This document shows positions 1 through 64,000 of a stretch of DNA of 64,000 nt, piece after piece. The notes beneath the pieces were generated by a model, which saw nothing but the letters and a program-made list of their open reading frames with translations, had not been told where the DNA came from and searched no databases. The translations under genes and the position numbers were made by a program. Origin of the DNA: Erysipelotrichaceae bacterium (GTDB taxonomy: Bacteria > Bacillota_I > Bacilli_A > Erysipelotrichales > Erysipelotrichaceae); the NCBI GenBank assembly GCA_017550145.1, contig JAFZQG010000004.1:62001-126000 (forward strand), read 5' to 3'. How positions within the stretch are numbered: position 1 is the stretch's first letter; each line of letters begins with the position of its first letter.

Positions 1-7
1 ATTACTT

Positions 8-182
8 TTACAGTTCGGCTTCGGGAATGACAAGTTTACCTTCAGCCTTACTGTCGATCGTTTTTAAATATAACCGATCAGGTAATTCTTCTTAACGCTC
101 TTCCAATAATAATACAAAGACTTAAACCTTTATTATTGAAACCGCAGCATTCCGCAGTACAGGGTACTGCTTCCTGACTAAT
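8..182 (-). pseudogene. Possible decayed IS66 TnpA-like fragment
   Basis: No intact reading frame is present. On the minus strand, two frames joined by a frameshift near base 95-110 read as one plausible protein tail: a glycine-leucine-serine turn, then a YYYW segment, then an Lys/Glu-rich tail ending in PEAEL and a stop at 8-10. A YYYW after a GLS turn resembles the small accessory protein TnpA of IS66-type elements. That resemblance is from memory of the family pattern and is weak. The stretch also holds two strong stems (104-112 with 130-138, and 154-160 with 164-170), so a structured RNA on the minus strand is an alternative reading. There is no transposase gene nearby. Confidence 0.2.
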
Positions 183-266
183 TTAATTTTATCACATTAT
201 TTTCACAAAAAAGACCTGCCGCAAAACTTCTTTCCTACGAAAACGTTTAAGTTGATCAATTTATCA

Positions 267-272
267 TATAAT
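267..272 (+). promoter_or_regulatory. -10 box of a probable leaderless transcript
   Basis: A perfect TATAAT ends six bases before the ATG at 279. No Shine-Dalgarno sequence lies between them, so transcription would be expected to begin at or next to the start codon. I see no good -35 box. Confidence 0.45.
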
Positions 273-278
273 GTAATC

Positions 279-1001
279 ATGATCCTTCTAACAGGCATGC
301 CAAATACGGGAAAATCGACTGCCATCATGTCGTTGATTGACCTTTTAGGCAGAGACAGATGCGGCGGTTTCTACACCAAAGAGATCCTCAAAGACGGACA
401 GAGAGTGGGTTTTAAAACTCATACTTTTTCCGGTAAAGAGTTTATACTGGCTCATGTGGACTTCCCTAAAGAATACGCAATCGAAGAATTCGGAGTCGAT
501 CTTGTTTCTTTTGAGAATATCTGCATCGACGAAATACTTAACTGTGATAAGGAATATCTGATCATCGATGAAATAGGCTCCATGCAGCTATATTCCGAAA
601 GATTCAAGAAACTGCTTTTGGATCTGCATAAGTCAGATCGTAAGATAATTGCGACGATCTGTATGATCGATACCGATTTTACAGCCGTATATAAAGCTAT
701 TAATAAGGATAATTTATATACACTCGATCTGAATAACCGTGATGAGATGCCGTTTATCCTGGCTGAAAGGATAAATAGGGATGATGAACTGTATTTATCG
801 AAATTAAAGCTGTCATTGCTATACAATCGTGAACAAGATCGTTTTACTTACGAAGATGACAAAATCATCCTTCGTTCGACCCATGGAATAAGGACGATTA
901 CGAAAGAAAATGACACCTATCACTGCACCTGTGACTACTATAAGGATCACGGGACCTGCAGTCATATCATGGCCGTTGTCAGAAACAGATACAATCATTA
1001 A
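279..1001 (+). CDS. THEP1-like NTPase fused to a SWIM zinc finger
   Basis: This 240-residue protein has a Walker A motif at residues 6-14 (GMPNTGKST) and a Walker B at about 93-100 (YLIIDEIG). Both fit the THEP1/DUF265 family of nucleoside triphosphatases, which are usually about 170-180 residues. The last 60 residues add a CxC...CxH pattern (C216, C218, C227, H229) typical of a SWIM zinc finger, a nucleic-acid or protein binding module. I know of no standard function for this combination. An in-frame TTG at 252 would add nine residues. The ATG at 279 fits the THEP1 start better and sits six bases after a TATAAT. A role as a nucleotide- or RNA-binding ATPase is inferred only. The gene stands alone and is followed by a bidirectional terminator. 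Confidence 0.75.
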   Translation: MILLTGMPNTGKSTAIMSLIDLLGRDRCGGFYTKEILKDGQRVGFKTHTFSGKEFILAHVDFPKEYAIEEFGVDLVSFENICIDEILNCDKEYLIIDEIGSMQLYSERFKKLLLDLHKSDRKIIATICMIDTDFTAVYKAINKDNLYTLDLNNRDEMPFILAERINRDDELYLSKLKLSLLYNREQDRFTYEDDKIILRSTHGIRTITKENDTYHCTCDYYKDHGTCSHIMAVVRNRYNH

Positions 1002-1036
1002 AACTGCCCCGGATTATATTCCAGGGCAGTTATTTT
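1002..1036. terminator. Bidirectional intrinsic terminator
   Basis: The stem AACTGCCC/GGGCAGTT (1002-1009 with 1024-1031) is extended by a GG/CC pair and has T-rich flanks on both strands. It serves both the upstream plus-strand gene and the 3' end of purD. Confidence 0.85.
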
Positions 1037-1037
1037 A

Positions 1038-2306
1038 TTATTCGTTAATGGCTTTTAAAGCACGCTGGCCGATATCGTGACGGTAGTATTCGTTGTCGAA
1101 ATGTACCTTATCAACGACATTATAGGCATTCTCGATCGCTTCAGGAAGCGTCTTTCCGATGCCTGAGCAGCCTAATACTCGACCGCCGTTAGTCAGAAGC
1201 TTGCCTTCTTCGAGTTTCGCACCGGCGACAAATACCATATTTGATACTTCATCGGCGATAGTGATCTCATAACCCTTTTCGTAGTGTTCAGGATAACCGT
1301 CGGAAGCCATGATGACACATGCGGCATAACCGTCTTTGAACTTGACTTCGGTCTCAGCCAATGTTCCTTCAGTCGTAGCCTTCATGATAGTCAGCAGATC
1401 GCTGTCCAGCAAAGGTAAGACGACCTGTGTTTCCGGATCACCGAAACGGCTGTTGTATTCAACGACTTTCGGACCGTCTTTTGTAAGCATTAAACCGAAA
1501 TACAGACATCCTGTGAAGGTTCTTCCTTCCGCATTCAACGCGTTAATGGTCGGTAAGAAGATCTTTTCCATACAGGTATCCGCAACTTCTTTTGTATAGT
1601 AAGGATTCGGAGCGATGGTTCCCATACCGCCGGTATTGAGACCTTCATCGTTGTCATGAGCTCTCTTGTGGTCCATTGAAGATACCATCGGTTTTACGAC
1701 TTTACCATCGGTGAATGATAAGACGGTGATTTCCGGGCCTTCCATGAATTCTTCGATAACGATCTGGTTTCCGCTGGCACCGAACTGCTTGTCCATCATG
1801 ATGGATTTTACGGCTTCAGCTGCCTCTTCTCTGCTCATTGCGATAATGACACCTTTGCCTAATGCCAGTCCGTCAGCCTTAACAACAGTAGGGATCGGAC
1901 AGGTCTTCACATATTCCAGAGCTTTTTGTGCATCATCGAATGTTTCATAAGCAGCAGTCGGAATATTGTATTTCTTCATCAGATTCTTGGAGAAGACTTT
2001 ACTGCCTTCGACGATTGCCGCATTGGCTCTCGGACCGAAAGCCGGAATGCCTTCTTTTTCCAGAGCATCGACCATGCCCATGACGAGTGGATCATCCGGT
2101 GCGACTACAACATAGTCGATCTTGTTTTCTTTACTGAAGTTGACGACACCCTCGATATCCTTGGCTCCGATATTTACACAGGTCGCATCAGCTGCGATAC
2201 CGCCGTTGCCAGGAAGAGCGAAGATCTCCTCTACATCCTTGTTCTCTTTGATTTTCTTGATGATGGCATGTTCTCTGCCACCGCTTCCTACTACTACGAT
2301 TTTCAT
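1038..2306 (-). CDS. purD: Phosphoribosylamine-glycine ligase (GAR synthetase)
   Basis: This enzyme joins glycine to 5-phosphoribosylamine with ATP, the second step of de novo purine synthesis in the cytosol. The 422-residue length is normal for PurD. The N-terminus carries the diagnostic VVVGSGGREHAI. The ATP-grasp region follows, with DGLALGKGV and, further on, EYNSRFGDPETQ, the metal-binding signature near residue 290. The start is fixed by an AAGGAG seven bases upstream and by the family N-terminus. No other pur genes adjoin it, whereas many Bacillota carry purD at the end of a pur operon, so here it is a single-gene transcript. A TATAAT on the minus strand at 2341-2346 is the likely promoter. 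Confidence 0.97.
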   Translation of the reverse strand: MKIVVVGSGGREHAIIKKIKENKDVEEIFALPGNGGIAADATCVNIGAKDIEGVVNFSKENKIDYVVVAPDDPLVMGMVDALEKEGIPAFGPRANAAIVEGSKVFSKNLMKKYNIPTAAYETFDDAQKALEYVKTCPIPTVVKADGLALGKGVIIAMSREEAAEAVKSIMMDKQFGASGNQIVIEEFMEGPEITVLSFTDGKVVKPMVSSMDHKRAHDNDEGLNTGGMGTIAPNPYYTKEVADTCMEKIFLPTINALNAEGRTFTGCLYFGLMLTKDGPKVVEYNSRFGDPETQVVLPLLDSDLLTIMKATTEGTLAETEVKFKDGYAACVIMASDGYPEHYEKGYEITIADEVSNMVFVAGAKLEEGKLLTNGGRVLGCSGIGKTLPEAIENAYNVVDKVHFDNEYYRHDIGQRALKAINE

Positions 2307-2389
2307 CTTTTCTCCTTAATCCAGTTTTAACTGCACTTTCATTATATATAAATATGTATCTTTCTGAACAAGAAATCCCTGAATTTTGA

Positions 2390-2395
2390 TATACT
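2390..2395 (+). promoter_or_regulatory. -10 box for the deformylase-methyltransferase gene
   Basis: A TATACT hexamer lies 25 bases upstream of the ATG at 2421, with an AGAAGGA ribosome binding site between. The possible -35 (TGAACA at 2365-2370) is at a wide spacing of 19. Confidence 0.45.
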
Positions 2396-2420
2396 GACAG
2401 CAGAACAGAAGGAAAACAAT

Positions 2421-3596
2421 ATGATAAAGCCAATTGTCACTCATGATATCCATAAAAAGGATAATCCTAAGGTCTTACAGGAAAAGACCAGAAGGATCAC
2501 GGATTTCGAATGTGAAGAAACCAGAAACTGCGTCAAAGATCTCAACGATACACTCGACCAGCTGATCAAAGACGAAGGAAACAAGCGCGGAGCCATCGGC
2601 CTGTCCGCCAATCAGATCGCCTATCCTTTAGCCATGAGTGCCGTAACTCTAGGTGATACCAGATACATGTTTATAAACCCGGAAATCATCGAGAAAAGAG
2701 GTCATGACAGATTATTCCGGATCGGCTGTTTCTCACTCTATGAATACAGAGCCATGGTCAGATACAACGACGATGTGACGATCGCCTACTATGATCCGGA
2801 TGGAAACAGACAGACAATTGATCTAAAAGGTGACCGCTCATGTGTCGTTCAGCACGAGATGGATCATCTTGACGGTTTACTGCTGTTTGAAAGACTTGAA
2901 CATAAAGAAAAGGATCTCTTTGTGCCAAGAGAAGCCTTATATAAAGACGGTAAGGTCCCATTAAGAAACCACGGCAAGATCTTCGAATTGCGCCGTAAGC
3001 TCGGCTTAAACAAAACCATCAGTGCCCCGATCTGGTACAGTTCCTTATTCAATGACTATTCCGATTATGTAAGCCTGGTGGAAAAGACTTCAAAGGAATA
3101 TCGGACGATGCTGAAGCTGATCGAACAGTATACTCCGGTCAACGGCAAGATCCTGGAAGCCGGAAACGGCATCGGTGCTTTATCCGTATATCTGGATAAG
3201 AAAGGCTATGAGGTCAGATGCTGCATCGAAGATGACGACATGAGAGAACTGGCCCAGAGGATCAACGATCAGAACGATTCTTCTGTTTCATATGTATCAG
3301 GCAATATGACTTCCTTGCCTTTTGAAGACAAAGCATTCAATACGATCTTCTCCTATGAAGTATTGGAAACTCTTGATGATGCCGCGCTGGAAGTTGCCTT
3401 ACTGGAAGGCTTGCGTACAGCCGAAACATATATCTTCATGGTTCCGACCATTAAGTTAAACGCGAATACACTTAAAGGTAACGAAAGATTACGCACCAGG
3501 GAAGCCTGGGAAGAATTCCTGAACAAGAACCAGTTTGAAATCGTCGAAAGCAACGAGATCTGTGACGGCGGATATGTGATCTTTGCGATCAAATAA
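2421..3596 (+). CDS. Peptide deformylase-like domain fused to a SAM methyltransferase
   Basis: Residues 1-175 match polypeptide deformylase. Motif 1 is GAIGLSANQ (57-65). Motif 2 is IGCFS (101-105), with the metal ligand C103 but with Ile in place of the usual Glu. Motif 3 is HEMDH (145-149), giving both His ligands and the catalytic Glu. Residues from about 235 form a class I methyltransferase with the SAM loop LEAGNGIGA (245-253). Normal deformylases are 150-190 residues, so this 391-residue protein is a true fusion, read through without a stop or shift. Deformylase activity is likely because all metal and catalytic residues remain. The methyl acceptor is unknown, and an N-terminal peptide or ribosome-linked target is only a guess. 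The gene has its own ribosome binding site and stands between divergent purD and a terminator-like repeat. Confidence 0.85.
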   Translation: MIKPIVTHDIHKKDNPKVLQEKTRRITDFECEETRNCVKDLNDTLDQLIKDEGNKRGAIGLSANQIAYPLAMSAVTLGDTRYMFINPEIIEKRGHDRLFRIGCFSLYEYRAMVRYNDDVTIAYYDPDGNRQTIDLKGDRSCVVQHEMDHLDGLLLFERLEHKEKDLFVPREALYKDGKVPLRNHGKIFELRRKLGLNKTISAPIWYSSLFNDYSDYVSLVEKTSKEYRTMLKLIEQYTPVNGKILEAGNGIGALSVYLDKKGYEVRCCIEDDDMRELAQRINDQNDSSVSYVSGNMTSLPFEDKAFNTIFSYEVLETLDDAALEVALLEGLRTAETYIFMVPTIKLNANTLKGNERLRTREAWEEFLNKNQFEIVESNEICDGGYVIFAIK

Positions 3597-3628
3597 ATAT
3601 CTGATCAAATTCCATATATAGAAAAAAT

Positions 3629-3811
3629 GGCTGTTACGAAATGGTTAGTCCGTAATCAGCCTTTTCTTTTGTGTGAAAAGAAAAAATCGCTTTGAGACTT
3701 TTGTCCTGTGGCGATTTTGTTGTTCTGATTCCTCTTATATGTCCGCCATTGACAGACATCAGATAAACAGGCATTTTTAAGGGCTGTCAGAATGCTTATT
3801 TCGTAACAGCC
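3629..3811. mobile_element. MITE-like element with 14-bp terminal inverted repeats
   Basis: GGCTGTTACGAAAT at 3629-3642 is repeated perfectly in inverted orientation at 3798-3811, enclosing 155 bases. Each end also folds locally: 3629-3638 with 3651-3661, and 3781-3787 with 3806-3812. A central inverted pair (AATCGC.../...GCGATT, about 3684-3717) adds a third stem. A 46-codon frame on the minus strand (3634-3774) ends inside the left repeat, as transposase genes of small insertion sequences often do, but I do not recognise its product. No clear target-site duplication is seen. The left hairpin is followed by a T-rich run and may terminate the upstream gene. Confidence 0.45.
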
Positions 3812-3823
3812 CCTGTTTCGTTT

Positions 3824-4612
3824 TTATTTAATTTTTGCCATAAATCTCTTCACGTTTTTCGCATCGACCGGATTTTCGACTTTATGATCCTTCTTTAAGG
3901 AACTGCCGACGATCGCACCGTTTATATACGGAAGATATTCATTGACGTTCTTTTCGTTGATACCGCTGCCTAAGAAGACCGGTAAATCCTTCGCATGTTT
4001 TCTGACTTCGATGACATCCTCAACGCTCGGATTGACACCGGTAGTAATACCGGTAACGATGATACCATCTGCTCCGCCTTCGATCAGTGATTCGATCGTG
4101 AAATCAAGTGGCTGTTCGGCAATCGCAAACGTGTGCTTAACATTCGCATCGCAGATGATCATGACATCTTTGTTGTAGTGAGCCTTTAAACGCATGAGCT
4201 TCGGACCGGCAGTAATGAAGACGCCGTTAGGACCGATTCTGTTTTCCGCAAAGACTTCGCATCTGATGAAATCCACATCATTGCAGTACGCAATTGCCCA
4301 TTCGGTTTCCGTATCATTGAACTGATAGTTGATACCGACCGGCAGTTTGGTCTCTCTTCTCAAACGGGAAACCATAGTCGCAAAAGCGATCTTGTTGATG
4401 AGCTCATTTTCGGCTGCATATGGCACATCACCGAAGTTCTCGATGATAAGAGCGCCGGCTCCACCCTTTTCCAGAGCTCGAAGATCCTTTAATCCTGCCT
4501 CATAGACCTTCTCCAGATCACCTTCATATCTTGGTGAACCAGGAAGAGGTAATAAGTGGACCATGCCGATGATGACTTTCTGTTTCTTCAGTTTTTCTCT
4601 TAACGCATTCAT
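3824..4612 (-). CDS. BtpA/SgcQ family TIM-barrel protein
   Basis: The 262-residue protein opens with IIGMVHLLPLPGSP, the hallmark of the BtpA/SgcQ family, and continues as a predicted alpha/beta barrel (GADGIIVTG near residue 180, VFLGSGINEKN near 215). BtpA was first described as a photosystem I stability factor in cyanobacteria. In heterotrophs, SgcQ-type members occur beside sugar transport genes and their reaction is unknown. Here the neighbours give no clear link to a pathway. The start is supported by a GAAAGAAGGA-like site just upstream. Assignment to the family is firm, the function is not. Confidence 0.9.
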   Translation of the reverse strand: MNALREKLKKQKVIIGMVHLLPLPGSPRYEGDLEKVYEAGLKDLRALEKGGAGALIIENFGDVPYAAENELINKIAFATMVSRLRRETKLPVGINYQFNDTETEWAIAYCNDVDFIRCEVFAENRIGPNGVFITAGPKLMRLKAHYNKDVMIICDANVKHTFAIAEQPLDFTIESLIEGGADGIIVTGITTGVNPSVEDVIEVRKHAKDLPVFLGSGINEKNVNEYLPYINGAIVGSSLKKDHKVENPVDAKNVKRFMAKIK

Positions 4613-4642
4613 TTAAGTTATCCTTCTTTCTTTATACCTCTA

Positions 4643-5164
4643 TTATTGTACCTGATTCTGATCAGCTTTCTGATCTTTCTTCAGGGCATTGTATAAATAT
4701 GACAGAGAATTTGTCAGATTGAACGCTGCACCCGCATATCCTTTGATGGCCAGATTATAGAGACACCAGCACATCGAAGAGAACGAACAGGCCAGTCTGA
4801 TCTGTCTGGTGCTGGCTTTTCTGTTTAAGATAAACAGGGATTGTGAAACATTGGCAATGATCGCCAGATAACCCAGAACGCCATTATTGTTGAAGTAAGC
4901 ACCGAAAACGATCGCCATACCGATGAAGATATAGGAGATCGGACGGCTGCCGATATTCTTGATCGACAGGATGTTTCTGGCAATACCCAGGATACCCATG
5001 ACGATTCCGCTGTAGCCTTTCAGTAGATAACTGGCTACCGTCATAAACGACATACAGATGATCTGAAAGATCAGAATCTCCTTCTTGTTTTTTCTGGTGG
5101 AAGCAATAAATAAGGTGCCTTCACCGATGACTGTAAGGATGTTCGCCAGCAATACTTCGTTCAC
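4643..5164 (-). CDS. YgjV-like inner membrane protein
   Basis: The 173-residue protein has five or six short hydrophobic segments separated by basic loops (RKNKKE, NRKASTRQ), and it ends in a charged tail. Its pattern, including the ILSIKN and FNLTNSLSYLYNALKK segments, fits the YgjV/Imp family of small membrane proteins of unknown function. The start codon is GTG. A TATATT on the minus strand (5171-5176) ends six bases before it with no Shine-Dalgarno sequence between, so the message is probably leaderless. It lies between the btpA-like gene and the divergent pyruvate kinase gene. Confidence 0.7.
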   Translation of the reverse strand: MNEVLLANILTVIGEGTLFIASTRKNKKEILIFQIICMSFMTVASYLLKGYSGIVMGILGIARNILSIKNIGSRPISYIFIGMAIVFGAYFNNNGVLGYLAIIANVSQSLFILNRKASTRQIRLACSFSSMCWCLYNLAIKGYAGAAFNLTNSLSYLYNALKKDQKADQNQVQ

Positions 5165-5196
5165 AACTAAAATATATCATAAGAAAATATTTAATC

Positions 5197-5202
5197 TATA
5201 AT
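5197..5202 (+). promoter_or_regulatory. -10 box of the pyruvate kinase gene
   Basis: TATAAT lies 28 bases before the pyk start codon, with a purine-rich ribosome binding site (GAAAGCAGG) between. The -35 region is AT-rich and not distinct. Confidence 0.5.
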
Positions 5203-5230
5203 TAAAAGTGAAGAAAGCAGGTAATTTATC

Positions 5231-6592
5231 ATGAAAAAAACCAAGATCGTTTGTACAATCGGTCCTTCTTCCAATAACGAAGAAACCCTTAAGGACATGA
5301 TTGCGGCCGGTATGAACGTTGCACGTTTCAATTTTTCCCACGGTTCCCATGAGACTCAGAAACAGAATCTGGATCTGGTCAAGAAAGTAAGAGAGGAGCT
5401 GGGTGTTCCGCTCGCTACGATGATGGACACCAAAGGTCCGGAAATCAGATTCCGTGATTTTGAAAACGGTAAGATCGAACTGACCAAAGGTCAGGAATTC
5501 ACCATCTCAACCGATGATTTCCTTGGTGATGTCAACAGAGGTTCGATCAGCTATGCCGGTCTGCCGGGCGATGTTAAGATCGGTTCACTGCTTTTAGTAA
5601 ATGACGGTCTTGTTCAGCTGGAAGTTACCGGCATCAACGGCCATGAGATCATCACCAGAGTTCTGGTTCCGGGTGTCATCTCCGACCATAAAGGTATTAA
5701 TGTACCAGGTGCTCAACTTTCAATGCCGTTTATTTCCGAACAGGACAAGAAAGATATCCTCTTCGGTATTGAACAGGATTATGACTATATTGCCTTATCA
5801 TTTGTCAGAAGCGCTAAAGACGTCGAAGCCGTCAGAGCGATCCTTGATTTCAATAACTCCAAGATGAAGATCATCGCCAAGATCGAATCTACTCAAGGCG
5901 TTGAAAATCTGGATGCCATCCTTGAAGCAGCCGATGGTCTGATGGTTGCGCGAGGCGATCTGGGTGTTGAATTACCGCCTGAACAGGTTCCGTATATTCA
6001 GAAACAGATGATCATGAAAACCAACGCTGCCGGCAAGATCTCGATCTGTGCGACGCAGATGCTGGAATCAATGACTCATAACCCTCGTCCGACCAGAGCC
6101 GAAGTCGGCGATGTCGCCAATGCCGTCTATGACGGAACTTCTGCCGTTATGCTTTCGGGCGAATCCGCAGCCGGTGAATATCCGGTCGAATCAGTCAAGA
6201 TGATGGCCAAGATCGTTGAAGAGACCGAAACGCACTTACAGGATGTCTATCTGCCGGCTGATGATTCACAGCGTTCCATCGTCGGTAAAGCCGCCTGCGA
6301 CCTGGCTGATGAACTGGGAGTCGACTACATCATCGTCTATACCGATACCGGACGTTCCCCTGGTGTTGTCTCACAGATCAAGCCTAAGACTCCGATCATC
6401 GTCATGACCAGAAACGAAAAAGTGTATTATCAGTCAGTCCTGCTCTACGGTGTCGATCCGGTCAGGATCCCTGATATCATCGAAGATGAAAACCTGGAAC
6501 AGAAGACCAGAGAATTCATGAAAGAATGCGATATCAGATCAGCCGTCCTCTTGTACGGACACGCGATCGATTCAATTAAAGTCCTGAACTGA
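5231..6592 (+). CDS. pyk: Pyruvate kinase
   Basis: This is the last step of glycolysis: phosphoenolpyruvate plus ADP gives pyruvate plus ATP. The N-terminus KIVCTIGPSS, the substrate-site segment KIIAKIES (near residue 210), the MLESM...PRPTRAEVGDVANAV block (near 270-290) and LSGESA are all present. At 453 residues it lacks the extra C-terminal PEP-utiliser-like domain found in Bacillus enzymes and is slightly shorter than the usual 470. It is followed after ten bases by the flavoprotein gene on the same strand, so the two may be co-transcribed. Confidence 0.97.
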   Translation: MKKTKIVCTIGPSSNNEETLKDMIAAGMNVARFNFSHGSHETQKQNLDLVKKVREELGVPLATMMDTKGPEIRFRDFENGKIELTKGQEFTISTDDFLGDVNRGSISYAGLPGDVKIGSLLLVNDGLVQLEVTGINGHEIITRVLVPGVISDHKGINVPGAQLSMPFISEQDKKDILFGIEQDYDYIALSFVRSAKDVEAVRAILDFNNSKMKIIAKIESTQGVENLDAILEAADGLMVARGDLGVELPPEQVPYIQKQMIMKTNAAGKISICATQMLESMTHNPRPTRAEVGDVANAVYDGTSAVMLSGESAAGEYPVESVKMMAKIVEETETHLQDVYLPADDSQRSIVGKAACDLADELGVDYIIVYTDTGRSPGVVSQIKPKTPIIVMTRNEKVYYQSVLLYGVDPVRIPDIIEDENLEQKTREFMKECDIRSAVLLYGHAIDSIKVLN

Positions 6593-6602
6593 TCTTCAGA
6601 TT

Positions 6603-7835
6603 ATGAATAAAACAGCGAAACAGAAAATCATCTGCATCGGTGCCGGTGCTTCCGGATTGTTTTTCTGTGCAAACTCTGACACTGATATCTACGATGTCTT
6701 ACTGATCGACAGCAATGCCAAAGTCGGAAGAAAGATCTATATCTCCGGCAAGGGCCGCTGCAATATCACAAATAACTCCGAACCAAAAGAGTTCATTAAT
6801 AATATCGTCAGAAACCCAAAGTTCCTTTATTCTGCCATCAACCGTTTTTCACCTGCCGATACCATAGATTTCTTTAATGAAAACGGCTGTCCTTTAAAGA
6901 CCGAAAGAGGAAACAGAGTATTCCCGGTCAGTGATAAATCTTCTGATATAATTGACTGTCTTTTAAGAAAGTGCCGTCAGAATAATGTAAAGATCGCTTT
7001 TGAAGAAACAGTTAAAGAAGTAAAGAAAACAGATGACGGATTTACCATCATCTGCAACAACCATGAATATACAGCCGATAAGCTGGTCATAGCTACAGGC
7101 GGAAAGTCATATTCATCCACCGGTTCCACAGGAGACGGTTACCGTTTTGCGAGAGAGTTCGATCATAAGATCATCGAACTCAAAAGTGCTTTATGTCCGA
7201 TCAGGGTCAAAGAAAAGATCAGCAGAGATATGTATGATCTGACTTTAAGAAACGTTTCCTTAAAAGCCGAAAACGATACCTTCCATAAAACTATTTTCGG
7301 TGATCTGGAATTCCTGCCTAATTCAATTACCGGACCGATTGCCTTAAGTCTGTCTTCGCTGATAAACAGGATCGATGATGTCAGATTATCTCTGGATCTC
7401 AAACCCGCTCTAGATGAAGAGACTCTGGATAAGAGACTCTTAAGAGAGATCGAGAAACAACCGCAGAAGGATGTCGCCTATCTGCTTACTACTCTTCTTC
7501 CAAAAGCGTTCATAAACTTCTTTATGGAAAACACGGATACAGATACCAAATGTCTGCTTAACTCTTTAACCAGAGAAAAACGCCAGAAGCTTGTTAAGGA
7601 TCTTAAGGACTTTAAACTGACATATATGGGACTTGAAGACATAGATAAAGGCATCGTCACCAGCGGTGGTGTCGATGTGAATGAGATCGATCCTAAATCG
7701 ATGGAATCAAAATTATGTAAGAATCTTTATTTCATCGGTGAAGTACTGGATGTGGACGGCTTCACCGGTGGTTTTAATCTGCAGTGTGCTTTATCCACAG
7801 CCTACAGCTGTGCCAAAGCCATAAGTATTTCATAA
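6603..7835 (+). CDS. HI0933/YhiN family FAD-dependent oxidoreductase
   Basis: The 410-residue protein begins with a dinucleotide-binding fold (IICIGAGASGLFFC), followed by GRKIYISGKGRCNITN, which is the signature of the HI0933/YhiN (BaiN-like) flavoproteins. Further family segments are LVIATGGKSYSSTGSTGDGY and, near the end, FIGEVLDVDGFTGGFNLQ, the second FAD-contacting motif. These proteins bind FAD, but their substrates are mostly unknown; some relatives have been linked to bile-acid metabolism. Spacing of ten bases to pyk suggests one transcript. A weak AGATT precedes the start. Confidence 0.9.
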   Translation: MNKTAKQKIICIGAGASGLFFCANSDTDIYDVLLIDSNAKVGRKIYISGKGRCNITNNSEPKEFINNIVRNPKFLYSAINRFSPADTIDFFNENGCPLKTERGNRVFPVSDKSSDIIDCLLRKCRQNNVKIAFEETVKEVKKTDDGFTIICNNHEYTADKLVIATGGKSYSSTGSTGDGYRFAREFDHKIIELKSALCPIRVKEKISRDMYDLTLRNVSLKAENDTFHKTIFGDLEFLPNSITGPIALSLSSLINRIDDVRLSLDLKPALDEETLDKRLLREIEKQPQKDVAYLLTTLLPKAFINFFMENTDTDTKCLLNSLTREKRQKLVKDLKDFKLTYMGLEDIDKGIVTSGGVDVNEIDPKSMESKLCKNLYFIGEVLDVDGFTGGFNLQCALSTAYSCAKAISIS

Positions 7836-7860
7836 ATTATTCAAATCTGCTCAGCAATCA

Positions 7861-8634
7861 TTATAATTCCTGATCCGAATATTCTTTTGATTTGAGCACT
7901 GTTAACTTATCAGGAAACAGTTCTCTGCAGATGTACAGTTCCAGTTCCTGTCTGTGTGAGAAATGTTTATACAGTTCTTCTTCACCGTATATCCCTCTGC
8001 TTCTGGCAAAAGGTGATTCATCAAAAAATTTCAGCATCAGCGGAAACCACATTTCATTTCCGTTTTCATCACAACGCTCTTTTCTGATTACATTTATATT
8101 TTCAGCAATATTCTCTGTCTTCAGATAGAAGATACGAAACGGCTTGTCTTTGACTATGTCTGCAAGTTCTTTATAGAAATCCATAATTTCCTGATCTGAA
8201 GCATTCCTGTAGAGGATCATGTCTTCAACAATGTTCTGAAAAAGCGAACACTCAAAGATCGTGTCGTCTCCGTTCCAGTTATTATATCTTTCAAAAATTG
8301 TTCTCTTAAACTCGTCAAAAGCAAGACGGCCGTTATAGATTTCGTATTGTTCAAGATCCTTATAAAATCCCGGGATATCTGTTTTAATCTGCGTATAACA
8401 AACTATCACGTGATCGCCTTCAACATGACTTTTTTCTTCGATCGTAGAGCGGATATCTCTATATTTCTCTAATATTTCGGCATACCTGTCTTTTGTCATG
8501 AAGGTACACCAGGCCAATTCGACAGGTGAATAGTCTCCTTCACGAAAAACCGTATACGCAGGATACTTCATGGATAGATTTTTGATCAGCGTACTTTTAC
8601 CGCTTCCCTGTAATCCTTCTACAAAATAATTCAT
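7861..8634 (-). CDS. P-loop nucleotide kinase-like protein
   Basis: The 257-residue protein starts MNYFVEGLQGSGKSTLIKN, a Walker A motif at residues 7-15, as in deoxynucleoside and adenylate-type kinases. A lid-like stretch rich in Arg and Lys (IRKERCDENGNEMWF) lies near residue 190. I do not recognise a specific family, so substrate and product are unknown. Its ATG overlaps the stop codon of the upstream rRNA-methyltransferase gene (TAATG), which implies translational coupling in a two-gene operon. Confidence 0.65.
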   Translation of the reverse strand: MNYFVEGLQGSGKSTLIKNLSMKYPAYTVFREGDYSPVELAWCTFMTKDRYAEILEKYRDIRSTIEEKSHVEGDHVIVCYTQIKTDIPGFYKDLEQYEIYNGRLAFDEFKRTIFERYNNWNGDDTIFECSLFQNIVEDMILYRNASDQEIMDFYKELADIVKDKPFRIFYLKTENIAENINVIRKERCDENGNEMWFPLMLKFFDESPFARSRGIYGEEELYKHFSHRQELELYICRELFPDKLTVLKSKEYSDQEL

Positions 8635-9947
8635 TATTTATCTTTTTTATTAGTCAAATAAACTACCGCTTCCACTAATGGCGTATGCGGAAACATATCA
8701 TATCCCTTAATTGTTTCGATCTTGTAGCGGTTTTTTAATATACCCAGATCTTTACCTAAGGTTGAAGGATTGCATGAAACATAGATCACTTCCTTTACTG
8801 AAGTTTTCAGTAAAGTTGTGAGCAGTTCATCATCTAATCCCGTACGCGGTGGATCTACGATCAGCACATCGATCTTCTGTTTCTTAACGAGTCTTCTGAT
8901 TGCCTTTGATGCGTCATCACAGATGAACTCCAGATTGTCAAAACCGTTCAGCTTCGCGTTCTCTCTGGCATCTTCGATAGCTCTGTCTATTACTTCGATA
9001 CCGATCAGTTTATCTGCACGATCATGAAGATACATGGATATCGCTCCGATACCGCAATATGCTTCAACGATCAGTTTCTTTCTATCTTTGATCAACGAAG
9101 AAACATCGGAATATATTCTTTCCGCCTGATCATGATTAAGCTGGAAGAAAGCCTGAGGTGAAAGACACAGTTTATAGTCTCCGGTCTTCATCGTGATCTT
9201 CTTTTTACCGGATAATAATCTCAGTTTCTCCGGCATCAGCTGAACCGGATTCTTATGTATATTAATGCCCTGACAGATACTGCATAATCCTTTGATCTGT
9301 TTGAGATCACTGATTATCTCTTTACCGATCTCATCCTTACCGGTAATCAGTACAGCCTGATACTCGTTCTCAAAACCTCTTACGACTATCTGCCTGATGC
9401 CTGTTTTTTCTTTATGGATATAAACCGGATATTTATGTTTATTCAGTATTCCAAGTATCTCTTTTCTGATCTCTTCGACTCTTTCATCATGGATCAGACA
9501 GTTATCGATAATTGCCGGATGATTTGAACCCTGTTTGTATAAAGCGTTGCAAAGTCTGCCGTCATGCATGACTACCGGCAGATTACATTTATTTCTGTAT
9601 TTATACAGTTTCGGACTTTCAACGATATCATCAACAGGATCCTTATAATCCGCATACTTGAATAAGGCTCCTTCCAGTAACTGTTTCTTGATCCTTAACT
9701 GTTCCTCATACTCTAAGGTCATCAGGGTACAGCCTCCGCATTTACGGAAATGCGGACACACAGGCTTAATGCGGTAAGGACTCTTCTTTAATACCCTGCT
9801 TAGTTTTCCTTCATAGTGACGGCCGCAGTCAGTCAGTTCACATTCCACGATTTCATCAGGAAAACAGCCTTCCACAAAAACCGGTTTCCGTTTATAGAAG
9901 CCTATGCCTTCACCATTGATTCCTGCTTTCTTTATCTCCAGTTTCAT
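8634..9947 (-). CDS. rlmD: RlmD/TrmA-type 23S rRNA (uracil-C5)-methyltransferase
   Basis: The enzyme transfers a methyl group from SAM to C5 of a uridine in RNA. The first 60 residues form a TRAM-type RNA-binding domain. Next comes the [4Fe-4S] cysteine cluster CPHFRKCGGCTL near residue 67-78, then the Rossmann fold (VEAYCGIGAISMYL) and the catalytic block with DPPRTGLD and YVSCNPSTLGKDL. The start at 9947 is chosen because a TRAM domain begins MKLEIKKAG. The longer frame to 9968 would overlap the promoter. A TATAAT (9958-9963) ends ten bases upstream and there is no Shine-Dalgarno sequence. The exact uridine (1939 or 747) cannot be told from this sequence. Confidence 0.88.
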   Translation of the reverse strand: MKLEIKKAGINGEGIGFYKRKPVFVEGCFPDEIVECELTDCGRHYEGKLSRVLKKSPYRIKPVCPHFRKCGGCTLMTLEYEEQLRIKKQLLEGALFKYADYKDPVDDIVESPKLYKYRNKCNLPVVMHDGRLCNALYKQGSNHPAIIDNCLIHDERVEEIRKEILGILNKHKYPVYIHKEKTGIRQIVVRGFENEYQAVLITGKDEIGKEIISDLKQIKGLCSICQGINIHKNPVQLMPEKLRLLSGKKKITMKTGDYKLCLSPQAFFQLNHDQAERIYSDVSSLIKDRKKLIVEAYCGIGAISMYLHDRADKLIGIEVIDRAIEDARENAKLNGFDNLEFICDDASKAIRRLVKKQKIDVLIVDPPRTGLDDELLTTLLKTSVKEVIYVSCNPSTLGKDLGILKNRYKIETIKGYDMFPHTPLVEAVVYLTNKKDK

Positions 9948-9963
9948 AGCTAATTTGATTATA

Positions 9964-9991
9964 AACAAAAATAGGTATTTCTACCTATTTC
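9964..9991 (-). terminator. Intrinsic terminator of the membrane protein gene
   Basis: On the minus strand the stem AAATAGGTA/TACCTATTT has a GAAA loop and is followed by a T-rich run. It ends the upstream 10.0-10.7 kb gene and lies immediately before the -10 box of the rlmD-type gene. Confidence 0.8.
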
Positions 9992-10016
9992 TGTCTTCAG
10001 TAATTTGTTTGATTAA

Positions 10017-10739
10017 CTACTCGGTTGTGACAGTAGTGATACCGTCTCTTGAAGCACAGGTCTTGCATAATCTGACACGGTTAGCCGCAATAGCCTGTTC
10101 AACCGTACCATAGGTCAGAGTTTCTGACTGGTTGAGGTGTGAGCAGTCGTCATGAGTATGATAGACCTTACCGAATGTTGTCCAGTAAACTGTTGTTCCA
10201 CCGAGTGTATCAACAGCCGCAGCCTTCTGCTCTGCAGATACAGGGTTGAAGTCATAAGATGCAACGCCGCCGATCAGTAAGCAGATAACTGCCGCAACGG
10301 TAGCGATGGTCTTGGTTTTCTTGTCCGCATCCTTATTGGTAAGAACCAGGATGATAAACGGGAAGAAACAGATCGCACAGGCGATAACACCCATGTTGTT
10401 CCATAACCAGAATTTAACTTCGTTCTCTTCGGAAACCGGATCAATGTGATTAGCTTTCTTCCAGAGCTGTGCACCGACGATTACGGCGATCAGGTCTAAT
10501 ACCAGGAAGCCGATCAGCTGAGCCATCTGCGGAATGAAGCGCAGGTCAAGTTTTCCTAAGAAGACCATCAGTGCGCAGACTTCCAGAGCCAGAGCTACGA
10601 CCCATAAGACAACGGCACCGACTCTTAAACCAGAAGCATTACCTACTTCTTTGGCTTCTTTACGGACCTGAGTCTTGGTTTTGACTTCTTTAGCGTCATC
10701 GGAAGCAGCTACATATTTTTTTGCTTTCTTTTCTGCCAT
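10017..10739 (-). CDS. Membrane protein with a Cys/His-rich C-terminal domain
   Basis: The 240-residue protein has a charged lysine-rich N-terminal tail (about 40 residues), then three or four membrane segments between residues 40 and 160. A C-terminal soluble domain reads VYWTTFGKVYHTHDDC and, 30 residues later, RLCKTCASR. The GK-x-YH...C and C-x2-C spacing resembles the small zinc-binding modules related to the Ada metal-binding fold that occur beside nucleases or at the ends of membrane proteins. No enzyme motif is visible. Function is unknown; metal binding is inferred from the Cys and His residues. The start has a strong TTGGAGGGG site. It is a single-gene transcript ending in a hairpin terminator. 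Confidence 0.6.
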   Translation of the reverse strand: MAEKKAKKYVAASDDAKEVKTKTQVRKEAKEVGNASGLRVGAVVLWVVALALEVCALMVFLGKLDLRFIPQMAQLIGFLVLDLIAVIVGAQLWKKANHIDPVSEENEVKFWLWNNMGVIACAICFFPFIILVLTNKDADKKTKTIATVAAVICLLIGGVASYDFNPVSAEQKAAAVDTLGGTTVYWTTFGKVYHTHDDCSHLNQSETLTYGTVEQAIAANRVRLCKTCASRDGITTVTTE

Positions 10740-10801
10740 ATTATTTTCCCCTCCAAATATATACTAATTATAGCGCTTATTATAATTAAAATCTGTTTTA
10801 T

Positions 10802-11344
10802 CTAGGCTTCTTCACTGTGATTGAATAAGCGGTAGATCATTAATGCCACATCATGGGCACTTTCTCTTTTGCCATCCTCTTCCCATTTCAGGAAAGAATT
10901 CAGTAAGGCACCCGCATAGGCATAGAGTTCATAGATGTGGATCTTCTTCTGCGGGAAGATATTCTTCATCACATATTCATTGACCGCATCGATCAGCACA
11001 CCATACATGCCGTTGCGGTTTAAGATCAGGAAGTATCTTGCGTAGCGGTCAAAGTAATTTAATGAAAATTCGATATGATCAAGTTTCATAAAAACCGTCG
11101 GATCATTCTGTTCACCGCCTTCTATCATATAACCCGTAACGATGATATTCAGATAGTCACATAAGGCATCATAAAGATTTTCATAATAACGGTAGAAAGT
11201 ATTCCGCGATACTTTGGCGTTCTTTATGACATCAGATACCTTTATCTTCAGATAATCCTTTTTCTCCAGTTCATCCAAAATCGCATCACCGATTGCGGTG
11301 CGGGTCTGGATGGTTCTGCTGTTTAAATCGGTCTTGATTTTCAT
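10802..11344 (-). CDS. TetR/AcrR family transcriptional regulator
   Basis: The 180-residue protein carries an N-terminal helix-turn-helix: TAIGDAILDELEKKDYLKIKVSDVIKNAKVSRNTFYRYYENLYDAL. The NTFYRYYENLYDAL recognition helix and linker are typical of TetR regulators. The C-terminal ligand domain resembles the DUF1232-like or TetR_C types only loosely. Its target may be the neighbouring genes. It lies divergent to the degV-type gene. No ribosome binding site precedes the start; GATTCT ends eight bases upstream, so this message may also be leaderless. Confidence 0.85.
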   Translation of the reverse strand: MKIKTDLNSRTIQTRTAIGDAILDELEKKDYLKIKVSDVIKNAKVSRNTFYRYYENLYDALCDYLNIIVTGYMIEGGEQNDPTVFMKLDHIEFSLNYFDRYARYFLILNRNGMYGVLIDAVNEYVMKNIFPQKKIHIYELYAYAGALLNSFLKWEEDGKRESAHDVALMIYRLFNHSEEA

Positions 11345-11424
11345 AATGGTACAGAATCACTGTTTTTGTCTCAAATGTGACAGATACCGCAGTTTTGTTC
11401 ATTTTAACATGCCCCAAAACCCAT

Positions 11425-11430
11425 TACAAT
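11425..11430 (+). promoter_or_regulatory. -10 box of the DegV gene
   Basis: TACAAT with a possible -35 TTAACA (11404-11409, spacing 15) lies upstream of the AAGGAGG ribosome binding site at 11442-11448. Confidence 0.4.
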
Positions 11431-11457
11431 CTAACTGGAATAAGGAGGTTTTTTCTT

Positions 11458-12285
11458 ATGGTCAGAATTGTTGCCGACTCATCATGTGATCTCTTTACTG
11501 TTGATCATGAAGATTTCAGAACCGTACCTTTAACGATCTATACTGATGAAAGAAGTTTTCTTGATGATGAAAACCTGAACGTCACAGAGATGCTGGACTA
11601 TCTGGAAAAATACAAAAACAGATCCTATACATCCTGTCCGAGTATTGATGCCTGGTCTGAAGCTTTTGATGGTGCAAAAGAAATAATCGTCTTAACCGTA
11701 ACCTCTGCCTTATCAGGCTCATATAACAGTGCCTTGATCGCCAAGCAGATGTATCAGGAAAAGAATCCTGATGTCAGAATAGAAGTTATCGACTCCTTAT
11801 CGACCGGAGCCGAAGAAGTACTGGCTTTGAACAAAATGGTCTCACTAATCAAAGAAAGATTATCTTTTGAAGAGATCATAGAAACAATGCGTGAATACAT
11901 CAGGAAGAGTCGTCTTTTCTTCTCGTTCTTCTCAATTCATAATCTTGCCCAGAACGGCAGAGTAAACAAAACTGTCGCAGCCGCTCTGAACGTCTTGAAT
12001 ATCTCCATCATCGGTACTGCTACCGAATACGGAAAGATTTCCGTTACCTCCAAAGCCAGAGGCGAAAAGAAGAGTCTCCAGATCCTTGTGGAAGAAATGA
12101 AGAAAGCCGGATACAGCGGAGGCAAGGCCATCATTACTCATACTGAAAACGAAACAGCAGCAAACAGTCTTAAAGAATTGGTCTTAAAAGATTATCCTGA
12201 AGCCGATATAAAAATCGTTCCAACCAGAGGCTTATGCAGCTACTATATGGAACGAAAAGGTGTAGTAATAAGCTGTGAAATTTAA
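11458..12285 (+). CDS. DegV family fatty-acid-binding protein
   Basis: DegV/FakB-type proteins bind a fatty acid; the FakB members present it to the kinase FakA. The 275-residue protein starts MVRIVADSSCDL and has the family blocks VPLTIYTDERSFLD, TSCPSIDAWSEAF, LSGSYNSALIAKQM and VIDSLSTGAEE. The TSCPS and SGSYNS serines contact the lipid carboxylate in known structures. The frame stays open upstream to 11377, but the AAGGAGG at 11442-11448 and the family N-terminus fix the start at 11458. No fakA lies in this window, so the partner must be elsewhere if it exists. Confidence 0.92.
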   Translation: MVRIVADSSCDLFTVDHEDFRTVPLTIYTDERSFLDDENLNVTEMLDYLEKYKNRSYTSCPSIDAWSEAFDGAKEIIVLTVTSALSGSYNSALIAKQMYQEKNPDVRIEVIDSLSTGAEEVLALNKMVSLIKERLSFEEIIETMREYIRKSRLFFSFFSIHNLAQNGRVNKTVAAALNVLNISIIGTATEYGKISVTSKARGEKKSLQILVEEMKKAGYSGGKAIITHTENETAANSLKELVLKDYPEADIKIVPTRGLCSYYMERKGVVISCEI

Positions 12286-12311
12286 AATCGGAATCAAATC
12301 CGATTTTTTTG
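12285..12311. terminator. Terminator between convergent genes
   Basis: The stem AAATCGGA/TCCGATTT (12285-12292 with 12299-12306, loop ATCAAA) is followed by a T run on the plus strand. It overlaps the ends of the degV-type and HAD genes. Confidence 0.85.
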
Positions 12312-12950
12312 TTAATACAATTTCTTGAGATCAGACAAGGTCTCGATTTTCTGAACATCATACCGACATTGTCTGAAACCTCTTTTCCAGATCCACACGG
12401 CTTTCATGCCGGCTCTTAATGCCCCGAAGACATCATTACTGAAGACGTCTCCGACATAGACACATTCATCAACATTCAGATTCAGTCTTTCAGCAGCACA
12501 TCTGAAGATCAGAGGATCAGGTTTAAGTACACCGACTTCCTGGGAGGTGAGGATCATATCGAAATATTGAGCTATTCCGACATTATTTATTTTGTTATGT
12601 TGAGTCGATGTATAACCGTTTGTGATGACTCCAAGTTTATACTTCTTCTTCAGATATTCAAGGGTATCGACCGTATCATCAAACGGAACACTGTATTGGC
12701 CGATCAGTTCTTCCCATTTCTCTTTCAGAATAAAATCAAACTGAACATTATATCTGTTCTGGATCTGGGTCTGAACATAGTTTTTATCACAATTTCCGTA
12801 CTGTTCGGTGACCAAGGTATCCTGAACTGCCGATTCCAGCAGCAGTTCATCAGAAAAATACGGCTTTAATAAATCATGATACAGATTATAAGCCGCATAT
12901 TCTCTGTTACCTAAGGTGTCATCAAAATCAAACAGAATTGCTTTTACCAT
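12312..12950 (-). CDS. HAD-superfamily hydrolase (subfamily IA), last gene of the island operon
   Basis: The 212-residue protein has the HAD motifs: nucleophile DFDDT (residues 8-12), GVITNGYTSTQ (motif II, near 108), a lysine in GVLKPDP (motif III), and VYVGDVFSNDV (motif IV). A helical cap separates motifs I and II. Such proteins dephosphorylate small sugar or nucleotide phosphates, and the precise substrate is not visible. It begins two bases after the Eda-type gene, so it is probably the last cistron of the 19-12 kb operon. In that setting it could remove a toxic sugar phosphate. Confidence 0.85.
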   Translation of the reverse strand: MVKAILFDFDDTLGNREYAAYNLYHDLLKPYFSDELLLESAVQDTLVTEQYGNCDKNYVQTQIQNRYNVQFDFILKEKWEELIGQYSVPFDDTVDTLEYLKKKYKLGVITNGYTSTQHNKINNVGIAQYFDMILTSQEVGVLKPDPLIFRCAAERLNLNVDECVYVGDVFSNDVFGALRAGMKAVWIWKRGFRQCRYDVQKIETLSDLKKLY

Positions 12951-12951
12951 T

Positions 12952-13587
12952 TTATTGTGTAGATCTGATTAAACGAACCAGCTCAGCAGCCTGCTTTGCT
13001 GATTCTTTTATTTCTTCAAACTGTCTCTTATCAATCATGTCGGTTTTTGCGATCCAGGAACCGCCAACACAAAGAATAAAATCTTTCTTCAGGTATTCTT
13101 TAGCTGTTTCGATATTTATTCCTCCGGTTGGCATAAATTCAACATCTCTGTATGGAGCGTGGAAAGCTTCCAGCATCTTTATGCCGCCAGAGGCTTCAGC
13201 CGGAAAGAATTTCACGATCTTATATCCAAGATCCATAGCTGTTTCTATTTCGCTTGGCGTACAGATACCCGGAATATATGGATATCCTTTTTCCTTGCAA
13301 TATGCGGCTACTTTGGGATTTAAGCCAGGTGCCACTATCATTGAAGCTCCGGCTTCCATCGCCTCATCAGCCTGCGCTGTACTTAACACCGTTCCGGCCA
13401 GAATAAACATATCGGGACAATTATCCTTAATGTTTCTGATGGCCTGTTTTGCTGCAGCTGTTCTGAAGGTTACTTCAATACATGAAAGACCGCCTGTATA
13501 AACAGCTTCAGCTAATGGTTTCGCGTTATCCGCATCATTGATACTTACAACCGGAATGATTCCGGTTTCTTTAAGACGTTCGAACAT
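12952..13587 (-). CDS. eda: KDPG/KHG aldolase (Eda type)
   Basis: Class I aldolase of 211 residues, cleaving 2-keto-3-deoxy-6-phosphogluconate to pyruvate and glyceraldehyde-3-phosphate (and/or 4-hydroxy-2-oxoglutarate to glyoxylate and pyruvate). Visible motifs are GIIPVV, the base-containing GGLSCIEVTFRT (Glu near 38), AGTVLS, the Schiff-base lysine in KIVKFFPAE (near 127) and PTGGI. It overlaps the KDGP aldolase gene by one base and so is co-transcribed. The presence of two aldolases in one operon suggests two products or two stereoisomers. No KDG kinase is in the window. Confidence 0.93.
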   Translation of the reverse strand: MFERLKETGIIPVVSINDADNAKPLAEAVYTGGLSCIEVTFRTAAAKQAIRNIKDNCPDMFILAGTVLSTAQADEAMEAGASMIVAPGLNPKVAAYCKEKGYPYIPGICTPSEIETAMDLGYKIVKFFPAEASGGIKMLEAFHAPYRDVEFMPTGGINIETAKEYLKKDFILCVGGSWIAKTDMIDKRQFEEIKESAKQAAELVRLIRSTQ

Positions 13588-14315
13588 TATACAAGTTTCT
13601 TAATAATTGCTAACAGGGTTTTTACATCTTCCGGTCTGGTGTTTCCGGTTTCTTTATCAATAATAGAAGAATAAACGTGTGGAATGAATCTCTTGACTCC
13701 GGCATCAACGATAATCTGAACGATTTCTTCGAAGTTATTCAGATCAATACCACCGGTCGGTTCCAGCATCAGGTCATTCTCGGCACATGCCTTGGCAACA
13801 GCCTTCAGTTCTTCTTTGCAGGCAAGACCATGCATCGGGAAGAATTTGATAGAAGAACCGCTCATATCTTTGATCATGGCGATTGCTGTTTCAACATCAA
13901 CAACAGCCGGATTCTTGCAGTCCTTGCTTAACGGTCCGGTTGAAATAATAACCTTGCCAGGTTCGCCGCTTGGTGAAACCAGACAGTTTACGATTGCCTC
14001 GTCGTTTCCGACATTGGCTCTGGTATAAGAAACAGCCGTGAATACCTGGTTATAATGATTGGCTTTGATTTCTTTGGCAATATCACCGACAGCTTTCCAC
14101 TGTGCAGGGTTACCGCCACCGAGACCTACGGAAAGATTGCCATCCAGCAATTCGTTATACTTGCGCATATCTTCAACCGCTTCTTCAACATTCGGATAGT
14201 TTGCGGAAAGAACTCCGACCAGTACGTGTTTTTCGCCGGCTTCATAGATTTCTTTAGCGTTATCTAAGGAACCGCCCAGCACATTCAGCATTACTCGATC
14301 TTTATAGAAATTCAT
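13587..14315 (-). CDS. dgaF: KDGP aldolase, DgaF family
   Basis: The 242-residue protein fits the DgaF/DUF1341 family, which cleaves 2-keto-3-deoxygluconate-6-phosphate made by DgaE into pyruvate and glyceraldehyde-3-phosphate in Salmonella D-glucosaminate catabolism. The probable Schiff-base lysine is in GSSIKFFPMHGLACKEE (near residue 158), with PTGGIDLNNFEE and IPHVYSSIIDKETG as further barrel strands. It follows the lyase gene directly, and its stop overlaps the start of the second aldolase. The class is well supported by sequence and by gene order. Confidence 0.9.
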   Translation of the reverse strand: MNFYKDRVMLNVLGGSLDNAKEIYEAGEKHVLVGVLSANYPNVEEAVEDMRKYNELLDGNLSVGLGGGNPAQWKAVGDIAKEIKANHYNQVFTAVSYTRANVGNDEAIVNCLVSPSGEPGKVIISTGPLSKDCKNPAVVDVETAIAMIKDMSGSSIKFFPMHGLACKEELKAVAKACAENDLMLEPTGGIDLNNFEEIVQIIVDAGVKRFIPHVYSSIIDKETGNTRPEDVKTLLAIIKKLV

Positions 14316-15425
14316 TTAAGCTCCTTTCATTACCGCTTTTAATTTTTCAATAATTAATTCGGTATCACCGCTTACAAGCGGTCTTACATCAAACATGATA
14401 ACACCCAAATTCAGCTGATTAGGACGACAGTGAATGGAAGGATTGCCTTCTTTCAGTTTGTCACTGATCTCTGTAGCGCTCATTCCGCATTCCTTGTCGA
14501 AAGTAACTTTTGATCTATAGATCTTTCTGCCTGCTTCATCCTGCAATAAAGAAGCGTGGCAGTAAGGGATCTTGTTGATCTCTTCATTCAGATAATTAAC
14601 TGTCTTTAAATGTTCTTCGGCTTGCGCATCATGATCGATATTGTCATAGCGGTCCATGGCAGCGATTAAACCCATGATCTGTTCCTTACCGACTTTCATG
14701 GCTCTGCCGATACCGGCATACTGTTTCTTACAGTAAGCGATATATTCTTTCTTACCGGTAATAAAACCGGAAGTTGTTGCTTCAAGAGCCTTGGCTCCGC
14801 TGTAGATAACCAGATCAGCACCTAAGGCAATATACTTACGCATATCTTCTTCAGCAGCTGCATCAATAACCAGAGGCAGGTTGTGATTATGTGCGATCTC
14901 GATCATCTTCTCCAGAGCGACCATGCCCTTCTGGACACAGTGATGTGATTTGCAATAAAACAATGCGACAGTCTTTTCGTTTATTGCTTCTTCTATTTCT
15001 TCCGGATAAACCAGATTGGCATTACCGACTTCTACAGGTACGGCACCGCCCAGTCTCATAATCGTAGTAATAGGTGCTCCATATTCAACGGAATGACCCT
15101 TCTGCAGGACTACTTCGTTCTTCAATCCTGTTGAATCAGGCAGACGGGTAATGATCGATCTTTCTCCTTTGGAGATAAGACCGGCCATTGAAATCGCAAT
15201 TCCGGCTGAAGCACTGCAGGTTACACAGGAGTCTTCTGCTCCGGTATGAGTCGAAATCAGTTCTCCGGCTTTGTCGATCAGATCGGCGATAACGACATAA
15301 TTCTGTCCGCCTTCAACAGCTGCTTTGGCAACTTCATCTGACAAAGTCGAGACACCGAGATAAGTCATTCTGCCGCTTGCGTTAACAACTCTCTGTAATC
15401 CGATTTTTTCGTATATAGTTTCCAT
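14316..15425 (-). CDS. dgaE: DgaE-family PLP-dependent ammonia lyase (SelA-like fold)
   Basis: DgaE deaminates D-glucosaminate-6-phosphate to the keto-deoxy sugar acid. The 369-residue protein has the SelA-like features of the family: VVNASGRMTYLGVSTLS at the start, SCVTCSASAGIAISMAGL, LVIDAAAEEDM, and a probable PLP lysine in VIYSGAKALEATTSGFITGKKEY. The frame is open to 15467, but that longer start lies inside a perfect 13-bp hairpin. METIYEKIGLQ at 15425, with AGG seven bases upstream, is the likely start. The gene is first of the catabolic half of the operon, and the 3' neighbours are the two aldolases. Confidence 0.88.
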   Translation of the reverse strand: METIYEKIGLQRVVNASGRMTYLGVSTLSDEVAKAAVEGGQNYVVIADLIDKAGELISTHTGAEDSCVTCSASAGIAISMAGLISKGERSIITRLPDSTGLKNEVVLQKGHSVEYGAPITTIMRLGGAVPVEVGNANLVYPEEIEEAINEKTVALFYCKSHHCVQKGMVALEKMIEIAHNHNLPLVIDAAAEEDMRKYIALGADLVIYSGAKALEATTSGFITGKKEYIAYCKKQYAGIGRAMKVGKEQIMGLIAAMDRYDNIDHDAQAEEHLKTVNYLNEEINKIPYCHASLLQDEAGRKIYRSKVTFDKECGMSATEISDKLKEGNPSIHCRPNQLNLGVIMFDVRPLVSGDTELIIEKLKAVMKGA

Positions 15426-15441
15426 ATTTTTAACCTGATAA

Positions 15442-15471
15442 AAGATTGGAGACATCGCTGTCTCCAATCTT
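15442..15471 (-). terminator. Intra-operonic hairpin with a GCGA loop
   Basis: A perfect 13-bp stem (15442-15454 with 15459-15471) carries a GCGA loop on the minus strand and is followed by CTTTTATC. It lies between the transporter-like gene for DUF4310 and the lyase gene. It may act as a partial terminator or as an RNA-stability element that sets different levels for the two halves of the operon. Confidence 0.7.
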
Positions 15472-15477
15472 TATTTT

Positions 15478-16104
15478 CTAGAAGAATGCACCGATGATCA
15501 TTGCGCCTAAGATAGCACCGCCGATGATTGGCTTGTCTAACTTATGCATAATAACTGAACCGATGATTGCGCCTATACCACAAGGGATAGAATAGCTGAT
15601 TGCAGACATGATTGTTAATGGTCCTAAGTAACGACCGGCAGCATTACCAACACCCATCATGATGTCAGTACCAGAAGCAGACATGCCTTCAGGCATTGCT
15701 TTTCTTACGCCGATGATAACAGTACCGATAACTAAGCCGATAATTGCACCAGCAACGAGGGAAACGATGAAGTTTCCGGTGATCCAGGTTAAACCGAGGG
15801 ACTGACATAAAGCAACCATACCTGTACCAACACCGGTCTGCATAGAGCCACCGATATCAAGGATACCTACCAGCGGTCCTTCAAGAACTCTGGCAATCAG
15901 GAAGCCTGCAGCGTAGCCGACAGGAGTAGTCCATTCGCCTTCAGTCTTACCAACGAGCAGCATTGCAGTCTGTGAAGCATCGTTGAACAGACCGAAACCG
16001 TCATTCAAGAACATGCAGCCTCCGGCAAAAACGGCAGCGCCTAACATAGCAGTTAAGAGAGGGAAAGAATTTTCTTTCATCAGTAAATCATGTAATTTTT
16101 TCAT
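15478..16104 (-). CDS. DUF4310 family membrane protein
   Basis: The 208-residue protein is strongly hydrophobic with about six membrane segments and repeated glycine-rich helices (GFLIARVLEGPLVGILDIGGSMQTGVGTG, SGTDIMMGVGNAAGRYLGPL). The composition and gene order identify the DUF4310 family, always found beside DUF4311, DUF4312 and SFCGS genes in my memory of such clusters. It lacks a nucleotide-binding or ABC-type motif. I infer a permease half of an uncharacterised transporter for the acid broken down by the downstream enzymes. The start is supported by AGGAGGAATAAAAC upstream. Confidence 0.8.
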   Translation of the reverse strand: MKKLHDLLMKENSFPLLTAMLGAAVFAGGCMFLNDGFGLFNDASQTAMLLVGKTEGEWTTPVGYAAGFLIARVLEGPLVGILDIGGSMQTGVGTGMVALCQSLGLTWITGNFIVSLVAGAIIGLVIGTVIIGVRKAMPEGMSASGTDIMMGVGNAAGRYLGPLTIMSAISYSIPCGIGAIIGSVIMHKLDKPIIGGAILGAMIIGAFF

Positions 16105-16116
16105 GTTTTATTCCTC

Positions 16117-16851
16117 CTACAGTCCAAATCCAGCCAGAACGCCTAAAGCCTTAGCCCAGAATCCACGAGCCTGACCGATGACGATCAGCAGTACAGCGAT
16201 AACAGCGATCATGATCTTAACCATCTTTGTAAAGCCGTTATCTTCGATTGACTTACCACAGATAATACCAAGAACAAGACCCGGAACGGCATTGCCCATG
16301 ATCAGCTGTGTTAAACCGCCTAATACAGTACCCCAGATACCAGTGATCTTACCGGCATCCAATGCACCTAACCAGAACAGAATAGGCATTACAAGGTTAA
16401 CCATGTTGTTAGCAGCAGGTGTTAAGACACCGGCAGCAATTGTTGATAACTTTTCAGGAACGGCAGAAGCCAGTAATGTTAATGAGCTATATACTACAGC
16501 ACCGACTACGGAACCAACCAGCAGCATCTTTGCTGGATCATATAATGTTTCTTCGACCTTCTTGTTCTTCAACAGTAATAAACCGGCAGCCCAGTTTGGA
16601 ATGATTCTGTGCGCAACATCCTGCGTAACACCACCACATCCGACAACGGAAGCAGCTGATGAGAAATAGAATCCCAATCCAAATGAGAAGTGAGCAACAG
16701 GATCCCCTTTACAAGCATTCAGTTCACCTAAGGTTCTGAAAGCACCCATTGCCTGAATCTCAGGAGCATGGAACATTCTGGCAGCACCTGCAGAAACTGC
16801 AGCACCGGCTAATGCACCAATTACCAGAGACTTCAAAAGAATTGTAAGCAT
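16117..16851 (-). CDS. DUF4311 family membrane protein
   Basis: This 244-residue polytopic protein has about seven hydrophobic segments and conserved-looking loops (GAARMFHAPEIQAMGAFRTLGELNACKGDPVAHFSFGLGFYFSS, CGGVTQDVAHRIIPNWAAGLLLLKNKKVEE). It is the second membrane partner of the DUF4310 gene, from which it is separated by 12 bases. Polar residues in the first long loop (His, Glu, Asp, Lys) are candidates for substrate contacts. No catalytic motif is seen. A transport role is inferred from the operon only. Start with GGAGGAAAAT upstream. Confidence 0.8.
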   Translation of the reverse strand: MLTILLKSLVIGALAGAAVSAGAARMFHAPEIQAMGAFRTLGELNACKGDPVAHFSFGLGFYFSSAASVVGCGGVTQDVAHRIIPNWAAGLLLLKNKKVEETLYDPAKMLLVGSVVGAVVYSSLTLLASAVPEKLSTIAAGVLTPAANNMVNLVMPILFWLGALDAGKITGIWGTVLGGLTQLIMGNAVPGLVLGIICGKSIEDNGFTKMVKIMIAVIAVLLIVIGQARGFWAKALGVLAGFGL

Positions 16852-16896
16852 ATTTTCCTCCTTCTTTATTGATTAACTGCTGTATGCAGAAAAATC

Positions 16897-17184
16897 CTAT
16901 AGATATTTGATTTCCAGAATAATTCTTAATTTAACGCGGTAATCCTGGATTTCCCGCGGCATGAAGAATCCGAACAGTTTCTGAATCCTGGTTTTTTCCT
17001 CTTCTTCAAGAATGAAAACATCAGTCGCATGAACGTCGACCAGAACACCATCTCCTACAGCGGCATAAGATTCGTTCTTAATCTTACCGAAAGCTGCACC
17101 GATAGCTTCTTTTCTGTTCTTGCCGTAAGATTCGATCTCAACGGCCTTCTCCATTCGCTTGAGTGAAGACTTGTTCTCTGCCAT
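16897..17184 (-). CDS. DUF4312 family small soluble protein
   Basis: The 95-residue protein is acidic-basic mixed and has no membrane segment. Its central part (AAVGDGVLVDVHATDVFILEEEEKTRIQKLFGFFMPREIQDYRVKLRIILEIKYL) is predicted alpha/beta. It matches the DUF4312 family by position and size. A single histidine (near residue 51) is the only obvious candidate for phosphoryl transfer or catalysis. It is separated from the SFCGS gene by two bases. The role is unknown. By analogy with PTS systems it could be a soluble partner of the permease, which is an inference. Confidence 0.75.
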   Translation of the reverse strand: MAENKSSLKRMEKAVEIESYGKNRKEAIGAAFGKIKNESYAAVGDGVLVDVHATDVFILEEEEKTRIQKLFGFFMPREIQDYRVKLRIILEIKYL

Positions 17185-17186
17185 GA

Positions 17187-17933
17187 TTATCCGTTCTTCT
17201 TAAGCCAGGCTTTGACGATTCTCTCTCCCAGCTCTTCCTTGTCCATGAAACCAAATCCCAGTGCGACGATTTCATCAGCTACGGCCTTTTCACCTTCTTC
17301 GATGGATCTCATACCATAGCGGCATTTGTAACCGTACTTGTTCTGAGCGTTCAGAGCACCGGCACCACCGGAACCACAGAAGCTGATTCCCAGATCGGCA
17401 TTCTTTTCCTTCATGACATCGCCGAGTTTCATATCAGCTGCCATGCCCGGAATAGTGTAAGCTTCACCACCGGCCTTAACTACACCGTCAGCTACGTGCT
17501 GGCCCTTTCCCATTCGATCTCCGATAACAACGATTGGTTTACCCATACTAGTTTTCTCCTCACTTTCTTTATTTGCTTGCTGTAAGGCGTTCTGAATGTG
17601 TATTGCTACCAGGACTATTTCCGCCTCATCCAGAACCGTACCTTTTACGTCTTCTATTATTTTTAAAGCATCCTTCGCCAGTTTTACTGCTTCAGGATCT
17701 ATCTGACTCAGAACATCATCTCCGAGATCAGGAAGTCTTTCGCCTGTCTGTAATCTCTGAAACAGGGCAAAGATATGATTCAGGAAGCCCATTACCATAT
17801 TGTCATCGAAGTTGACTTTATGTTCGTTCAAATAGTCCAATACTTCGATGGAATATTTTTCTGCTTCTTCTTTTATGCTTTCATCAATCTTAAGTACTTC
17901 TTCGATTGATTCAATTACTTCTCTGCTGACCAT
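17187..17933 (-). CDS. PRD domain fused to a glycine-rich SFCGS-family domain
   Basis: Residues 1-120 are a PTS regulation domain with the paired histidines FLNHIFALFQR (H53) and VAIHIQNAL (H112), the sites normally phosphorylated by HPr or EIIB. Residues 130-248 form the glycine-rich SFCGS domain, with VIGDRMGKGQHVADGV and the name-giving ISFCGSGGAGAL (C186). There is no DNA- or RNA-binding domain, so this PRD does not act directly on transcription. The cysteine-glycine loop recalls the phosphocysteine loop of galactitol- or ascorbate-type EIIB proteins, which is an inference. The gene lies between the amidohydrolase and DUF4312 genes with one- and two-base gaps. Confidence 0.85.
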   Translation of the reverse strand: MVSREVIESIEEVLKIDESIKEEAEKYSIEVLDYLNEHKVNFDDNMVMGFLNHIFALFQRLQTGERLPDLGDDVLSQIDPEAVKLAKDALKIIEDVKGTVLDEAEIVLVAIHIQNALQQANKESEEKTSMGKPIVVIGDRMGKGQHVADGVVKAGGEAYTIPGMAADMKLGDVMKEKNADLGISFCGSGGAGALNAQNKYGYKCRYGMRSIEEGEKAVADEIVALGFGFMDKEELGERIVKAWLKKNG

Positions 17934-17934
17934 A

Positions 17935-19056
17935 TTATTTCTTCATCTCAACTTTGCCGTTTACAATTGCGTAATGCGGAACGATCCTGGTGTTTCCTCT
18001 AAGCTCGTTCTTATCGGAATCAAGATATTCATATTCACCGTTCTCGACTTCGAAGATCGTGAAGTCTCCGCAATATCCTTTTCTGATCTTTCCGATCGGT
18101 ACAGAGAATTTGAAGTATTCGGCCGGTTTGGCAGTAACCATTTCGATTACATCTTCCAGCGTTATACCCAAGGCCATCATCTTATCCATCGTCAGGGTCA
18201 GTGTATATACAGGACCGTCAATGTTTCGCGCATGAAGATCTGTCGATACGGTGTCAGGTATGAAACCCTGCGGGAAGGCAATCTTCGCTGTCTTGAACGA
18301 GAAACTTGCTTCGCCGTGTCCGACATCGAACAGTACACCTCTGGCTCTGGCACGTAAGGCTTCCGGTTTTAATCTGCCGTCCTTGAGTATCCAGTTGCTC
18401 TCTTTGCCATGGAAGGTATGAGTGATGATATCACCTTCACCAAGTGTATCCAGTACTTCTTCGATATAAGGCAGAGCTCTGCCAATATGCACATAGAGCG
18501 GCAAGCCGATTCTTCTGGCAAATGCTGCAGCCTGCTGGATCGGTTTGATACCAAGTGCTCCTACTGTGGTATTTGAAGCTCTGGCCTTGATTGCACAGAC
18601 ATATTTCTTGTTTTCGTTATAGACTCTTTCTGCCAGATCGAAATCATACTTGCTTTCGTCGTCGGCTTCCGGAGTGATCTCCAGTCCTCTTTTTGAGAAA
18701 TGCATCTCGGAGAAGACTCTTGTTCTTGAAGGCTTGATGACCGTATCAATGAATTCCTGCAGTGTTTCCGGTCCTGCTGTTCCGGCATCACAGACAGTTG
18801 TTACACCTGATTCGACACCGACTCTGTCTGCCTCTACGCCAAGACTCGGATTCTTCTTAAAGATGTGGGTATGAACATCAATGAATCCCGGTGCTACAAA
18901 CAGATCTGTACAGTCGGTCACTTCCGCTTCATTATCTTCGATGTTTTCACCGATCTCTTTGATATAACCATCTTCAACCAACACATCTGCCTTGAATCTG
19001 ATAAGTCTTTCTGACTTATCGATCAGATATCCGTTTTTAAGCAATAGTTTTCCCAT
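17935..19056 (-). CDS. Amidohydrolase/deacetylase family metallohydrolase, first gene of the island
   Basis: The 373-residue enzyme has a complete dihydroorotase-like binuclear metal site: HxH in FIDVHTHIF (near residue 60), a candidate carboxylated Lys in AIKARAS, His in YVHIGRA and ITHTFHGK, and Asp in VSTDLHARN. Family members in such operons are annotated as deacetylases or D-amino-acylases. In this context it probably releases the acyl group from an N-acyl 2-amino-2-deoxy sugar acid before the DgaE-type deamination. The substrate is inferred. The CGGAGG site eight bases upstream supports the start. It is the promoter-proximal gene of the nine-gene operon. Confidence 0.88.
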   Translation of the reverse strand: MGKLLLKNGYLIDKSERLIRFKADVLVEDGYIKEIGENIEDNEAEVTDCTDLFVAPGFIDVHTHIFKKNPSLGVEADRVGVESGVTTVCDAGTAGPETLQEFIDTVIKPSRTRVFSEMHFSKRGLEITPEADDESKYDFDLAERVYNENKKYVCAIKARASNTTVGALGIKPIQQAAAFARRIGLPLYVHIGRALPYIEEVLDTLGEGDIITHTFHGKESNWILKDGRLKPEALRARARGVLFDVGHGEASFSFKTAKIAFPQGFIPDTVSTDLHARNIDGPVYTLTLTMDKMMALGITLEDVIEMVTAKPAEYFKFSVPIGKIRKGYCGDFTIFEVENGEYEYLDSDKNELRGNTRIVPHYAIVNGKVEMKK

Positions 19057-19333
19057 TTTAACCTCCGTATTTTATGTGGTTATTATGAACAAAATCTGAT
19101 TATTGTTTCTTCATTTAAATTATCCCGTGTGTCTCAGACAAAGAAAAGCGGTTTTTATTTCATTTAATGGTGCAATTCGTTGTACTTATCTGATTGTTAA
19201 ATTATGATTATTATCAGCTAAAAGTCCTGATTATAGGCTTTTTATCAATTAAACGTTACGATATACTATTTTTATAGACAACACCGCTAAATTGGTGCAA
19301 TTTTCTGAATTTTTTATCAGAAAGGACGATAAA
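19057..19333. promoter_or_regulatory. Divergent control region of the catabolic island
   Basis: This is the gap of about 277 bases between the operon and its regulator. It holds a perfect 10-bp direct repeat TGGTGCAATT at 19168-19177 and 19293-19302 (125 bases apart). It also has a -10 box TATACT (19262-19267) for the regulator and AT-rich tracts. The repeats are candidate operators for the PRD regulator. A hairpin for antitermination is not evident, and no -24/-12 sigma-54 promoter is seen. Confidence 0.4.
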
Positions 19334-21211
19334 ATGCTGAATAAACGCCAAAAACTCATGATCAGAGATCTCGAAAGATCCGCAATTACGATCACTGCCA
19401 GTCAGCTTGCGGAGAAATATAATGTTTCATTACGTACAGTACGTAATGACATCGAAGAAATCGCTCAGTATCTCAGAGAACAGAATATTGAATTCATCAG
19501 AATTCCCGGCCAGGGAATGAGAATCATCTCAGGTAAAGAGATCTCCTCGAAACTGAGCCAGGTACTGAAAAACAGCGAGTTCCCTTATCTGGACAGTACT
19601 CAGCGCAGCATCATCCTTCTTTTTAATCTTCTTTTCGCAGATGGTCCTGTATCGATCGGTGAACTGTGTGAACTTTTCGATGTATCCAAGGGTACCATTA
19701 TTTCAACAGTAAAATATTCCAAGAAAGCGATCAGAGATCTAAAAGTTAATATTGTCAGATATCAGAATAAAGGTTACCGTCTGGACGGTTCCTTAAAAAA
19801 TATAATCAAAGGCTGTGAACAGCTGATACGTCTGGAAGGAGAAGAGCTTATTTATAATACCCTTATAGATAAAGATAATTTTTTTATCAGTGCAGAGGAT
19901 GAGAAGAAGCTTAATCAGGTTCTGGAGTTTATCTCCAACGATCTTTCTTTATACATTTCACACCACCTGTTTTTAAGTTTTATGATCTACTGTGTTGTCT
20001 GCCGCTCCATAAACAACATCCGCTCTCATTTCACGAACGACAGCAGCGATAAACTTATAAAGCTTACACATTATCTTGAGGATCTCTTCTCTATTCATCT
20101 GAATAAAGAATCTGTAGATATCCTTAAATATTTATTAAACGGCTCTACCGATTATTCCGCAAACACTTCGGGAATCGAACTTGATACTAAGCTTCCTGAA
20201 GCAATCGATTCAATGATCGAGTATGTAAACAGCAGCGGTATGTATCAGATCAATGATACCGATACCTTGCGTGTTGACCTGATCATCCATTTAAGAAGTG
20301 CTATCGATGCGATCAACTCCGGACTTCCGAGAGATAATCCTCTTCTTGAAGAAATTCGCAATTCCTATCCTAATGAATTCAACCTGATCAAATCAGCTTC
20401 TCAGAAGTTCAATAAAATCTATCCCTTAAAACTCGACGATGATGAAATCGGATATCTGACTTTATATTTCTTAAGAAGTTTTGACAAGGTTGAAAAGATG
20501 CAGGATACCAGAGTTATGGTTGTGTGCAATACGGGACGATCTGCTTCCAAATTGCTGGCTACCCGTCTGATAAACAATGTTCCTGATATCCATATCGTCT
20601 CCATGAGTTCGATCTACAATATCAGCAGTAATCCCAAGATCCTCGATAATGTCGATTTCGTAATCTCAACCATCCCATTAAAGGAACTGAATAAACCTTA
20701 TGTCGTAATCTCTCCGTTATTACAAAAAAGCGAAATCAGTAAAGTAAAGGAGGCTATCTGGCTGGCCAAGAGTGAGATTCAGCTTGATGATTCACTTGAA
20801 GCAGTTGCCTCAACAATGCTGGAAGAAGAAAACACCAAGCTCGAAAATACCGAAACCATTGAAAACCGCAAGGAATATTATGATGCCAAAAACATCGTTC
20901 CTTACAGCGTAACTACACTTTTTGGTGAAGTCTCGATGAATCTGTTTTATCTGATTTCCGATCTTTATCCCAAAGGCATTCAACCCGAATCCTTTAATAA
21001 TGTTTCCGGTATCTATGCGCATGTCCTGATGTCTATTCCGCGCTGGCAAAGAAAGGAATTCATCGAACCCGGAGATGATGAAGAACTGATCACTCGGCAC
21101 AGGAGGCAGTATGAAGCAATAAAAAAATACCTGCATCAGGAATCTGAAAGGCTAGGTATTTTTATCCCGGACAGCGAAATCATCGCTATCTTACGTTATT
21201 ACGTTTATTAG
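19334..21211 (+). CDS. BglG/MtlR-type PRD transcriptional regulator with EIIB-like domain
   Basis: This 625-residue activator-type regulator has an HTH at residues 10-50 (SQLAEKYNVSLRTVRNDI) and a second HTH near 90-130. Two PRD modules span about 170-390 (LIIHLRSAIDAI with H319). A GatB-like EIIB domain carries VMVVCNTGRSASKLL (C398), and a further PRD-like segment is in place of the usual C-terminal EIIA. Such proteins are controlled by PTS phosphorylation. Several PRD histidines are absent at their expected positions (for example Tyr in IGYLTLYFLRS), so phosphate control may be reduced. The start at 19334 follows AAAGGA. It is divergent from the island operon, which it presumably controls. 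Confidence 0.88.
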   Translation: MLNKRQKLMIRDLERSAITITASQLAEKYNVSLRTVRNDIEEIAQYLREQNIEFIRIPGQGMRIISGKEISSKLSQVLKNSEFPYLDSTQRSIILLFNLLFADGPVSIGELCELFDVSKGTIISTVKYSKKAIRDLKVNIVRYQNKGYRLDGSLKNIIKGCEQLIRLEGEELIYNTLIDKDNFFISAEDEKKLNQVLEFISNDLSLYISHHLFLSFMIYCVVCRSINNIRSHFTNDSSDKLIKLTHYLEDLFSIHLNKESVDILKYLLNGSTDYSANTSGIELDTKLPEAIDSMIEYVNSSGMYQINDTDTLRVDLIIHLRSAIDAINSGLPRDNPLLEEIRNSYPNEFNLIKSASQKFNKIYPLKLDDDEIGYLTLYFLRSFDKVEKMQDTRVMVVCNTGRSASKLLATRLINNVPDIHIVSMSSIYNISSNPKILDNVDFVISTIPLKELNKPYVVISPLLQKSEISKVKEAIWLAKSEIQLDDSLEAVASTMLEEENTKLENTETIENRKEYYDAKNIVPYSVTTLFGEVSMNLFYLISDLYPKGIQPESFNNVSGIYAHVLMSIPRWQRKEFIEPGDDEELITRHRRQYEAIKKYLHQESERLGIFIPDSEIIAILRYYVY

Positions 21212-21747
21212 AACCGGTAGGTCCTTATTTCACAGTTTCTTAAAGCCAGTCCGGTCCCGGAAAGGTGACCTTCAGGGATGGCTTTTTTGAAATAACAGTC
21301 CACAGGCATACTTACTCCGCCATGAGTTACCAGCAGAATGTTTCTGTTTTGACAGTCTTCTTTTATGTCATCCAGAAAATCATAAACTCTATTAAAGAAG
21401 TCTCTGATGTTTTCTGCTTTCTGATAATGTTCGTTCAGATAATAATCCCAGAAAGCAAAGTAAGGAAATTCATCTTTATGTGCACCATCGAATTCTCCGA
21501 AATCTCTTTCGATGATCCTTTCATCATAAACAATTTCAATATTTCTGTCTTCGTTAATGATTTCAGCTGTCTGTCCGGTTCTGATCAGAGGTGAACAGAT
21601 GATCAGATCATAGTCATAATCCTTTAATTTTTCCTTTAATTCATAAGCCTGGGCGATTCCCGTCTCATTGAGCGGTTCATCGCAACGGCCCATGATCCTT
21701 TTTTCTCTGTTCCACTGCGTCTCGCCGTGCCTGGTGATATATAACAT
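21208..21747 (-). CDS. Histidine phosphatase family protein (phosphoglycerate mutase-like)
   Basis: The 179-residue protein begins LYITRHGETQWNREKRIMG, the RHG motif with the catalytic histidine at residue 7, followed by ICSPLIRTGQTAEII, ERDFGEFDG (acid/base Glu) and VTHGGVSMPVDC with the second catalytic His. Members act on 2,3-bisphosphoglycerate, fructose-2,6-bisphosphate, alpha-ribazole phosphate or nucleotides, and the exact substrate is not given by sequence. It directly follows pgi and the stop and start abut, so they form an operon. Its 3' end overlaps the convergent PRD regulator by four bases. Confidence 0.88.
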   Translation of the reverse strand: MLYITRHGETQWNREKRIMGRCDEPLNETGIAQAYELKEKLKDYDYDLIICSPLIRTGQTAEIINEDRNIEIVYDERIIERDFGEFDGAHKDEFPYFAFWDYYLNEHYQKAENIRDFFNRVYDFLDDIKEDCQNRNILLVTHGGVSMPVDCYFKKAIPEGHLSGTGLALRNCEIRTYRF

Positions 21748-23328
21748 TTAGATATTCAGCAGATCGCTGTATTCTTTAAGAGCTCCGTCTGTATCATGGG
21801 CCAGAACTCTCTTGGCTAATACCTTACCAAGCTGTACACCTTCCTGGTCAAAGCTGTTGAGGTTCCACAGGAAGCCCTGGAACATGACCTTATTCTCAAA
21901 GTGTGCCAGTAAAGCACCCAGAGCTGCCGGATTCAGGATATCCGCAACGATGATGCTGGAAGGACGGTTGCCATCAAAACGCTTGTTCGGATTTTCATCT
22001 TCCTTACCGCACGCAAAACCGACGATCTGAGCTGCAACGTTGGCTGATAATTTGGCCTGTGAAGTACTGCCCTGAATATCGAGATCCATACCGATCTGTG
22101 AATTACGGAAACCGATAAACTGCATCGGAATGATATTCTTGCCCTGATGAAGGAGCTGATAGAAAGAATGCTGGCCATTGGTTCCCGGTTCGCCGAAGAT
22201 GACCGGACCGGTCACATAATCAACTTCCTCACCGTATCTGTTTACGGACTTGCCGTTTGATTCCATATCCAGCTGCTGCAGATGAACAGGGAAACGGCTC
22301 AAAGCCTGGGAGTATGGAAGAACGGCTGTCGTTTCATAACCTAAAATATTTCTTTCATAGACACCGATCAGTGCATCCAGCATAGCCGGGTTCTTCATGA
22401 TGTCAGCATTGGTTGAAAGTTTATCGATTACAGCTGCACCATCCAGGAACTCTTTAAATACTTCCGGTGTGAAGGCCAGCGATAATACACATCCGCCTAC
22501 TGCTGAAGAAGATGAATATCTTCCGCCGATATAATCATCCATGAAGAAGGCATCAAGATAACCTTCGTTCTTGGCTAACGGTGAAGTTTCGCTGGTAACA
22601 GCTACCATATGCTTAGCCGGATCAAGTCCTGCTTTCTTTAATGCTTCCTTAACGAATGTTTCATTAGTTAATGTTTCTAGAGTCGTACCTGACTTGGAAA
22701 CCAATACAAACAGTGAACGCGAAGGATCGATTCCGTTTAAGACAGCTGCCGCATCATCAGGGTCAACGTTGCTGATGAAACGTGCTTCCATCTTTAATTT
22801 ATTATTCTTTCTGGCCCAGTTCTCTAATGCCAGATAGATAGCTCTAGGACCTAAGTCCGAACCGCCGATACCGATCTGAACGACTGTAGTAAACGGTTTG
22901 CCTTCGCCGTTGACGATTTCACCGTTATGAACCTTATCCGCAAATTCGGCGATTCTATTCTGCTGGGCAACATAAAATTCTCTCTTGTTTACGCCATCGG
23001 CGATCACGTCATCACCCAACTGTCCGCGGCATAACTGATGTAAAACCAGACGCTTTTCACCGGTATTTATTACGGCACCGTTATATAACTCTTTATATTT
23101 CTCCGTCAGTCCTGCTTCATCAGCGAGTTCCTGTAATGCTTTCAGAATCTCATCATCAACATTCTTAGCCGCAAAGTTATAGGTCATACCCTCCAGCATC
23201 GGAACACTGTATTTCTTAACTCTATCTGCACCGTTTTCACCTGTCATGACTTCTTTAAGATTGACAGTCTTCATTTCCTGCAGTTTATGGAAAGCTTCCC
23301 GCTTATCCAGATTGATCCATTCGCTCAT
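21748..23328 (-). CDS. pgi: Glucose-6-phosphate isomerase
   Basis: The enzyme interconverts glucose-6-phosphate and fructose-6-phosphate. It carries the two PGI signatures, near residues 265-285 (DDYIGGRYSSSSAVGG) and near 490 (GFLWNLNSFDQEGVQLGKVLAKRV), plus the catalytic GxNGQHSFYQLLHQG block. At 526 residues it belongs to the longer PGI group rather than the roughly 450-residue type common in Bacillus and Streptococcus, so the gene may have a different history from the typical low-GC gene. It is first in an operon with the histidine phosphatase gene. Confidence 0.97.
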   Translation of the reverse strand: MSEWINLDKREAFHKLQEMKTVNLKEVMTGENGADRVKKYSVPMLEGMTYNFAAKNVDDEILKALQELADEAGLTEKYKELYNGAVINTGEKRLVLHQLCRGQLGDDVIADGVNKREFYVAQQNRIAEFADKVHNGEIVNGEGKPFTTVVQIGIGGSDLGPRAIYLALENWARKNNKLKMEARFISNVDPDDAAAVLNGIDPSRSLFVLVSKSGTTLETLTNETFVKEALKKAGLDPAKHMVAVTSETSPLAKNEGYLDAFFMDDYIGGRYSSSSAVGGCVLSLAFTPEVFKEFLDGAAVIDKLSTNADIMKNPAMLDALIGVYERNILGYETTAVLPYSQALSRFPVHLQQLDMESNGKSVNRYGEEVDYVTGPVIFGEPGTNGQHSFYQLLHQGKNIIPMQFIGFRNSQIGMDLDIQGSTSQAKLSANVAAQIVGFACGKEDENPNKRFDGNRPSSIIVADILNPAALGALLAHFENKVMFQGFLWNLNSFDQEGVQLGKVLAKRVLAHDTDGALKEYSDLLNI

Positions 23329-23436
23329 ATCTTAGCTCCTTATCTTTTTTACACTTCGATTATAACATCATTCCCTTCTTCTTTAGTTTCCGGTATAGCT
23401 TGAATCATATTCCCCCATACATCAAAACACAAATGT

Positions 23437-23442
23437 TATAAT
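23437..23442 (+). promoter_or_regulatory. Extended -10 box, probable leaderless transcript
   Basis: TGTTATAAT (extended -10) ends ten bases before the ATG of the CDP-alcohol phosphotransferase gene. No good Shine-Dalgarno sequence lies in between. Confidence 0.45.
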
Positions 23443-23452
23443 CAAAATCGGA

Positions 23453-23974
23453 ATGAAAAAGAATCTTGCCAACATCATCACTTCCATAAGACTGATCGGT
23501 GCCATCTGCCTGATCTTCATTGAGACTTTAAGCAAGCCTTATTTCATTATCTATTCACTCTGTGGTGTTACCGATGTCATCGATGGTTTTGTGGCCAGAA
23601 AACTCAAGATCACAAGTGACTTCGGATCAAAGCTCGACAGTATCTCAGATCTTTTGTTCAGCGGTATCATGCTGATAAAAGTGTTCCCTTTTCTGCTGGC
23701 CAGAACTCCATCCTATATTCCGATCCTGATCTATATTGCTGTCGGTGTCAGAGCTTTGTGTTATCTCTTTGTCGGTATCAGGTTCAAAAAGTTCTCAAGC
23801 CGCCATACTGTATATAATAAAGCCATCAGTTTTCTGATGTTCTTTCTGCCGTTTATGATTCTGACTGATTATCTGACTATTTACTGTCTGATCATCCTGG
23901 CTATCGCTTTCTATTCAAACTTTGAAGAGATTCACAATATTAAAACCCATATCTCTATGGGTTCGAATGAATAA
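23453..23974 (+). CDS. CDP-alcohol phosphatidyltransferase family protein
   Basis: The 173-residue membrane enzyme has the diagnostic motif D-x2-D-G-x2-A-R-x8-G-x3-D-x3-D (VTDVIDGFVAR...SDFGSKLDSISD, residues about 40-69), which binds the CDP-diacylglycerol phosphates through metal ions, and about five membrane segments. It could make phosphatidylglycerophosphate or a related lipid. The exact head group cannot be told. The last eleven codons coincide with the first copy of the 34-bp direct repeat that recurs beyond the toxin-antitoxin pair. Confidence 0.85.
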   Translation: MKKNLANIITSIRLIGAICLIFIETLSKPYFIIYSLCGVTDVIDGFVARKLKITSDFGSKLDSISDLLFSGIMLIKVFPFLLARTPSYIPILIYIAVGVRALCYLFVGIRFKKFSSRHTVYNKAISFLMFFLPFMILTDYLTIYCLIILAIAFYSNFEEIHNIKTHISMGSNE

Positions 23975-23975
23975 A
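23942..23975 (+). repeat. 34-bp direct repeat, left copy
   Basis: This copy overlaps the end of the CDP-alcohol phosphotransferase gene. It matches 24751-24784 at 32 of 34 positions. Its core is an inverted repeat, AACCCATA/TATGGGTT, followed by CGAATG. The two copies flank the HigBA-type module exactly. Confidence 0.9.
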
Positions 23976-23995
23976 TTAATTCTTCTTTGTTTTTC

Positions 23996-24301
23996 TTATT
24001 TTTCTTTCGGTACAAAATCTATAAGAAGATTCATATCCATGGCTTCTGCCAGTTTCTTTAGAATCTTTATACTGGGATTTCTGATTCCTGATTCCAGCTT
24101 GCTTATTTCAGACTGTCTTATTCCGGAAATATCAGCCAGCTGTTTCTGGGTCAGGTTTCTTTTTTCTCTGGCATTCGCAATGGTTTTCATTACCTGGTAT
24201 TCAGGCTGAAAATCTTCCCACATTTTTCTGAATTCTTCTTCTTTCATCTTTTCGGCGAAATAATCGTCAAAAGATATACTTTTAAAATCTACAGACTTCA
24301 T
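23996..24301 (-). CDS. HigA-type HTH antitoxin
   Basis: This 101-residue protein has a Cro/C1-type helix-turn-helix in residues 43-98 (AREKRNLTQKQLADISGIRQSEISKLESGIRNPSIKILKKLAEAM), preceded by a 40-residue acidic N-terminal arm that likely wraps the toxin. It is the second cistron of the pair, two bases after the toxin gene. This toxin-first order is typical of HigBA modules. It should bind the palindrome in the shared promoter. Identification of the fold is firm and the partner is clear from context. Confidence 0.88.
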   Translation of the reverse strand: MKSVDFKSISFDDYFAEKMKEEEFRKMWEDFQPEYQVMKTIANAREKRNLTQKQLADISGIRQSEISKLESGIRNPSIKILKKLAEAMDMNLLIDFVPKEK

Positions 24302-24303
24302 TA

Positions 24304-24645
24304 TTACTCCTTTCCGGCGACGTATTCACTATAATATTTCTCTGCCATAATTAATTCTTCTTCGGGTGTTTTTCTGGTTTTCTTTATAAAACCGTTTGTC
24401 AGGTATGCCTTATTGCCTTTTGCATAAAAATACAAAATCCTGATGTTGTTTGAGCCTTTCTTTATTCTCAACTCAAAGATGTTGTTTCTGACTTTTTTAC
24501 TATATGGTTCTCTCAAACCGCATCCTTTTTCTTTCAATAAACTGATTACACCGATGCTTTTGATTCTCGTTTTATCATCCAACGATTCTAAAAAATCAAT
24601 AACCGGTTTTTCTCCGTTTGGTAATTCGTAAAATAATACTTCCAT
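24304..24645 (-). CDS. RelE/HigB-like toxin (Gp49-like family)
   Basis: The 113-residue basic protein fits the phage-derived Gp49-like/HigB family: MEVLFYELPNGEKPVIDFLESLDDKTR at the start, LREPYSKKVRNNIFELRIKKGSNNIRILYFYAKGNKAYLTNGFIKKTRKTPEEELIMAEKYY in the core. Such toxins cleave mRNA on the ribosome. The conserved Arg-Lys and Lys-Lys positions (NNIRILYFY, FIKKTRKTP) are the usual active-site region. The start codon follows its TATAAT by only four bases, so the toxin may be made from a leaderless message. Confidence 0.88.
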   Translation of the reverse strand: MEVLFYELPNGEKPVIDFLESLDDKTRIKSIGVISLLKEKGCGLREPYSKKVRNNIFELRIKKGSNNIRILYFYAKGNKAYLTNGFIKKTRKTPEEELIMAEKYYSEYVAGKE

Positions 24646-24649
24646 TACA

Positions 24650-24677
24650 ATTATATTAGATTTATCTAATATTTCAA
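24650..24677 (-). promoter_or_regulatory. Promoter and operator of the toxin-antitoxin pair
   Basis: On the minus strand, TTGAAA (-35, 24672-24677) and TATAAT (-10, 24650-24655) are 16 bases apart. A perfect 9-bp palindrome with a 2-base centre (24653-24672) overlaps both boxes, which is the classic arrangement for autorepression by the antitoxin. Confidence 0.85.
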
Positions 24678-24750
24678 TCAGATTCTCTTTTTCTCCTTTC
24701 GTTTAATCATTATTTGAAAAAATTCATCTGATACCTACTTTTTTAAACAA

Positions 24751-24784
24751 AAAACCCATATTTCTATGGGTTCGAATGTATAAA
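24751..24784 (+). repeat. 34-bp direct repeat, right copy
   Basis: This second copy of the 23942-23975 repeat (two mismatches) lies in non-coding DNA just past the toxin promoter. Together with the left copy it bounds an 809-base unit holding only the toxin-antitoxin pair. Confidence 0.9.
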
Positions 24785-24798
24785 ACTATCTATTGTTA

Positions 24799-26253
24799 TT
24801 AATTATTCTGTATTACACCATCTACACAGATACGCATCTCATTAGACCATTTATTCTTTGTGATCTCAAGTTTTCCATCTGTATAATTCGCATCATATTC
24901 ACATTTATCTCTTGAGATCCAGAAGTCACCGTAAGAAACATAGTCTGTCGGCAAGGCTCCTTTACTGATCGCATAAGATACTATTTCCGGATAAACCTCT
25001 TTAGAATATAAACCGAAATACTGCGGATGGCAGAAGAATAATAAAGGAAGTTTTCTTTCGATCTTGAGATCAATCTGTTTCTTATAAGATTCGATTATCT
25101 CTTCCGCTTTAGGCATAGCTAAACCTGATTCTTCATTCTTGGTCATCCAGCGGCAGACATTGAATCCGTCACAAGGTATCTGTAATGGTACTTCATCAAC
25201 TCCTTCGTTGAGTGGATAGTAAGGATAATCATCGATCGCATATCCGAAGTCTCTGCTGTGACGGAATCCGGAATCCTTTAAAGCTCTGCCCAGGTTCTGG
25301 CAATACATGCCTCTTGGTGAAGCATAACTCTTCTCAAAAGGAACGCCTATTGAATTCATCCATTCTTCATGTTCTCTGATATCTTTGAGATTATCTTCAT
25401 AGGAATCATGCGCATTATGGATCGCACCGTGTGAGGCAATAATATTGTTTTGTGAAATACGGATCAGTTTTTCTTTTAATTCCGGATCACTTCCGCAGAG
25501 TTCCTTATTGATATAGAAGACAAATTTCGTATTGGTCTTTTCAGATACTTCGATCAGATTGTTTACACCTTCTGTTAATAAGCCATCGCCATCGATACTG
25601 TAGGCAAAGATGTTCTTTGCGCCGTTAGGATAATACCAGAGCGTCAGATAAGGATAACCGGCCATATTCATCGCTTCCTTAAGAATGATTCTTAATGCTG
25701 AAGCGATCTTCTGTTTATCGATCGAAGCTATTCTTTCATCGAAGTCCAATACATCAGAAGTCTTTCTTAAATCACTACCCTCACAGGTAAGAAGTTCACT
25801 CATCGGTACACCGGTATAGATGATCGTTCCTTTACCTAATTTCTTATTAAGAAAGACAGGATAGAAACCGGGACGGCGGTTATTTTTGATGTTGCGGTTT
25901 TCATGAAGGGTCAGCTCACCTTTACCTGTTCCGCCAAAGACAGAAATCATTGAACAGACTCTGGCTTTTTCCTGATCGAATTCACTTAAATCAATATATT
26001 CAACATTGGCTTTACATAAAAAACTGCTGTCGAAATCAAAAGTGTTCTTATCCGCACCGGATACGATGGCGATACCGCCTTCTACCACATAGTCATACGC
26101 CCATTCAGGAAATACTCTTTCAAAACAGCTAACCGGAAGATCTTCTTTATGATCGGATACTGTATAAAGGGTCTTCTCCTGTCTGAGCAGCTGTTCAAAG
26201 CCCCCGCTGTAAGAATAGTTGTCTGGTTTATAGATTGAAAAGGCAGGTCTCAT
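24799..26253 (-). CDS. Polysaccharide deacetylase-like protein
   Basis: The 484-residue protein has a NodB-type deacetylase core in residues about 215-420: AYSIDGDGLL (metal Asp), IIASHGAIHNAHDSYEDN (two His) and SYASPRGMYCQN (Arg), then LPLLFFCHPQYFG with another catalytic His. The N-terminal 210 residues include a glutamine-amidotransferase-like beta fold (GTIIYTGVPMSELL). There is no signal peptide or membrane segment, so it acts in the cytosol, which is unusual for this superfamily. The substrate is unknown. AGGAGG precedes the start. Confidence 0.7.
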   Translation of the reverse strand: MRPAFSIYKPDNYSYSGGFEQLLRQEKTLYTVSDHKEDLPVSCFERVFPEWAYDYVVEGGIAIVSGADKNTFDFDSSFLCKANVEYIDLSEFDQEKARVCSMISVFGGTGKGELTLHENRNIKNNRRPGFYPVFLNKKLGKGTIIYTGVPMSELLTCEGSDLRKTSDVLDFDERIASIDKQKIASALRIILKEAMNMAGYPYLTLWYYPNGAKNIFAYSIDGDGLLTEGVNNLIEVSEKTNTKFVFYINKELCGSDPELKEKLIRISQNNIIASHGAIHNAHDSYEDNLKDIREHEEWMNSIGVPFEKSYASPRGMYCQNLGRALKDSGFRHSRDFGYAIDDYPYYPLNEGVDEVPLQIPCDGFNVCRWMTKNEESGLAMPKAEEIIESYKKQIDLKIERKLPLLFFCHPQYFGLYSKEVYPEIVSYAISKGALPTDYVSYGDFWISRDKCEYDANYTDGKLEITKNKWSNEMRICVDGVIQNN

Positions 26254-26285
26254 GTTGTTCCTCCTGGTTCAGTTTCATTATACAG

Positions 26286-26310
26286 AAAAAACACCTCCTT
26301 ACGGAGATGT
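26286..26310 (-). terminator. Intrinsic terminator of the acetyltransferase gene
   Basis: On the minus strand the stem ACATCTCC/GGAGGTGT (loop GTAA) is followed by six T residues, directly at the stop codon of the gene that ends at 26310. Confidence 0.9.
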
Positions 26311-26918
26311 CAGAAACAGTCAGCTACTTTTTCGTTTTTATAGAAGTATTCCTTGTCTCTTTCGGATACTTCTCTCATGACTCTGCAGGGATTTCCTACA
26401 GCGATGCAGTTTTCCGGAATGTCTCTGGTGACAATACTTCCAGCACCGATCACGGTATTCTTGCCGATGGTGATGCCAGGCATGATGATGACTCCGGCAC
26501 CGATCCAGACATTTTCGCCGATATGGACATCCTTGTTGTACTGCAGATTCTTTCTTCTTAAATCCGGATCGACCGGATGACCGGCTGTTGCGATCGTGAC
26601 ATTCGGTCCGATCATGACACGATCACCGATATAGATATGTCCGTCGTCGATTAATGTAAGATTAAAGTTTGCGTATACATAAGAACCAAGATGGACGTGA
26701 TGCCCACCGAAATTCGCATGAAAAGGCAGTTCAATATAATTGTTGTCTCCGCATTCCGCAAAGACTTCCTTCATATAAGTTTCCTTTTCCTTTGTTTGAG
26801 AAGGTTTAAGCTGATTGAATTCCCAGAGTTTATCAAGATATGGAATCTGTTTTTTGGCTATCTCTTCATCGCCCGGGTCATAAAGCAGACCCTTTATCAT
26901 TTTTTCGTATTCTGTCAT
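26310..26918 (-). CDS. Sugar O-acetyltransferase (maltose/galactoside acetyltransferase family)
   Basis: The 202-residue protein has an N-terminal Maa-type segment (MTEYEKMIKGLLYDPGDEEI) and then left-handed beta-helix hexapeptide repeats (IYIGDRVMIGPNVTIAT, VHIGENVWIGAGVIIMPGITIGKNTVIGAGSIVTRDI). The catalytic His sits in the ATAGHP loop near residue 112. It moves an acetyl group from acetyl-CoA to a sugar, probably as a detoxification step. The substrate is not visible. No clear Shine-Dalgarno sequence precedes the start; a -10-like TATGAT lies 11 bases upstream. Confidence 0.88.
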   Translation of the reverse strand: MTEYEKMIKGLLYDPGDEEIAKKQIPYLDKLWEFNQLKPSQTKEKETYMKEVFAECGDNNYIELPFHANFGGHHVHLGSYVYANFNLTLIDDGHIYIGDRVMIGPNVTIATAGHPVDPDLRRKNLQYNKDVHIGENVWIGAGVIIMPGITIGKNTVIGAGSIVTRDIPENCIAVGNPCRVMREVSERDKEYFYKNEKVADCF

Positions 26919-26980
26919 ATTTCTTTTTCATCATAGCATATATTCTTTCTTATAAGGTGATATCCGGATGCTGTATAGCT

Positions 26981-26986
26981 TAAAAT
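26981..26986 (+). promoter_or_regulatory. -10 box of a probable leaderless transcript
   Basis: TAAAAT ends exactly six bases before the ATG at 26993, with no ribosome binding site between. Confidence 0.35.
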
Positions 26987-26992
26987 ATAAAT

Positions 26993-27835
26993 ATGGAAAC
27001 AAACAAAATCAAACTGGCCTCTGCAGCCAATTATTTCAACGATCTTCGTGAAGAAGGTCTCGCGGAAGAAAAAAGAAACGAAGGTTCCGTATGGACCATG
27101 ATCATTGACGGGACTTCTCATGTAACGGCAGCCGGACTGGCTGAAGTCGAATATAATCTGAAACTCAACTGTTCACATGTCGGAGAGACTCCTTACGGCG
27201 TATATCGGGGAACGATGGACTTTTCGTTTAAAGGAGACTGCTCGGGAGCCTATGCGATTTTAGCTCTGCTGGGTATGAAGACACAGGATGATCTGGAAGG
27301 CTGGTTCAGAAATGACAGTTTCGTCATGAAACTCAAACCATTTGATGAACAGGATGAAAGTGAATTCATCGAAACCTTCGATCAGAGTTCTGAAGAGGCT
27401 GCTGAAGAAAACGCTTTGGAAACTCAGTTTAAAAATAGCCTTGTTTCAGCACTAGTAACAGGCGGAGAAAAAGATGAAAGAAAAGCTTCGGGAATCTGGT
27501 ATGACTGGTCACATCATATGACCGAGGGCGATATGAGCACCTATGCGAAAATTACCGGTGGGATCCTGCCTTTCTATGGCGTTAATGGCTACGGCAAGAC
27601 CGATGCCAAGGATTCAACGCTTGATGTGAACGCGACAGCCTTTGCGCTGTTTGGCGGGATCATTAATAAAAGATACAACGAACCGATCGATTCACCTTTC
27701 CCTTATACATTGAAGACATATGAAAACGGGGATGTCCTGTTTACCTTATATAACGCCAAGGGCGGTCCGGTAACAGTTACCTGGCGAGGAAAACTCACCT
27801 CTATCCCCGTTGAAGATACGATCGTCGTTAAATAA
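26993..27835 (+). CDS. Hypothetical protein
   Basis: The 280-residue protein is acidic and soluble with no signal peptide. It has aromatic beta-like segments (EVEYNLKLNCSHVGETPYGVYRGTMDFSFKGD, YTLKTYENGDVLFTLYNAKGGPVTVTWRGKL) separated by a Glu-rich helical middle (residues about 115-150). I do not recognise the family. It sits in reverse orientation to the purine-related genes and shares its 3' end exactly with the 5'-nucleotidase gene. It has good coding character and is likely real, but nothing in the sequence points to its function. Confidence 0.7.
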   Translation: METNKIKLASAANYFNDLREEGLAEEKRNEGSVWTMIIDGTSHVTAAGLAEVEYNLKLNCSHVGETPYGVYRGTMDFSFKGDCSGAYAILALLGMKTQDDLEGWFRNDSFVMKLKPFDEQDESEFIETFDQSSEEAAEENALETQFKNSLVSALVTGGEKDERKASGIWYDWSHHMTEGDMSTYAKITGGILPFYGVNGYGKTDAKDSTLDVNATAFALFGGIINKRYNEPIDSPFPYTLKTYENGDVLFTLYNAKGGPVTVTWRGKLTSIPVEDTIVVK

Positions 27836-29305
27836 TCAGTCTTTAATAATGAGTCTGTCTTTAGCCGGATATTCCGGAAGTGTATCACTGTTTTCCAGAT
27901 ACTCATAAAGGGTTTCTTTGTTGTTGGTGGTAACAACTTTAGGCTTGCCCGCAAGCTCTTCATAATCGATATTAAAGAATTTCTTTATATTTGAATAATC
28001 ATATTCCTGTAAACCGACTTTATAGATCTGGTCATCGGTGATTTCTTTATTGTTGAATTCGCATTTTTCCAATTCTTTTGTTGTGCGGTTATAAACGATA
28101 TTCCAACCCTCAGAAACCTGATAGAACTCATGAGCTGTACCGTTCCACACTTCATCGCGGCACATATATCTGATCATCTGCTTAAGCTGTCTGCCTGTTA
28201 CTTTTATGCCACGGAAGGCTTCCTCATACGGATAGGCTTCCAGCATATCTTTCATTGTAATGATCGGTCCCAGACTCTTGACCCTGACCGAGCCCGAGCA
28301 CAGCAAGACAAGGTCACACCCCGTAGCTCTGGCAAAGATGTCGGAGAAGAAATTGCCGAGGCTGGTCTGTCTGTAGCGGTTTTCGTGTTCCAGGGCACAG
28401 TTAAGTCTTCGCATTACTCTGCCGTATTTCAGATCCGTCGAGCTCTTTAATTCACCTACCAGTTCCTGCATCTTCGGATCATCCGGACAGTTGGCTGAAG
28501 TGATCGGTACGGAATGCCACTCATAGGAAGCGACGGAATTGTTGTCGGTATCAACGATGATATCAAAACGTCCGATCTGATCGGTTCCGGTCCCGGCCTG
28601 AACGATCAGAATATCATTTACTTTACATGGTTCATCCATATATGTGTGTGAATGACCGCCGATTATGACATCGACACCAAGATTCGGATCCAAAGTAGCA
28701 GCAAGCTCCTTGTCTCTGTCAAAACCGATATGGGTAAGTAAGACAGTAAAATCGATATCGATGCCGTTAAAGGCGTTACAGATCTTTTCAATTTCCTTAG
28801 CTGCATTTTCGACATCGATCAGCGAACCGATGACTTTTTCGTTTGCGGCATTCTGCATGACTTCTTCGGTCAGGATACCGATAAACAGGATCTTCATGCC
28901 ATCCATCTCGATGATGTGATATGGCTTGAAAAGGCGCTTGCCGTTCATCTTGATAAACAGATTGGCATTGATGATCGGGAATCTGGCACATTTCTCTAAG
29001 AAAAGCAGATGCGGTAAGCCGTAGTCTGTTTCGTGATTGCCGATCGTAACGACATCCGGAGCCAGCATATTCATTATTTCGATTGTGGAAATACCTAAAT
29101 ATTCGGAATCGATTACCGATCCTCTGAACATATCACCGGCCACGCAGTAGATGACGTTTTCCTCTTCTGCTTTGACTTTGGAAATATATCCCGACAGCAT
29201 CGAAACTCCGCCGACCAGTTCATCGGAGACGTTCTCAGCCAGAAAATCGCCATGCATATCATTGGAATGAAGTAAAATCAGTTTCTTGTATCTTTCGTCG
29301 CTCAT
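27836..29305 (-). CDS. UshA/YunD-type 5'-nucleotidase without a signal peptide
   Basis: The 489-residue protein has a metallophosphatase domain with LHSNDMHGDF (metal Asp and His), GDMFRGS, IGNHETDYG (Asn and His) and GGHSHTYMD. The C-terminal 5'-nucleotidase domain follows from about residue 310, with LCSGSVRVKSLGPI and GWNIVYNR. It removes phosphate from nucleotides or related esters. The absence of a signal peptide suggests a cytosolic enzyme as in YunD-like proteins. It lies downstream of the MATE-ATPase gene and the spacing (16 bases) suggests shared transcription. GGGGAAG precedes the start. Confidence 0.88.
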   Translation of the reverse strand: MSDERYKKLILLHSNDMHGDFLAENVSDELVGGVSMLSGYISKVKAEEENVIYCVAGDMFRGSVIDSEYLGISTIEIMNMLAPDVVTIGNHETDYGLPHLLFLEKCARFPIINANLFIKMNGKRLFKPYHIIEMDGMKILFIGILTEEVMQNAANEKVIGSLIDVENAAKEIEKICNAFNGIDIDFTVLLTHIGFDRDKELAATLDPNLGVDVIIGGHSHTYMDEPCKVNDILIVQAGTGTDQIGRFDIIVDTDNNSVASYEWHSVPITSANCPDDPKMQELVGELKSSTDLKYGRVMRRLNCALEHENRYRQTSLGNFFSDIFARATGCDLVLLCSGSVRVKSLGPIITMKDMLEAYPYEEAFRGIKVTGRQLKQMIRYMCRDEVWNGTAHEFYQVSEGWNIVYNRTTKELEKCEFNNKEITDDQIYKVGLQEYDYSNIKKFFNIDYEELAGKPKVVTTNNKETLYEYLENSDTLPEYPAKDRLIIKD

Positions 29306-29321
29306 TTTTCTTCCCCTATTT

Positions 29322-31076
29322 TTAAAGCTTGATGTTCAGCACATTCATACCGAAGGTCGTCTGATAGTTCATTTCTTTCGCAATCTTCGATACCATCTTG
29401 ATTCCGACGTTCTTTGTCGGATCATCATTGCTATACATTTCTAATTTAGTATGTGGATCAAACTTAACACAGTTATCCCTGAGTCTTAAGAGTACTTCAT
29501 CGTTCTCCACACAGGCAAAGATATCGATACTGTGGTCTTTTTTCTTGTCTTTCTTGAAACCGTGTTCCACAACGTTGCTGGCCATTTCTTCCATACATAA
29601 ACCTGCCAGCATACTTCTTCTGTTGTCGATATTATTGTTCTTGCAGAAATCCTCGACTCCTCTGGATACGGACACAACTCCTTCAATATCCTTGATGGAA
29701 ATCGAATACTTGTTCTTGGTATCGAAATTGCTGTCGAGATACAGCATATCCTCAAAGCTTCTGACAAGACCTTTCTTCTTGATGCAGGCAATGATAAACA
29801 TGACTGACAGCGTTACACATTCAGCTATTGCATAGCAGCCCCAGATCGCATCGATGCCGATGATCTTGCTGATGAAAGCGCAGCAGATAAACGGTGTGAC
29901 GATGCAGTTGACTGGATAAAGCAGGTTACAGAAGACAACTCTGCCTAAGCTCTGGTATACACCCATGAAGATCTGGGTGAAGATATTGAGCGGTCCGCTC
30001 CAGTTGTACAGCGTCAGCAGTCGGTATGTAGCATCAATGACATCGCCTTCAGCACCGAAGATCCTCGCGATCGTTCCGCCGAATGCATAAGCGATCACCA
30101 GCTTAACTCCACCTAAGAGTACTCCGATAAAGGCCGTGATCCTCATCAGTTCCTTCAGAGAACGCGAATCCCTTTCACCGACAAAGACACTCGCCAGCAT
30201 TGACAGCGTCGAGCCGACACCGATGTTGATCGCATCGAAGAAGCAGCCGCATGATCCCAGGATCGCCAGAGCATTGACGGCCGTCGTACCGCCGATCTGC
30301 GCGGCATAGTTATTGATAAAGACGTTTCTGATTGAATATAAGATACCGGCTAATGATCCCGGAGAACCCAGAACGACCATTTCCTTACTCATACCGGTAT
30401 CAAAACTCTTCGCATCGAAAGTGACCAGATCCTTTTTGATGAACAGATAGATGATCAGGAATGCTGCGGTAGCTATACGGCTGAATGATGTGGCAAGACC
30501 GACACCGAATACACTGGCACCCATAAGCTTGATATTGCCCAGACAGAAAACCGTATTGAAGATTGCAAGCAGGATCGTTGCCGCAAGAGAGATCGATGAT
30601 TTATTGCACATCTGTAAGAAGGTCATCATGCAAGGTATTACCAGCATCGGCAGGATTCCCAAAGCCGTACCTCTGATGAAGGCAGATGTATCCGCAAGAG
30701 TTTCCGCACTGGCTCCAAGAAGAGAGGCCAATGGCGTTGCGAAAACGAAACAGCCACAGGTCAGAACCGATCCGGCAACCAGAAGCACGATCATCGCGTT
30801 GGAAAAGACCTGATTGATCTTCTTCGCTTCACCTCTGCCCATATACATACCGCAGAGAATACCCGAACCTCCGGAAACGATCTGAGCAAGTGATCCCAGG
30901 AAGTTGGTCAATGGTGCAGTCAGACCTAAAGCAGCCATTGCCGTCTTTGAAAGCATATTGCCGATGATCAGACCGTTGACGATGCCGCTTAAGCCGTTGG
31001 CAATACACATAAAAATCTGAACCGGAAGCAGTTTCAGAAACAGTTCCATGATGTTGTGATTATACTTGAATTTCAT
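29322..31076 (-). CDS. MATE-type transporter fused to a histidine-kinase-like ATPase domain
   Basis: The first 430 residues are a MATE family membrane transporter with 12 hydrophobic segments (GLIIGNMLSKTAMAALG, SLAGILYSIRNVFINNYAAQIGG). From about residue 455 a cytosolic HATPase_c (RsbW/anti-sigma type) domain follows: the N box LCMEEMASNVVEHGF (496-505), LRDNCVKFDP (the usual D-x-G is D-N-C) and NVGIKMVSKIAKEM as the G2-like box. The ATPase therefore keeps the asparagine metal ligand but has an altered G1 loop. Typical MATE proteins end near 460. The fused domain may sense or regulate the carrier. Ends match a full-length fusion, not a frameshift. Confidence 0.85.
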   Translation of the reverse strand: MKFKYNHNIMELFLKLLPVQIFMCIANGLSGIVNGLIIGNMLSKTAMAALGLTAPLTNFLGSLAQIVSGGSGILCGMYMGRGEAKKINQVFSNAMIVLLVAGSVLTCGCFVFATPLASLLGASAETLADTSAFIRGTALGILPMLVIPCMMTFLQMCNKSSISLAATILLAIFNTVFCLGNIKLMGASVFGVGLATSFSRIATAAFLIIYLFIKKDLVTFDAKSFDTGMSKEMVVLGSPGSLAGILYSIRNVFINNYAAQIGGTTAVNALAILGSCGCFFDAINIGVGSTLSMLASVFVGERDSRSLKELMRITAFIGVLLGGVKLVIAYAFGGTIARIFGAEGDVIDATYRLLTLYNWSGPLNIFTQIFMGVYQSLGRVVFCNLLYPVNCIVTPFICCAFISKIIGIDAIWGCYAIAECVTLSVMFIIACIKKKGLVRSFEDMLYLDSNFDTKNKYSISIKDIEGVVSVSRGVEDFCKNNNIDNRRSMLAGLCMEEMASNVVEHGFKKDKKKDHSIDIFACVENDEVLLRLRDNCVKFDPHTKLEMYSNDDPTKNVGIKMVSKIAKEMNYQTTFGMNVLNIKL

Positions 31077-31170
31077 CCTGTTCTCCTTCTTACTGAAAGA
31101 AATCTGTATCTATATTAATAATATCATTAATAATTCTAACTATTTATGTCAAACAGATGTCCAACACAAT

Positions 31171-31193
31171 TAAAAACCCGCAAATGCGGGTCT
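31171..31193 (-). terminator. Intrinsic terminator of the alpha/beta hydrolase gene
   Basis: On the minus strand, GACCCGCA/TGCGGGT is followed by a run of five T residues just beyond the stop of the 31.2-32.3 kb gene. Confidence 0.85.
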
Positions 31194-31198
31194 TGAGC

Positions 31199-32278
31199 TT
31201 ATAGTACTTCGTATTCTTCCAGAGCTTCTTTATTGATGTCAAGCTCTGTTCTGTTTTCTTTATCAGCGTTTTTCAGATAACGGTCAAAGAACGCCAGATG
31301 AGCTTCATTCAGCGTATTCATCACCAGATCTGTATCGGCCTTTCCGACTGATGAAGCTTTACTGGTTAAGAACTTCAGATCAGAGAATCCGAGGTGTTTC
31401 ATATCTCTGAACACCATGTAGTGAACAGGAGCGTCATGATAGATTCTTGAACGGGTAACAACTGTCTTGTTTCCCTTGTTCAGGATCTGCATGAACGGTT
31501 TATGGTTAACGGTATCTCCGAAGAATCCGAAGAGTCCGCCATCCATATTTACACCGCAGCTGACCTCATCATCATAGAGACAATGGAAATAAGCCGTGTC
31601 TCCGCCGAAAGAATGTCCGGTCGCACCGATGCCGTTGGAGAAATCGATCTTATGATAGAGGAAGGAATCCTTGTCTTCCGCCAGTTCATGGATCTTCTTG
31701 ATCGCACACAGATCGTCTTTATTCCATTCCGCAATTCTTCCTACCATGAACTTCTCATATTTTTCCTGATGGATATCAAACTTCTTTAAGGCTTCTTCAT
31801 CAGACAGTTTAGTGTTCTTTAATAATCTTGCCTGATCCAACAGATTCAGAGGATTCATTATCTTCCAGATCAGTTTCTTATTAAATTTAATGACGCTGCC
31901 GTCTTCGAAATCCGTAATGCTTTCTTCATAGGTATGAGAGATCGAAGCAACGATATAACCGTGTTCTGCCAGATATTTACACAGATAGGTATTCTGTTCA
32001 GCACAGCCGCTGTAACCGTGAGAAAACAAGATCAGCGGAAACGGGCCTTTTTCCATTTCCACATCATAGATCTTGACCAGCTGATCATAAGTACTGAAAT
32101 CAAGATTCTTGCCGAAATTACCAATCTTCTCCACAGTAAGGACCTTTAAAGGTTCCTTGCCTTCTTCATCAACACCGGGATAGTAGAAACGGACTTTCAG
32201 ACGTCTGTTTTCATTATTCTTACTGAGTTCATCCTTACGAGTCTCATCTGTAAAATCTATACATTTTGTTCCAACCAT
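31199..32278 (-). CDS. PAF-acetylhydrolase-like alpha/beta hydrolase
   Basis: The 359-residue protein has the oxyanion-hole motif ILFSHGYSG and the nucleophile elbow GHSFGGDTAYF (Ser near residue 219), with Asp and His in VNMDGG and MKHLGF. The arrangement matches plasma PAF-acetylhydrolase-type esterases. It has no signal peptide. It is the last gene in a run of purine-salvage genes (two nucleoside hydrolases upstream), which may be incidental. A strong AGGAGA precedes the start. Confidence 0.75.
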   Translation of the reverse strand: MVGTKCIDFTDETRKDELSKNNENRRLKVRFYYPGVDEEGKEPLKVLTVEKIGNFGKNLDFSTYDQLVKIYDVEMEKGPFPLILFSHGYSGCAEQNTYLCKYLAEHGYIVASISHTYEESITDFEDGSVIKFNKKLIWKIMNPLNLLDQARLLKNTKLSDEEALKKFDIHQEKYEKFMVGRIAEWNKDDLCAIKKIHELAEDKDSFLYHKIDFSNGIGATGHSFGGDTAYFHCLYDDEVSCGVNMDGGLFGFFGDTVNHKPFMQILNKGNKTVVTRSRIYHDAPVHYMVFRDMKHLGFSDLKFLTSKASSVGKADTDLVMNTLNEAHLAFFDRYLKNADKENRTELDINKEALEEYEVL

Positions 32279-32287
32279 ATTTATCTC

Positions 32288-33241
32288 CTATGCGTATTTC
32301 TTTAATGCCTCAAAATGCATCTTTATAAGCAGATCTCTGTCTGCCGACATTGCGATCTTCATATTAGGTTTCTTCTGTTCCTTGTTCCAGGTATCGGTCA
32401 CAGTACAGCCCTTGGTTATACCGGCTGAGAGTTCAACTTCAACCGGATACTCAGAGATCGTTGCGACATCCGGATTGATCAGCCAGCACATCGGTAAGGA
32501 GTCATGTAAGACCGCACCAGGAAGGCCACCCAGGTTCTGATACAGTTTTGCGTAATGATCTAATGAATCACAGAGGAATTCACCGACTTTGCCGCCGATC
32601 TCTTTCATATGGTTACGTTCTTCATCATTCATGAAGCACATCATCGTCGCATCAAGTCCGAACATTACTTTAGGGATATTGCTGTTGACGACGATATAAG
32701 CCGCTTCAGGATCGTGTCCCATATTGGCTTCAACGGAAGGCTTGATGTTGCCGCCGAAGACCGCTCCGCCCATAAACAGGATCCTTTCAATCTTATCAGT
32801 CAGATCAGGATAAGAAAGGATAAAGGTTGCGATATTGGTCAGAGGTGCCGTCGCTACGATAGTTACCTTATCAGGGCAGTTACGGATCTTTTCGGCCATC
32901 AGATCAACAGCACTTAATTCTGACAGCTTCATCTGCGGTTCAGGCAGTCTGTCTCCGATATTGCCTAAGCCATCCTGTCCGTGGACATCGAGTGGTAAAG
33001 GCTGAGAGTAATCGATCTGGGCTTCAAGGATTCCTTTAGAGGCACCCATAGCTACAGGTACATTGACACCTAATAGTTCACAGATCTTCAAAGTGTTATA
33101 AGCCGTCTTTTCCACGGCCTGATTGCCGAAGACTGTTGAGATACCCAAGAGTTCGATATTTTCACAGTTGGAAGCCAGCAGTAATGCCATCGCATCATCC
33201 AAACCGGTATCCACATCCATCCATACAGGTATTCTTGCCAT
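32288..33241 (-). CDS. Nucleoside hydrolase (IUNH family), paralog 2
   Basis: The enzyme hydrolyses a ribonucleoside to the free base and ribose. The calcium-binding motif DVDTGLDDAMALL (residues 9-21), the VTIVATAPLTNIA block and the FMGGAVFGGN segment are present. The length of 317 residues is normal. The paralog immediately upstream (33.2-34.2 kb) shares the family core but differs in the N-terminal motif, so the two probably differ in substrate. The gene abuts its paralog and continues into the alpha/beta hydrolase gene as one transcript. Confidence 0.93.
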   Translation of the reverse strand: MARIPVWMDVDTGLDDAMALLLASNCENIELLGISTVFGNQAVEKTAYNTLKICELLGVNVPVAMGASKGILEAQIDYSQPLPLDVHGQDGLGNIGDRLPEPQMKLSELSAVDLMAEKIRNCPDKVTIVATAPLTNIATFILSYPDLTDKIERILFMGGAVFGGNIKPSVEANMGHDPEAAYIVVNSNIPKVMFGLDATMMCFMNDEERNHMKEIGGKVGEFLCDSLDHYAKLYQNLGGLPGAVLHDSLPMCWLINPDVATISEYPVEVELSAGITKGCTVTDTWNKEQKKPNMKIAMSADRDLLIKMHFEALKKYA

Positions 33242-34219
33242 TTATGCACCCTCCTTGCCATATGATCTGATACAGTCGAGATACATATTCACGAATCTTT
33301 CTCTGTCCACGCTCATTGCCACATGGACGTTAGGTTTTCCAGAGAAACCGAACCAGTCAACGACCGTCTGACCCATTGTCAGTTTGCCATCGACATCGAC
33401 GATCACATTCAGATCCATATATTTGGCGATATTCTCATCGATACAGACCGCTGCCGCAATCGCATCACAGAGGACTTTATGTTCATAGAAGTTTTTCTTC
33501 AGTTCTTCGCTGACTGACCAGTTTGCGATATTCTCTTCATCGAATCTCGCAAAAGCCTCAATCAGATCACCTACCGAAGTCTTCTTTGCGGTATCGATAA
33601 CCTTCTGTTTATCGTTCTGATCAAGATAACCTGTGTAGCAACATTCCAGTCCGACCATCGTCAGATTGAAACCTGCTTCAAAAACGATCTTGGCTGCATG
33701 AGGATCCTGATGAATATTGAATTCCGCATAAGCCGAAGCATTCCCGGCTGTTGTCGCACCGCCCATGATGACAAGTCTTTTGACCAGTTTGACGATATCA
33801 GGATGTTTTAAAACCGTGATCGCAATATCAGTCAAAGGACCGACGGCGATCAGTTCGAGTTCACCGTTATATTCTTTAGCCTTTTCCCAGATAAAATCCC
33901 AGGCATAGCCATCCGTAAAGGACAGACCATCTGTATTGATCTCCATATTAGCCAGCCCTGTTTTGCCATGAGCGAATTCGGCTCTTGGGTTTCTGACGAT
34001 AATAGCCTGATCTGCTCCCTTGATGACCTTGGTGTTGATGCCGTATTTATTATTTAGATACAAGGCATTTACCGATGTTTTAGCCAAAGGAACATTACCA
34101 TGAACCGGAATGATACCCAGAATATCAAACAAGCCGCAGCCCTGCAGCATCAAAAGACATTCCGCATCATCAATACCCGGATCACAGTCGATAATCAGGG
34201 GTCTTTTCTTTTCTGCCAT
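33242..34219 (-). CDS. Nucleoside hydrolase (IUNH family), paralog 1
   Basis: The enzyme has the calcium motif DCDPGIDDAECLL (residues 11-23), LIAVGPLTDIAITVLKHP and VIMGGATTAGNASAYAEFN with the active-site Asn near 165. The length is 325 residues. It shares only moderate similarity with the adjacent paralog. It is the first gene after the terminator at 34.3 kb, so the promoter should lie in 34220-34274. GAGAAG lies upstream of the start. Substrates (inosine, uridine, guanosine) cannot be assigned from sequence. Confidence 0.93.
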   Translation of the reverse strand: MAEKKRPLIIDCDPGIDDAECLLMLQGCGLFDILGIIPVHGNVPLAKTSVNALYLNNKYGINTKVIKGADQAIIVRNPRAEFAHGKTGLANMEINTDGLSFTDGYAWDFIWEKAKEYNGELELIAVGPLTDIAITVLKHPDIVKLVKRLVIMGGATTAGNASAYAEFNIHQDPHAAKIVFEAGFNLTMVGLECCYTGYLDQNDKQKVIDTAKKTSVGDLIEAFARFDEENIANWSVSEELKKNFYEHKVLCDAIAAAVCIDENIAKYMDLNVIVDVDGKLTMGQTVVDWFGFSGKPNVHVAMSVDRERFVNMYLDCIRSYGKEGA

Positions 34220-34274
34220 ATTGTTTCTTCTCCGATCTCTTTGTTTAAATTATAGTCCACCTGAACATATTTAA

Positions 34275-34305
34275 AAAACCATATGACTCTTTATCATATG
34301 GTTTT
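34275..34305. terminator. Intrinsic terminator of the phosphoribosyltransferase gene
   Basis: A 12-bp perfect stem (34275-34286 with 34294-34305) carries T runs on both sides. On the minus strand it ends the 34.3-34.9 kb gene and insulates the nucleoside hydrolase operon. Confidence 0.9.
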
Positions 34306-34319
34306 GTGGTTTATAGTAT

Positions 34320-34916
34320 CTACTCTCCTAACGGAAGGGTAAACAGATAGAAGATTCCCTCAGGAAGTTCTACACCTGCTTCAACGGCGATGACCGCATG
34401 AGCTGCCACGATGGCGCCTGCCTTATCAGCCAGTTCCATCAGGCCCTTGGTCGTTCCGCCTCCGCCGTAGACATCATCTACGACCAGGATTCTCTTACCT
34501 CTGATATATTCCGCATCATCATCAGTCAAAGACATGACCTGATCACGCGGTGTCGTTACCGAACGATAGACTGCCTGGATCTTATTGCCGTCGCCGTTCT
34601 TTCTGGCAACTACGGTATGGTCAATATCCATACCCTTGGCCTTGTTCCAGCGTAAAGCGATCGCATGAGCCAAAGCGTTGGACTTGGATACCGGATTAAG
34701 GATCGTATCGAATTCAACCCCTGCTTCCAGCAGCATCTCCACGATATCATCCGCAGCCGCTTCATTTAAGCTGACCTGGCCGGAGATGTCAAGGAACGCA
34801 ACCTTCTTTCCGGCTAAGACCTTGAACGGAAGATCATAGTCCTTACCGCTCATCGTTACCCGGAAAAATTCCTGTCCGTCTTTTTCAATCTTTCTTGTTT
34901 CGGTCTGATTTACCAT
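34320..34916 (-). CDS. Purine/orotate-type phosphoribosyltransferase
   Basis: The 198-residue protein has the PRPP-binding motif RILVVDDVYGGGGTTKGL (near residues 140-157) of type I phosphoribosyltransferases. Residues 75-110 form the flexible loop (VARKNGDGNKIQAVY). It is closer to adenine or orotate enzymes than to HPRT, but the base is not certain. The genes around it are for purine breakdown, which points to a purine base salvage role. The start follows AAGGGGGAG. It is transcribed alone between two terminators. Confidence 0.85.
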   Translation of the reverse strand: MVNQTETRKIEKDGQEFFRVTMSGKDYDLPFKVLAGKKVAFLDISGQVSLNEAAADDIVEMLLEAGVEFDTILNPVSKSNALAHAIALRWNKAKGMDIDHTVVARKNGDGNKIQAVYRSVTTPRDQVMSLTDDDAEYIRGKRILVVDDVYGGGGTTKGLMELADKAGAIVAAHAVIAVEAGVELPEGIFYLFTLPLGE

Positions 34917-34963
34917 CTGTTCTCCCCCTTATGTATAGAACAATTATATAACAGAAAAACTCT

Positions 34964-36154
34964 CTAATATTTCTTCTTTTCCAGTTCTTCCCAGTCATAG
35001 GAATGATCCAGAGGACTGTCGCTTGTCACATAGGTATCGCCGCTCTTGTAGGCATAGTTGTTGTAGGTATGAATGACGTGCTCGTTGCCATGTCTGTCCA
35101 CAAAACGGGTATTGCCCTGATTCACATCGCCCCACATTTCTCTGACCTTCGCCTGCGATCTTCGCTGGTTCTCATAGGAGCTGTTTATGATGTCGTGAGT
35201 CTCCTGCTGGGTCTTACGGATACTCTCATAAAGACTCTTCTGTGATTCTCTTCTCTGTCGGTCGGCTTCGTTTCTGATCCGCTGAGCTTCTTTCTTGTCT
35301 TCTCTGATCCTCTTGAGTTCAGCACTCTTTTCGTTTCTGATTCTCTTGAAGTCATTCCAGATATCATCACAGATCGTTACACCCGTATTCAATACCGGTG
35401 AGAAAACATTTTTATACAGATATTCATAATCCTTTTCCAGACAGTCGAAAGAATAAAGGCAGCGCACATTCCAGAGAGTTTCATTCATCGTCATATGTAA
35501 GTACTGACCGCTTTTCTGATCATACTGCATATCCGGGAAAGCACTCTTCATGGTGCTGATCATAAACGGATCGTATGAAGGCACAGGAATGATCGACCAC
35601 TGACTTCTGTCTTCGCCTTCGATCAGACCCGCATATAAACGTATCCTGTCATATCCATCATATTTATAGGAATAGACTCTGGCGATCCGGTTATAGTAGA
35701 AACCGTTTAACTGCTGACTGTTATCCTGAGCTCTTTTTGAAGCCTTCTCTTCTCTTTCTTTTCTTAACTGTTCCGTATTGGAATAAGTGATCTTATCGAT
35801 CTCTTTTACATTTGCGTAATCCTTCAGATCGCTGTCAGCCCACTTGCCCAGATAGTCTTCAATGCTTTCAAACTTCCTCATGAGGTCGCCGTAATCATCG
35901 ATCTGACCGTTTGTATATCTGTATAGATGATTATCCAGATAATTTCTCGGTGAGAAGTATGTCAGTAAAGCCGTCTTGTCCGGAGATCTGAGTTTGATCT
36001 TGAAAGTATACGGATAGGAATAACCGCCGTAATTGTCCCTGTTATCGGCAATTGTAATACTCCACTCTTCCGGTACCAGCATCTCCACATAGTTGACATT
36101 ATCGCTTGTCTTATAGATCGTCTTTTTATTCAGTTTTATTTCTTTATGTTCCAT
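34964..36154 (-). CDS. Hypothetical protein with a long coiled-coil segment
   Basis: The 396-residue soluble protein has two beta-rich parts (residues 1-120 and 150-250), followed by a charged helix of about 70 residues rich in Arg, Lys and Glu (RIREDKKEAQRIRNEADRQ), predicted to be a coiled coil. The C-terminal tail contains polar aromatic repeats (NEHVIHTYNNYAYKSGDTYVTSD). I do not recognise the family. It begins three bases after the guanine deaminase gene in the same direction, so the two are co-transcribed with the GNAT gene. No catalytic motif is visible. Confidence 0.65.
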   Translation of the reverse strand: MEHKEIKLNKKTIYKTSDNVNYVEMLVPEEWSITIADNRDNYGGYSYPYTFKIKLRSPDKTALLTYFSPRNYLDNHLYRYTNGQIDDYGDLMRKFESIEDYLGKWADSDLKDYANVKEIDKITYSNTEQLRKEREEKASKRAQDNSQQLNGFYYNRIARVYSYKYDGYDRIRLYAGLIEGEDRSQWSIIPVPSYDPFMISTMKSAFPDMQYDQKSGQYLHMTMNETLWNVRCLYSFDCLEKDYEYLYKNVFSPVLNTGVTICDDIWNDFKRIRNEKSAELKRIREDKKEAQRIRNEADRQRRESQKSLYESIRKTQQETHDIINSSYENQRRSQAKVREMWGDVNQGNTRFVDRHGNEHVIHTYNNYAYKSGDTYVTSDSPLDHSYDWEELEKKKY

Positions 36155-36157
36155 ATC

Positions 36158-37447
36158 TTATCCTTTTATCCGCTCATACACTTCTTCAGGATCGATTCTG
36201 ATTCCATCAATATATCTGTCGGTTATATTACGGTCATCACCAATATAACTGAATCTTTCTAATGCGTCTTCTAATGATGTCTTATATTCCTCATCCAGCA
36301 TATTCTCAACTACTAGTGCATTGAAACGGTAGCCTTTTTCGATCTTGCCGATGCGGTCAAAGATCGATCCTCCCGTAACTGTCGCCATATAGAAGGCGTT
36401 GGCCAATTTAATTCGCTTATATGATTCCTCATAGAATTCCTTCATCTTGGAGATCTGAACAGTCCTGGCTATCTGATGATTCATGCCTAAGAAGTGACCG
36501 CCTCCGACATCGGAACCCAGAGCGATCTTTAAACCTTTCTCATGCATGGTTGATGCCGGCATGATTCCCGCTGTGACATTGGAAGTAGAATCCGGACAGT
36601 GTACACTGATGCCGTCATATTCTTTTAAGATCCTTTCTTCCGTTTCGCTCGGGAAGATCACGTGTGCAAAGATCTTCGGACCATGTCCCTGCAGTAATCC
36701 GCACTTCTCATAGATCTCGCCATCTGAAGCATATTCCGGATATAACTCCTTTGCCCAGGCCGCTTCGGCTTTAGATTCTACCAGATGTGTATGTACACCC
36801 AGATCATATTTCTTTGCCAGTTCACCCAAACCTAACATCAGTTTCTTTGTACAGGTCGGCGCAAAACGCGGGATCAGGATCGGTTTAACTCTTTCGCTGT
36901 TCCGGTGATTAATTATGAACTCCTCGGTCTTCCTTAATGACTCATCCGTATCATCCATATAATAATCCGTTGAATTCCTGTCCATATTCGTGATACCCGT
37001 ATAGGCATATAATCCGCTTTCCTCTAACATCCTGTACAAAATATCGCAGGCATCGTAATGAATAGTCGTAAATAAAGCCAGCTGGAAACTGCCGTTACGT
37101 AAGAAGTCTCTGATCAGTTTCGCATAGACGCTTTTCGCATAGCTGTTATCTTTGAAGTTGGCTTCCTGGGGAAAAGTATAATTGTTCAGCCAGTCGAACA
37201 ATAAACAGTCCATACCGATACCCCTCTGGGTATACTGTGGGGCATGCATATGCAGATCACTGAAAGCCGGAATGATCAGTCTATCTCCAAAATCAGTTAC
37301 GATCTCTTTTACATACCGTTCATCCAAAGATTCACTGACTTCTTCAATGAATCCGTCCTTTACCACCACATAACCATTCGGTATGACTTTTAATTCATCA
37401 TAAGATTTCGAAGTAATAATGTTTCCTTTGTATACATTTATACTCAT
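36158..37447 (-). CDS. guaD: Guanine deaminase
   Basis: The 429-residue amidohydrolase converts guanine to xanthine and ammonia. It has PAFSDLHMHAPQYTQRG (zinc-binding HxH near residue 66), GVHTHLVESKAEA (His and Glu), FAHVIFP and GSDVGGG (metal Asp near 320), all matching guanine deaminase and closely related chlorohydrolase enzymes. With the xanthine-type permease, IMP dehydrogenase and phosphoribosyltransferase in the same window, purine base recycling is a consistent reading. Its start overlaps the stop of the GNAT gene. Confidence 0.9.
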   Translation of the reverse strand: MSINVYKGNIITSKSYDELKVIPNGYVVVKDGFIEEVSESLDERYVKEIVTDFGDRLIIPAFSDLHMHAPQYTQRGIGMDCLLFDWLNNYTFPQEANFKDNSYAKSVYAKLIRDFLRNGSFQLALFTTIHYDACDILYRMLEESGLYAYTGITNMDRNSTDYYMDDTDESLRKTEEFIINHRNSERVKPILIPRFAPTCTKKLMLGLGELAKKYDLGVHTHLVESKAEAAWAKELYPEYASDGEIYEKCGLLQGHGPKIFAHVIFPSETEERILKEYDGISVHCPDSTSNVTAGIMPASTMHEKGLKIALGSDVGGGHFLGMNHQIARTVQISKMKEFYEESYKRIKLANAFYMATVTGGSIFDRIGKIEKGYRFNALVVENMLDEEYKTSLEDALERFSYIGDDRNITDRYIDGIRIDPEEVYERIKG

Positions 37448-37956
37448 CAGATTTCTCCCTTTCTCATTTCCTTAATCATCCGTGCTTCAATAATCGGTGT
37501 CCCGAAGATGATCGTCTCTTCATGTCCGTCCAGACGGAAACCGCAATTCTCATAAAAACCGATCGCTTTCTTGTTTTCTTTCAGGACCCATAAAGCCACC
37601 TGTTTATATGATTCAAGATGTTTAAGTGCTTCTTCCATCATCCGTTTGCCGATACCTCTTCCCTGATATTCATTAAGAAGATATATTGCCGGAACTTCAC
37701 CGGTATCCTCAAGATCGCTGTTGCGGTATTTACCGTAACTCACAAAGCCAACCACCTTATCTTCGTCTTTGGCTACCAGAATATTATCTAAATACTTATA
37801 GGCAATCTCTTCACATTTTTCTAAAGTCTGTTCAGAGAGAAAATCCGGATCCACAATTCCCGGATATGTTTCCTGCCACGCTTTGAAGTGAACATAGGCT
37901 TTGCCTCTGATCTCTTCATCGCTTTCCATTTTCTTGATTACGATCTTGTCTTCCAT
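37447..37956 (-). CDS. GNAT family N-acetyltransferase
   Basis: The 169-residue protein has the GNAT acetyl-CoA loop YQGRGIGKRMMEEAL (near residue 97) after VPAIYLLNEY, and ends with FYENCGFRLDG. The substrate cannot be inferred. The stop codon overlaps the guanine deaminase start by one base, so the three genes from 37.96 to 34.96 kb form an operon. No clear ribosome binding site precedes the ATG; TATTAA lies nine bases upstream, so it may be another leaderless gene. Confidence 0.85.
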   Translation of the reverse strand: MEDKIVIKKMESDEEIRGKAYVHFKAWQETYPGIVDPDFLSEQTLEKCEEIAYKYLDNILVAKDEDKVVGFVSYGKYRNSDLEDTGEVPAIYLLNEYQGRGIGKRMMEEALKHLESYKQVALWVLKENKKAIGFYENCGFRLDGHEETIIFGTPIIEARMIKEMRKGEI

Positions 37957-37972
37957 AAATCAATCTTAATAC

Positions 37973-37997
37973 AAAAAGACTTCCTTTTCAGGAGGTC
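37973..37997 (-). terminator. Intrinsic terminator of the cysteine protease gene
   Basis: On the minus strand, GACCTCCT/AGGAAGTC with a GAAA loop and one mismatch is followed by five T residues. It lies within a few bases of the stop codon. Confidence 0.8.
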
Positions 37998-38004
37998 TGT
38001 GAAA

Positions 38005-40053
38005 CTATTCAATACCGGTAATCGGTACGACGTACTGTTTAGGGGCTGTATCTTCAGGTTTGACGGTCGGCACCACTTTCTCTTTGATCATAAATTTCTG
38101 TGAAGCAGATGCGCCTCCCTTAAAGTACACCGTTAAAGTGTGTTCTACGCCTTTAGTCAAAGTGTTTATGAAAGAATCGCTTAGAGCAACATTCAGACTT
38201 CCTGTCGATAAGACATAATCATCTTTATTAAGCTCAATATTATCAACTTCTGCTTTAACGAAATCATCGATCATCCGATCATTCAGGATGTTTCTGGTAA
38301 ATGTTAAGGTAAGGTTGTTTGAATCACCAATTGTCCATTCTATAGGACCGGTTTGTTTGCTTTCGTATTCATACTGTTTTTCAGCAACCGGTACGGCAAA
38401 GGCTTTAAGGTGAGCTGCACATCCTGTCAGTATCAGATCTTCTACTAAACCACTTAGATCGATTTTATAATTATAGAGATCGTTCCATTTACCGTTTTCA
38501 TAATATAAACCGTTGCCAGGAGCGAGGTTTTCGATGAATCGGGCCCAATAATCCTCCATCTCAAAGTTGCTGCTCAAAACATACGCAATATCTGCTCCTG
38601 ATATGTTCTTTTGGATAGCTACAATCGAAAACTTCTCATCTTTTCCTACATAAAGCGGTTTTTCAAGGTTTAATGTATGAGTGCCTGCATAGACATCGGA
38701 AACGGAATATTCGCCAAGAAGTTCTCCGTCTTCAGGGTTTTCTTTAATATTTCTGTATACTCTGATCTGTGTTTCCGTATTGGAAACAGAGACGTTGTAT
38801 ACGATCTTCTTTATTTCTTCGTTATCCTGAGCCGTAAACACATTGGCAATCTTAACAGTTTTCGGATCTTCTTCATTTAAATATTGGAAACATCCTACGG
38901 AAGCATTGTGCTGATAAAGACGCAGATTTTCTACAGGTTCAATAAAAAGCTGAAGTGGTAAACTAGTCAGAAAACTCACATCCTCATATGATAACCAGAA
39001 ATAGCCGTTATCTCTGATGTTGTCTGTGCCCCAGCTGTTTTTGATCAGCCAGGCGCCGTCATTCTTTGGCTTTACTATAAAATTTTCTTTCGAAAAGGTA
39101 TCATCATAACCAACGATTGTTACTGCGTGGTTTGTGTCTTTATCTTCGTAACAGTAGTATGCCTGCTTATCTTTGTTGTAATAATCGTTTTCGTTATATT
39201 CAGCATAATATGAAACGGCGATAGCTCCGTTTTTTATCAGAGCTTCCTTTATCGTCTGAGTGTCGGCCGCGTCAAAGTAATAAATATCACTCACATAATA
39301 ATCGGTAGCTCCGTAGCACATTTCTGCAGGATTGATGCCTGCGGCAGCCAGCTGGGTATTGAATCTTTCCAGTGAATATGGATTCCCATCCAGCATGCTG
39401 TACGGCAGATCGCTTTCAATTGCAAAACCAACTCCGGTATTCAGCATATCTGCAGCATAGCCGGAAGAACCGCCTATAGCAAAGAGGTTGTTCTGTAAAT
39501 CTTCATAAACACCAACAAATCCACCATTTGTGATCAGTTTTAATGGATCTTCAACACCAAGGTTATGGTAAAAGAAATACGCCAGATGCAGTTCCGAAAG
39601 ATCAAGAGAAATTCCGGTTTTCTGGAGATAAGTACTTTCAGCCGAAGCAGCAGCCGCATGAGCCCAGCACGTTCCATAGGCGCCCTGATTTTTGATCGAT
39701 GTATGAGGAGCTGTATATTTTTCCGGCAACCCCTGATCATCTTCGGAGTTCTTGGCTCCTCTTAACGATCTGTTTCGATGAACAACATAGTTGTCAGAGT
39801 AATCGAAAAGAGGGCTTTTGTAACCAAGGCCGTATTCGGGTTCTTCCGGTGTTTCCTCGTTTTCAGGAACCTCTTCCTTTATCTGTTCCTCTTCTTTTGT
39901 TTCTTCTTCAACGAATACTTCCTCACTGACTACAGGCTCTTCGTTAACAGGAGGTTCTTCGTCGTCAGCAAAAACTCTTACCGGCACAGTCAAAGAAAGC
40001 GTCAGTATGGCAGACAGGAATATAGATGTTATTTTTTTAAGATTGTTATTCAT
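38005..40053 (-). CDS. Secreted papain-like (C1A) cysteine protease
   Basis: The 682-residue exported protein starts with a signal peptide (residues 1-29, cleavage near VFADDE) and a Glu/Pro-rich linker (residues 30-75). The protease has the catalytic Cys in NQGAYGTCWAHA (C129), His in DTNHAVTIVGYDD (near 310), and Asn in LIKNSWGTDN (near 337). A lectin-like or beta-sandwich region follows, then a C-terminal immunoglobulin-like X2 module (near residues 560-655). The protein ends VPITGIE, which recalls an LPxTG sorting motif, but there is no membrane anchor after it. It probably acts on host or dietary proteins. Confidence 0.88.
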   Translation of the reverse strand: MNNNLKKITSIFLSAILTLSLTVPVRVFADDEEPPVNEEPVVSEEVFVEEETKEEEQIKEEVPENEETPEEPEYGLGYKSPLFDYSDNYVVHRNRSLRGAKNSEDDQGLPEKYTAPHTSIKNQGAYGTCWAHAAAASAESTYLQKTGISLDLSELHLAYFFYHNLGVEDPLKLITNGGFVGVYEDLQNNLFAIGGSSGYAADMLNTGVGFAIESDLPYSMLDGNPYSLERFNTQLAAAGINPAEMCYGATDYYVSDIYYFDAADTQTIKEALIKNGAIAVSYYAEYNENDYYNKDKQAYYCYEDKDTNHAVTIVGYDDTFSKENFIVKPKNDGAWLIKNSWGTDNIRDNGYFWLSYEDVSFLTSLPLQLFIEPVENLRLYQHNASVGCFQYLNEEDPKTVKIANVFTAQDNEEIKKIVYNVSVSNTETQIRVYRNIKENPEDGELLGEYSVSDVYAGTHTLNLEKPLYVGKDEKFSIVAIQKNISGADIAYVLSSNFEMEDYWARFIENLAPGNGLYYENGKWNDLYNYKIDLSGLVEDLILTGCAAHLKAFAVPVAEKQYEYESKQTGPIEWTIGDSNNLTLTFTRNILNDRMIDDFVKAEVDNIELNKDDYVLSTGSLNVALSDSFINTLTKGVEHTLTVYFKGGASASQKFMIKEKVVPTVKPEDTAPKQYVVPITGIE

Positions 40054-40089
40054 TGATAAAGTTAGCCTTTATAACGTTAATTCTATCAG

Positions 40090-40122
40090 AAAAAAGACAG
40101 ATGTTTCATTCATTTCTGTCTT
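40090..40122 (-). terminator. Intrinsic terminator of the PHP gene
   Basis: On the minus strand, AAGACAGA/TCTGTCTT is followed by TTTTTT right after the stop of the 40.1-41.0 kb gene. Confidence 0.85.
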
Positions 40123-40980
40123 CTATTCATATAGATTGGCACACTGTTTCAGATCTTCATAGAATTCATAAGGAACGAACAGGTTTCCTCTGCCTGAACC
40201 AAGTTCGATACCCGGTTTGGCAGTTCCATGGAAATCGGAGCCTCCACTCTGTTTCAGTCCGAACTCTTTCGCAAGCGATACAGCGGTATTGGTCATCTCT
40301 TCATCGAATTCCGTATATCTGGTTTCGATCGCATCGAGTCCTGCTTTTTTAGCCAAAGGCAGGAATTCACGCATATCCTTATAAGTCAGATTAAGTAAAG
40401 GATGAGCCATGATGGCAGTTGCCCCAAAGGTCTTGATAAATCTGATCGCCACAATCGTACTTAATCTTTTAGCCGGAGTATAGAAACCATTGCCTTCTTT
40501 TAATAATCCGCTAAAGGCTTCTGCCGTGCTTTTCACATAACCCCTGGCCAGAAGAACTCTGGCAATATGCGAACGGTTGAATTCGCCTTTACCGGTCAAG
40601 GCCAGAACCTCTTCGAGCGGAACTATAAAACCTGCATCATTCAGTCTCTGTAACAGGAGATTATTGCTGTTCATCTTAGCCAGATGAGTCAGTTCCAGAA
40701 AGTCTCTGATTTCATCCCAGTATTTCTCATTGAAAAACAGACCGACGATATGGATCTCTGTACCCCTCCATTCGGTCGTAAACTCACAGCCCGGAACCGT
40801 AATGACGCTGCTGTTTCTGCCGGCTTCCATCAGTTCCTTTAAACCGTCCGCATTATTATGGTCGGTTAAAGCCAGTGCTGAAAGACCAAGCTCTTCGGCG
40901 TGCTTTACCAGTTCGGTAGGTGTCATGGTTCCATCCGAGAAAGTCGAATGGGAATGTAAGTCAATTCTTTTATCTGCCAT
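40123..40980 (-). CDS. PHP-domain phosphoesterase
   Basis: The 285-residue protein has the PHP metal site: RIDLHSHSTFSDG (HxH), LTDHNNADG (DH), ITVPGCEFTTEWRGTEIHIVG (Glu and His), ATAIMAHPLLNLTYK and GGSDFHG (Asp-x-His). Length and motifs fit the YciV/RnaAM-type nucleoside bisphosphate phosphatases, which act on RNA-derived 3',5'-bisphosphates. The gene ends in a strong terminator and stands alone. TAATAT ends six bases before the ATG, so this message may be leaderless. Confidence 0.85.
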   Translation of the reverse strand: MADKRIDLHSHSTFSDGTMTPTELVKHAEELGLSALALTDHNNADGLKELMEAGRNSSVITVPGCEFTTEWRGTEIHIVGLFFNEKYWDEIRDFLELTHLAKMNSNNLLLQRLNDAGFIVPLEEVLALTGKGEFNRSHIARVLLARGYVKSTAEAFSGLLKEGNGFYTPAKRLSTIVAIRFIKTFGATAIMAHPLLNLTYKDMREFLPLAKKAGLDAIETRYTEFDEEMTNTAVSLAKEFGLKQSGGSDFHGTAKPGIELGSGRGNLFVPYEFYEDLKQCANLYE

Positions 40981-41082
40981 ATTCCTATATTATTATTTCA
41001 CACAATCTTTTATTAAGCAGTAATTATTAATCACATGTTAAAATCGAATTGTAAGTGCAGATATATAATTCGGAGGCAAAAT

Positions 41083-41718
41083 ATGTTTGTGTTTTGGGGT
41101 GACGGATCGCAATTCGCCAAAGACTTAGTCGATGCGGTCGTTGTCAGAAGTACGGAAAATTTCAACTGGACGTTTATCTTTATTCTTTCGGTGATCTTTT
41201 ATGTCTACTGGAGTGAGGCACAGAAGAAAAACTGGAAGGTCATTGTCGCCGGTTTCTCACTCTATGGTGTGCACTGGCTCTATGAGATCGGCAATGCGCT
41301 GATCAGACATTTCTTCGGTTATCCGCTCTGGACTGTTTCCAACGCATCCACGACCTTTATCTTACTGATCGGTGTGTGCTGGGAACTGTCGATGATGTTC
41401 TCTTTAGCCGGTATGATCTCGTTCAAGATGCTGCCGGAAAAAAGAACTTTCAAGAATAAGCTGATGGGAGCAATAAGTATGGCTCTGCTGTTTGCGTTAT
41501 TCGAATCGTTCCTGGCCGGAACTTCCAATCATTCCTTCATCTGGGTCTATAAGTGGTGGGGTGTCATTCCGGTATTTATCACTACTTATATACCGTTTTT
41601 CCTGGCCAGTAATTTTGTGCCGGATCTGAGTCCTAAGGCTCAGAAGACATTCCTGATCACTGTCTGGTCGTTAGTGGCTTTATCATTGATCATTTTTATT
41701 CCGTTAGGATTTATTTAA
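41083..41718 (+). CDS. Multispan membrane protein of unknown function
   Basis: The 211-residue protein has about six hydrophobic segments (FIFILSVIFYVYW, FILLIGVCWELSMMFSLAGMISF, FFLASNFVPDLS and others) separated by short basic loops (KKNWK, EKRTFKNK). Several tryptophans and histidines line the segments (GVHWLYEIGNALIRHFF). I do not recognise the family, and there is no ATPase, kinase or transporter motif. The start is fixed by CGGAGG at 41071-41076, seven bases before the ATG; the frame is open further upstream. The gene ends at a strong terminator. Confidence 0.6.
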   Translation: MFVFWGDGSQFAKDLVDAVVVRSTENFNWTFIFILSVIFYVYWSEAQKKNWKVIVAGFSLYGVHWLYEIGNALIRHFFGYPLWTVSNASTTFILLIGVCWELSMMFSLAGMISFKMLPEKRTFKNKLMGAISMALLFALFESFLAGTSNHSFIWVYKWWGVIPVFITTYIPFFLASNFVPDLSPKAQKTFLITVWSLVALSLIIFIPLGFI

Positions 41719-41727
41719 AAATCACTT

Positions 41728-41762
41728 AAGCACCCTGGATTAAGATTCAGGGTGCTTTTTAT
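41728..41762 (+). terminator. Intrinsic terminator
   Basis: A 10-bp stem (AAGCACCCTG/CAGGGTGCTT, 41728-41737 with 41748-41757) is followed by five T residues. Confidence 0.9.
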
Positions 41763-41792
41763 GTTTTATAATTTAATCAGAGAGGACTATCT

Positions 41793-42860
41793 ATGGATAA
41801 TAATAATCTGATGTGGGCTTTAGTCAAAGAAAAGCCGGAAGTGGGCATCTGGGCCAAAAGGGTTCCGATTCCCGAAGTCGGATATAACGACGTTAAAATA
41901 AAGATCCGTAAGACTGCGATCTGCGGTACGGATGTGCACATCTATCAGTGGAACAAGTGGGCACAGAAAACCATCCAGCCGGGTCTAACGATCGGACATG
42001 AATATGTCGGTGAAGTAGTCGAGACCGGCCCGGGCGCCAGAGGCTTTAACGTGGGCGATATCGTTTCCGGTGAAGGACATATCACCTGCGGTAAATGCCG
42101 TAACTGTCTTGAAGGTCACAGGGAAAACTGCCGCGATGCCAAGGGTGTCGGCGTCAACCGTAACGGTGCCTTTGCGGAATATCTGGTCATTCCTTATGTC
42201 AATGTCTGGAAGACCAGAGAGAATATCGATGAGGAACTCTATGCGATCTTTGACCCGTATGGCAATGCGACACATACTGCATTGACTTATGATGTCTTAG
42301 GTGAAGATGTCTTGATTACCGGAGCCGGCCCGATCGGCTGCATGGCCGCAGCGATCGTCAAATTCTCCGGAGCCAGACATGTAGTCGTAACCGACTTCAA
42401 CGACTACCGTCTTGATCTGGCTAAAACTTTAGGTGCGACCAGAACGGTCAACCTTAAAAACGAAAAGCTTGAAGACGTCATGAAAGAGATCGGCATGAGC
42501 GAAGGCTTCGATGTCGGACTTGAAATGTCGGGAGCTCCGGTAGCTTTGAATCAGATGATCCACAATATGAAAAACGGCGGCAATATCGCCTTACTGGGAT
42601 TGTTGCCGGATACGACGGAAGTCGATATGGAAAAGGTCATTTTCTCAGGTCTTAACCTTAAGGGTATTTACGGCCGTAAAGTCTGGGATACCTGGTACAA
42701 GATGACGACCATGCTGGAGGCGGGACTCGATATCTCCAAGATCATCACTCACCGCTTTGATATCACAGATTACCAGAAAGGTTTCGATGCGATGCTTTCG
42801 GGTAAATCAGGAAAAGTAATTCTGGATTGGACTAATATAGATAAGGTGGAAAATTTATGA
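41793..42860 (+). CDS. tdh: L-threonine 3-dehydrogenase
   Basis: The enzyme oxidises threonine to 2-amino-3-ketobutyrate with NAD. The 355-residue protein has the catalytic zinc site in [18 protein letters not shown] (C44), [12 protein letters not shown], the four-Cys structural zinc loop [15 protein letters not shown] and the Rossmann motif [13 protein letters not shown]-type specificity is supported by the immediate downstream kbl gene. RBS GAGAGGA precedes the ATG, and a TATAAT lies at about 41766. It overlaps kbl by four bases (ATGA). Confidence 0.95.
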
Positions 42861-44053
42861 ACAGAAACGAAACTTTAAAGATGTATGCGGATACCGTTAT
42901 CGAAATAAAGGAAGCCGGTTTGTTTAAAGCCGAGGCTGCCTATGTTTCTCCTCAGGGTGCATATATAACCATGGAAGACGGCGAAAAACTTCTCAATATG
43001 TGTGCCAACAACTACCTCGGTTTAGGCAATAATAAGAGACTTATCGAAGCAGCCAAGAGGACCTATGACGAAAAAGGTTACGGCCTGGCTTCTGTCCGTT
43101 TCATCTGCGGTACGCAAGATATTCATAAGACGCTGGAGAAAAAGATCTCTGATTTCCTGAAAACCGATGATACGATCTTATATTCATCATGTTTTGATGC
43201 CAACGGCGGATTGTTTGAGACGCTGTTAAGTGATCAGGATGCGGTAATCTCCGATGAACTGAATCACGCTTCAATCATTGACGGTGTCAGATTATGCAAG
43301 GCAAAACGTTACCGTTATAAGAATAACGATATGGCCGATCTCAGAGAAAAACTCATTGAAGCCGATCAGAACGGTGCCCGTATCAAACTGATCGCAACCG
43401 ATGGTGTCTTCTCCATGGATGGTATCATCTGTAACCTCAAAGGAATCTGCGATCTGGCTGATGAATTCGGTGCACTGGTCATGGTCGATGATTCCCATGC
43501 GGCCGGCTTTATCGGTGAAAACGGCGGCGGCTCGGTTGAATACTGCGGCTGTCAGGGCAGAGTCGATGTGATTACCGGTACTTTAGGTAAGGCCTTGGGC
43601 GGCGCTTCAGGCGGTTATTCATCAGGCAGGAAAGAAATTATTGATCTGCTCCGTCAGCGCAGCAGACCATATCTGTTCTCCAACACCCTGGCTCCGGCTA
43701 TTGCGGGTGCCAGTATCGAACTTTTTGATATGTTGTCGGAAAGCGGCGAATTAAGAAAACATCTAATGGAAGTTACCACATACTACCGCAACAAACTCAA
43801 GGAAAACAACTTCGATATCATCGAAGGTGTTCATCCGATCGTACCGATCATGCTGTATGACGAAAAGACGGCTGCAGAATTTGCGGCCAAGATGAGAGAA
43901 AAAGGCATCTATGTTGTAGCTTTCTCTTATCCGGTAGTTCCTAAAGGTAAGGCCAGGATCCGTACTCAGGTCTGCGCCAACCACAGCAAGGAAGATATCG
44001 ATTTCGTTATCGACTGTCTGATCAAAACCAGAGAGGAACTTAAAAAAGAGTAA
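42857..44053 (+). CDS. kbl: Glycine C-acetyltransferase (2-amino-3-ketobutyrate CoA ligase)
   Basis: The PLP enzyme cleaves 2-amino-3-ketobutyrate with CoA into glycine and acetyl-CoA, completing threonine breakdown with Tdh. The 398-residue length is exact for Kbl. Visible features are [31 protein letters not shown], and the PLP-lysine segment [15 protein letters not shown] (near residue 240). The gene starts in an ATGA overlap with tdh, so the two are translationally coupled. The operon provides glycine and acetyl-CoA from threonine. Confidence 0.96.
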
Positions 44054-44083
44054 TATAATTGTTTCTTGGAAGGAGGATCTCAA

Positions 44084-44818
44084 ATGAGTAAACCCTTAAT
44101 CGGCATCAGCTGTGATCTGCTTAAACAGACGATGGCGAATAACAGAAAACGTCAGGTTCAGAAACTGAATGATTCTTATGTGGAAGCAGTTAAAGGCAGC
44201 GGCGGTATCCCCGTCATTATCCCCAACGGCTTAAACGACGAAGATATCAAAGAGCTTTCTGAAAAACTCGATGGCTTTATCTTTTCCGGAGGCGGTGATA
44301 TCGATCCAAAGGCTTATGGTAAAGATCCCGATGATACACTTATCGAAGTCTGGCCTGAAAGAGACCAGAGTGAACTTCTTCTGTTGAAATACGTATTGAA
44401 CGATTCCGCTAAACCGGTCTTGTGTATCTGCAGAGGACTGCAGATCCTCAATGTATTTTTAGGAGGAACGCTTATTATTGATTTACCGAACGCCGGTAAA
44501 AACGTCCATTCATTTAATGAATTACCTCGTGATGTTTTCTCTCATGAGATCATTGTTGAGGAAAACTCAAAACTTAAAACCATCATCAAAGATGAGACGC
44601 AGGTCAATTCCTTCCATCATCAGGCTATTGATAAACTCGGAGAAGGCTTAGTTATATCGGCCTATTCGAAAGAAGATCATGTGATCGAAGCAGTCGAAAT
44701 ACCTGGTAACAGATATATCATGGGTGTGCAATGGCATCCGGAAGAATTAAGAGCTCATGCGTCTCATAAGGCCTTATTTGATGAGCTGATTAAGCAGGCC
44801 GCAAAGAATAGATTATAA
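44084..44818 (+). CDS. C26 peptidase/gamma-glutamyl-GABA hydrolase-like protein
   Basis: The 244-residue class I glutamine amidotransferase-like enzyme starts MSKPLIGISCDLLKQ. It has the nucleophile LCICRGLQILN (Cys near residue 113), INSFHHQAID and the catalytic GVQWHPEE (His and Glu). These match PuuD-type hydrolases that cut gamma-glutamyl bonds. There are no other puu genes, so the true substrate is open. AAGGAGG at 44070-44076 fixes the start; the frame is open slightly upstream. It is separated from kbl by 30 bases and may be in the same transcript. A second, more diverged paralog lies at 52.4 kb. Confidence 0.88.
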   Translation: MSKPLIGISCDLLKQTMANNRKRQVQKLNDSYVEAVKGSGGIPVIIPNGLNDEDIKELSEKLDGFIFSGGGDIDPKAYGKDPDDTLIEVWPERDQSELLLLKYVLNDSAKPVLCICRGLQILNVFLGGTLIIDLPNAGKNVHSFNELPRDVFSHEIIVEENSKLKTIIKDETQVNSFHHQAIDKLGEGLVISAYSKEDHVIEAVEIPGNRYIMGVQWHPEELRAHASHKALFDELIKQAAKNRL

Positions 44819-44833
44819 GGAGATTATTATCAG

Positions 44834-45352
44834 ATGAAGAAAATTGCAGAATTATTATTAGTTGGTTTATTACTGATTGCGCTTGTTGCGTGTGGCAAAT
44901 CCGAAGAAAACAAACCGGAAGAACCGCAAAACAATGAACCGGAACCGACAGAAACAGTCAGCGAACCTGCAGATCCGAGAGATCTGAGCGATGAGGAACT
45001 GATTGCGAAAGCCAAGGAAGAACTGGTTGGCGAATGGTACTGTGCGATCGTTGATGTCGAGTCTCTGGTTTTCAATGATGATGGAACAGGACATTATACC
45101 GGTTTGGACAAAAATTATGACTTTACTTATTCACTCGGAGTCAGACGTCTGGAGCGTGCCAATAACGGCAGGCTGGTTGAAGACCTCATGACCATCAACT
45201 ATGACAGCGGAGATACCGAAGACCTTGTCTTCCTTATCGGTGATGAAGAGATCACCGGATATCCCGGTGAAACAAAAATGATTTTCCAGACTCTGGAAAA
45301 TGGCGGTTATTCAGGGGTAATGAATTTCTTCGATCCTTGGATCAAAAAATAG
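44834..45352 (+). CDS. Lipoprotein with a C-terminal lipocalin-like domain
   Basis: The 172-residue protein starts with a lipoprotein signal peptide, lipobox LVAC (C20), followed by a Glu/Pro-rich linker (residues 22-45). The C-terminal 110 residues form a predicted beta-barrel with ELVGEWYCAIVDVESLVFNDDGTGHYTG, which recalls small lipocalin-like or GW-type domains seen in Bacillota lipoproteins. Function is unknown. It is anchored on the outside of the membrane. AAGGAG lies upstream, and the stop of the C26 gene is 15 bases before it, so it is probably co-transcribed. Confidence 0.85.
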   Translation: MKKIAELLLVGLLLIALVACGKSEENKPEEPQNNEPEPTETVSEPADPRDLSDEELIAKAKEELVGEWYCAIVDVESLVFNDDGTGHYTGLDKNYDFTYSLGVRRLERANNGRLVEDLMTINYDSGDTEDLVFLIGDEEITGYPGETKMIFQTLENGGYSGVMNFFDPWIKK

Positions 45353-45382
45353 TTGCTCAATAAGCATTATTCATAATTATTT

Positions 45383-45410
45383 AAACGGGGTTCCTGATGG
45401 AACTCCGTTT
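45383..45410. terminator. Terminator between convergent genes
   Basis: A 12-bp stem (45383-45394 with 45399-45410, one wobble) with loop TGAT lies between the lipoprotein and HAD gene ends. The T content after it is modest on both strands. Confidence 0.7.
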
Positions 45411-46020
45411 ATTTAATACTGATGCCGGCTTCTTTCATCGTCTGTCTTAATCTGTCTGTCTCAAAATAGACACAGGCTTCAAAACCATACTTTCTGGCCA
45501 TATAGACATTAAGATTAGAGTCATCCACAAAGAAACATTCTTCTGCTTTCAGATCATATTCCTTACACAGATAATCGAAGATCTCTTTACCCGGTTTTAA
45601 TAAACCAATTTCCGCCGAAGTGACCCTTCCCGTAAAACAGGCAGATCCCGGTAAACGATAGAAGTATTCTTTCTGCTTGTTATCGGCGTTACTTAAAAGA
45701 TAAAGCTTATAACCCTTGTCATATAATTCCCTGATCAGATCGGTTATGCCTTCCTTTTCTCTGAAAGGTAAGGTGTGCCAGTTCTTGATCAGAAATTCCG
45801 CAACCGGATGAAGTCTTTCGTCAAGTCTTTTACAAACGGATGCGTATGCTTCTTCATGGCTCATGGTACCCGCATCCATAGCGATCCATTCCGTTTCTCT
45901 GAAGATCTCTCTTTTGAGATCTTCCCTGTTCTGACCTTCGATATGGATTGCATCCAGCAGCAGATCCGGCGTCCAGTCGATCAGAACGCCACCCATATCA
46001 AAAATAATGTTTTTAATCAT
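45409..46020 (-). CDS. HAD-superfamily hydrolase (subfamily IA)
   Basis: The 203-residue protein has the nucleophile IIFDMGGVLID (Asp8; the second motif-I position carries Gly), LYLLSNADN (motif II), KPGKEIFDY (motif III Lys) and CFFVDDSNLNVY (motif IV). The family includes phosphoglycolate, haloacid and sugar phosphatases. Substrate is unknown. Its start lies 15 bases after the GH2 gene ends, so it could be the second cistron of that operon. Confidence 0.88.
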   Translation of the reverse strand: MIKNIIFDMGGVLIDWTPDLLLDAIHIEGQNREDLKREIFRETEWIAMDAGTMSHEEAYASVCKRLDERLHPVAEFLIKNWHTLPFREKEGITDLIRELYDKGYKLYLLSNADNKQKEYFYRLPGSACFTGRVTSAEIGLLKPGKEIFDYLCKEYDLKAEECFFVDDSNLNVYMARKYGFEACVYFETDRLRQTMKEAGISIK

Positions 46021-46035
46021 ATTGTTACCCTGTTT

Positions 46036-48174
46036 CTATTCATCCGCAAAATACAGCCTGCATCCCAGTTCGTGATCCATATGACTTGGATGTCCTTTGA
46101 CGTGCTTTGGCATATTCAGTAACTGATGGTATTCATTTGAACAGATTTCTTTTTCTTTATCTCGTACACTTAATATACATGCCTCGGCATCTGTAAGCCC
46201 ACCTTCAAATTTATGGATCAGCAGGTTACAGTCAGATGGAACATCTACCTTTTCTTCTCCCGAGGATATTATATTTCCTTCCTTATCCATAATCTTCCAG
46301 GAAACTGTGCATTCACCTAATCCGTAAGGATAGTCGTTCACCAGATGAATCTCATCAAGATCATCCTTATATTTTAAGAAGATGCCGACAGGCATATTGC
46401 TTTCAAGCATCGCCTGTAATCCTTTTTTAGGATTGCCGTAATAATCATAGAGACCATAGAAACTCTGCAGACACAGATCGCTGAACAGGAACTGTACATA
46501 GCCGTTATTCGGAGCGTGTTTCTGAATGCGGTAATGTTCCGTATAGTATTTCAGTAATTTATACTGATAATCCTGGATCTCTTCAATGTGCGGTATCAGT
46601 TTTTCTAACCGTTTATACAAACGTGTATCTTTAGCTAATGTTTCCTTATCAGGTGGCGCATCAAAACCGTATTCGGTATTGAACTTTTCGGTCGTACCAT
46701 AGATGTCGCTGTAATGTGTTTCTTCCGAAACCAGCGAACCGATATAGTTGTGACTGTCTCCGCTTAAAAGATCATCTTCCCAGCAGGATCCTTTTATGGT
46801 ACTTCTGCTTGGATCGATTTCCTGTGATGCCGCATATAACGCCGGACCTGGCGAAACATCCATCAGATCACAATGCATTCCACCCGGAAGCATGACACCA
46901 GGCTCGTTCAGGCAGACCCAGAAGAAGATCGAAGTATGGTGTTTCAGCATTCTTAACGTTTCTTTATAGATCTTTACAAATCTGTCTTCATAGGATCTGT
47001 CGGTCGGATGCATCCAGTTGAATTCGCTGTCCTGCATGATACCTAATCCCAATTCCGTACAGATCTCATAGAATATCTGCTGTTCCACATGGACATGAAC
47101 TCTGATGAAGTTGAATCCTGCTTCCTTTATCCTTATCAGATCTCGACGGTAGCGTTCTTCGTTCATGTTGGAGATATAGGCATCAGGGAAATAGGATGTA
47201 CCGCGGATATAGAATGGTCTGTTATTGAGTACAGCCTGAGTCTTCTCTTTATCACGATCCAGATAAATGGTCCTGAATCCCAGAGTATACCCGTATTCAT
47301 CACAGATCCTGTCTTCTGAGTATACATAAAGTCTTGCTTCATATAGATTTTCTTCACCCTGATCCCATACATACCAGAGTTTGACCGGTAAGGTATCCCC
47401 TTTTAATTTAAGAGAATTTCCTTTTACAGGTTCTTCGATTCTTAATACTTCACTGTTTTCTTTATCTTTTACAACCAATATCGCTTTATAATTACCTTCT
47501 TTTAAGATATTGATTGAGGCTTCAGCCGTTACGGTTGCTATACAATTTGAAACTGAGAGATCATAGTTTATCTGCGGATCGATCAGCTGTATTTCATCAT
47601 ACATTTCAAACCATACTTCACCATAGATTCCTATCGGATTGACATCTCTCTGTATGAAAGTATCGGAATGTTCATATGTACCTTTGACCATTCTTCTTTC
47701 TACAGAGAATGTTCTGGCGGTATATCTTTCTTTTTCAACACTGCTGTCCCATGGAGACCAGACTTTGACGATCAGATAATTATCTTCTCCTTCATTAACA
47801 TAATCTGTAACATCCACATCAAAACCAAGCATATAGCCTTCATGTTCACATACAAACTGCCCGTTGAACCAGATCTTGCAATAATAGTCTACATTGGAGA
47901 AATGAACGATATAACGGTTATGATGTTCAGAAGGTAAGGAAATGATCCTTCGATACCACCATGGTGCATAGTTAAAATATCTTAACTGTCTTCCGTAATA
48001 AGGGTGTTCATCAAAAAGCAGCTGTAAATGCTTGAGTTCACTGATCTCTTCCCAATCCGAAATCGCCATTCCGATATCGGTGTTTCTGCCTTTGCTGTCC
48101 TGCAGTTTACAGTTTTCCCCGTTGTCATGGACATCCTGCAGTACTTCCCAGCCATTATTTAATTCAATGCGCAT
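46036..48174 (-). CDS. Glycoside hydrolase family 2 protein
   Basis: The 712-residue protein follows the GH2 plan: an N-terminal sugar-binding beta-sandwich (LNNGWEVLQD...PWWYRRIISLP...NVDYYCKIWFNG), an Ig-like middle domain, then a TIM barrel with the acid/base Glu in CLNEPG (near residue 405) and the nucleophile Glu in KFNTEYGFD (near 500). It could be a beta-galactosidase, beta-glucuronidase or beta-mannosidase. Lack of a signal peptide suggests cytosolic action on imported sugars. The start at 48174 follows GGAGAAG. The longer open frame is not used. Confidence 0.85.
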   Translation of the reverse strand: MRIELNNGWEVLQDVHDNGENCKLQDSKGRNTDIGMAISDWEEISELKHLQLLFDEHPYYGRQLRYFNYAPWWYRRIISLPSEHHNRYIVHFSNVDYYCKIWFNGQFVCEHEGYMLGFDVDVTDYVNEGEDNYLIVKVWSPWDSSVEKERYTARTFSVERRMVKGTYEHSDTFIQRDVNPIGIYGEVWFEMYDEIQLIDPQINYDLSVSNCIATVTAEASINILKEGNYKAILVVKDKENSEVLRIEEPVKGNSLKLKGDTLPVKLWYVWDQGEENLYEARLYVYSEDRICDEYGYTLGFRTIYLDRDKEKTQAVLNNRPFYIRGTSYFPDAYISNMNEERYRRDLIRIKEAGFNFIRVHVHVEQQIFYEICTELGLGIMQDSEFNWMHPTDRSYEDRFVKIYKETLRMLKHHTSIFFWVCLNEPGVMLPGGMHCDLMDVSPGPALYAASQEIDPSRSTIKGSCWEDDLLSGDSHNYIGSLVSEETHYSDIYGTTEKFNTEYGFDAPPDKETLAKDTRLYKRLEKLIPHIEEIQDYQYKLLKYYTEHYRIQKHAPNNGYVQFLFSDLCLQSFYGLYDYYGNPKKGLQAMLESNMPVGIFLKYKDDLDEIHLVNDYPYGLGECTVSWKIMDKEGNIISSGEEKVDVPSDCNLLIHKFEGGLTDAEACILSVRDKEKEICSNEYHQLLNMPKHVKGHPSHMDHELGCRLYFADE

Positions 48175-48219
48175 TATTCTTCTCCGCTTGTCTTTCTGCT
48201 TTAATCTTACTATAAACAA

Positions 48220-48241
48220 GGCATCAGCTGATGCTGATGCC
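48220..48241. terminator. GCATCAGC-stem hairpin 1
   Basis: A perfect 9-bp stem (48220-48228 with 48233-48241) with loop TGAT lies after the first double-glycine peptide gene on the minus strand and is followed there by a weak T-rich stretch. It is one of five hairpins in this region that share a GCATCAG stem. Confidence 0.7.
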
Positions 48242-48267
48242 TGGTGATTAATAATGGTTTGTAACGA

Positions 48268-48549
48268 TTATTTGCCTAAAAGCTTGTTCTTTTTTGAAAG
48301 CAGGCTGTTTTTCTTGGCAAGTTTGTTGGTTTTCTCGTTGATGGCGTTCTCTTTCTTCCCCAGCCGATCTGATTTCTTAAAATAGTTTTCCTTCTCAAAA
48401 AAGAGATTAACTTTCTGCTCCAACATATCGGTTTTTTCCAGTAAACTGTCGAGTTTTGATTCCAGCCTATCGGTTTTTTCACCGAACATTAAATATGCTC
48501 CGCCATTTACATCTTCAAGTTCTTTATCATTTACTTTTTTCTTTGCCAT
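48268..48549 (-). CDS. Double-glycine leader peptide with coiled-coil core, paralog A
   Basis: The 93-residue gene product starts MAKKKVNDKELEDVNGG, a leader of 17 residues ending in a double-glycine cleavage motif, with hydrophobic residues at the expected positions before it. The core has heptad-like repeats (EKTDRLESKLDSLLEKTDMLEQ) and a lysine-rich end, KKNSLLSKKNKLLGK. There are no Cys or obvious modification residues. Its neighbour at 48.6-48.9 kb shares the leader, the EKTD repeat and the end. The protein is likely exported and cut by a C39-type transporter outside this window. Function is unknown. AAAGGA precedes the ATG. Confidence 0.85.
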   Translation of the reverse strand: MAKKKVNDKELEDVNGGAYLMFGEKTDRLESKLDSLLEKTDMLEQKVNLFFEKENYFKKSDRLGKKENAINEKTNKLAKKNSLLSKKNKLLGK

Positions 48550-48581
48550 AATATTTCGTCCTTTAATTGCAGATGTTTATT

Positions 48582-48869
48582 TTATTTACCTAATAGCTTG
48601 TTCTTTTTCCTGAGCAGGCTGTTTTTCTTGGTCATCTTGCTGTTCTTCTTGAAGAACATTGTTTCCTCTTTCTGTTCAAGCAAATCTGCTCTCTCTAAAT
48701 AATTTTCCTTTTGTTTCATTTCGAAGAGATCCACTCTACGTTCCATCATGTCGGTTTTTTCTAATAATTCATCAAGTTTTGCTTCCAGCATGTCGGTTTT
48801 TTCATCAAACATTTTTAAACCGCCATTTACATCTTCAAGTTCGTTATCGTTTACTTTTTTCTTTGCCAT
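48582..48869 (-). CDS. Double-glycine leader peptide with coiled-coil core, paralog B
   Basis: The 95-residue protein starts MAKKKVNDNELEDVNGG; the frame is open further up, but AAAGGA nine bases upstream of 48869 supports this start. It shares the EKTDMLEAKLDELLEKTDMMERRVDLFE repeat and the KKNSLLRKKNKLLGK end with paralog A. The middle (MKQKENYLERADLLEQKEETMFFKK) differs. The three leader-bearing genes have separate ribosome binding sites and gaps of 30-50 bases, so they are probably co-transcribed toward 48.2 kb. No immunity or modification gene is recognised. Confidence 0.85.
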   Translation of the reverse strand: MAKKKVNDNELEDVNGGLKMFDEKTDMLEAKLDELLEKTDMMERRVDLFEMKQKENYLERADLLEQKEETMFFKKNSKMTKKNSLLRKKNKLLGK

Positions 48870-48937
48870 ATTTGTTTTTCCTTTCAATTATTTCTTCTGT
48901 ATATTTATACGAATGATTGCTCAATTGTGGCTATATT

Positions 48938-49168
48938 TTATGCAATACATTCTCTATTTTTCAATTCGGCAATTATTACTTCTTCTTCGGTCTGGTTTGC
49001 TTTTAAATAATCAATAATGATTTTTGCTCTATTGTAATCAATCACATGATACTCTGTCCTGTATCCTATTTTATCTTCATAATACAGTTTCATATTGTTC
49101 TCATCGAGACTAATGGTTCCTCCGTTTATCTCTTCAAGAACTTCATCATTAAGTTTCTGTTTTGCCAT
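48938..49168 (-). CDS. Double-glycine leader peptide with a different core
   Basis: The 76-residue product begins MAKQKLNDEVLEEINGG, a leader like the two neighbours, but the core (TISLDENNMKLYYEDKIGYRTEYHVIDYNRAKIIIDYLKANQTEEEVIIAELKNRECIA) is mixed alpha/beta with a Cys near the end. The frame has an earlier ATG at 49174. The second ATG (49168) is better spaced from AGAGGAT. The shared leader with unrelated cores suggests several exported peptides using one exporter. Confidence 0.75.
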   Translation of the reverse strand: MAKQKLNDEVLEEINGGTISLDENNMKLYYEDKIGYRTEYHVIDYNRAKIIIDYLKANQTEEEVIIAELKNRECIA

Positions 49169-49258
49169 TGCCATATCCTCTATTAATTATTATTTTATAT
49201 CTTCTTGTTTCGTTTTGATTTATCAATATTAATTTATCAATTTAATACAAAACAGCAG

Positions 49259-49663
49259 TTAATTCAAATTCTCTGTTTTTATTCCGCTGTTATTAATTGC
49301 GTATTGTATTTCTTCTGGAGTAAAGCCAAAATCAGAAAAATGATTATAAATGAAACTAGTATCCCAGACCCAACTATTTTCGTATGTCTCATATTCTCTG
49401 CCGACTTCAATCATTGCTCTGGCTAAATTCGTAGCCTGATCATTAAAATCAATCTCGAGAGCTGTAATAGCATTATCGATGTCATTAGATGAGTAGCCTT
49501 GTTTTTTAAATTCGTCCTGTATCATTTTTCTACTACAAAACTCAGTATAGCGTTCACCATTATCGTCCTTGTATGCACACCTTTTTTCTTTTATATAATT
49601 TGAAAGACTATTAATCAGTATTTCGCTATTAATATCCGAAACATCTAATTTATTAGAAAGCAT
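49259..49663 (-). CDS. Hypothetical protein with an Ltp-like C-terminus
   Basis: The 134-residue soluble protein is acidic and predicted all-alpha. Two segments (KMIQDEFKKQGYSSNDIDNAITAL and SFIYNHFSDFGFTPEEIQYAINNSG) each form a helix-turn-helix-like repeat resembling the repeated module of Ltp-type host-surface proteins. That likeness is by eye. No signal peptide is present. It lies beside the double-glycine peptide genes in the same direction and may belong to the same system, for example as an accessory or immunity protein, which is speculation. Confidence 0.5.
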   Translation of the reverse strand: MLSNKLDVSDINSEILINSLSNYIKEKRCAYKDDNGERYTEFCSRKMIQDEFKKQGYSSNDIDNAITALEIDFNDQATNLARAMIEVGREYETYENSWVWDTSFIYNHFSDFGFTPEEIQYAINNSGIKTENLN

Positions 49664-49700
49664 CAGTTTTTTTATACTTAGCTTTACTAATTGTTGCTTT

Positions 49701-51191
49701 TTAGTTTGTTTTTTTAATCAATATCGCAACGTCTGCAGGAAGCTTCCCTTCAAATTTATCTGAACTGATTATTACTTCTCCTTTAAAGGCATATTCTTTA
49801 TCTGACATATTCATTATCAGAAGATGCTTTCCTCTCTTAAAGATAAACACTCTGTTTTTCTCTTTAATTTCCACATGCGGATCACTGAGGTCGCTGATTT
49901 CCTTCCGTAGGGCTGTTAACGCACGGATGAAGTTATAGATCGATTCCTTATCTTTAACTGCCTGCTTAACAGAAAACGTATTCTCTTTAAAGAAAGGCAG
50001 ATATGGTTCTGAGTCTTTGGTGAAACCGTGATATGGTTTATTGTCATTCCAGATCATCGGAAGTCTTGTTCCGGTGCGCTGATAACCGCCGTCCTTTGAT
50101 GGGATATGAATCGTCTTCATTTCTATTTCGTCGCCATATAAGACAAAAGGTATACCCGGCATACAAAACAGAAACATATAAAACATCTTCAGCTGTTTAT
50201 GATCAAGATAATTGGCTATACGCCAGGTGTCATGATTGCCGCTGATCAGTGCCAGATATGCTTTATGTTTCTCGGCTTCATTGAATCTGTTTCGCATATC
50301 CTTTATGGTAAACTTCACATCATTGTTTCCGTTTATTACAGATGTTCCTCTGGTGGATGAATTACTTCTGAATAGGCGGTGATAGAAATTGTCCCAGTGA
50401 TCGAGTACGAAATCCGCATCAAAACCGGCTTTGAATGAACGTTCAGGATAAGACCATTCGCTTACAAAGAAAGCATCTGGATATTCTTTTCTGATTTTTC
50501 TGAACATCCAGTTCCAGACTTCGATGGTTGCGGTTTTATCGTCATCATTCTTTACCAGCGAATCAGCCATATCGACACGGAAACCATCAGCTCCGTTATC
50601 AAGCCAGTAACGCATTACCCTTAACATGTATTCTCTGGTTTTAAATGTTCTTTTGTCTTTATAAGACATCTGCCAGGATGGATGATCGATCCTGTTGAAT
50701 CCGTAGTTGAAAGCCGGCTGATGAGCAAAGAAGTTAACCATGTAGCAGCCGTGGCGATCAAACATACCCGAGATCATATTGCTTCCTTTATCCCAGGGGT
50801 TATCATTCCAGATAAAGAGATCGCTCTTGTCGTTTCTTTCGGCTTTGGCACTTTCAAGAAAATCCGGATTGCTTAAAGCCGCATGTCCTGCTACCAGATC
50901 AACTATTATCTTTATCCCGAGTTTGTGAGCCTTGTCTGCCAGTTTCTTAAAATCATTCATCGTACCGAAACAGGGATCCACATCAAAGAAATCTTCGACA
51001 TCATATCCTCCGTCTTTAAAAGGTGAACGGTAAAAAGGATTAAGCCAGATCGCATTAAATCCCATTGACTGAATGTATTCAAGTTTTGAAGCAATACCAT
51101 TAAGATCACCGATCCCGTCGTTGTTGCTGTCACAGAAGGAAATCGGATAGATCTCATAGACGATCATGTTTCGGAATGATTTTTTACTCAT
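49701..51191 (-). CDS. GH13 alpha-glucosidase/amylase family enzyme
   Basis: The 496-residue cytosolic enzyme begins IVYEIYPISFCDSNNDGIGDLNGI. Conserved GH13 regions are DLVAGHAA (I), GFRVDMADS (II, nucleophile Asp near 206), FVSEWSYP (III, acid Glu) and SGNHDTWR (IV, Asp). The overall fold is like oligo-1,6-glucosidase, trehalulose synthase or an amylomaltase-type family member. Region V and the B domain are short. It cleaves alpha-glucosidic bonds of oligosaccharides. It starts inside the end of the acetyltransferase gene spacing (three bases after it), so the two are coupled. Confidence 0.9.
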   Translation of the reverse strand: MSKKSFRNMIVYEIYPISFCDSNNDGIGDLNGIASKLEYIQSMGFNAIWLNPFYRSPFKDGGYDVEDFFDVDPCFGTMNDFKKLADKAHKLGIKIIVDLVAGHAALSNPDFLESAKAERNDKSDLFIWNDNPWDKGSNMISGMFDRHGCYMVNFFAHQPAFNYGFNRIDHPSWQMSYKDKRTFKTREYMLRVMRYWLDNGADGFRVDMADSLVKNDDDKTATIEVWNWMFRKIRKEYPDAFFVSEWSYPERSFKAGFDADFVLDHWDNFYHRLFRSNSSTRGTSVINGNNDVKFTIKDMRNRFNEAEKHKAYLALISGNHDTWRIANYLDHKQLKMFYMFLFCMPGIPFVLYGDEIEMKTIHIPSKDGGYQRTGTRLPMIWNDNKPYHGFTKDSEPYLPFFKENTFSVKQAVKDKESIYNFIRALTALRKEISDLSDPHVEIKEKNRVFIFKRGKHLLIMNMSDKEYAFKGEVIISSDKFEGKLPADVAILIKKTN

Positions 51192-51193
51192 AT

Positions 51194-51727
51194 CTAGTAA
51201 TCAAAGTTTTCTCTCTCTTTATAGAAGTATTCCCAGAAATCATCATATTCCTGTTCGCTGATATAATCGCCGTTGACCAGGATCACATATTTTTCGTCCC
51301 GCCATTCATATTCGATATCGGTCTGCCGATATCCGTTTCGCAGATAGAACTTCATTCTTTTAAGACGCTGATCATTATTAAAACTGTGTTCATCCGGTTC
51401 TTCGAGATCCGCAATTATCCTGTGATCAGGAAAGGCTTCCTTGACCAGTTCCAGTATCTTTCTGCCAAAGCCTCTGTCTCTGTATTTCTCTTCTGTCGCA
51501 AAGTAAAGGATGTGGGTAATCGTCTTGTGCGATAAGAGCACAATAAAACCTATATATAGATCATCCTTCAATACCGCATAAACAACCCCTTCTCTTTTGG
51601 GGTCATTGATTAACGGGTCCAGAGGTCTTCTCTCGTTGCTGGGGAAAGCGTCTTTATAGAGTCTGATCGTTTCCTCAAGATAGACAGAGTTATCGTTTAT
51701 TATTTCCAGTTTTAAATCTTCATCCAT
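51194..51727 (-). CDS. GNAT family N-acetyltransferase
   Basis: The 177-residue protein has the acetyl-CoA loop YRDRGFGRKILELVKEAF (near residue 79), and LRNGYRQTDIEYEWRDEKYVILVNG near the end. The position just before the GH13 gene suggests a shared transcript. The substrate is unknown. No good ribosome binding site precedes the ATG, and there is an AT-rich promoter-like segment (TATAAATATATC) 11-20 bases upstream. Confidence 0.83.
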   Translation of the reverse strand: MDEDLKLEIINDNSVYLEETIRLYKDAFPSNERRPLDPLINDPKREGVVYAVLKDDLYIGFIVLLSHKTITHILYFATEEKYRDRGFGRKILELVKEAFPDHRIIADLEEPDEHSFNNDQRLKRMKFYLRNGYRQTDIEYEWRDEKYVILVNGDYISEQEYDDFWEYFYKERENFDY

Positions 51728-51764
51728 AAGATTTGTTAGATATATTTATACAGATAATTAATCG

Positions 51765-52298
51765 CTATCTGATAAACAGTAAGCCGGCAATAATTCCGCC
51801 AAGGAAACCACCGGCATGTCCGGACAAAGAAACACCAGGCATAAAGCTGACAATGATGTTTGGGATGATCATTCTTCCAACCAGATACAGATCTTTCTGA
51901 TCCCATTGTCCATCATCTTTATAAAGAAGGACCGCAAAGTAACCGAGGATCCCGAAAACAACTCCGGAGAATCCGACGGTATAAGCGTTGCTGAAGATGG
52001 TTACAAAAATTCCCGACAGTAACATCGACAGAAAGATCGCAATTGAATAGCTCTTTTTGTTCGTGTTGATTTCACAATAGGAACCGACATTTATAAAGGA
52101 AAACAGATTTGCTACGATGTGTTCCAGATTCGCATGCATTAAGGCTCCCGTTAGAAGCCTATAGATCTGACCGCTTTTTACTGCTGAGGGAATTATGGCA
52201 AACGAATCAAACGTAACGATTCCCATAATCTGTAAAATGAACACAATTACACAAACAACGCTCCAGAAGATAGTTATTGAAATACTGTTTTTTCTCAT
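51765..52298 (-). CDS. Rhomboid family intramembrane serine protease
   Basis: The 177-residue membrane protein has six predicted helices and the rhomboid catalytic pair: Ser in VGFSGVVFG (S111) and His in LSGHAGGFLGG (H161). The HIVANLF segment near residues 60-66 supplies the usual His and Asn near the active site. It cuts membrane-spanning substrates; its targets are unknown. TAGAAT ends six bases before the ATG and there is no Shine-Dalgarno sequence, another candidate leaderless gene. Confidence 0.9.
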   Translation of the reverse strand: MRKNSISITIFWSVVCVIVFILQIMGIVTFDSFAIIPSAVKSGQIYRLLTGALMHANLEHIVANLFSFINVGSYCEINTNKKSYSIAIFLSMLLSGIFVTIFSNAYTVGFSGVVFGILGYFAVLLYKDDGQWDQKDLYLVGRMIIPNIIVSFMPGVSLSGHAGGFLGGIIAGLLFIR

Positions 52299-52394
52299 AC
52301 CGATATTCTAACAGATTTGTCTGTAAAGATATGTCATAATACGGTTTCTTTGTTTTGATGATAAACTGAAAGTAGAAAGACTGAGGATAATCTA

Positions 52395-53102
52395 ATGCGT
52401 AAACCCATAATCGGAATTCCTGCCAAGCAGAAAAATTTTGTCGAAGAAGAACTGGCTCATTTTGATACCCTCGTTGATGAACATCGGCTGATGGTCTGTA
52501 AACATGGCGGTATCACCATCATGCTGACACAGAGCGAAAGAAAACTGGATTTCTCCAAAAGCGATCTGGGTGATGATACGGTTTTGACTGAAGAAGAAAA
52601 ACAGGATCTTTATCAGCAGGTTGATCTGTGTGACGGCATAATTCTGCAGGGCGGCGAATTCAGCAGTGAATATGAAGTGGAAATTGCCCGTTATGCTTTA
52701 AAGAAGAATTTGCCGATCATCGGAACCTGCGCCGGTTTCAACAATATCTTAAGAGCTTTGGGTTCAAACATCTATGAAGATAAAACCGAAAAGCACAGTT
52801 CACGTTCTCTGACTTACCGTCATCCGATAAAGATAGAAAAAGATACGATGCTGTATCGGTTAATCGGAAAAGAAGATTATCAGGTAAACAGTCTACACAC
52901 AATGATCTGTGATGATGAAAGAGTAAGATCTTACGCAAAGATTTCTTCTCATTCACCTGACGGTCTTGTGGAAAGCTTTGAGGTTCCGGATAAAAGATTT
53001 GTGCTGGCTATGAAATGGCATCCGGAACTGATGGGTGATGATGAAGGTTCAGATAAGATCTTTACCGCTTTCCTTTCTGCTTGTAATGAAAACATCAAAT
53101 AA
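52395..53102 (+). CDS. C26 peptidase-like protein, diverged paralog
   Basis: The 235-residue protein starts MRKPIIGIPAKQKNF and has the class I amidotransferase nucleophile IGTCAGFNNIL (Cys near residue 117), VNSLHTMICDD and MKWHPELM (His and Glu). It is a distant paralog of the 44.1 kb protein, with a longer insert before the nucleophile. Substrate is unknown. GAGGA lies upstream of the start. It ends at the GCATCAGC hairpin at 53.1 kb. Confidence 0.82.
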   Translation: MRKPIIGIPAKQKNFVEEELAHFDTLVDEHRLMVCKHGGITIMLTQSERKLDFSKSDLGDDTVLTEEEKQDLYQQVDLCDGIILQGGEFSSEYEVEIARYALKKNLPIIGTCAGFNNILRALGSNIYEDKTEKHSSRSLTYRHPIKIEKDTMLYRLIGKEDYQVNSLHTMICDDERVRSYAKISSHSPDGLVESFEVPDKRFVLAMKWHPELMGDDEGSDKIFTAFLSACNENIK

Positions 53103-53126
53103 TACAGCAGATTATTAAGATTTATA

Positions 53127-53152
53127 AAAGCATCAGCGTTGGCTGATGCTTT
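53127..53152 (+). terminator. GCATCAGC-stem terminator 2
   Basis: An 11-bp stem (53127-53137 with 53142-53152, loop GTTG) follows the C26-type gene and is followed by a T-rich stretch. Confidence 0.85.
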
Positions 53153-53247
53153 ATTCTGCTTTTGTTTTATTTATCGGTTCCACTCATCTGTGAAAAACTA
53201 TCATAATGTATAGCAACCGATATATCCTCAACCGTCTTTACTTCCGT

Positions 53248-54060
53248 CTACTTCAGAGAATCCGGAAGAACATCGGCTGAATAATAACCATCGGCAGCAC
53301 CTTCTTTTATGGCATCGATAATTTGCTGATTGTTGTTACTAATAGCTTTTTCCAGGTATTCTTTCGTCTTTTCAGCTGACGCATCTACATAAAGGCCTTC
53401 ATTATACATTGTAGAAAGGTATAACGCAGAAAAGTCATCGCCGTTTTCTACTGCTTTTATTCCCCATTCATATGCCTTCTCATAATCTGCTTCTACACCT
53501 ACACCATATAAATAGCAGTAACACATCAATCTTTGAGCCCATGCAAGACCTGCTTCGGCGCCTTTCTGATAGTATTCTGCCGCCTTTTTAAGATCCTGTT
53601 CAACTGCAATACCATGTCCATAGAACCAGCCTAAGCGGGTCGTACAGCCGGCATGGTCTATAGCTTCGCCGTTCTTGTAATATTCGAAAGCTTTTTCAAC
53701 ATTCACTTCGGTTCCATCGCCCTGTTCATAACACCAGCCGGCCATTTCCATAGCGTCTCCGTTTCCTTTGGCGGCAGCCAGTTCAAAACACTCTAATGCT
53801 TTGACATCGTCAACCTGAACGCCATCTCCGTAATAATACATCGAACCGAGTTCATAGTAAGCCTCAGTGCCGCCGGCCTCGACATACTGTGTCAGATATT
53901 CATAGGCTTTTCCATAATCTTTGGCATTTATTGCATCCATTCCCAGATTATAGAGTTCTTCGACACTTAGTGGTTTAGGTTCGGGATTTTCCGCTTCCTT
54001 GCTGGAAGAACAGCCCACCAGCATAAGCAATATACTAAGTAAAATCATTATTCTTTTCAT
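53248..54060 (-). CDS. Sel1-repeat lipoprotein
   Basis: The 270-residue protein starts MKRIMILLSILLMLVGCSSSK, a lipoprotein signal (LVGC, C17), then a Pro/Glu linker. Residues about 40-240 are Sel1/TPR-like repeats (ALECFELAAAKGNGDAMEMAGWCYEQG, AAEYYQKGAEAGLAWAQRLMCYCYLYG and others, five or six units). Sel1 repeats mediate protein-protein contacts. Location is the outer face of the membrane. Start at 54060 follows GGAAG. No partner is evident nearby. Confidence 0.87.
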   Translation of the reverse strand: MKRIMILLSILLMLVGCSSSKEAENPEPKPLSVEELYNLGMDAINAKDYGKAYEYLTQYVEAGGTEAYYELGSMYYYGDGVQVDDVKALECFELAAAKGNGDAMEMAGWCYEQGDGTEVNVEKAFEYYKNGEAIDHAGCTTRLGWFYGHGIAVEQDLKKAAEYYQKGAEAGLAWAQRLMCYCYLYGVGVEADYEKAYEWGIKAVENGDDFSALYLSTMYNEGLYVDASAEKTKEYLEKAISNNNQQIIDAIKEGAADGYYSADVLPDSLK

Positions 54061-54147
54061 AGAAGATACTTCCTTTCTATCGATTTTCATCAATAATGTT
54101 TATTTACTTAATGATAACAAAAACTGTAAATGATTTATATTTCAAAA

Positions 54148-54173
54148 AAGCATCAGTATTTATACCGACGCTT
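54148..54173 (-). terminator. GCATCAG-type terminator 3
   Basis: On the minus strand the RNA forms a 12-bp stem (with two G-U pairs) and a 2-base loop, followed by six U residues. It ends the MgtC-type gene at 54.2 kb. Confidence 0.8.
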
Positions 54174-54208
54174 CAGATATTTTTGATCAGATATTTCTGA
54201 TTATGATA

Positions 54209-54919
54209 TTAATGATGATGACGCAGATAATAGCGTCCCGGTACTACAAAACTTACTCCTTCGATCCTGTTGAGAGCGTCTTTGATTTCCTTCTGATTAC
54301 CGGTGTTGGCGGTCGTTATATTGAAACCGACGCTTCCGGAAAGACCGCTCTTGGCCGGTATCGTTTCAAAAGAAACATTATTATCTAACAGGGTCTGGAC
54401 CTGCTCAAGAACCTTTTCGATCATGGTGACGTCTTTTACTTCGAAATAATAATATATTTCTCTGGAACGTCTGTGGTCGATCTTCATAAGCCAGCTGGCA
54501 TTGATCATACAGATGACTGTTGTCAGAATGCCACCCAGATAGAAACCGAAACCAAAGGCTATGCCGATTATCGCCGTGACCCACATTCCGGCTGCCGTTG
54601 TCAGACCGGAAATATTATTGCTGTCACGGACCATGATGATGCCGGCACCCAGGAAACCGATACCGGAAACTACGGATGCAGGAATACGGAAGATATCGCC
54701 TCCCATACCGGTCATTACATATACATAAAGACTTACTAATGCCGTCATCGCTCCGCCCAGACATACCAGGATATGAGTACGGAAGCCTGCAGGCCGTCCG
54801 CTTCTTCCTCTTTCGTTACCGATAATTCCTCCGGCAAGTGCTGCCAGCAGTATTCTTAATATCGTGCTGAGTATATTGAACTCTGTAATATATTCGAAAT
54901 ATGCTTCTATCTGTCCCAT
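54209..54919 (-). CDS. MgtC/SapB family membrane protein
   Basis: The 236-residue protein has the MgtC N-terminal membrane domain: LLAALAGGIIGNERGRSGRPAGFRTHILVCLGGAMTALVS, GIGFLGAGIIM, GLTTAAGMWVTAIIGIAFGFG. The C-terminal 90 residues form an ACT-like cytosolic domain (YFEVKDVTMIEKVLEQVQTLL). Homologs help adapt to low magnesium or acid stress. The start at 54919 follows GGAGG. It ends in a strong terminator. Confidence 0.93.
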   Translation of the reverse strand: MGQIEAYFEYITEFNILSTILRILLAALAGGIIGNERGRSGRPAGFRTHILVCLGGAMTALVSLYVYVMTGMGGDIFRIPASVVSGIGFLGAGIIMVRDSNNISGLTTAAGMWVTAIIGIAFGFGFYLGGILTTVICMINASWLMKIDHRRSREIYYYFEVKDVTMIEKVLEQVQTLLDNNVSFETIPAKSGLSGSVGFNITTANTGNQKEIKDALNRIEGVSFVVPGRYYLRHHH

Positions 54920-55052
54920 GTATTCCTCCGTATCCGATACACACAGCAAAAAATAATTTTTTCTGTGAATGTATGGTTTTCTGTTTCTTCTTCTTTATTA
55001 TAAAACGCTATCCGTTAATAACTGTCACAATTTTCGATATCTGATTATAAAA

Positions 55053-55078
55053 ACATCAGCCTTTTTCAAAGCTGATGT
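55053..55078 (-). terminator. GCATCAGC-type terminator 4
   Basis: On the minus strand, ACATCAGC/GCTGATGT extended by AAA/TTT is followed by TTTTTAT. It ends the HdeD-type gene at 55.1 kb. Confidence 0.85.
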
Positions 55079-55087
55079 ACTGTGAGT

Positions 55088-55705
55088 TTAGTTTTCCGGA
55101 TTTTCAGGCTGTGCTTCGCTTCTGACTTCCTGTCTCAGCTGTTCCAGCTGTGCCGTTACTGCTTTTTCCACTTCGTTCAGATTTCTTCTGATCTCGAAGA
55201 TAAAGAAGAGATTGATAATGGCGTGGATGATAATGACCATACCGACAGTTGTTGTTAAAGCCATTGAAGAAAGAACCGGTGTGTAAAGTACGGTTACACC
55301 AATCAGAATATTCAGGATATTCAGAATGATAAGCAGAACCCATGGAGCGCTTGTGTAACGGAGGTTATAGGCCAGTTTGATTCCGCCAAAGCTCGACATG
55401 ATCATCCAGACACCCAGGACGATTCCGATATAAACAGCCATAGAGTCAGGATTTCTGAGCAGCAGGATACCAAGGATAATACGTAAAATACCCTGTAATA
55501 AACCGTCAAACGGAACGTCATAGCTCCATGCCTTGATGTCGATGTATACAAACAGCGCACCGACAGCGATCATGAATAAGGCTACCATGACACCGAGTGT
55601 AGCAAGCGAGATGTCAGGATACATGATCATGAAGATACCGTCAATGATGGCGATGATGCACATCAGGATCAGACACAGAGTGTATTTTTTTAAATTCTCT
55701 TTCAT
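55088..55705 (-). CDS. DUF308 (HdeD-like) membrane protein
   Basis: The 205-residue protein has six hydrophobic segments with the repeated pattern GILLLRNPDSMAVYIGIVLGVWMIMSS that marks the DUF308/HdeD family, then a charged C-terminal tail (NLNEVEKAVTAQLEQLRQEVRSEAQ). HdeD-type proteins are associated with acid resistance in enteric bacteria; here the role is unknown. GAGTAAAT lies upstream. It is followed by the GCATCAGC terminator. Confidence 0.88.
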   Translation of the reverse strand: MKENLKKYTLCLILMCIIAIIDGIFMIMYPDISLATLGVMVALFMIAVGALFVYIDIKAWSYDVPFDGLLQGILRIILGILLLRNPDSMAVYIGIVLGVWMIMSSFGGIKLAYNLRYTSAPWVLLIILNILNILIGVTVLYTPVLSSMALTTTVGMVIIIHAIINLFFIFEIRRNLNEVEKAVTAQLEQLRQEVRSEAQPENPEN

Positions 55706-55757
55706 ATTTACTCCTTATATAATGTTTTATTATAATATTTTCTATTTGATAATAAAA

Positions 55758-55781
55758 GGCATCAGATTTTCTGCTGATGCC
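55758..55781. terminator. GCATCAG-type hairpin 5
   Basis: GGCATCAG/CTGATGCC (55758-55765 with 55774-55781) lies 50 bases upstream of the HdeD gene start, after the small peptide gene on the minus strand. A T run on the minus strand (TTTTATT) supports terminator function for that small gene. Confidence 0.7.
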
Positions 55782-55848
55782 CTCAGATTGTTTATATGTC
55801 GTTTTCTTAATCGTCACAAATAACAACGCAAGACCAGATTGAATAAGC

Positions 55849-55950
55849 TTAATTTCCGGTTGTCTCTTTCTTCTCAGTTTTGTCTTTCTTCTTGCGATGC
55901 AAAAACATATACAATTTATTCTTTACTTTTCTGAAAATCATCCTAAACAT
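55849..55950 (-). CDS. Small basic peptide of 33 residues
   Basis: The reading frame starts with ATG at 55950 behind AGAGGAATCTAT and ends with TAA at 55849. The peptide is strongly basic (MFRMIFRKVKNKLY and LHRKKKDKTEKK), with an amphipathic N-terminal half and a polar tail. A promoter-like TATATATA lies just upstream and a hairpin just downstream. It could be a small toxin, a membrane-active peptide or a regulatory peptide; no family is recognised. It is too short for certainty, but the ribosome binding site and terminator argue that it is real. Confidence 0.55.
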   Translation of the reverse strand: MFRMIFRKVKNKLYMFLHRKKKDKTEKKETTGN

Positions 55951-56005
55951 ATAGATTCCTCTTTCTATATATATGATACAAAAATTTTCTTGCGGTTATA
56001 AAGAA

Positions 56006-56974
56006 TTACTCCCACTCGATCGTTGCGACAGGTTTATCACTCATGTCCCACAGAACTCTGTTAATTCCCGGAACTTCTTTGACGATCCTATCTCTGATCT
56101 TATAGAGGGTCTTATATGGAATCTCGTAGGATTTGGCAGTTACCGCGTCTTTGGTGTTGATAGCTCTGATGACTGCTGCCCAGCCCATATAACGTTTACC
56201 GTCTTTAATGCCTGTTGACTGCAGGTCAGGGATGACACAGAAATACTGCCATGGTTTGTCTTTGAGTTTATCGATCTCTTCCCTGACGATCGCATCAGCT
56301 TCTCTTAAGGCTTCAAGTCTAGGTTTTGTTATGGCACCGACACACCTTACTCCAAGACCAGGTCCCGGGAACGGCTGTCTGTAGACCATATTCTTAGGAA
56401 GACCTAAAGTTTCACCTACTACTCTTACTTCATCCTTGTAGAGGTATTTAACCGGTTCCACGAGTTCAAAGTTAAGCTCAGGAGGAAGGCCTCCGACGTT
56501 GTGATGAGCTTTGACACCTTTGGATTCCAGGATATCAGGATAGATTGTTCCCTGGGCCAGGAATTTAATATCTTTTAATTTCTTGGCTTCTTTGGCAAAG
56601 ACATCAATGAATACTTTGCCGATGATCTTGCGCTTCTGTTCAGGATCAGCTACACCCTTCAGTTCCTTGAGGAATTTATTTGAAGCATCCACATAGATCA
56701 GGTTGGCACCCATGTTCTTTCTGAAGACTTCGATGACCTGTTCCAGTTCACCTTTTCTCAATAAACCATGGTTCACATGAACACAGACCAGCTGATCGCC
56801 GATCGCTCTGATCAGTAAGGCTGCGACGACTGATGAATCAACACCACCGGATAAGGCCAGTAAGACTTTCTGATCTTTGACCTGTTCCCTGATTTCCTTG
56901 ATCTGCTGATCAATGAATTTCTCGGCAGCTTTCTTTGTGGTGATGCGTTTTAAACTTGCAGGTCTTTTATCCAT
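56006..56974 (-). CDS. guaA: GMP synthetase, synthetase subunit only (no glutaminase domain)
   Basis: The 322-residue protein has the ATP pyrophosphatase P-loop LALSGGVDSS (40-48) and the dimerization domain with YRQPFPGPGLGVRC and the final WDMSDKPVATIEWE, matching residues about 200-525 of standard GuaA. Bacterial GuaA is normally about 515 residues with an N-terminal class I glutamine amidotransferase. Here that domain is absent, as in the archaeal split enzyme. The amidotransferase must be a separate protein, or ammonia is used directly. It begins next to the guaB stop, so guaB-guaA form an operon. Confidence 0.93.
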   Translation of the reverse strand: MDKRPASLKRITTKKAAEKFIDQQIKEIREQVKDQKVLLALSGGVDSSVVAALLIRAIGDQLVCVHVNHGLLRKGELEQVIEVFRKNMGANLIYVDASNKFLKELKGVADPEQKRKIIGKVFIDVFAKEAKKLKDIKFLAQGTIYPDILESKGVKAHHNVGGLPPELNFELVEPVKYLYKDEVRVVGETLGLPKNMVYRQPFPGPGLGVRCVGAITKPRLEALREADAIVREEIDKLKDKPWQYFCVIPDLQSTGIKDGKRYMGWAAVIRAINTKDAVTAKSYEIPYKTLYKIRDRIVKEVPGINRVLWDMSDKPVATIEWE

Positions 56975-58477
56975 TTACTTTGCCTCCGTACTGTTTTTTA
57001 ATAAGACGTCATGTGCTCCGCCTTCAGCGATTGAGGTTGAGGAGACAAGTGTCAGTTTGGCTTTCTTCTGGAATTCCGGAATCGTGACTGCTCCGCAGTT
57101 GCACATGGTCGATCTGATCTTGTGAGTTGTGAGTCTGACGTTTTCTCTTAAACTTCCGGCATATGGTACGTAGGAATCAACACCTTCTTCAAAAGCAAGT
57201 TTGGCACTGCCGCCCATATCATATCTCTGCCAGTTGCGGGCTCTGGCACTGCCTTCGCCCCAGTATTCCTTATAGTATGTACCATTGATCATGACCTTGT
57301 TGGTAGGAGACTCATCGAATCTGGCAAAGTATCTTCCCAACATGACAAAGTCAGCACCCATAGCCAGAGCTAAAGTGATGTGATGATCGAAGACGATACC
57401 GCCGTCTGAACATACCGGTACATAGATGCCGGTTTTCTTGAAGTATTCATCACGGGCTTTGCAGACATCCATCAAGGCTGAGGCCTGTCCTCTGCCGATG
57501 CCTTTGGTCTCTCTGGTAATACAGATCGATCCGCCGCCGATACCGACTTTAACGAAATCAGCACCCGCATCAGCCAGGAAGCGGAAACCTTCCGCATCAA
57601 CGACGTTTCCGGCGCCGCATTTGACCTTACCTTTGTATTTCTTTCTGATCCAGGCTAAGGTTTCAGCCTGCCAGTCAGAGAAACCTTCGGATGAGTCGAT
57701 ACATAAAACATCGACTCCGGCTTCGACCAGGGCCGGGACTCTCTGTTCGTAGTCACGGGAATTGATACCCGCGCCTACGATATATCTCTTGTCGTCATCC
57801 AGCAGTTCGTTTGGATGATCCTTATGTGATTCATAGTCTTTTCTGAAGACCAGTGCCTTCAGATTACCTTTCTTATCAACGATCGGCAGGGTATTGAGTT
57901 TATGATCCCAGATGATGTCGTTGGCTTCCGAAAGGGTGACAGTATCTTTGGCTGTGATCAGCTTCTCTAAAGGGGTCATGAAGCTTGAAACGCTGGCGTT
58001 CATCGGAGTTCTGGAAATACGATAGTCACGCGAAGTAACCAGGCCTACGAGCTTACCGGTACCGGTACCGTCTTCGGTAACCGCAATCGTGGAGTGCTGG
58101 GTCTCTTCCTTGAGCGCCAGTACATCTTTTAAAGTCGCGTCCGGTTTGATGTTGGAATCGCTCGGCACAAATCCGGCTTTGTATGACTTGGCTCTTCTGA
58201 CCATTTCGGCCTGTGACTCAATGCTCTGGGCACCGAAGATAAAGGATACACCGCCTTCGGCTGCTAAAGCGACAGCCAGCTTGCTTCCGGATACCGACTG
58301 CATGATGGCCGATACCATCGGGATATTCATGGTCAGCTCAGGTTTCTGTCCTTTTTTATATCTGACCAGGGCAGTCTTTAATGAAACGTTGTCGGGTACG
58401 CATTTCTTGGTGGTGTGGCCCGGAATAAGCAGGTATTCATTAAAGGTGTGGGATACTTCATTAATAAGTTTTGCCAT
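56975..58477 (-). CDS. guaB: Inosine-5'-monophosphate dehydrogenase
   Basis: The enzyme oxidises IMP to XMP with NAD, the first committed step to GMP. The 500-residue protein has the N-terminal barrel, two CBS domains (residues about 90-215), the catalytic Cys in [12 protein letters not shown] (near 320) and the flap [15 protein letters not shown]. The AGGGAGG site precedes the ATG. A 13-bp hairpin lies between it and the permease gene upstream, with no T run. With guaA and the permease it forms a guanine nucleotide locus. Confidence 0.95.
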
Positions 58478-58496
58478 TTTTCCTCCCTATAAATGG

Positions 58497-58528
58497 AATA
58501 ATACTTTAGCTGGTACTAAAGTATTATT
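58497..58528. other. Intercistronic inverted repeat
   Basis: A perfect 13-bp stem (58497-58509 with 58516-58528) lies between the permease and guaB genes. It has no T run on the minus strand, so it is more likely a processing or stability element than a terminator. Confidence 0.7.
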
Positions 58529-58555
58529 TGTTTAATATTTATTGATTATATTTTA

Positions 58556-59980
58556 CTACTGCTGAGCTTTGTCTCCCAGAGTAAGAAGCAGATTCAGAAC
58601 GATTCCGAAGATTGCGGCTCCGGCAACGCATGGAATACCCATACCGAAGAACGGAATGGTTCCGCCATAAGCATACTGTCCGCCTAAGCCGATGATGCAT
58701 ACTAAGGCGATAACGGCAATGTTCTTGGAATCAAACATTGAAACACCTTTATCGATCAGGATCGCAATACCCTGAGCGGCAATCGCACCGAAGCAGTATA
58801 CTTCGATACCGCCGATGACAGGAAGCGGAATACCGTAGATCAGCTGAATCAGCGGTGTGAAGCAGGAAATGATCATCGCTATGATGGAAGCGACCATCAG
58901 CACCGGTACGGAGAAGACTCTCGTAATAGCCATGAGCGAAATGTTCTCGCCATAGTTTGTGCCGGCCGGACCGCCGACAGCACCGGAGACCATATCACAC
59001 AGACCGTCACCGATCAGGTTTTCACCTAATAAGGAAACCAGATCATATCTGCCTTTGCCTTTTTCTTTCGCTACATCATTTACATATATATCAAGCTGAT
59101 ACATATGAGCGGTCGATTCCGGAATGGTTGCGATAGCGATAGGCATGATTCCGATCAAGGCTGCCCAGGAGAATGTCGGGAAAGTGAATGCCGGTAAGGC
59201 AAAGAACGAACCATCACCGAGCTTGAAGGATGAAGCTGCTAAAGCTTCAGCCGGAACAGCTCTGAACAGGTTGATTCCGCCGACGAAGTTGAAACAGGCA
59301 GCTACGACGCAGCCGGTTATTACACCCAGCAGTAAAGGCAACTGTGAAAGCAGACCTTTAAGATATCTTGAATAGATACAGGTTGAAAGGAAAGTAATGA
59401 GACCGGTAATCAGCCAGGCACTCGCAACAGCCGAGCCCTGAGTTACATCCATGCCGTTGATGCTGTTACCGATGCCCAGGAAATCAGACATGGCGTTAGC
59501 AGCTAAGGTCAAACCGATGACCATTGATACTGAACCGGTAATGGTAGCCGGTAAGAATTTTTCAACTTTTTCCGCGCCGAATTTCTTTACGACCAGACCG
59601 GCAGCGATCGAGACGAAACCGGACATGATGATACCGAACTGAGCTTTGGAGATCAGTTCCGGCGGTAAGATGCCGGTAGCCTGCCATGCGGCGATCTGAT
59701 CAGTACTTCCTTCAGCCAGTGCCATGGCACTGACGGCAGAAAGATAAGAGAATGATGATCCATAGTAAAGCGGAATTCTGCGCTTGGTGATCAAAATAAA
59801 ACACAGGGTTGCAAGTCCGGAAGCGAAAATGGTGGTTGAGACTTGGAATCCTGTGATCAGAGCGACAGTGATAGTAGCTGGAAACATGACGATTACTTGC
59901 TGGAGCGCATAAAGTATCAGTTTTCCAACTGATGGCACTTCATCAGGTAAGTAGCCAATCTTCTGATTCTTAACAGACAT
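58556..59980 (-). CDS. Xanthine/uracil permease family (NCS2) transporter
   Basis: The 474-residue protein has 12-14 predicted membrane segments and the NCS2 core (LLYALQQVIVMFPATITVALITGF, FVSIAAGLVVKKFG, AIATIPESTAHMYQLD, GDGLCDMVSGAVGGPAGTNYGENI). The Ala-x-Thr-x-Pro-Glu-Ser and GGxxGTNYGENI motifs bind the base. Its neighbour guaB suggests a purine base such as xanthine, guanine or uracil as substrate. The start at 59980 follows AAGGGGG; the longer frame to 60010 overlaps the leader. Expression is likely set by the attenuator upstream. Confidence 0.88.
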   Translation of the reverse strand: MSVKNQKIGYLPDEVPSVGKLILYALQQVIVMFPATITVALITGFQVSTTIFASGLATLCFILITKRRIPLYYGSSFSYLSAVSAMALAEGSTDQIAAWQATGILPPELISKAQFGIIMSGFVSIAAGLVVKKFGAEKVEKFLPATITGSVSMVIGLTLAANAMSDFLGIGNSINGMDVTQGSAVASAWLITGLITFLSTCIYSRYLKGLLSQLPLLLGVITGCVVAACFNFVGGINLFRAVPAEALAASSFKLGDGSFFALPAFTFPTFSWAALIGIMPIAIATIPESTAHMYQLDIYVNDVAKEKGKGRYDLVSLLGENLIGDGLCDMVSGAVGGPAGTNYGENISLMAITRVFSVPVLMVASIIAMIISCFTPLIQLIYGIPLPVIGGIEVYCFGAIAAQGIAILIDKGVSMFDSKNIAVIALVCIIGLGGQYAYGGTIPFFGMGIPCVAGAAIFGIVLNLLLTLGDKAQQ

Positions 59981-60016
59981 AGTTTTACCCCCTTGGATGA
60001 GCCGGTTCATTTAAAG

Positions 60017-60074
60017 AAAAAAATCCCCCTATCCGGAGGATTTATACTCTTTCCAACAAGTTCAGTCCTTCCGG
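60017..60074 (-). promoter_or_regulatory. Attenuator leader with mutually exclusive stems
   Basis: On the minus strand the leader can form an intrinsic terminator (60021-60029 with 60035-60043, then seven U residues). Alternatively it forms an upstream stem CCGGAAGGA (60066-60074) with TCCTCCGG (60033-60040) that uses the same bases as the terminator's 5' arm. This is the layout of a riboswitch or protein-controlled attenuator. A promoter lies just upstream. I see no match to the classic purine aptamer. Confidence 0.7.
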
Positions 60075-60094
60075 AATTAAAACTCATTTTTACT

Positions 60095-60123
60095 AGAATA
60101 ACAGAATAAAAAAGACAATGCAA
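60095..60123 (-). promoter_or_regulatory. Promoter of the permease-guaBA region
   Basis: On the minus strand, TTGCAT (-35, 60118-60123) and TATTCT (-10, 60095-60100) are exactly 17 bases apart. Transcription would begin near 60088 and pass through the attenuator. Confidence 0.75.
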
Positions 60124-60201
60124 TATCTTTTTTCAAAAATCCCTATTTTGTATTCTGCCTGTTTTATAAATCATAATATAGATATACACGGAGGTGATCC
60201 A

Positions 60202-60648
60202 ATGAACTATCGTATCGGAACTAAAGAAGACATTCCTGTTATGGCTGAAATCAGAAAACAACAGCTTATTGATGAAGGCATTAGTCCCGATATCAACATC
60301 GATGAGGAACTGTTGAGATATTTTGATGATAAACTTTCTGACGGTTCACTTGTGGAATGGCTCTTGGAAGATAACAACAAGATAGTTGCGACTGCTGCGA
60401 TTCTTTTTCTTGAACTACCACCTACATATACCAACCGTTCGGGTATCAGAGGTTATATTACCAACATGTATACGGCACCCGCATACAGAGGAAAGGGGAT
60501 TGCAACATCGATGCTGGAAAAACTGATTGAAGAGGCAAGAAGCCGCTGTGTAAACAAAATATTCTTAGGTGCTTCATCGTTAGGTAAACCTGTATACAAA
60601 AAGTTCGGTTTTATGGAAAAGGATCAGTGGATGGAACTGGATCTGTAG
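60202..60648 (+). CDS. GNAT family N-acetyltransferase
   Basis: The 148-residue protein starts MNYRIGTKEDIPVMAEIRKQQL and has the acetyl-CoA loop APAYRGKGIATSMLEKL (near residue 93), then LGASSLGKPVYKKFGFMEKD. The GGAGGTGATC immediately upstream is an almost perfect match to the 16S anti-Shine-Dalgarno sequence, which fixes the start (the open frame extends to 60118). The substrate is unknown. Confidence 0.88.
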   Translation: MNYRIGTKEDIPVMAEIRKQQLIDEGISPDINIDEELLRYFDDKLSDGSLVEWLLEDNNKIVATAAILFLELPPTYTNRSGIRGYITNMYTAPAYRGKGIATSMLEKLIEEARSRCVNKIFLGASSLGKPVYKKFGFMEKDQWMELDL

Positions 60649-60649
60649 T

Positions 60650-61396
60650 TTATTTTTTAAAGATCTTTCTTTCAACAACAAAGATCAGATAACTGCCCAA
60701 GATAATCATTGAAAGATAAAATATAATTTCAGCGATTATACCGAATCTTAATGCTATCTCATGAAAGATAGGTTGAGTTGTTTCATAAGCTAAAGTTATA
60801 TAAAACATATTTGGTTCGATATAGATGTTATTCAGGATAGAGTGCGAGATAACATTTATTATTTCAGCAATTAATGCCATCAGCAAAAACAGAAGGGTAG
60901 CCGGTAGAAAGGATGCCTTTTCTTTTTCTTTAAGTATCAGTAAAGCAATTATTGCTTCGGTAATAATCAGACCATGATAAATAAATGAGTGTAGGGTCAG
61001 TATTACCTGATCCCTTAACATGTCATATGGCAAAGCTAAGGCAATAATATCTGCCAGCAACGAATAAGTAGTCAGAAAGACCAGAACGGCTTCCTGTTTT
61101 TTATCTTTAAGATAAATTGCTATGAACGAACAGTACATTGCCATTGAACACAACTGCCACGGGAAGAACCAGAGATTAAGTGTTCTGTTGAAAACATAAA
61201 CATAACAGAACCACTGTTTAAAAACTTCTGCCAGAATCATGACTGTTCCCAGATAATGCAGGATCTTTAATAATTTGTTTTTATCTTTATTTTTCAGCAG
61301 AAAATAAAAGATGACGTTTAAAACAAACGTCAGTATTAATGCGCTTATATGTATCGTTCCGAAAAGTTTCGGAGTTTTACTAAAGGTAATACCCAT
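60650..61396 (-). CDS. YwaF/TIGR02206 family membrane protein
   Basis: The 248-residue protein has about seven hydrophobic segments. LNLWFFPWQLCSMAMYCSFIAIYL and the aromatic, histidine-containing loop LTLHSFIYHGLIITEAIIALLIL fit the YwaF-type group of uncharacterised integral membrane proteins. No enzymatic motif is visible. It directly follows the MATE gene (one base gap) and is likely co-transcribed with it. Its 3' end meets the plus-strand GNAT gene with two bases between. Confidence 0.75.
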   Translation of the reverse strand: MGITFSKTPKLFGTIHISALILTFVLNVIFYFLLKNKDKNKLLKILHYLGTVMILAEVFKQWFCYVYVFNRTLNLWFFPWQLCSMAMYCSFIAIYLKDKKQEAVLVFLTTYSLLADIIALALPYDMLRDQVILTLHSFIYHGLIITEAIIALLILKEKEKASFLPATLLFLLMALIAEIINVISHSILNNIYIEPNMFYITLAYETTQPIFHEIALRFGIIAEIIFYLSMIILGSYLIFVVERKIFKK

Positions 61397-61397
61397 C

Positions 61398-62774
61398 TTA
61401 TTTATCTGGAAGAACCATCGGTCCTTTGTTTACCTTTTTATCTTTGAAACGGTCATTGAAGATATAGTAGTTCAGATAAGCAAAGCTTGTGACGACCCAG
61501 GACAAAGGGAAGGCAAAGACCGGAAGCTGCGGCTCGCTCATCGGGAACAAAGTAATAAAGCCGATTCTCATGAAGCAGATCGTAAAGATAGCGATTATCA
61601 TCGGTGTTCTGATCAGACCACAGGATTTGAACATCGCACTCATCGGTTCGACAAACACATAGAGAATATAGGACATCGAAATGATCCTCAGCATTTTCCA
61701 GCTGATCTCCAGCGGTTCCGCATCCGTCAAAAACAGCGAAAGCAGGTTTTTGCCGTACGACTGGAAGGTGAGTCCGAAGATTAAAGCACCGCTTGCTTCA
61801 ACGAGAATCGATGTTAAAGCAATCAGTCTGACACGTTTCAGGTTACCATGACCGTAGTTCTGGGAAGCCATCGTAATCGTTGAGGTACTGACTGCATTGG
61901 AGAAGCACCAGAAAACATTATCAACATTGCTGAAAGCAGAATAAGCAGCGATAGCATCGGTACCGAAACTGTTGATCTTGGACAGAATGAAAGCTGATGG
62001 TATCGCAAACATCATGCTCTGGATCGCAAATGGAATACCGACTTTAAAGATTTCGATTACTTCTTCCTTATCAAATCTCAGCTCCTTTAAAGAGAACTGA
62101 TAAATATCGCTGGTGTGATAGAAGATAAACAGGATGACCAGAGCACAGACCAGATGCGAAAGGAAAGTTGCCATTGAGGTTCCGAAGACCCCGAGTTTTA
62201 AGATTCCTGCCAGAAGCAAATCAAATCCGATCTTGCAGACGGCGGTTACCATTATCAGCATCAGCGGTCTTTTTGAATCACCTAAAGCCCTTAAGATCGA
62301 AACACCGGACTGATAGACAAAATAGAAGACCATCGATCCGAAATAGAAGCGCAGATACACAAGTGATGTTGAGATCGTTTCTTCAGGTGTTCCCATCAGT
62401 CTGAGCAGGAAGGGGGATATGGTGATCATTAAGACGGTCAGAAAGGCGCCGAAAGAAATCGACACAAACATTCCGGTCTTGACGACGTTGGATGCCTTCT
62501 CCATGTTTCCTTTACCGTAGCTCTGAGCAACTCTGACGGTTATGGCTGCCGTCAGACCCGATACACAGTTAAGGATAATATTGATGATCGAATTGGCGGA
62601 ACCGCCGACGGAGGCCAGTGCCTCCTTACCGATGAAACGTCCTAAAACAACGCTGTCCGCAAAGCCATAGAACATCTGTAAAAGATAGCCCATGAACACC
62701 GGGAAAAAGAACAGCATCATCTGTTCGAGAATGTTTCCGTTTAAAATATCTTTCTTACTCGAGCGGCGAAACAT
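61398..62774 (-). CDS. MATE family efflux transporter
   Basis: The 458-residue protein has 12 predicted membrane segments in two MATE repeats (FPVFMGYLLQMFYGFADSVVLGRFIGKEALASVGGS, QNYGHGNLKRVRLIALTSILVEASGAL). It exports cationic drugs or metabolites using a sodium or proton gradient. The substrate is not predictable. The start lies 20 bases inside the end of the upstream small coiled-coil gene, an overlap of the two frames that implies coupled translation. Confidence 0.93.
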   Translation of the reverse strand: MFRRSSKKDILNGNILEQMMLFFFPVFMGYLLQMFYGFADSVVLGRFIGKEALASVGGSANSIINIILNCVSGLTAAITVRVAQSYGKGNMEKASNVVKTGMFVSISFGAFLTVLMITISPFLLRLMGTPEETISTSLVYLRFYFGSMVFYFVYQSGVSILRALGDSKRPLMLIMVTAVCKIGFDLLLAGILKLGVFGTSMATFLSHLVCALVILFIFYHTSDIYQFSLKELRFDKEEVIEIFKVGIPFAIQSMMFAIPSAFILSKINSFGTDAIAAYSAFSNVDNVFWCFSNAVSTSTITMASQNYGHGNLKRVRLIALTSILVEASGALIFGLTFQSYGKNLLSLFLTDAEPLEISWKMLRIISMSYILYVFVEPMSAMFKSCGLIRTPMIIAIFTICFMRIGFITLFPMSEPQLPVFAFPLSWVVTSFAYLNYYIFNDRFKDKKVNKGPMVLPDK

Positions 62775-63096
62775 TTCTTCTGTACCTTCCGATCTTTTTC
62801 TTCAGTTCTTTTTCTTCCTGTTTAAGAGCTCTGATCTGACGTTTATGATCTTCTCTTACTCTGAGTTTATTAAAAAGCAGGCCCAGGTCTGTTTTGCCGA
62901 CCGGTCCGAGATAATCGTTCTTTATTTTCTGTCCGTCTCTGTAGGTGAGATAATAATAACCTTTGCCGTTGCGGTATAGGGTATTCACATGACCTTTAGG
63001 AAAACTCTTAAGTTCTTCCTTAAGTCTGTTCTGTGTTTCTCTGTTTTCATCCAGTCTGTTTATCAGGATGTTTCTGTCTTCATTCATCTGTTTCAT
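62755..63096 (-). CDS. Small coiled-coil protein (DUF6788-like)
   Basis: The 113-residue basic protein has two charged helical arms (residues 1-30 and 80-110, rich in Glu, Lys and Arg) around a beta-like middle (KGYYYLTYRDGQKIKNDYLGP). The YRDGxKxxxxYLG core matches a short domain seen in small Bacillota proteins of unknown function. No signal or membrane segment. Its stop lies inside the MATE gene start. It may be a regulatory or DNA-associated protein, but this is only a guess. Confidence 0.65.
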   Translation of the reverse strand: MKQMNEDRNILINRLDENRETQNRLKEELKSFPKGHVNTLYRNGKGYYYLTYRDGQKIKNDYLGPVGKTDLGLLFNKLRVREDHKRQIRALKQEEKELKKKIGRYRRNVSPLE

Positions 63097-63116
63097 TGTA
63101 TGTTTTTGCTATACAA

Positions 63117-63142
63117 AAAGCAATATCATCTGATATTGCTTT
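63117..63142 (-). terminator. Intrinsic terminator of the isochorismatase-like gene
   Basis: A 12-bp perfect stem (63117-63128 with 63131-63142) followed by TTTTTG on the minus strand ends the 63.2 kb gene. Confidence 0.85.
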
Positions 63143-63174
63143 GATTAAAAATTTATGAAGTTATGTCTTCTTTG

Positions 63175-63711
63175 CTATTCCATATCGATCTGGCACATCT
63201 TCATGGTCTGAAGAGCAGCTTCATGTGTCTCAGGAGTTACGCCGGCACAACAATCCGGTATAACTTTAACCGGGGTCTCAAAGAAAGCGGCTTTGACCAT
63301 CAGAGCATTTGATACTACACAGATATCGGTACATAAACCCACTAGGGTAATGCTTTCAATCGGTTCTTTCTTGTCTGCCTCTTTAAGGACTTCAACCAGT
63401 TTTTCACTGCCGAAGGTCGGCTTATTGATGATCATATACGAACCCTGATCACGGCTGCTTAATGCCTCTTCAATGGCCGGATTCAGTTTCCAGCCTTCGC
63501 TTCCTTCGATACAGTGAACGACCGGAAGATGCCTGCCTTCGTTGGTGTTCATGTAGTCGTCATAGTGTGTATCACGCGTACAGATGACAAAATCATAGTC
63601 TTTCTTAATTTCCCTGGCAACATTATCAACGATCTGAACAGCTTCTTTTGTTCCCAAAGATCCATCGATAAAATCTTTCTGCATATCTACTACTATCAGT
63701 ACTTTTTTCAT
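63175..63711 (-). CDS. Cysteine hydrolase, nicotinamidase/isochorismatase family
   Basis: The 178-residue enzyme has the catalytic Asp in LIVVDMQKDFIDG (D9), Lys in NKPTFGS, and the nucleophile Cys in VGLCTDICVVSNAL (C near 130), matching nicotinamidase-type hydrolases. THYDDY near residue 50 could provide metal-binding residues as in PncA. It probably releases ammonia from nicotinamide or a related amide. GGAAGAG precedes the start. It is transcribed from the partial gene's direction and ends at a terminator. Confidence 0.85.
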   Translation of the reverse strand: MKKVLIVVDMQKDFIDGSLGTKEAVQIVDNVAREIKKDYDFVICTRDTHYDDYMNTNEGRHLPVVHCIEGSEGWKLNPAIEEALSSRDQGSYMIINKPTFGSEKLVEVLKEADKKEPIESITLVGLCTDICVVSNALMVKAAFFETPVKVIPDCCAGVTPETHEAALQTMKMCQIDME

Positions 63712-63722
63712 TTTTCTCTTCC

Positions 63723-64000
63723 TTAATATTTATTCATTATGGCATTCAATTCGCTGTCATGGTTACTGCTTATGAAACGGGTATAGACCTTTCCGTCATA
63801 GTAATCTTCAAGATATCTCTTATATAATCCGACCTGACCGATCAGTAAACGGTCGTTTATTTCTTTATCATTATAGAATACAACGTCCAGATCATAACCT
63901 TTCAGTCTGTATAACTCGTTGTTAGAATTCTGCACGAATTCATATCCCTCGTGTTCTTCTTTGAATTGATTTAGAACCTTCCTGGCTTTTCTCAGTATCT
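63723..64000 (-). CDS. Partial CDS, C-terminal part of a hypothetical protein
   Basis: The frame is open from the window edge to a stop at 63723, at least 92 codons. It reads ILRKARKVLNQFKEEHEGY and then LYRLKGYDLDVVFYNDKEINDRLLIGQVGLYKRYLEDYYDGKVYTRF, a soluble, charged sequence with no family that I recognise. The GTG at 63935 is an internal codon and not the start. The stop is 12 bases before the isochorismatase-like gene, so they are probably in one transcript. Confidence 0.7.
   Translation of the reverse strand, partial: ILRKARKVLNQFKEEHEGYEFVQNSNNELYRLKGYDLDVVFYNDKEINDRLLIGQVGLYKRYLEDYYDGKVYTRFISSNHDSELNAIMNKY

Follow-up and report, generated by a model that had tools for sequence, protein, structure and literature searches.

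Heptad-repeat peptides with double-glycine leaders and a single distant NHLM-type exporter in an Erysipelotrichaceae genome

A double-glycine (GG) leader common to many small proteins, a family of heptad-repeat cores behind it, an exporter of the NHLM type, the co-occurrence of leader and exporter, a promoter-like block and the helix prediction for the heptad cores are established here by computation, and secreted helical peptides are consistent with this evidence. The window, that is the whole stretch of 64,000 nucleotides analysed, corresponds to C25:62001-126000 of a genome of 2.02 Mb in 41 contigs. According to our preferred reading, to which we assign a probability of about 0.5 as a whole, the heptad peptides would be made unmodified, cut after the GG motif and used as helical components of a coiled-coil structure in the cell envelope.

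Three GG-leader genes in the window

In the ORF listing three small ORFs occupy the minus strand at 48268-49168, at the positions given in an earlier note on this DNA (Table 1). The best starts are at 48549, 48869 and 49168, each preceded at sensible spacing by a purine-rich ribosome-binding site; the same listing holds longer versions from earlier start codons at 48887 and 49174. Precursor 1 begins 32 bp downstream of precursor 2. The leaders of the three peptides are MAKKKVNDKELEDVNGG, MAKKKVNDNELEDVNGG and MAKQKLNDEVLEEINGG, those of precursors 1 and 2 having the form MAKKKVND(K/N)ELEDVNGG. A common leader had been proposed as MAKxKxND(x)ELE(D/E)(V/I)NGG; the leader is indeed common to the three genes, but this consensus is slightly too strict because that of precursor 3 ends ..EVLEEINGG. 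All three carry V or I at −4, L at −7, V or L at −12 and GG at −2/−1, and with these hydrophobic positions and the GG they would, as far as sequence can tell, qualify as substrates of a C39 exporter. A leader HMM of 20 positions, built from 37 precursors of the genus, detected the leader of precursor 1 in its own genome with an E value of 5.1e-8, and the pattern YTNGARGANRTNAAYGGNGG gave four exact matches and nine with one mismatch in that genome, against none for the reversed control pattern. Across 70 precursors the GG is invariant and the L reaches at least 90%. No match of the window peptides to the NHLP and Nif11 leader domains (TIGR03793, TIGR03798) was obtained in NCBIfam at E ≤ 1.

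Precursors 1 and 2 are paralogs, whereas the core of precursor 3 is unrelated to theirs, both as previously described. A Pfam search with precursor 3 gave no match, its model shows weak β-strands followed by a helix (pLDDT 64.5), and a fold search with this low-confidence model, which found no PDB match at E ≤ 0.001, was discarded. The peptide contains a single Cys (..NRECIA), so the earlier statement that these peptides have no Cys is limited to the heptad pair. The 134-aa neighbour is a possible operon member; it shows a weak, sub-threshold match to the host cell surface-exposed lipoprotein repeat PF07553. Glycoside hydrolase genes flank the GG genes on both sides. The terminator-like hairpin belongs to a class with a weak signal (three found versus 2.1 expected in a consensus scan), and a sigma-70 promoter scan remained at chance level.

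Table 1. Coordinates of the features described (window positions unless a contig or locus is given)
Feature	Location	Strand	Remarks
Terminator-like hairpin	48219..48242	-	10 bp stem and T-rich tail, just 3' of precursor 1
Heptad-repeat GG-leader precursor 1, 93 aa	48268..48549	-	ORF with good ribosome-binding site; leader residues 1-17 at 48499-48549, core 76 aa; homologs in genomes G112 and G113
Heptad-repeat GG-leader precursor 2, 95 aa	48582..48869	-	leader 48819-48869, core 78 aa
Promoter-like block AGCCAC-N15-CGTATAA	48905..48933	-	upstream of precursor 2
GG-leader precursor 3, 76 aa	48938..49168	-	leader 49118-49168; core unrelated to precursors 1 and 2
134-aa neighbour without GG leader	49259..49663	-	directly upstream of the GG genes; only sub-threshold family matches
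Third heptad paralog in own genome	C25:530878-531153
NHLM_micro_ABC1 exporter gene	C32:40944-43067		only C39 peptidase gene in own genome
Divergent heptad GG peptide/DUF885 lipoprotein pair	L015:6154-6328, L095:5505-5659, L094:2653-2802		three species

The exporter and the dispersed leader set

A C39 exporter encoded elsewhere in the genome had been predicted, and it was found on a contig other than that of the window. The absence of an exporter, which the earlier note held to count against its reading, is therefore not the case, since a single C39 gene is encoded. Its product, an ABC1 protein with C39 peptidase domain (TIGR03796), scores 935.4 bits over a cut-off of 853.3 and retains all the signature residues of the peptidase, Cys27 (ECGAACL), His101 (HFVV) and Asp117 (NDPA). 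In the operon it follows a 137-aa HlyD-like ORF and precedes ABC2 (TIGR03797), which exceeds its cut-off by a borderline score (709.6 versus 709.4 bits). The HlyD-like partner matched TIGR03794 at its N-terminus only, with 31.7 bits, below the cut-off of 156.2. It is short throughout the genus, 137-159 aa (L011:8488-8901:+ and equivalents L027-L038), as in a minimal adaptor. The ORFs listed around the exporter include neither a GG precursor nor a recognisable modifying enzyme. Four genomes (G112, G113, G131 and G135) contain a second C39 ABC transporter of about 590-610 bits, under the NHLM_ABC1 cut-off.

Leader and exporter occur together. When the 36 draft genomes of the genus were compared, all 15 with a clear leader (best E ≤ 1e-3) had either a C39/NHLM exporter or a clear fragment of it, and neither was present in the remaining 21. 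For the 273 genomes of the family, with the leader taken as at least two matches at E ≤ 0.01 and the exporter as a C39 domain with E below 1e-20, both were found in 24, the leader only in 2, the exporter only in 23 and neither in 224 (Fisher p=2.6e-19, a value inflated because the genomes share ancestry). One of the two leader-only exceptions, G102, is 57% complete and does contain an exporter fragment, and part of the exporter-only class may be explained by the loss of sensitivity of the genus-built leader HMM outside the genus.

The three genes of the window are real, but to treat them as a group of their own was too narrow. The search for further leaders that had been proposed yielded, by HMM and inspection of the matches, at least 22 genes of this genome that carry a GG leader. 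They lie on contigs C2, C3, C25, C32, C38 and C39, mostly with unrelated cores, and the window genes are a sample of them. About 70 distinct precursors, in roughly 60 unrelated core clusters, were collected from the genus, and the number of candidate leaders in a genome ranges from about 3 to about 45. Three ABC ATPases (L056, L058 and L068) also fitted the leader regular expression but were dropped as false positives. Pfam domains recognised in the cores are ferredoxin (n=3, best 1.6e-17), rubredoxin (1.6e-11), LysM (1.7e-11), NlpC/P60 (3e-7) and double zinc ribbon (4.6e-6). LysM and NlpC/P60 act at the cell wall and therefore provide independent support for export.

Several of these proteins merit description in their own right. 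The GG leader precedes a two-cluster [4Fe-4S] ferredoxin (Fer4) in three species (L094:485-772:-, L051:1758-2009:- and L074:287-685:+); an exported ferredoxin would be unusual. The rubredoxin bearing a GG leader (L082:2053-2259:+, the same gene as L074:1465-1671:+) is encoded close to a GG-ferredoxin and to another Cys-rich GG protein. The LysM protein is encoded in the genome of the window, on contig C2 (L149:1282-1548:-), with a weak leader score (E 0.445), and at L089:711-1232:- a long helical leader ending VVGG is joined to the NlpC/P60 domain. Several members of the genus carry a longer leader (MAKTQEELN..LTEDELKQVAGG) besides the short one. In G112 near-identical leader scores recur at C28:36657, C30:37937, C32:38 and C34:26, some at extreme contig ends, which suggests a repeated, possibly mobile, GG-leader gene that breaks the assembly.

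Many of the dispersed genes have an upstream element in common. Of 73 GG genes, 26 have CGTATA(A/T) in the 130 bp upstream, against 3 of 167 control ORFs; the p value of 1.6e-12 is only descriptive because the motif was spotted by eye before being tested on an overlapping gene set. Alignment on this 7-mer alone brought out a second block, TTGCC(A/C)(T/C), whose distance from it is constant, so that the whole element reads TTGCCAy-N15-CGTATAA. We take the −10-like CGTATA to resemble an ECF-type element. The block is absent before precursor 3 and before the exporter operon. This common promoter-like block suggests that many of the dispersed GG genes are co-expressed.

Heptad cores and their possible role

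The description of precursors 1 and 2 as paralogs with heptads and a common KKNSLLxKKNKLLGK end was borne out. They are 68% identical, their cores have no Cys, Trp or Pro, and dN of 0.21 against dS of 0.85 (dN/dS about 0.25) indicates constraint at the protein level, that is purifying selection on the pair. Identity at a lag of seven residues is 0.27-0.32 in the window cores and up to 0.68 in relatives (G113), and it exceeds all 2000 of 2000 shuffles in each of the six heptad members. These six members, from three species, comprise the window pair, the third paralog and homologs in 2 of the 35 other genomes of the genus (two genes in G112, one in G113), and they form the largest core family among the GG precursors. 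Beyond them, a coil profile gave only weak matches in genomes of the order, judged to be chance, most of which fall within long ORFs (330-623 aa) or in frames broken by stop codons. A wider contig scan returned matches in two goat-jejunum Erysipelotrichaceae MAGs only, apparently G113 and G112 themselves, and tblastn of one heptad protein against plasmids and phages found none, hence no sign of a mobile heptad family.

The repeat consensus of the family is A-Q-K-T-D-L/M-L/M. With the six-sequence alignment, the AF2 monomer model of precursor 2 is predicted as one helix from residue 8 to 92 (mean pLDDT 83, pTM 0.36). When solved structures were searched with the heptad profile, the sole match at E ≤ 0.01 was a designed protein-origami chain (E=0.0018). 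Sub-threshold Pfam matches to the coiled-coil families Sec10_N, RNase_Y_N and UPF0184 were set aside as matches of composition. Moreover, in each of the three species a gene for a DUF885-domain lipoprotein lies divergent to one heptad gene; these lipoproteins are 57-62% identical between species while the other neighbours mostly differ. The pairing holds for one of the three heptad genes of the genome studied and is absent at the window pair.

The mechanism that we propose would start from unmodified precursors with a GG export leader. The single distant NHLM-type exporter, consisting of ABC1 with its C39 domain, ABC2 and the short HlyD-like adaptor, would recognise the leader through L/V at −12, L at −7, V/I at −4 and GG at −2/−1, the C39 domain would cut after the GG and the core would be exported. 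Cleavage and export by this exporter are very probable, and an unmodified mature product, extracellular or bound to the envelope, is likely. The cores of the pair, as amphipathic helices of 76-78 residues in seven-residue units of consensus A-Q-K-T-D-L-L, would then associate among themselves and with components of the envelope in a surface or extracellular structural layer, the DUF885 lipoprotein being a candidate envelope partner by its divergent gene pairing in three species. That the product is a structural coiled-coil assembly rather than a toxin or a signal is put forward tentatively, at slightly less than even odds. The same exporter would serve the at least 22 dispersed small GG-leader proteins, many of them under one promoter type.

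The pair might instead be unmodified class II-type bacteriocins, possibly of the two-peptide kind, killing competitors as cationic amphipathic helices. The GG leader is typical, the adjacent genes are paired, and the cores are amphipathic and net positive (+7 and +3). The first 18 positions of the class IIb model for lactobin A/cerein 7B (TIGR03949) resemble the window leader, with scores of 15.5 and 14.3 bits under a cut-off of 21.5, but the match is confined to the leader and the core is unrelated. We consider this explanation unlikely, given that the single C39 gene lies on a different contig, away from the pair, that no recognisable immunity gene was seen beside the window GG genes, and that ferredoxin, LysM and other non-toxin domains stand behind related leaders. 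To our knowledge, cores built of exact heptad repeats, poor in Gly and free of Trp and Cys, do not resemble those of known class II bacteriocins. The earlier contrast with known bacteriocins was thus fair but incomplete, since GG-leader proteins of envelopes and biofilms that are not bacteriocins are known (MAM, EbfG1-4).

A coiled coil is not the only use of such a helix. Heptad positions 4 and 7 might correspond to a and d, yet position 6 is also Leu or Met, and because this gives no simple a/d fit the core may also be an amphipathic helix that binds lipid. Monomeric helices binding membranes or polymers, or signalling peptides, would agree with a hydrophobic face made of positions 6, 7, 1 and 4, which is broad, includes Lys and is wider than an a/d stripe, and with the position of the window genes between glycoside hydrolase genes. 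We regard such roles as improbable in view of the length of these highly regular helices (76-79 residues), which is long for signalling peptides, and of the designed origami chain as sole structural match. Enzymatic modification of the cores before export, as in RiPP precursors, is very improbable: exporters of this type first became known in connection with modified natural products (PMC2887384), but inspection by eye and partial family scans showed no modifying enzyme among the ORFs near exporter or precursors, and the heptad cores lack Cys and are long and fold-like. It is hardly credible that the leaders are incidental N-termini of cytoplasmic coiled-coil proteins; although domains of the ferredoxin and rubredoxin types are mostly found in the cytoplasm and export of the window peptides is deduced indirectly, the leader is all that is conserved between the about 60 core clusters, and it goes together with the exporter in every leader-bearing genome of the genus.

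Known systems and wider meaning

The usual interpretation of a GG-leader peptide or a C39 exporter is that it is part of a bacteriocin or RiPP machinery. The exporter and the leader described here are of already known kinds. Among the closest known cases is MAM of Faecalibacterium (PMC12184118, PMC8836110), which also comes from a gut member of the Bacillota with a short GG leader and a PCAT-type exporter. MAM has been found in abundance in the envelope, where its organisation at the surface is lattice-like (PMC12184118); its self-assembly there has been proposed, and its leader, with V(−4), E(−8) and I(−12), resembles those of the window. The likeness is drawn from leader and exporter, not from core sequence, and MAM is a single protein family with an adjacent PCAT, whereas here the exporter is remote, the precursors number at least 22 and the cores of the pair are heptad helices. 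EbfG1-4 of Synechococcus elongatus are likewise several small GG-motif proteins handled by a C39 peptidase transporter, PteB, which their efficient secretion needs; mutation of the peptidase cysteine reduced secretion of the GG-motif proteins, and their role is in biofilm and not that of bacteriocins (PMC4997328). They differ in being cyanobacterial and encoded by four genes on one polycistronic transcript, and have no domains of known function and no reported heptad cores.

With the NHLM/NHLP export system (TIGR03794/03796/03797; Haft et al. 2010, PMC2887384) the present one shares ABC1 and ABC2 proteins over the cut-offs and many precursors per genome, but its leaders are short, with no NHLP or Nif11 match, its HlyD partner is much shortened, no modifying enzyme was seen near precursors or exporter, and the precursors are dispersed. 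PCAT1/CtA of Clostridium thermocellum (PMC6959990, PMC8794836) likewise involves a C39 ABC exporter by which GG-leader polypeptides are processed and secreted; here the architecture is ABC1+ABC2 of the NHLM type and the cargo is different. Diverse cargo is plausible because a microcin-type exporter is promiscuous and mainly limits its cargo by length (PMC10231218).

As far as the searched literature shows, what is new is the family of heptad cores, the large scale and scattered placement of an apparently unmodified cargo with a common promoter-like element, and the GG-ferredoxin and GG-rubredoxin; the literature covered, which included few subscription-journal papers or bioRxiv preprints, contained no description of these features. 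A broader proposal, which we hold to be speculative and rather doubtful, is that in this Erysipelotrichaceae genus the NHLM-type exporter serves as a general route of secretion. Its cargo would be dozens of small proteins that are unmodified, fold independently and stand under one promoter type, ferredoxins and rubredoxins among them, and the heptad peptides would form an envelope scaffold or lattice. Genome by genome, one orphan exporter tracks dispersed GG proteins with redox, cell-wall and coiled-coil cores. If the proposal is true, such exporters would be a general route for the export of small proteins in gut Bacillota, and 'bacteriocin' annotations in these bacteria would need a different interpretation. 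As a possible natural coiled-coil material of the surface, the regular heptad peptides would then also be simple and synthesizable.

Follow-up and report, generated by a model that had tools for sequence, protein, structure and literature searches.

A leader of ∼108 nt on the minus strand, 5′ of an operon for a uracil permease, GuaB and GuaA, probably serves as a cis-acting three-strand transcription attenuator that replaces PyrR-type control. On comparison of the sequences, the leader is a real, conserved and uncatalogued attenuator. Such comparison was shown to support the terminator, the antiterminator, a helix termed P0 and, more weakly, a 5′ hairpin (P1/P2), as well as the absence of pyrR from leader-bearing genomes. 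The window analyzed is a stretch of 64,000 nucleotides, and the features are listed in Table 1.

The leader and the permease operon

The leader runs from ∼60088, where we infer transcription to start, to the start codon. A promoter with exact 17-base spacing had been predicted and was present. It matches the consensus at 7 of 12 positions (a weak or modest fit), but its position and spacing are kept in most leaders, and most relatives have TTGAAT or TTGAAA, a 17-nt spacer and TATTCT-like boxes located 6 nt 5′ of the leader start. A conserved near-palindrome, GATAAATTCYTGATTATAACTATAATAYAAAACTTT, lies ∼75 bp 5′ of the leader start in many genomes of the genus (L002–L022, e.g., L012) and was not evident in the window; it is possibly an operator or a second promoter. 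The translation start, MSVKNQKIGYLP, is conserved in the relatives.

The original prediction of a short attenuator leader with a seven-U terminator was borne out by a terminator scan and by conservation of the leader in 16 genomes. The competing stem enclosing 25 bases was likewise exact (CCGGAAGGA/UCCUCCGG): in this antiterminator, CCGGAAGGA pairs with TCCTCCGG, with one bulged A. The loop region CCGGANGG of the 5′ hairpin can alternatively pair with CCUCCGG, half of the terminator, to form the antiterminator. The hairpin comprises P1 (AAUGRGUUU with RAACUUAUU) and, on top of it, P2 (UUCC-GGAN-GGAA). The 5′ strand, AAUGRGUUU, is nearly invariant among the 16 leaders and has two alternative partners, the nearby P1 arm or the P0 arm 5′ of the ribosome-binding site. 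Across the leaders the latter reads ACYCAUU or similar, immediately 5′ of the Shine-Dalgarno (SD) sequence, and covaries with the 5′ strand.

Table 1. Coordinates of the attenuator and of the operon in the window
Feature	Position	Strand	Basis or remark
Promoter	60095..60123	(-)	Sequence; -35 TTGCAT 60123-60118, 17-nt spacer, -10 TATTCT 60100-60095
5′ strand AAUGAGUUU	60080..60088	(-)	nt 1-9, common to P1 and P0
P1/P2 hairpin (anti-antiterminator)	60055..60088	(-)	AAUGAGUUU-n-UUCC-GGAA-GGA-n-GAACUUGUU
Antiterminator 5′ arm CCGGAAGGA	60066..60074	(-)	Pairs with 60040-60033
Antiterminator 3′ arm UCCUCCGG	60033..60040	(-)	Overlaps terminator 5′ arm
Intrinsic terminator AAAUCCUCC-GGAUA-GGGGGAUUU and U-run	60017..60043	(-)	Terminator scan; DNA AAATCCTCC-GGATA-GGGGGATTT at 60043-60021, 9-bp stem, seven U, U-run to 60017
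P0 3′ arm GGCUCAU	59997..60003	(-)	Pairs with 5′ strand; directly 5′ of ribosome-binding site
Shine-Dalgarno AAGGGGG	59988..59994	(-)	Sequence; ATG start codon at 59980
NCS2 permease, uracil (UraA) type	58556..59980	(-)	Profile match, closest solved relative, motif
guaB (IMP dehydrogenase), second operon gene	56975..58477	(-)	NCBIfam PRK07107, 933.6 bits; order kept in relatives
guaA ATP-pyrophosphatase subunit, 322 aa	56006..56974	(-)	Pfam GMP_synt_C; no glutaminase domain; order kept

The regulated gene had been taken for a purine permease, and this assignment did not hold. Among solved structures UraA was the closest (E ∼1e-38), when compared with 1e-6 for the uric acid-xanthine permease and 1e-6 or weaker for purine members. 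The protein retains the UraA-type YGENI..MAITR motif (TM10) and falls below the NCBIfam equivalog cut-offs. Its orthologues (∼66–86% identity) occur directly 3′ of pyrR, where the leaders have a terminator together with the conserved element CGGTACnGnGATGCCG. On these sequence grounds the gene encodes a uracil-type (UraA-like) permease, uracil being the predicted substrate. A purine link is possible only because guaB and guaA belong to the same operon.

Where contigs extend far enough, most leader-bearing relatives have the same permease-guaB-guaA order; the exceptions are L046, without guaA in third place, and L047, without an adjoining guaB. The guaA gene is of the ATPase-only type, resembling the split GMP synthetases of archaea, and a class-I amidotransferase/peptidase C26 gene at 52395-53102 (+) is at most a candidate partner.

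Covariation of the switching helices

When a single sequence was folded, the region up to the competing stem gave z = -0.74 and the whole leader z = -2.2. A single sequence is weak evidence, but conservation in 16 genomes together with covariation across species places the leader clearly beyond chance. The arms of each leader paired better with each other than with arms from other species for the terminator and for P0 (P = 5e-5 each, by permutation), and to a lesser extent for the antiterminator (P = 0.016) and P1/P2 (P = 0.012). Two control regions gave P = 0.52 and 0.026, so the weaker values need caution, and all permutation values are optimistic because the genomes are close relatives. Thus the competing stem is conserved among the homologous leaders and shows some covariation. 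Two further pairings were rejected: a helix between the linker and the U-tract gave P = 0.19, and pairing of the 5′ strand with the SD sequence or start codon gave P = 0.70.

P0 is the best-supported new helix and, in the sequence comparison, the one with the clearest evolutionary signal; the original prediction had missed it, as it had missed P1. In the register-fitted alignment, 5 of 9 P0 pairs had changes on both sides (12 cells), a result reached by none of 500 shuffles, and P1 alone was not significant. The P0 arms in alignment A4 were positioned by best duplex, which favours P0, but the signal collapsed in slid controls. The exchanges were G4-C/A4-U and A5-U/G5-C; position 5 was the clearest, with A-U in six leaders and G-C in most others. 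When leaders were taken individually, P0 reached p < 0.05 against dinucleotide shuffles in 8 of 15; L007 lacks it, and in L002 and L011 it is weak. The plain MAFFT alignment misaligns the P0 and hairpin arms, and RNAalifold therefore recovered nothing but the terminator from it.

Sequestration of the SD sequence by the P0 arm was considered and dropped, as that stretch, taken by itself, did not outperform shuffled sequences in folding. Formation of P0 left the SD sequence more open in all 15 folds.

Predicted folding order and candidate signals

Before the 3′ arm of the terminator exists, the antiterminator was the minimum free energy (MFE) fold in 14 of 15 leaders; at the terminated length, the hairpin plus terminator was the MFE fold, again in 14 of 15. 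At that length nearly all leaders had the P1/P2 hairpin in their MFE fold, and the antiterminator was barely formed in L005. In most leaders the predicted barrier from hairpin to antiterminator was ∼10–14 kcal/mol, and 10–16 nt were left until the end of the U-run. Crossing this barrier would be too slow for a 10–16-nt window, so the default state is predicted to be off, and a signal would have to prevent or open the hairpin.

The folds are consistent with the following order of events. The 5′ hairpin would fold first and hide CCGGANGG, so that the terminator forms and transcription stops. If the hairpin were blocked or slowed, CCGGANGG would capture UCCUCCGG, and the resulting antiterminator would permit read-through. 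The freed 5′ strand could then pair with the arm in front of the ribosome-binding site (P0), which would stabilise the on fold of the read-through transcript beside the SD sequence. The signal would most likely be nucleobase or nucleotide supply. As its relay we favour, with low confidence, a protein or some other factor that acts on the 5′ hairpin.

A further and rather doubtful reading is that PyrR was replaced at the genus level by a three-strand switch that is RNA-only or sensed differently; this switch would tie uracil uptake to GMP synthesis and sense a nucleotide directly or through polymerase speed. Rate sensing is conceivable because a G-run is conserved. In its ligand-free form, low GTP would slow the polymerase at the GGGGG directly 3′ of the antiterminator arm, so that the antiterminator could form in time for read-through into guaBA. 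The operon makes GMP, and 11 of 15 leaders retain GGGGG, although A would be the better partner for the U across from it. The run is, however, missing in the other 4 leaders, a short pause would not suffice to cross the predicted barrier, and the G wobble may merely tune terminator strength; we therefore consider such a sensor very unlikely.

The purine (guanine) riboswitch is known to control purine genes by termination. The original prediction, which stated that the leader was not this riboswitch, agrees with the absence of any RF00167 match in it: no three-way junction aptamer was detected at the Rfam cut-off, either in the leader or elsewhere in its own genome. RF00167 riboswitches occur elsewhere in the genus (L167, L171, L173–L175), 5′ of one gene type, which at the loci inspected was read as a BMP-type nucleoside-binding lipoprotein. 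A covariance search likewise matched the leader to no Rfam family at the family cut-offs, and literature searches found no description of it.

The leader had also been put forward as a candidate new small riboswitch. That it matches no known riboswitch stood, but few unpaired nucleotides proved to be conserved. Direct binding of uracil, UMP, guanine, GMP, PRPP or ppGpp by the 5′ hairpin, or by a pseudoknot of P1 with the antiterminator, would suit a leader that precedes genes for transport and biosynthesis and whose expression platform resembles that of a classical riboswitch. By inspection, the geometry would allow P1 and the antiterminator to coexist in an H-type pseudoknot whose linker is rich in purines. 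Against this, the linker differs in length and sequence among leaders, the leader is confined to one genus, and the GGA of the loop is accounted for by antiterminator pairing. In alignments of 12–16 leaders the conserved letters lay in the switching helices and the antiterminator loop, and no separate core was seen, which disfavours a classical aptamer. A new riboswitch is thus unlikely.

The best sub-threshold Rfam match was Phe_leader (RF01859), with 27.9 bits against a cut-off of 55, and was driven by the terminator. Unlike Phe_leader, the leader precedes different genes and has no conserved leader peptide: no small open reading frame was conserved, the AUG at nt 2–4 is AUA in L005, L007 and L021, and the frames end at different places.

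PyrR in leader-bearing genomes and their relatives

PyrR is the usual regulator of pyrimidine genes. Attenuators that respond to it (RF00515; the pyrR-pyrP-pyrB leaders of Bacillus subtilis) work by the logic of anti-antiterminator, antiterminator and terminator (PMC7430163), which the leader shares at the level of sequence and folding, and they also precede the pyrR-permease operons of relatives. The leader differs from them in having no PyrR gene and no PyrR-binding sequence, in the additional P0 helix to the pre-SD segment, and in being followed by guaBA rather than pyr genes. B. subtilis PyrR is antagonised by guanine nucleotides (PMC7430163), a precedent for cross-talk between pyrimidine supply and guanine nucleotides.

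The shared logic, and the orthologous permeases in pyrR operons, would fit a PyrR site that has diverged but still serves a PyrR-like protein. On the leader, however, RF00515 scored 16.2 bits against a cut-off of 54, and the CGGTACnGnGATGCCG element of the related pyrR operons was absent from all leaders, its pattern being found only in pyrR loci. Near-matches to the PyrR-site pattern in the leader's own genome were few, and both of those examined lay in coding DNA. No match to the PyrR protein was found in G000 or in any of the 16 leader genomes, and we regard a retained PyrR site as highly improbable. Clear pyrR operon leaders (L040, L048, L056 and L085) also fell below the RF00515 cut-off, so PyrR sites of this form seem to escape the model. 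Leaders with a terminator but no recognised upstream PyrR gene and no Rfam match precede permease orthologues in L061, L071 and L082; these are possibly further unclassified attenuators.

Within the genus, which consists of rumen-type bacteria, 16 genomes carry the leader, in one copy each and only at the permease operon. Other matches of the covariance model were generic terminators or chance: L158–L160 were weak and located where a tuf gene ends, L218 was a plain terminator, and L219 lay in a coding frame. Five genomes of the genus have the permease without a full leader, so the leader is dispensable: L016, L018 and L022 show no attenuator trace, the leader is deleted in L010, and L014 has no terminator but retains the 5′ strand and a match resembling P0. 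Such losses in several relatives would fit an ordinary constitutive leader, whose leaky terminator only fixes how much short RNA is made relative to long RNA, without any signal. Alternatively, the terminated 5′ RNA might act in trans on the pre-SD segment, since P0 complementarity fits cis and trans pairing alike. A plain terminator, however, needs neither a conserved competing stem nor compensatory changes, and these readings are quite unlikely.

Replacement of PyrR control by the cis-acting attenuator is consistent with the distribution of pyrR, which was found in 8 of 36 genomes of the genus but not in any of the 16 leader-bearing ones. Under independence the probability of this by chance is ∼0.004, by our own arithmetic, which ignores relatedness and gaps in the metagenome-assembled genomes. 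In close relatives outside the leader group, the orthologues are encoded in pyrR-permease operons that have PyrR attenuators. The nearest outgroup of the leader/genus clade in the permease tree sits in a pyrR operon, which makes it probable that the leader took the place of PyrR control. Within the permease clade G009 is exceptional: two of its contigs overlap by 141 identical bases, from which it follows that its orthologue ends a pyrR-permease pair, with guaB elsewhere.

Uracil phosphoribosyltransferase scored above cut-off in 35 of the 36 genus genomes, whereas a true aspartate carbamoyltransferase (pyrB) was found in only 6, most of the genus being without it. With the salvage enzyme near-universal and pyrB mostly missing, uracil salvage is likely to be vital in most of the genus.

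These data suggest (i) how a lineage without PyrR, and mostly without de novo pyrimidine synthesis, may keep a nucleobase permease regulated; (ii) that pyrimidine uptake and GMP synthesis would be linked in one transcript; and (iii) that the helix from the 5′ end to the pre-SD segment may add a testable element to the usual layout of attenuators.
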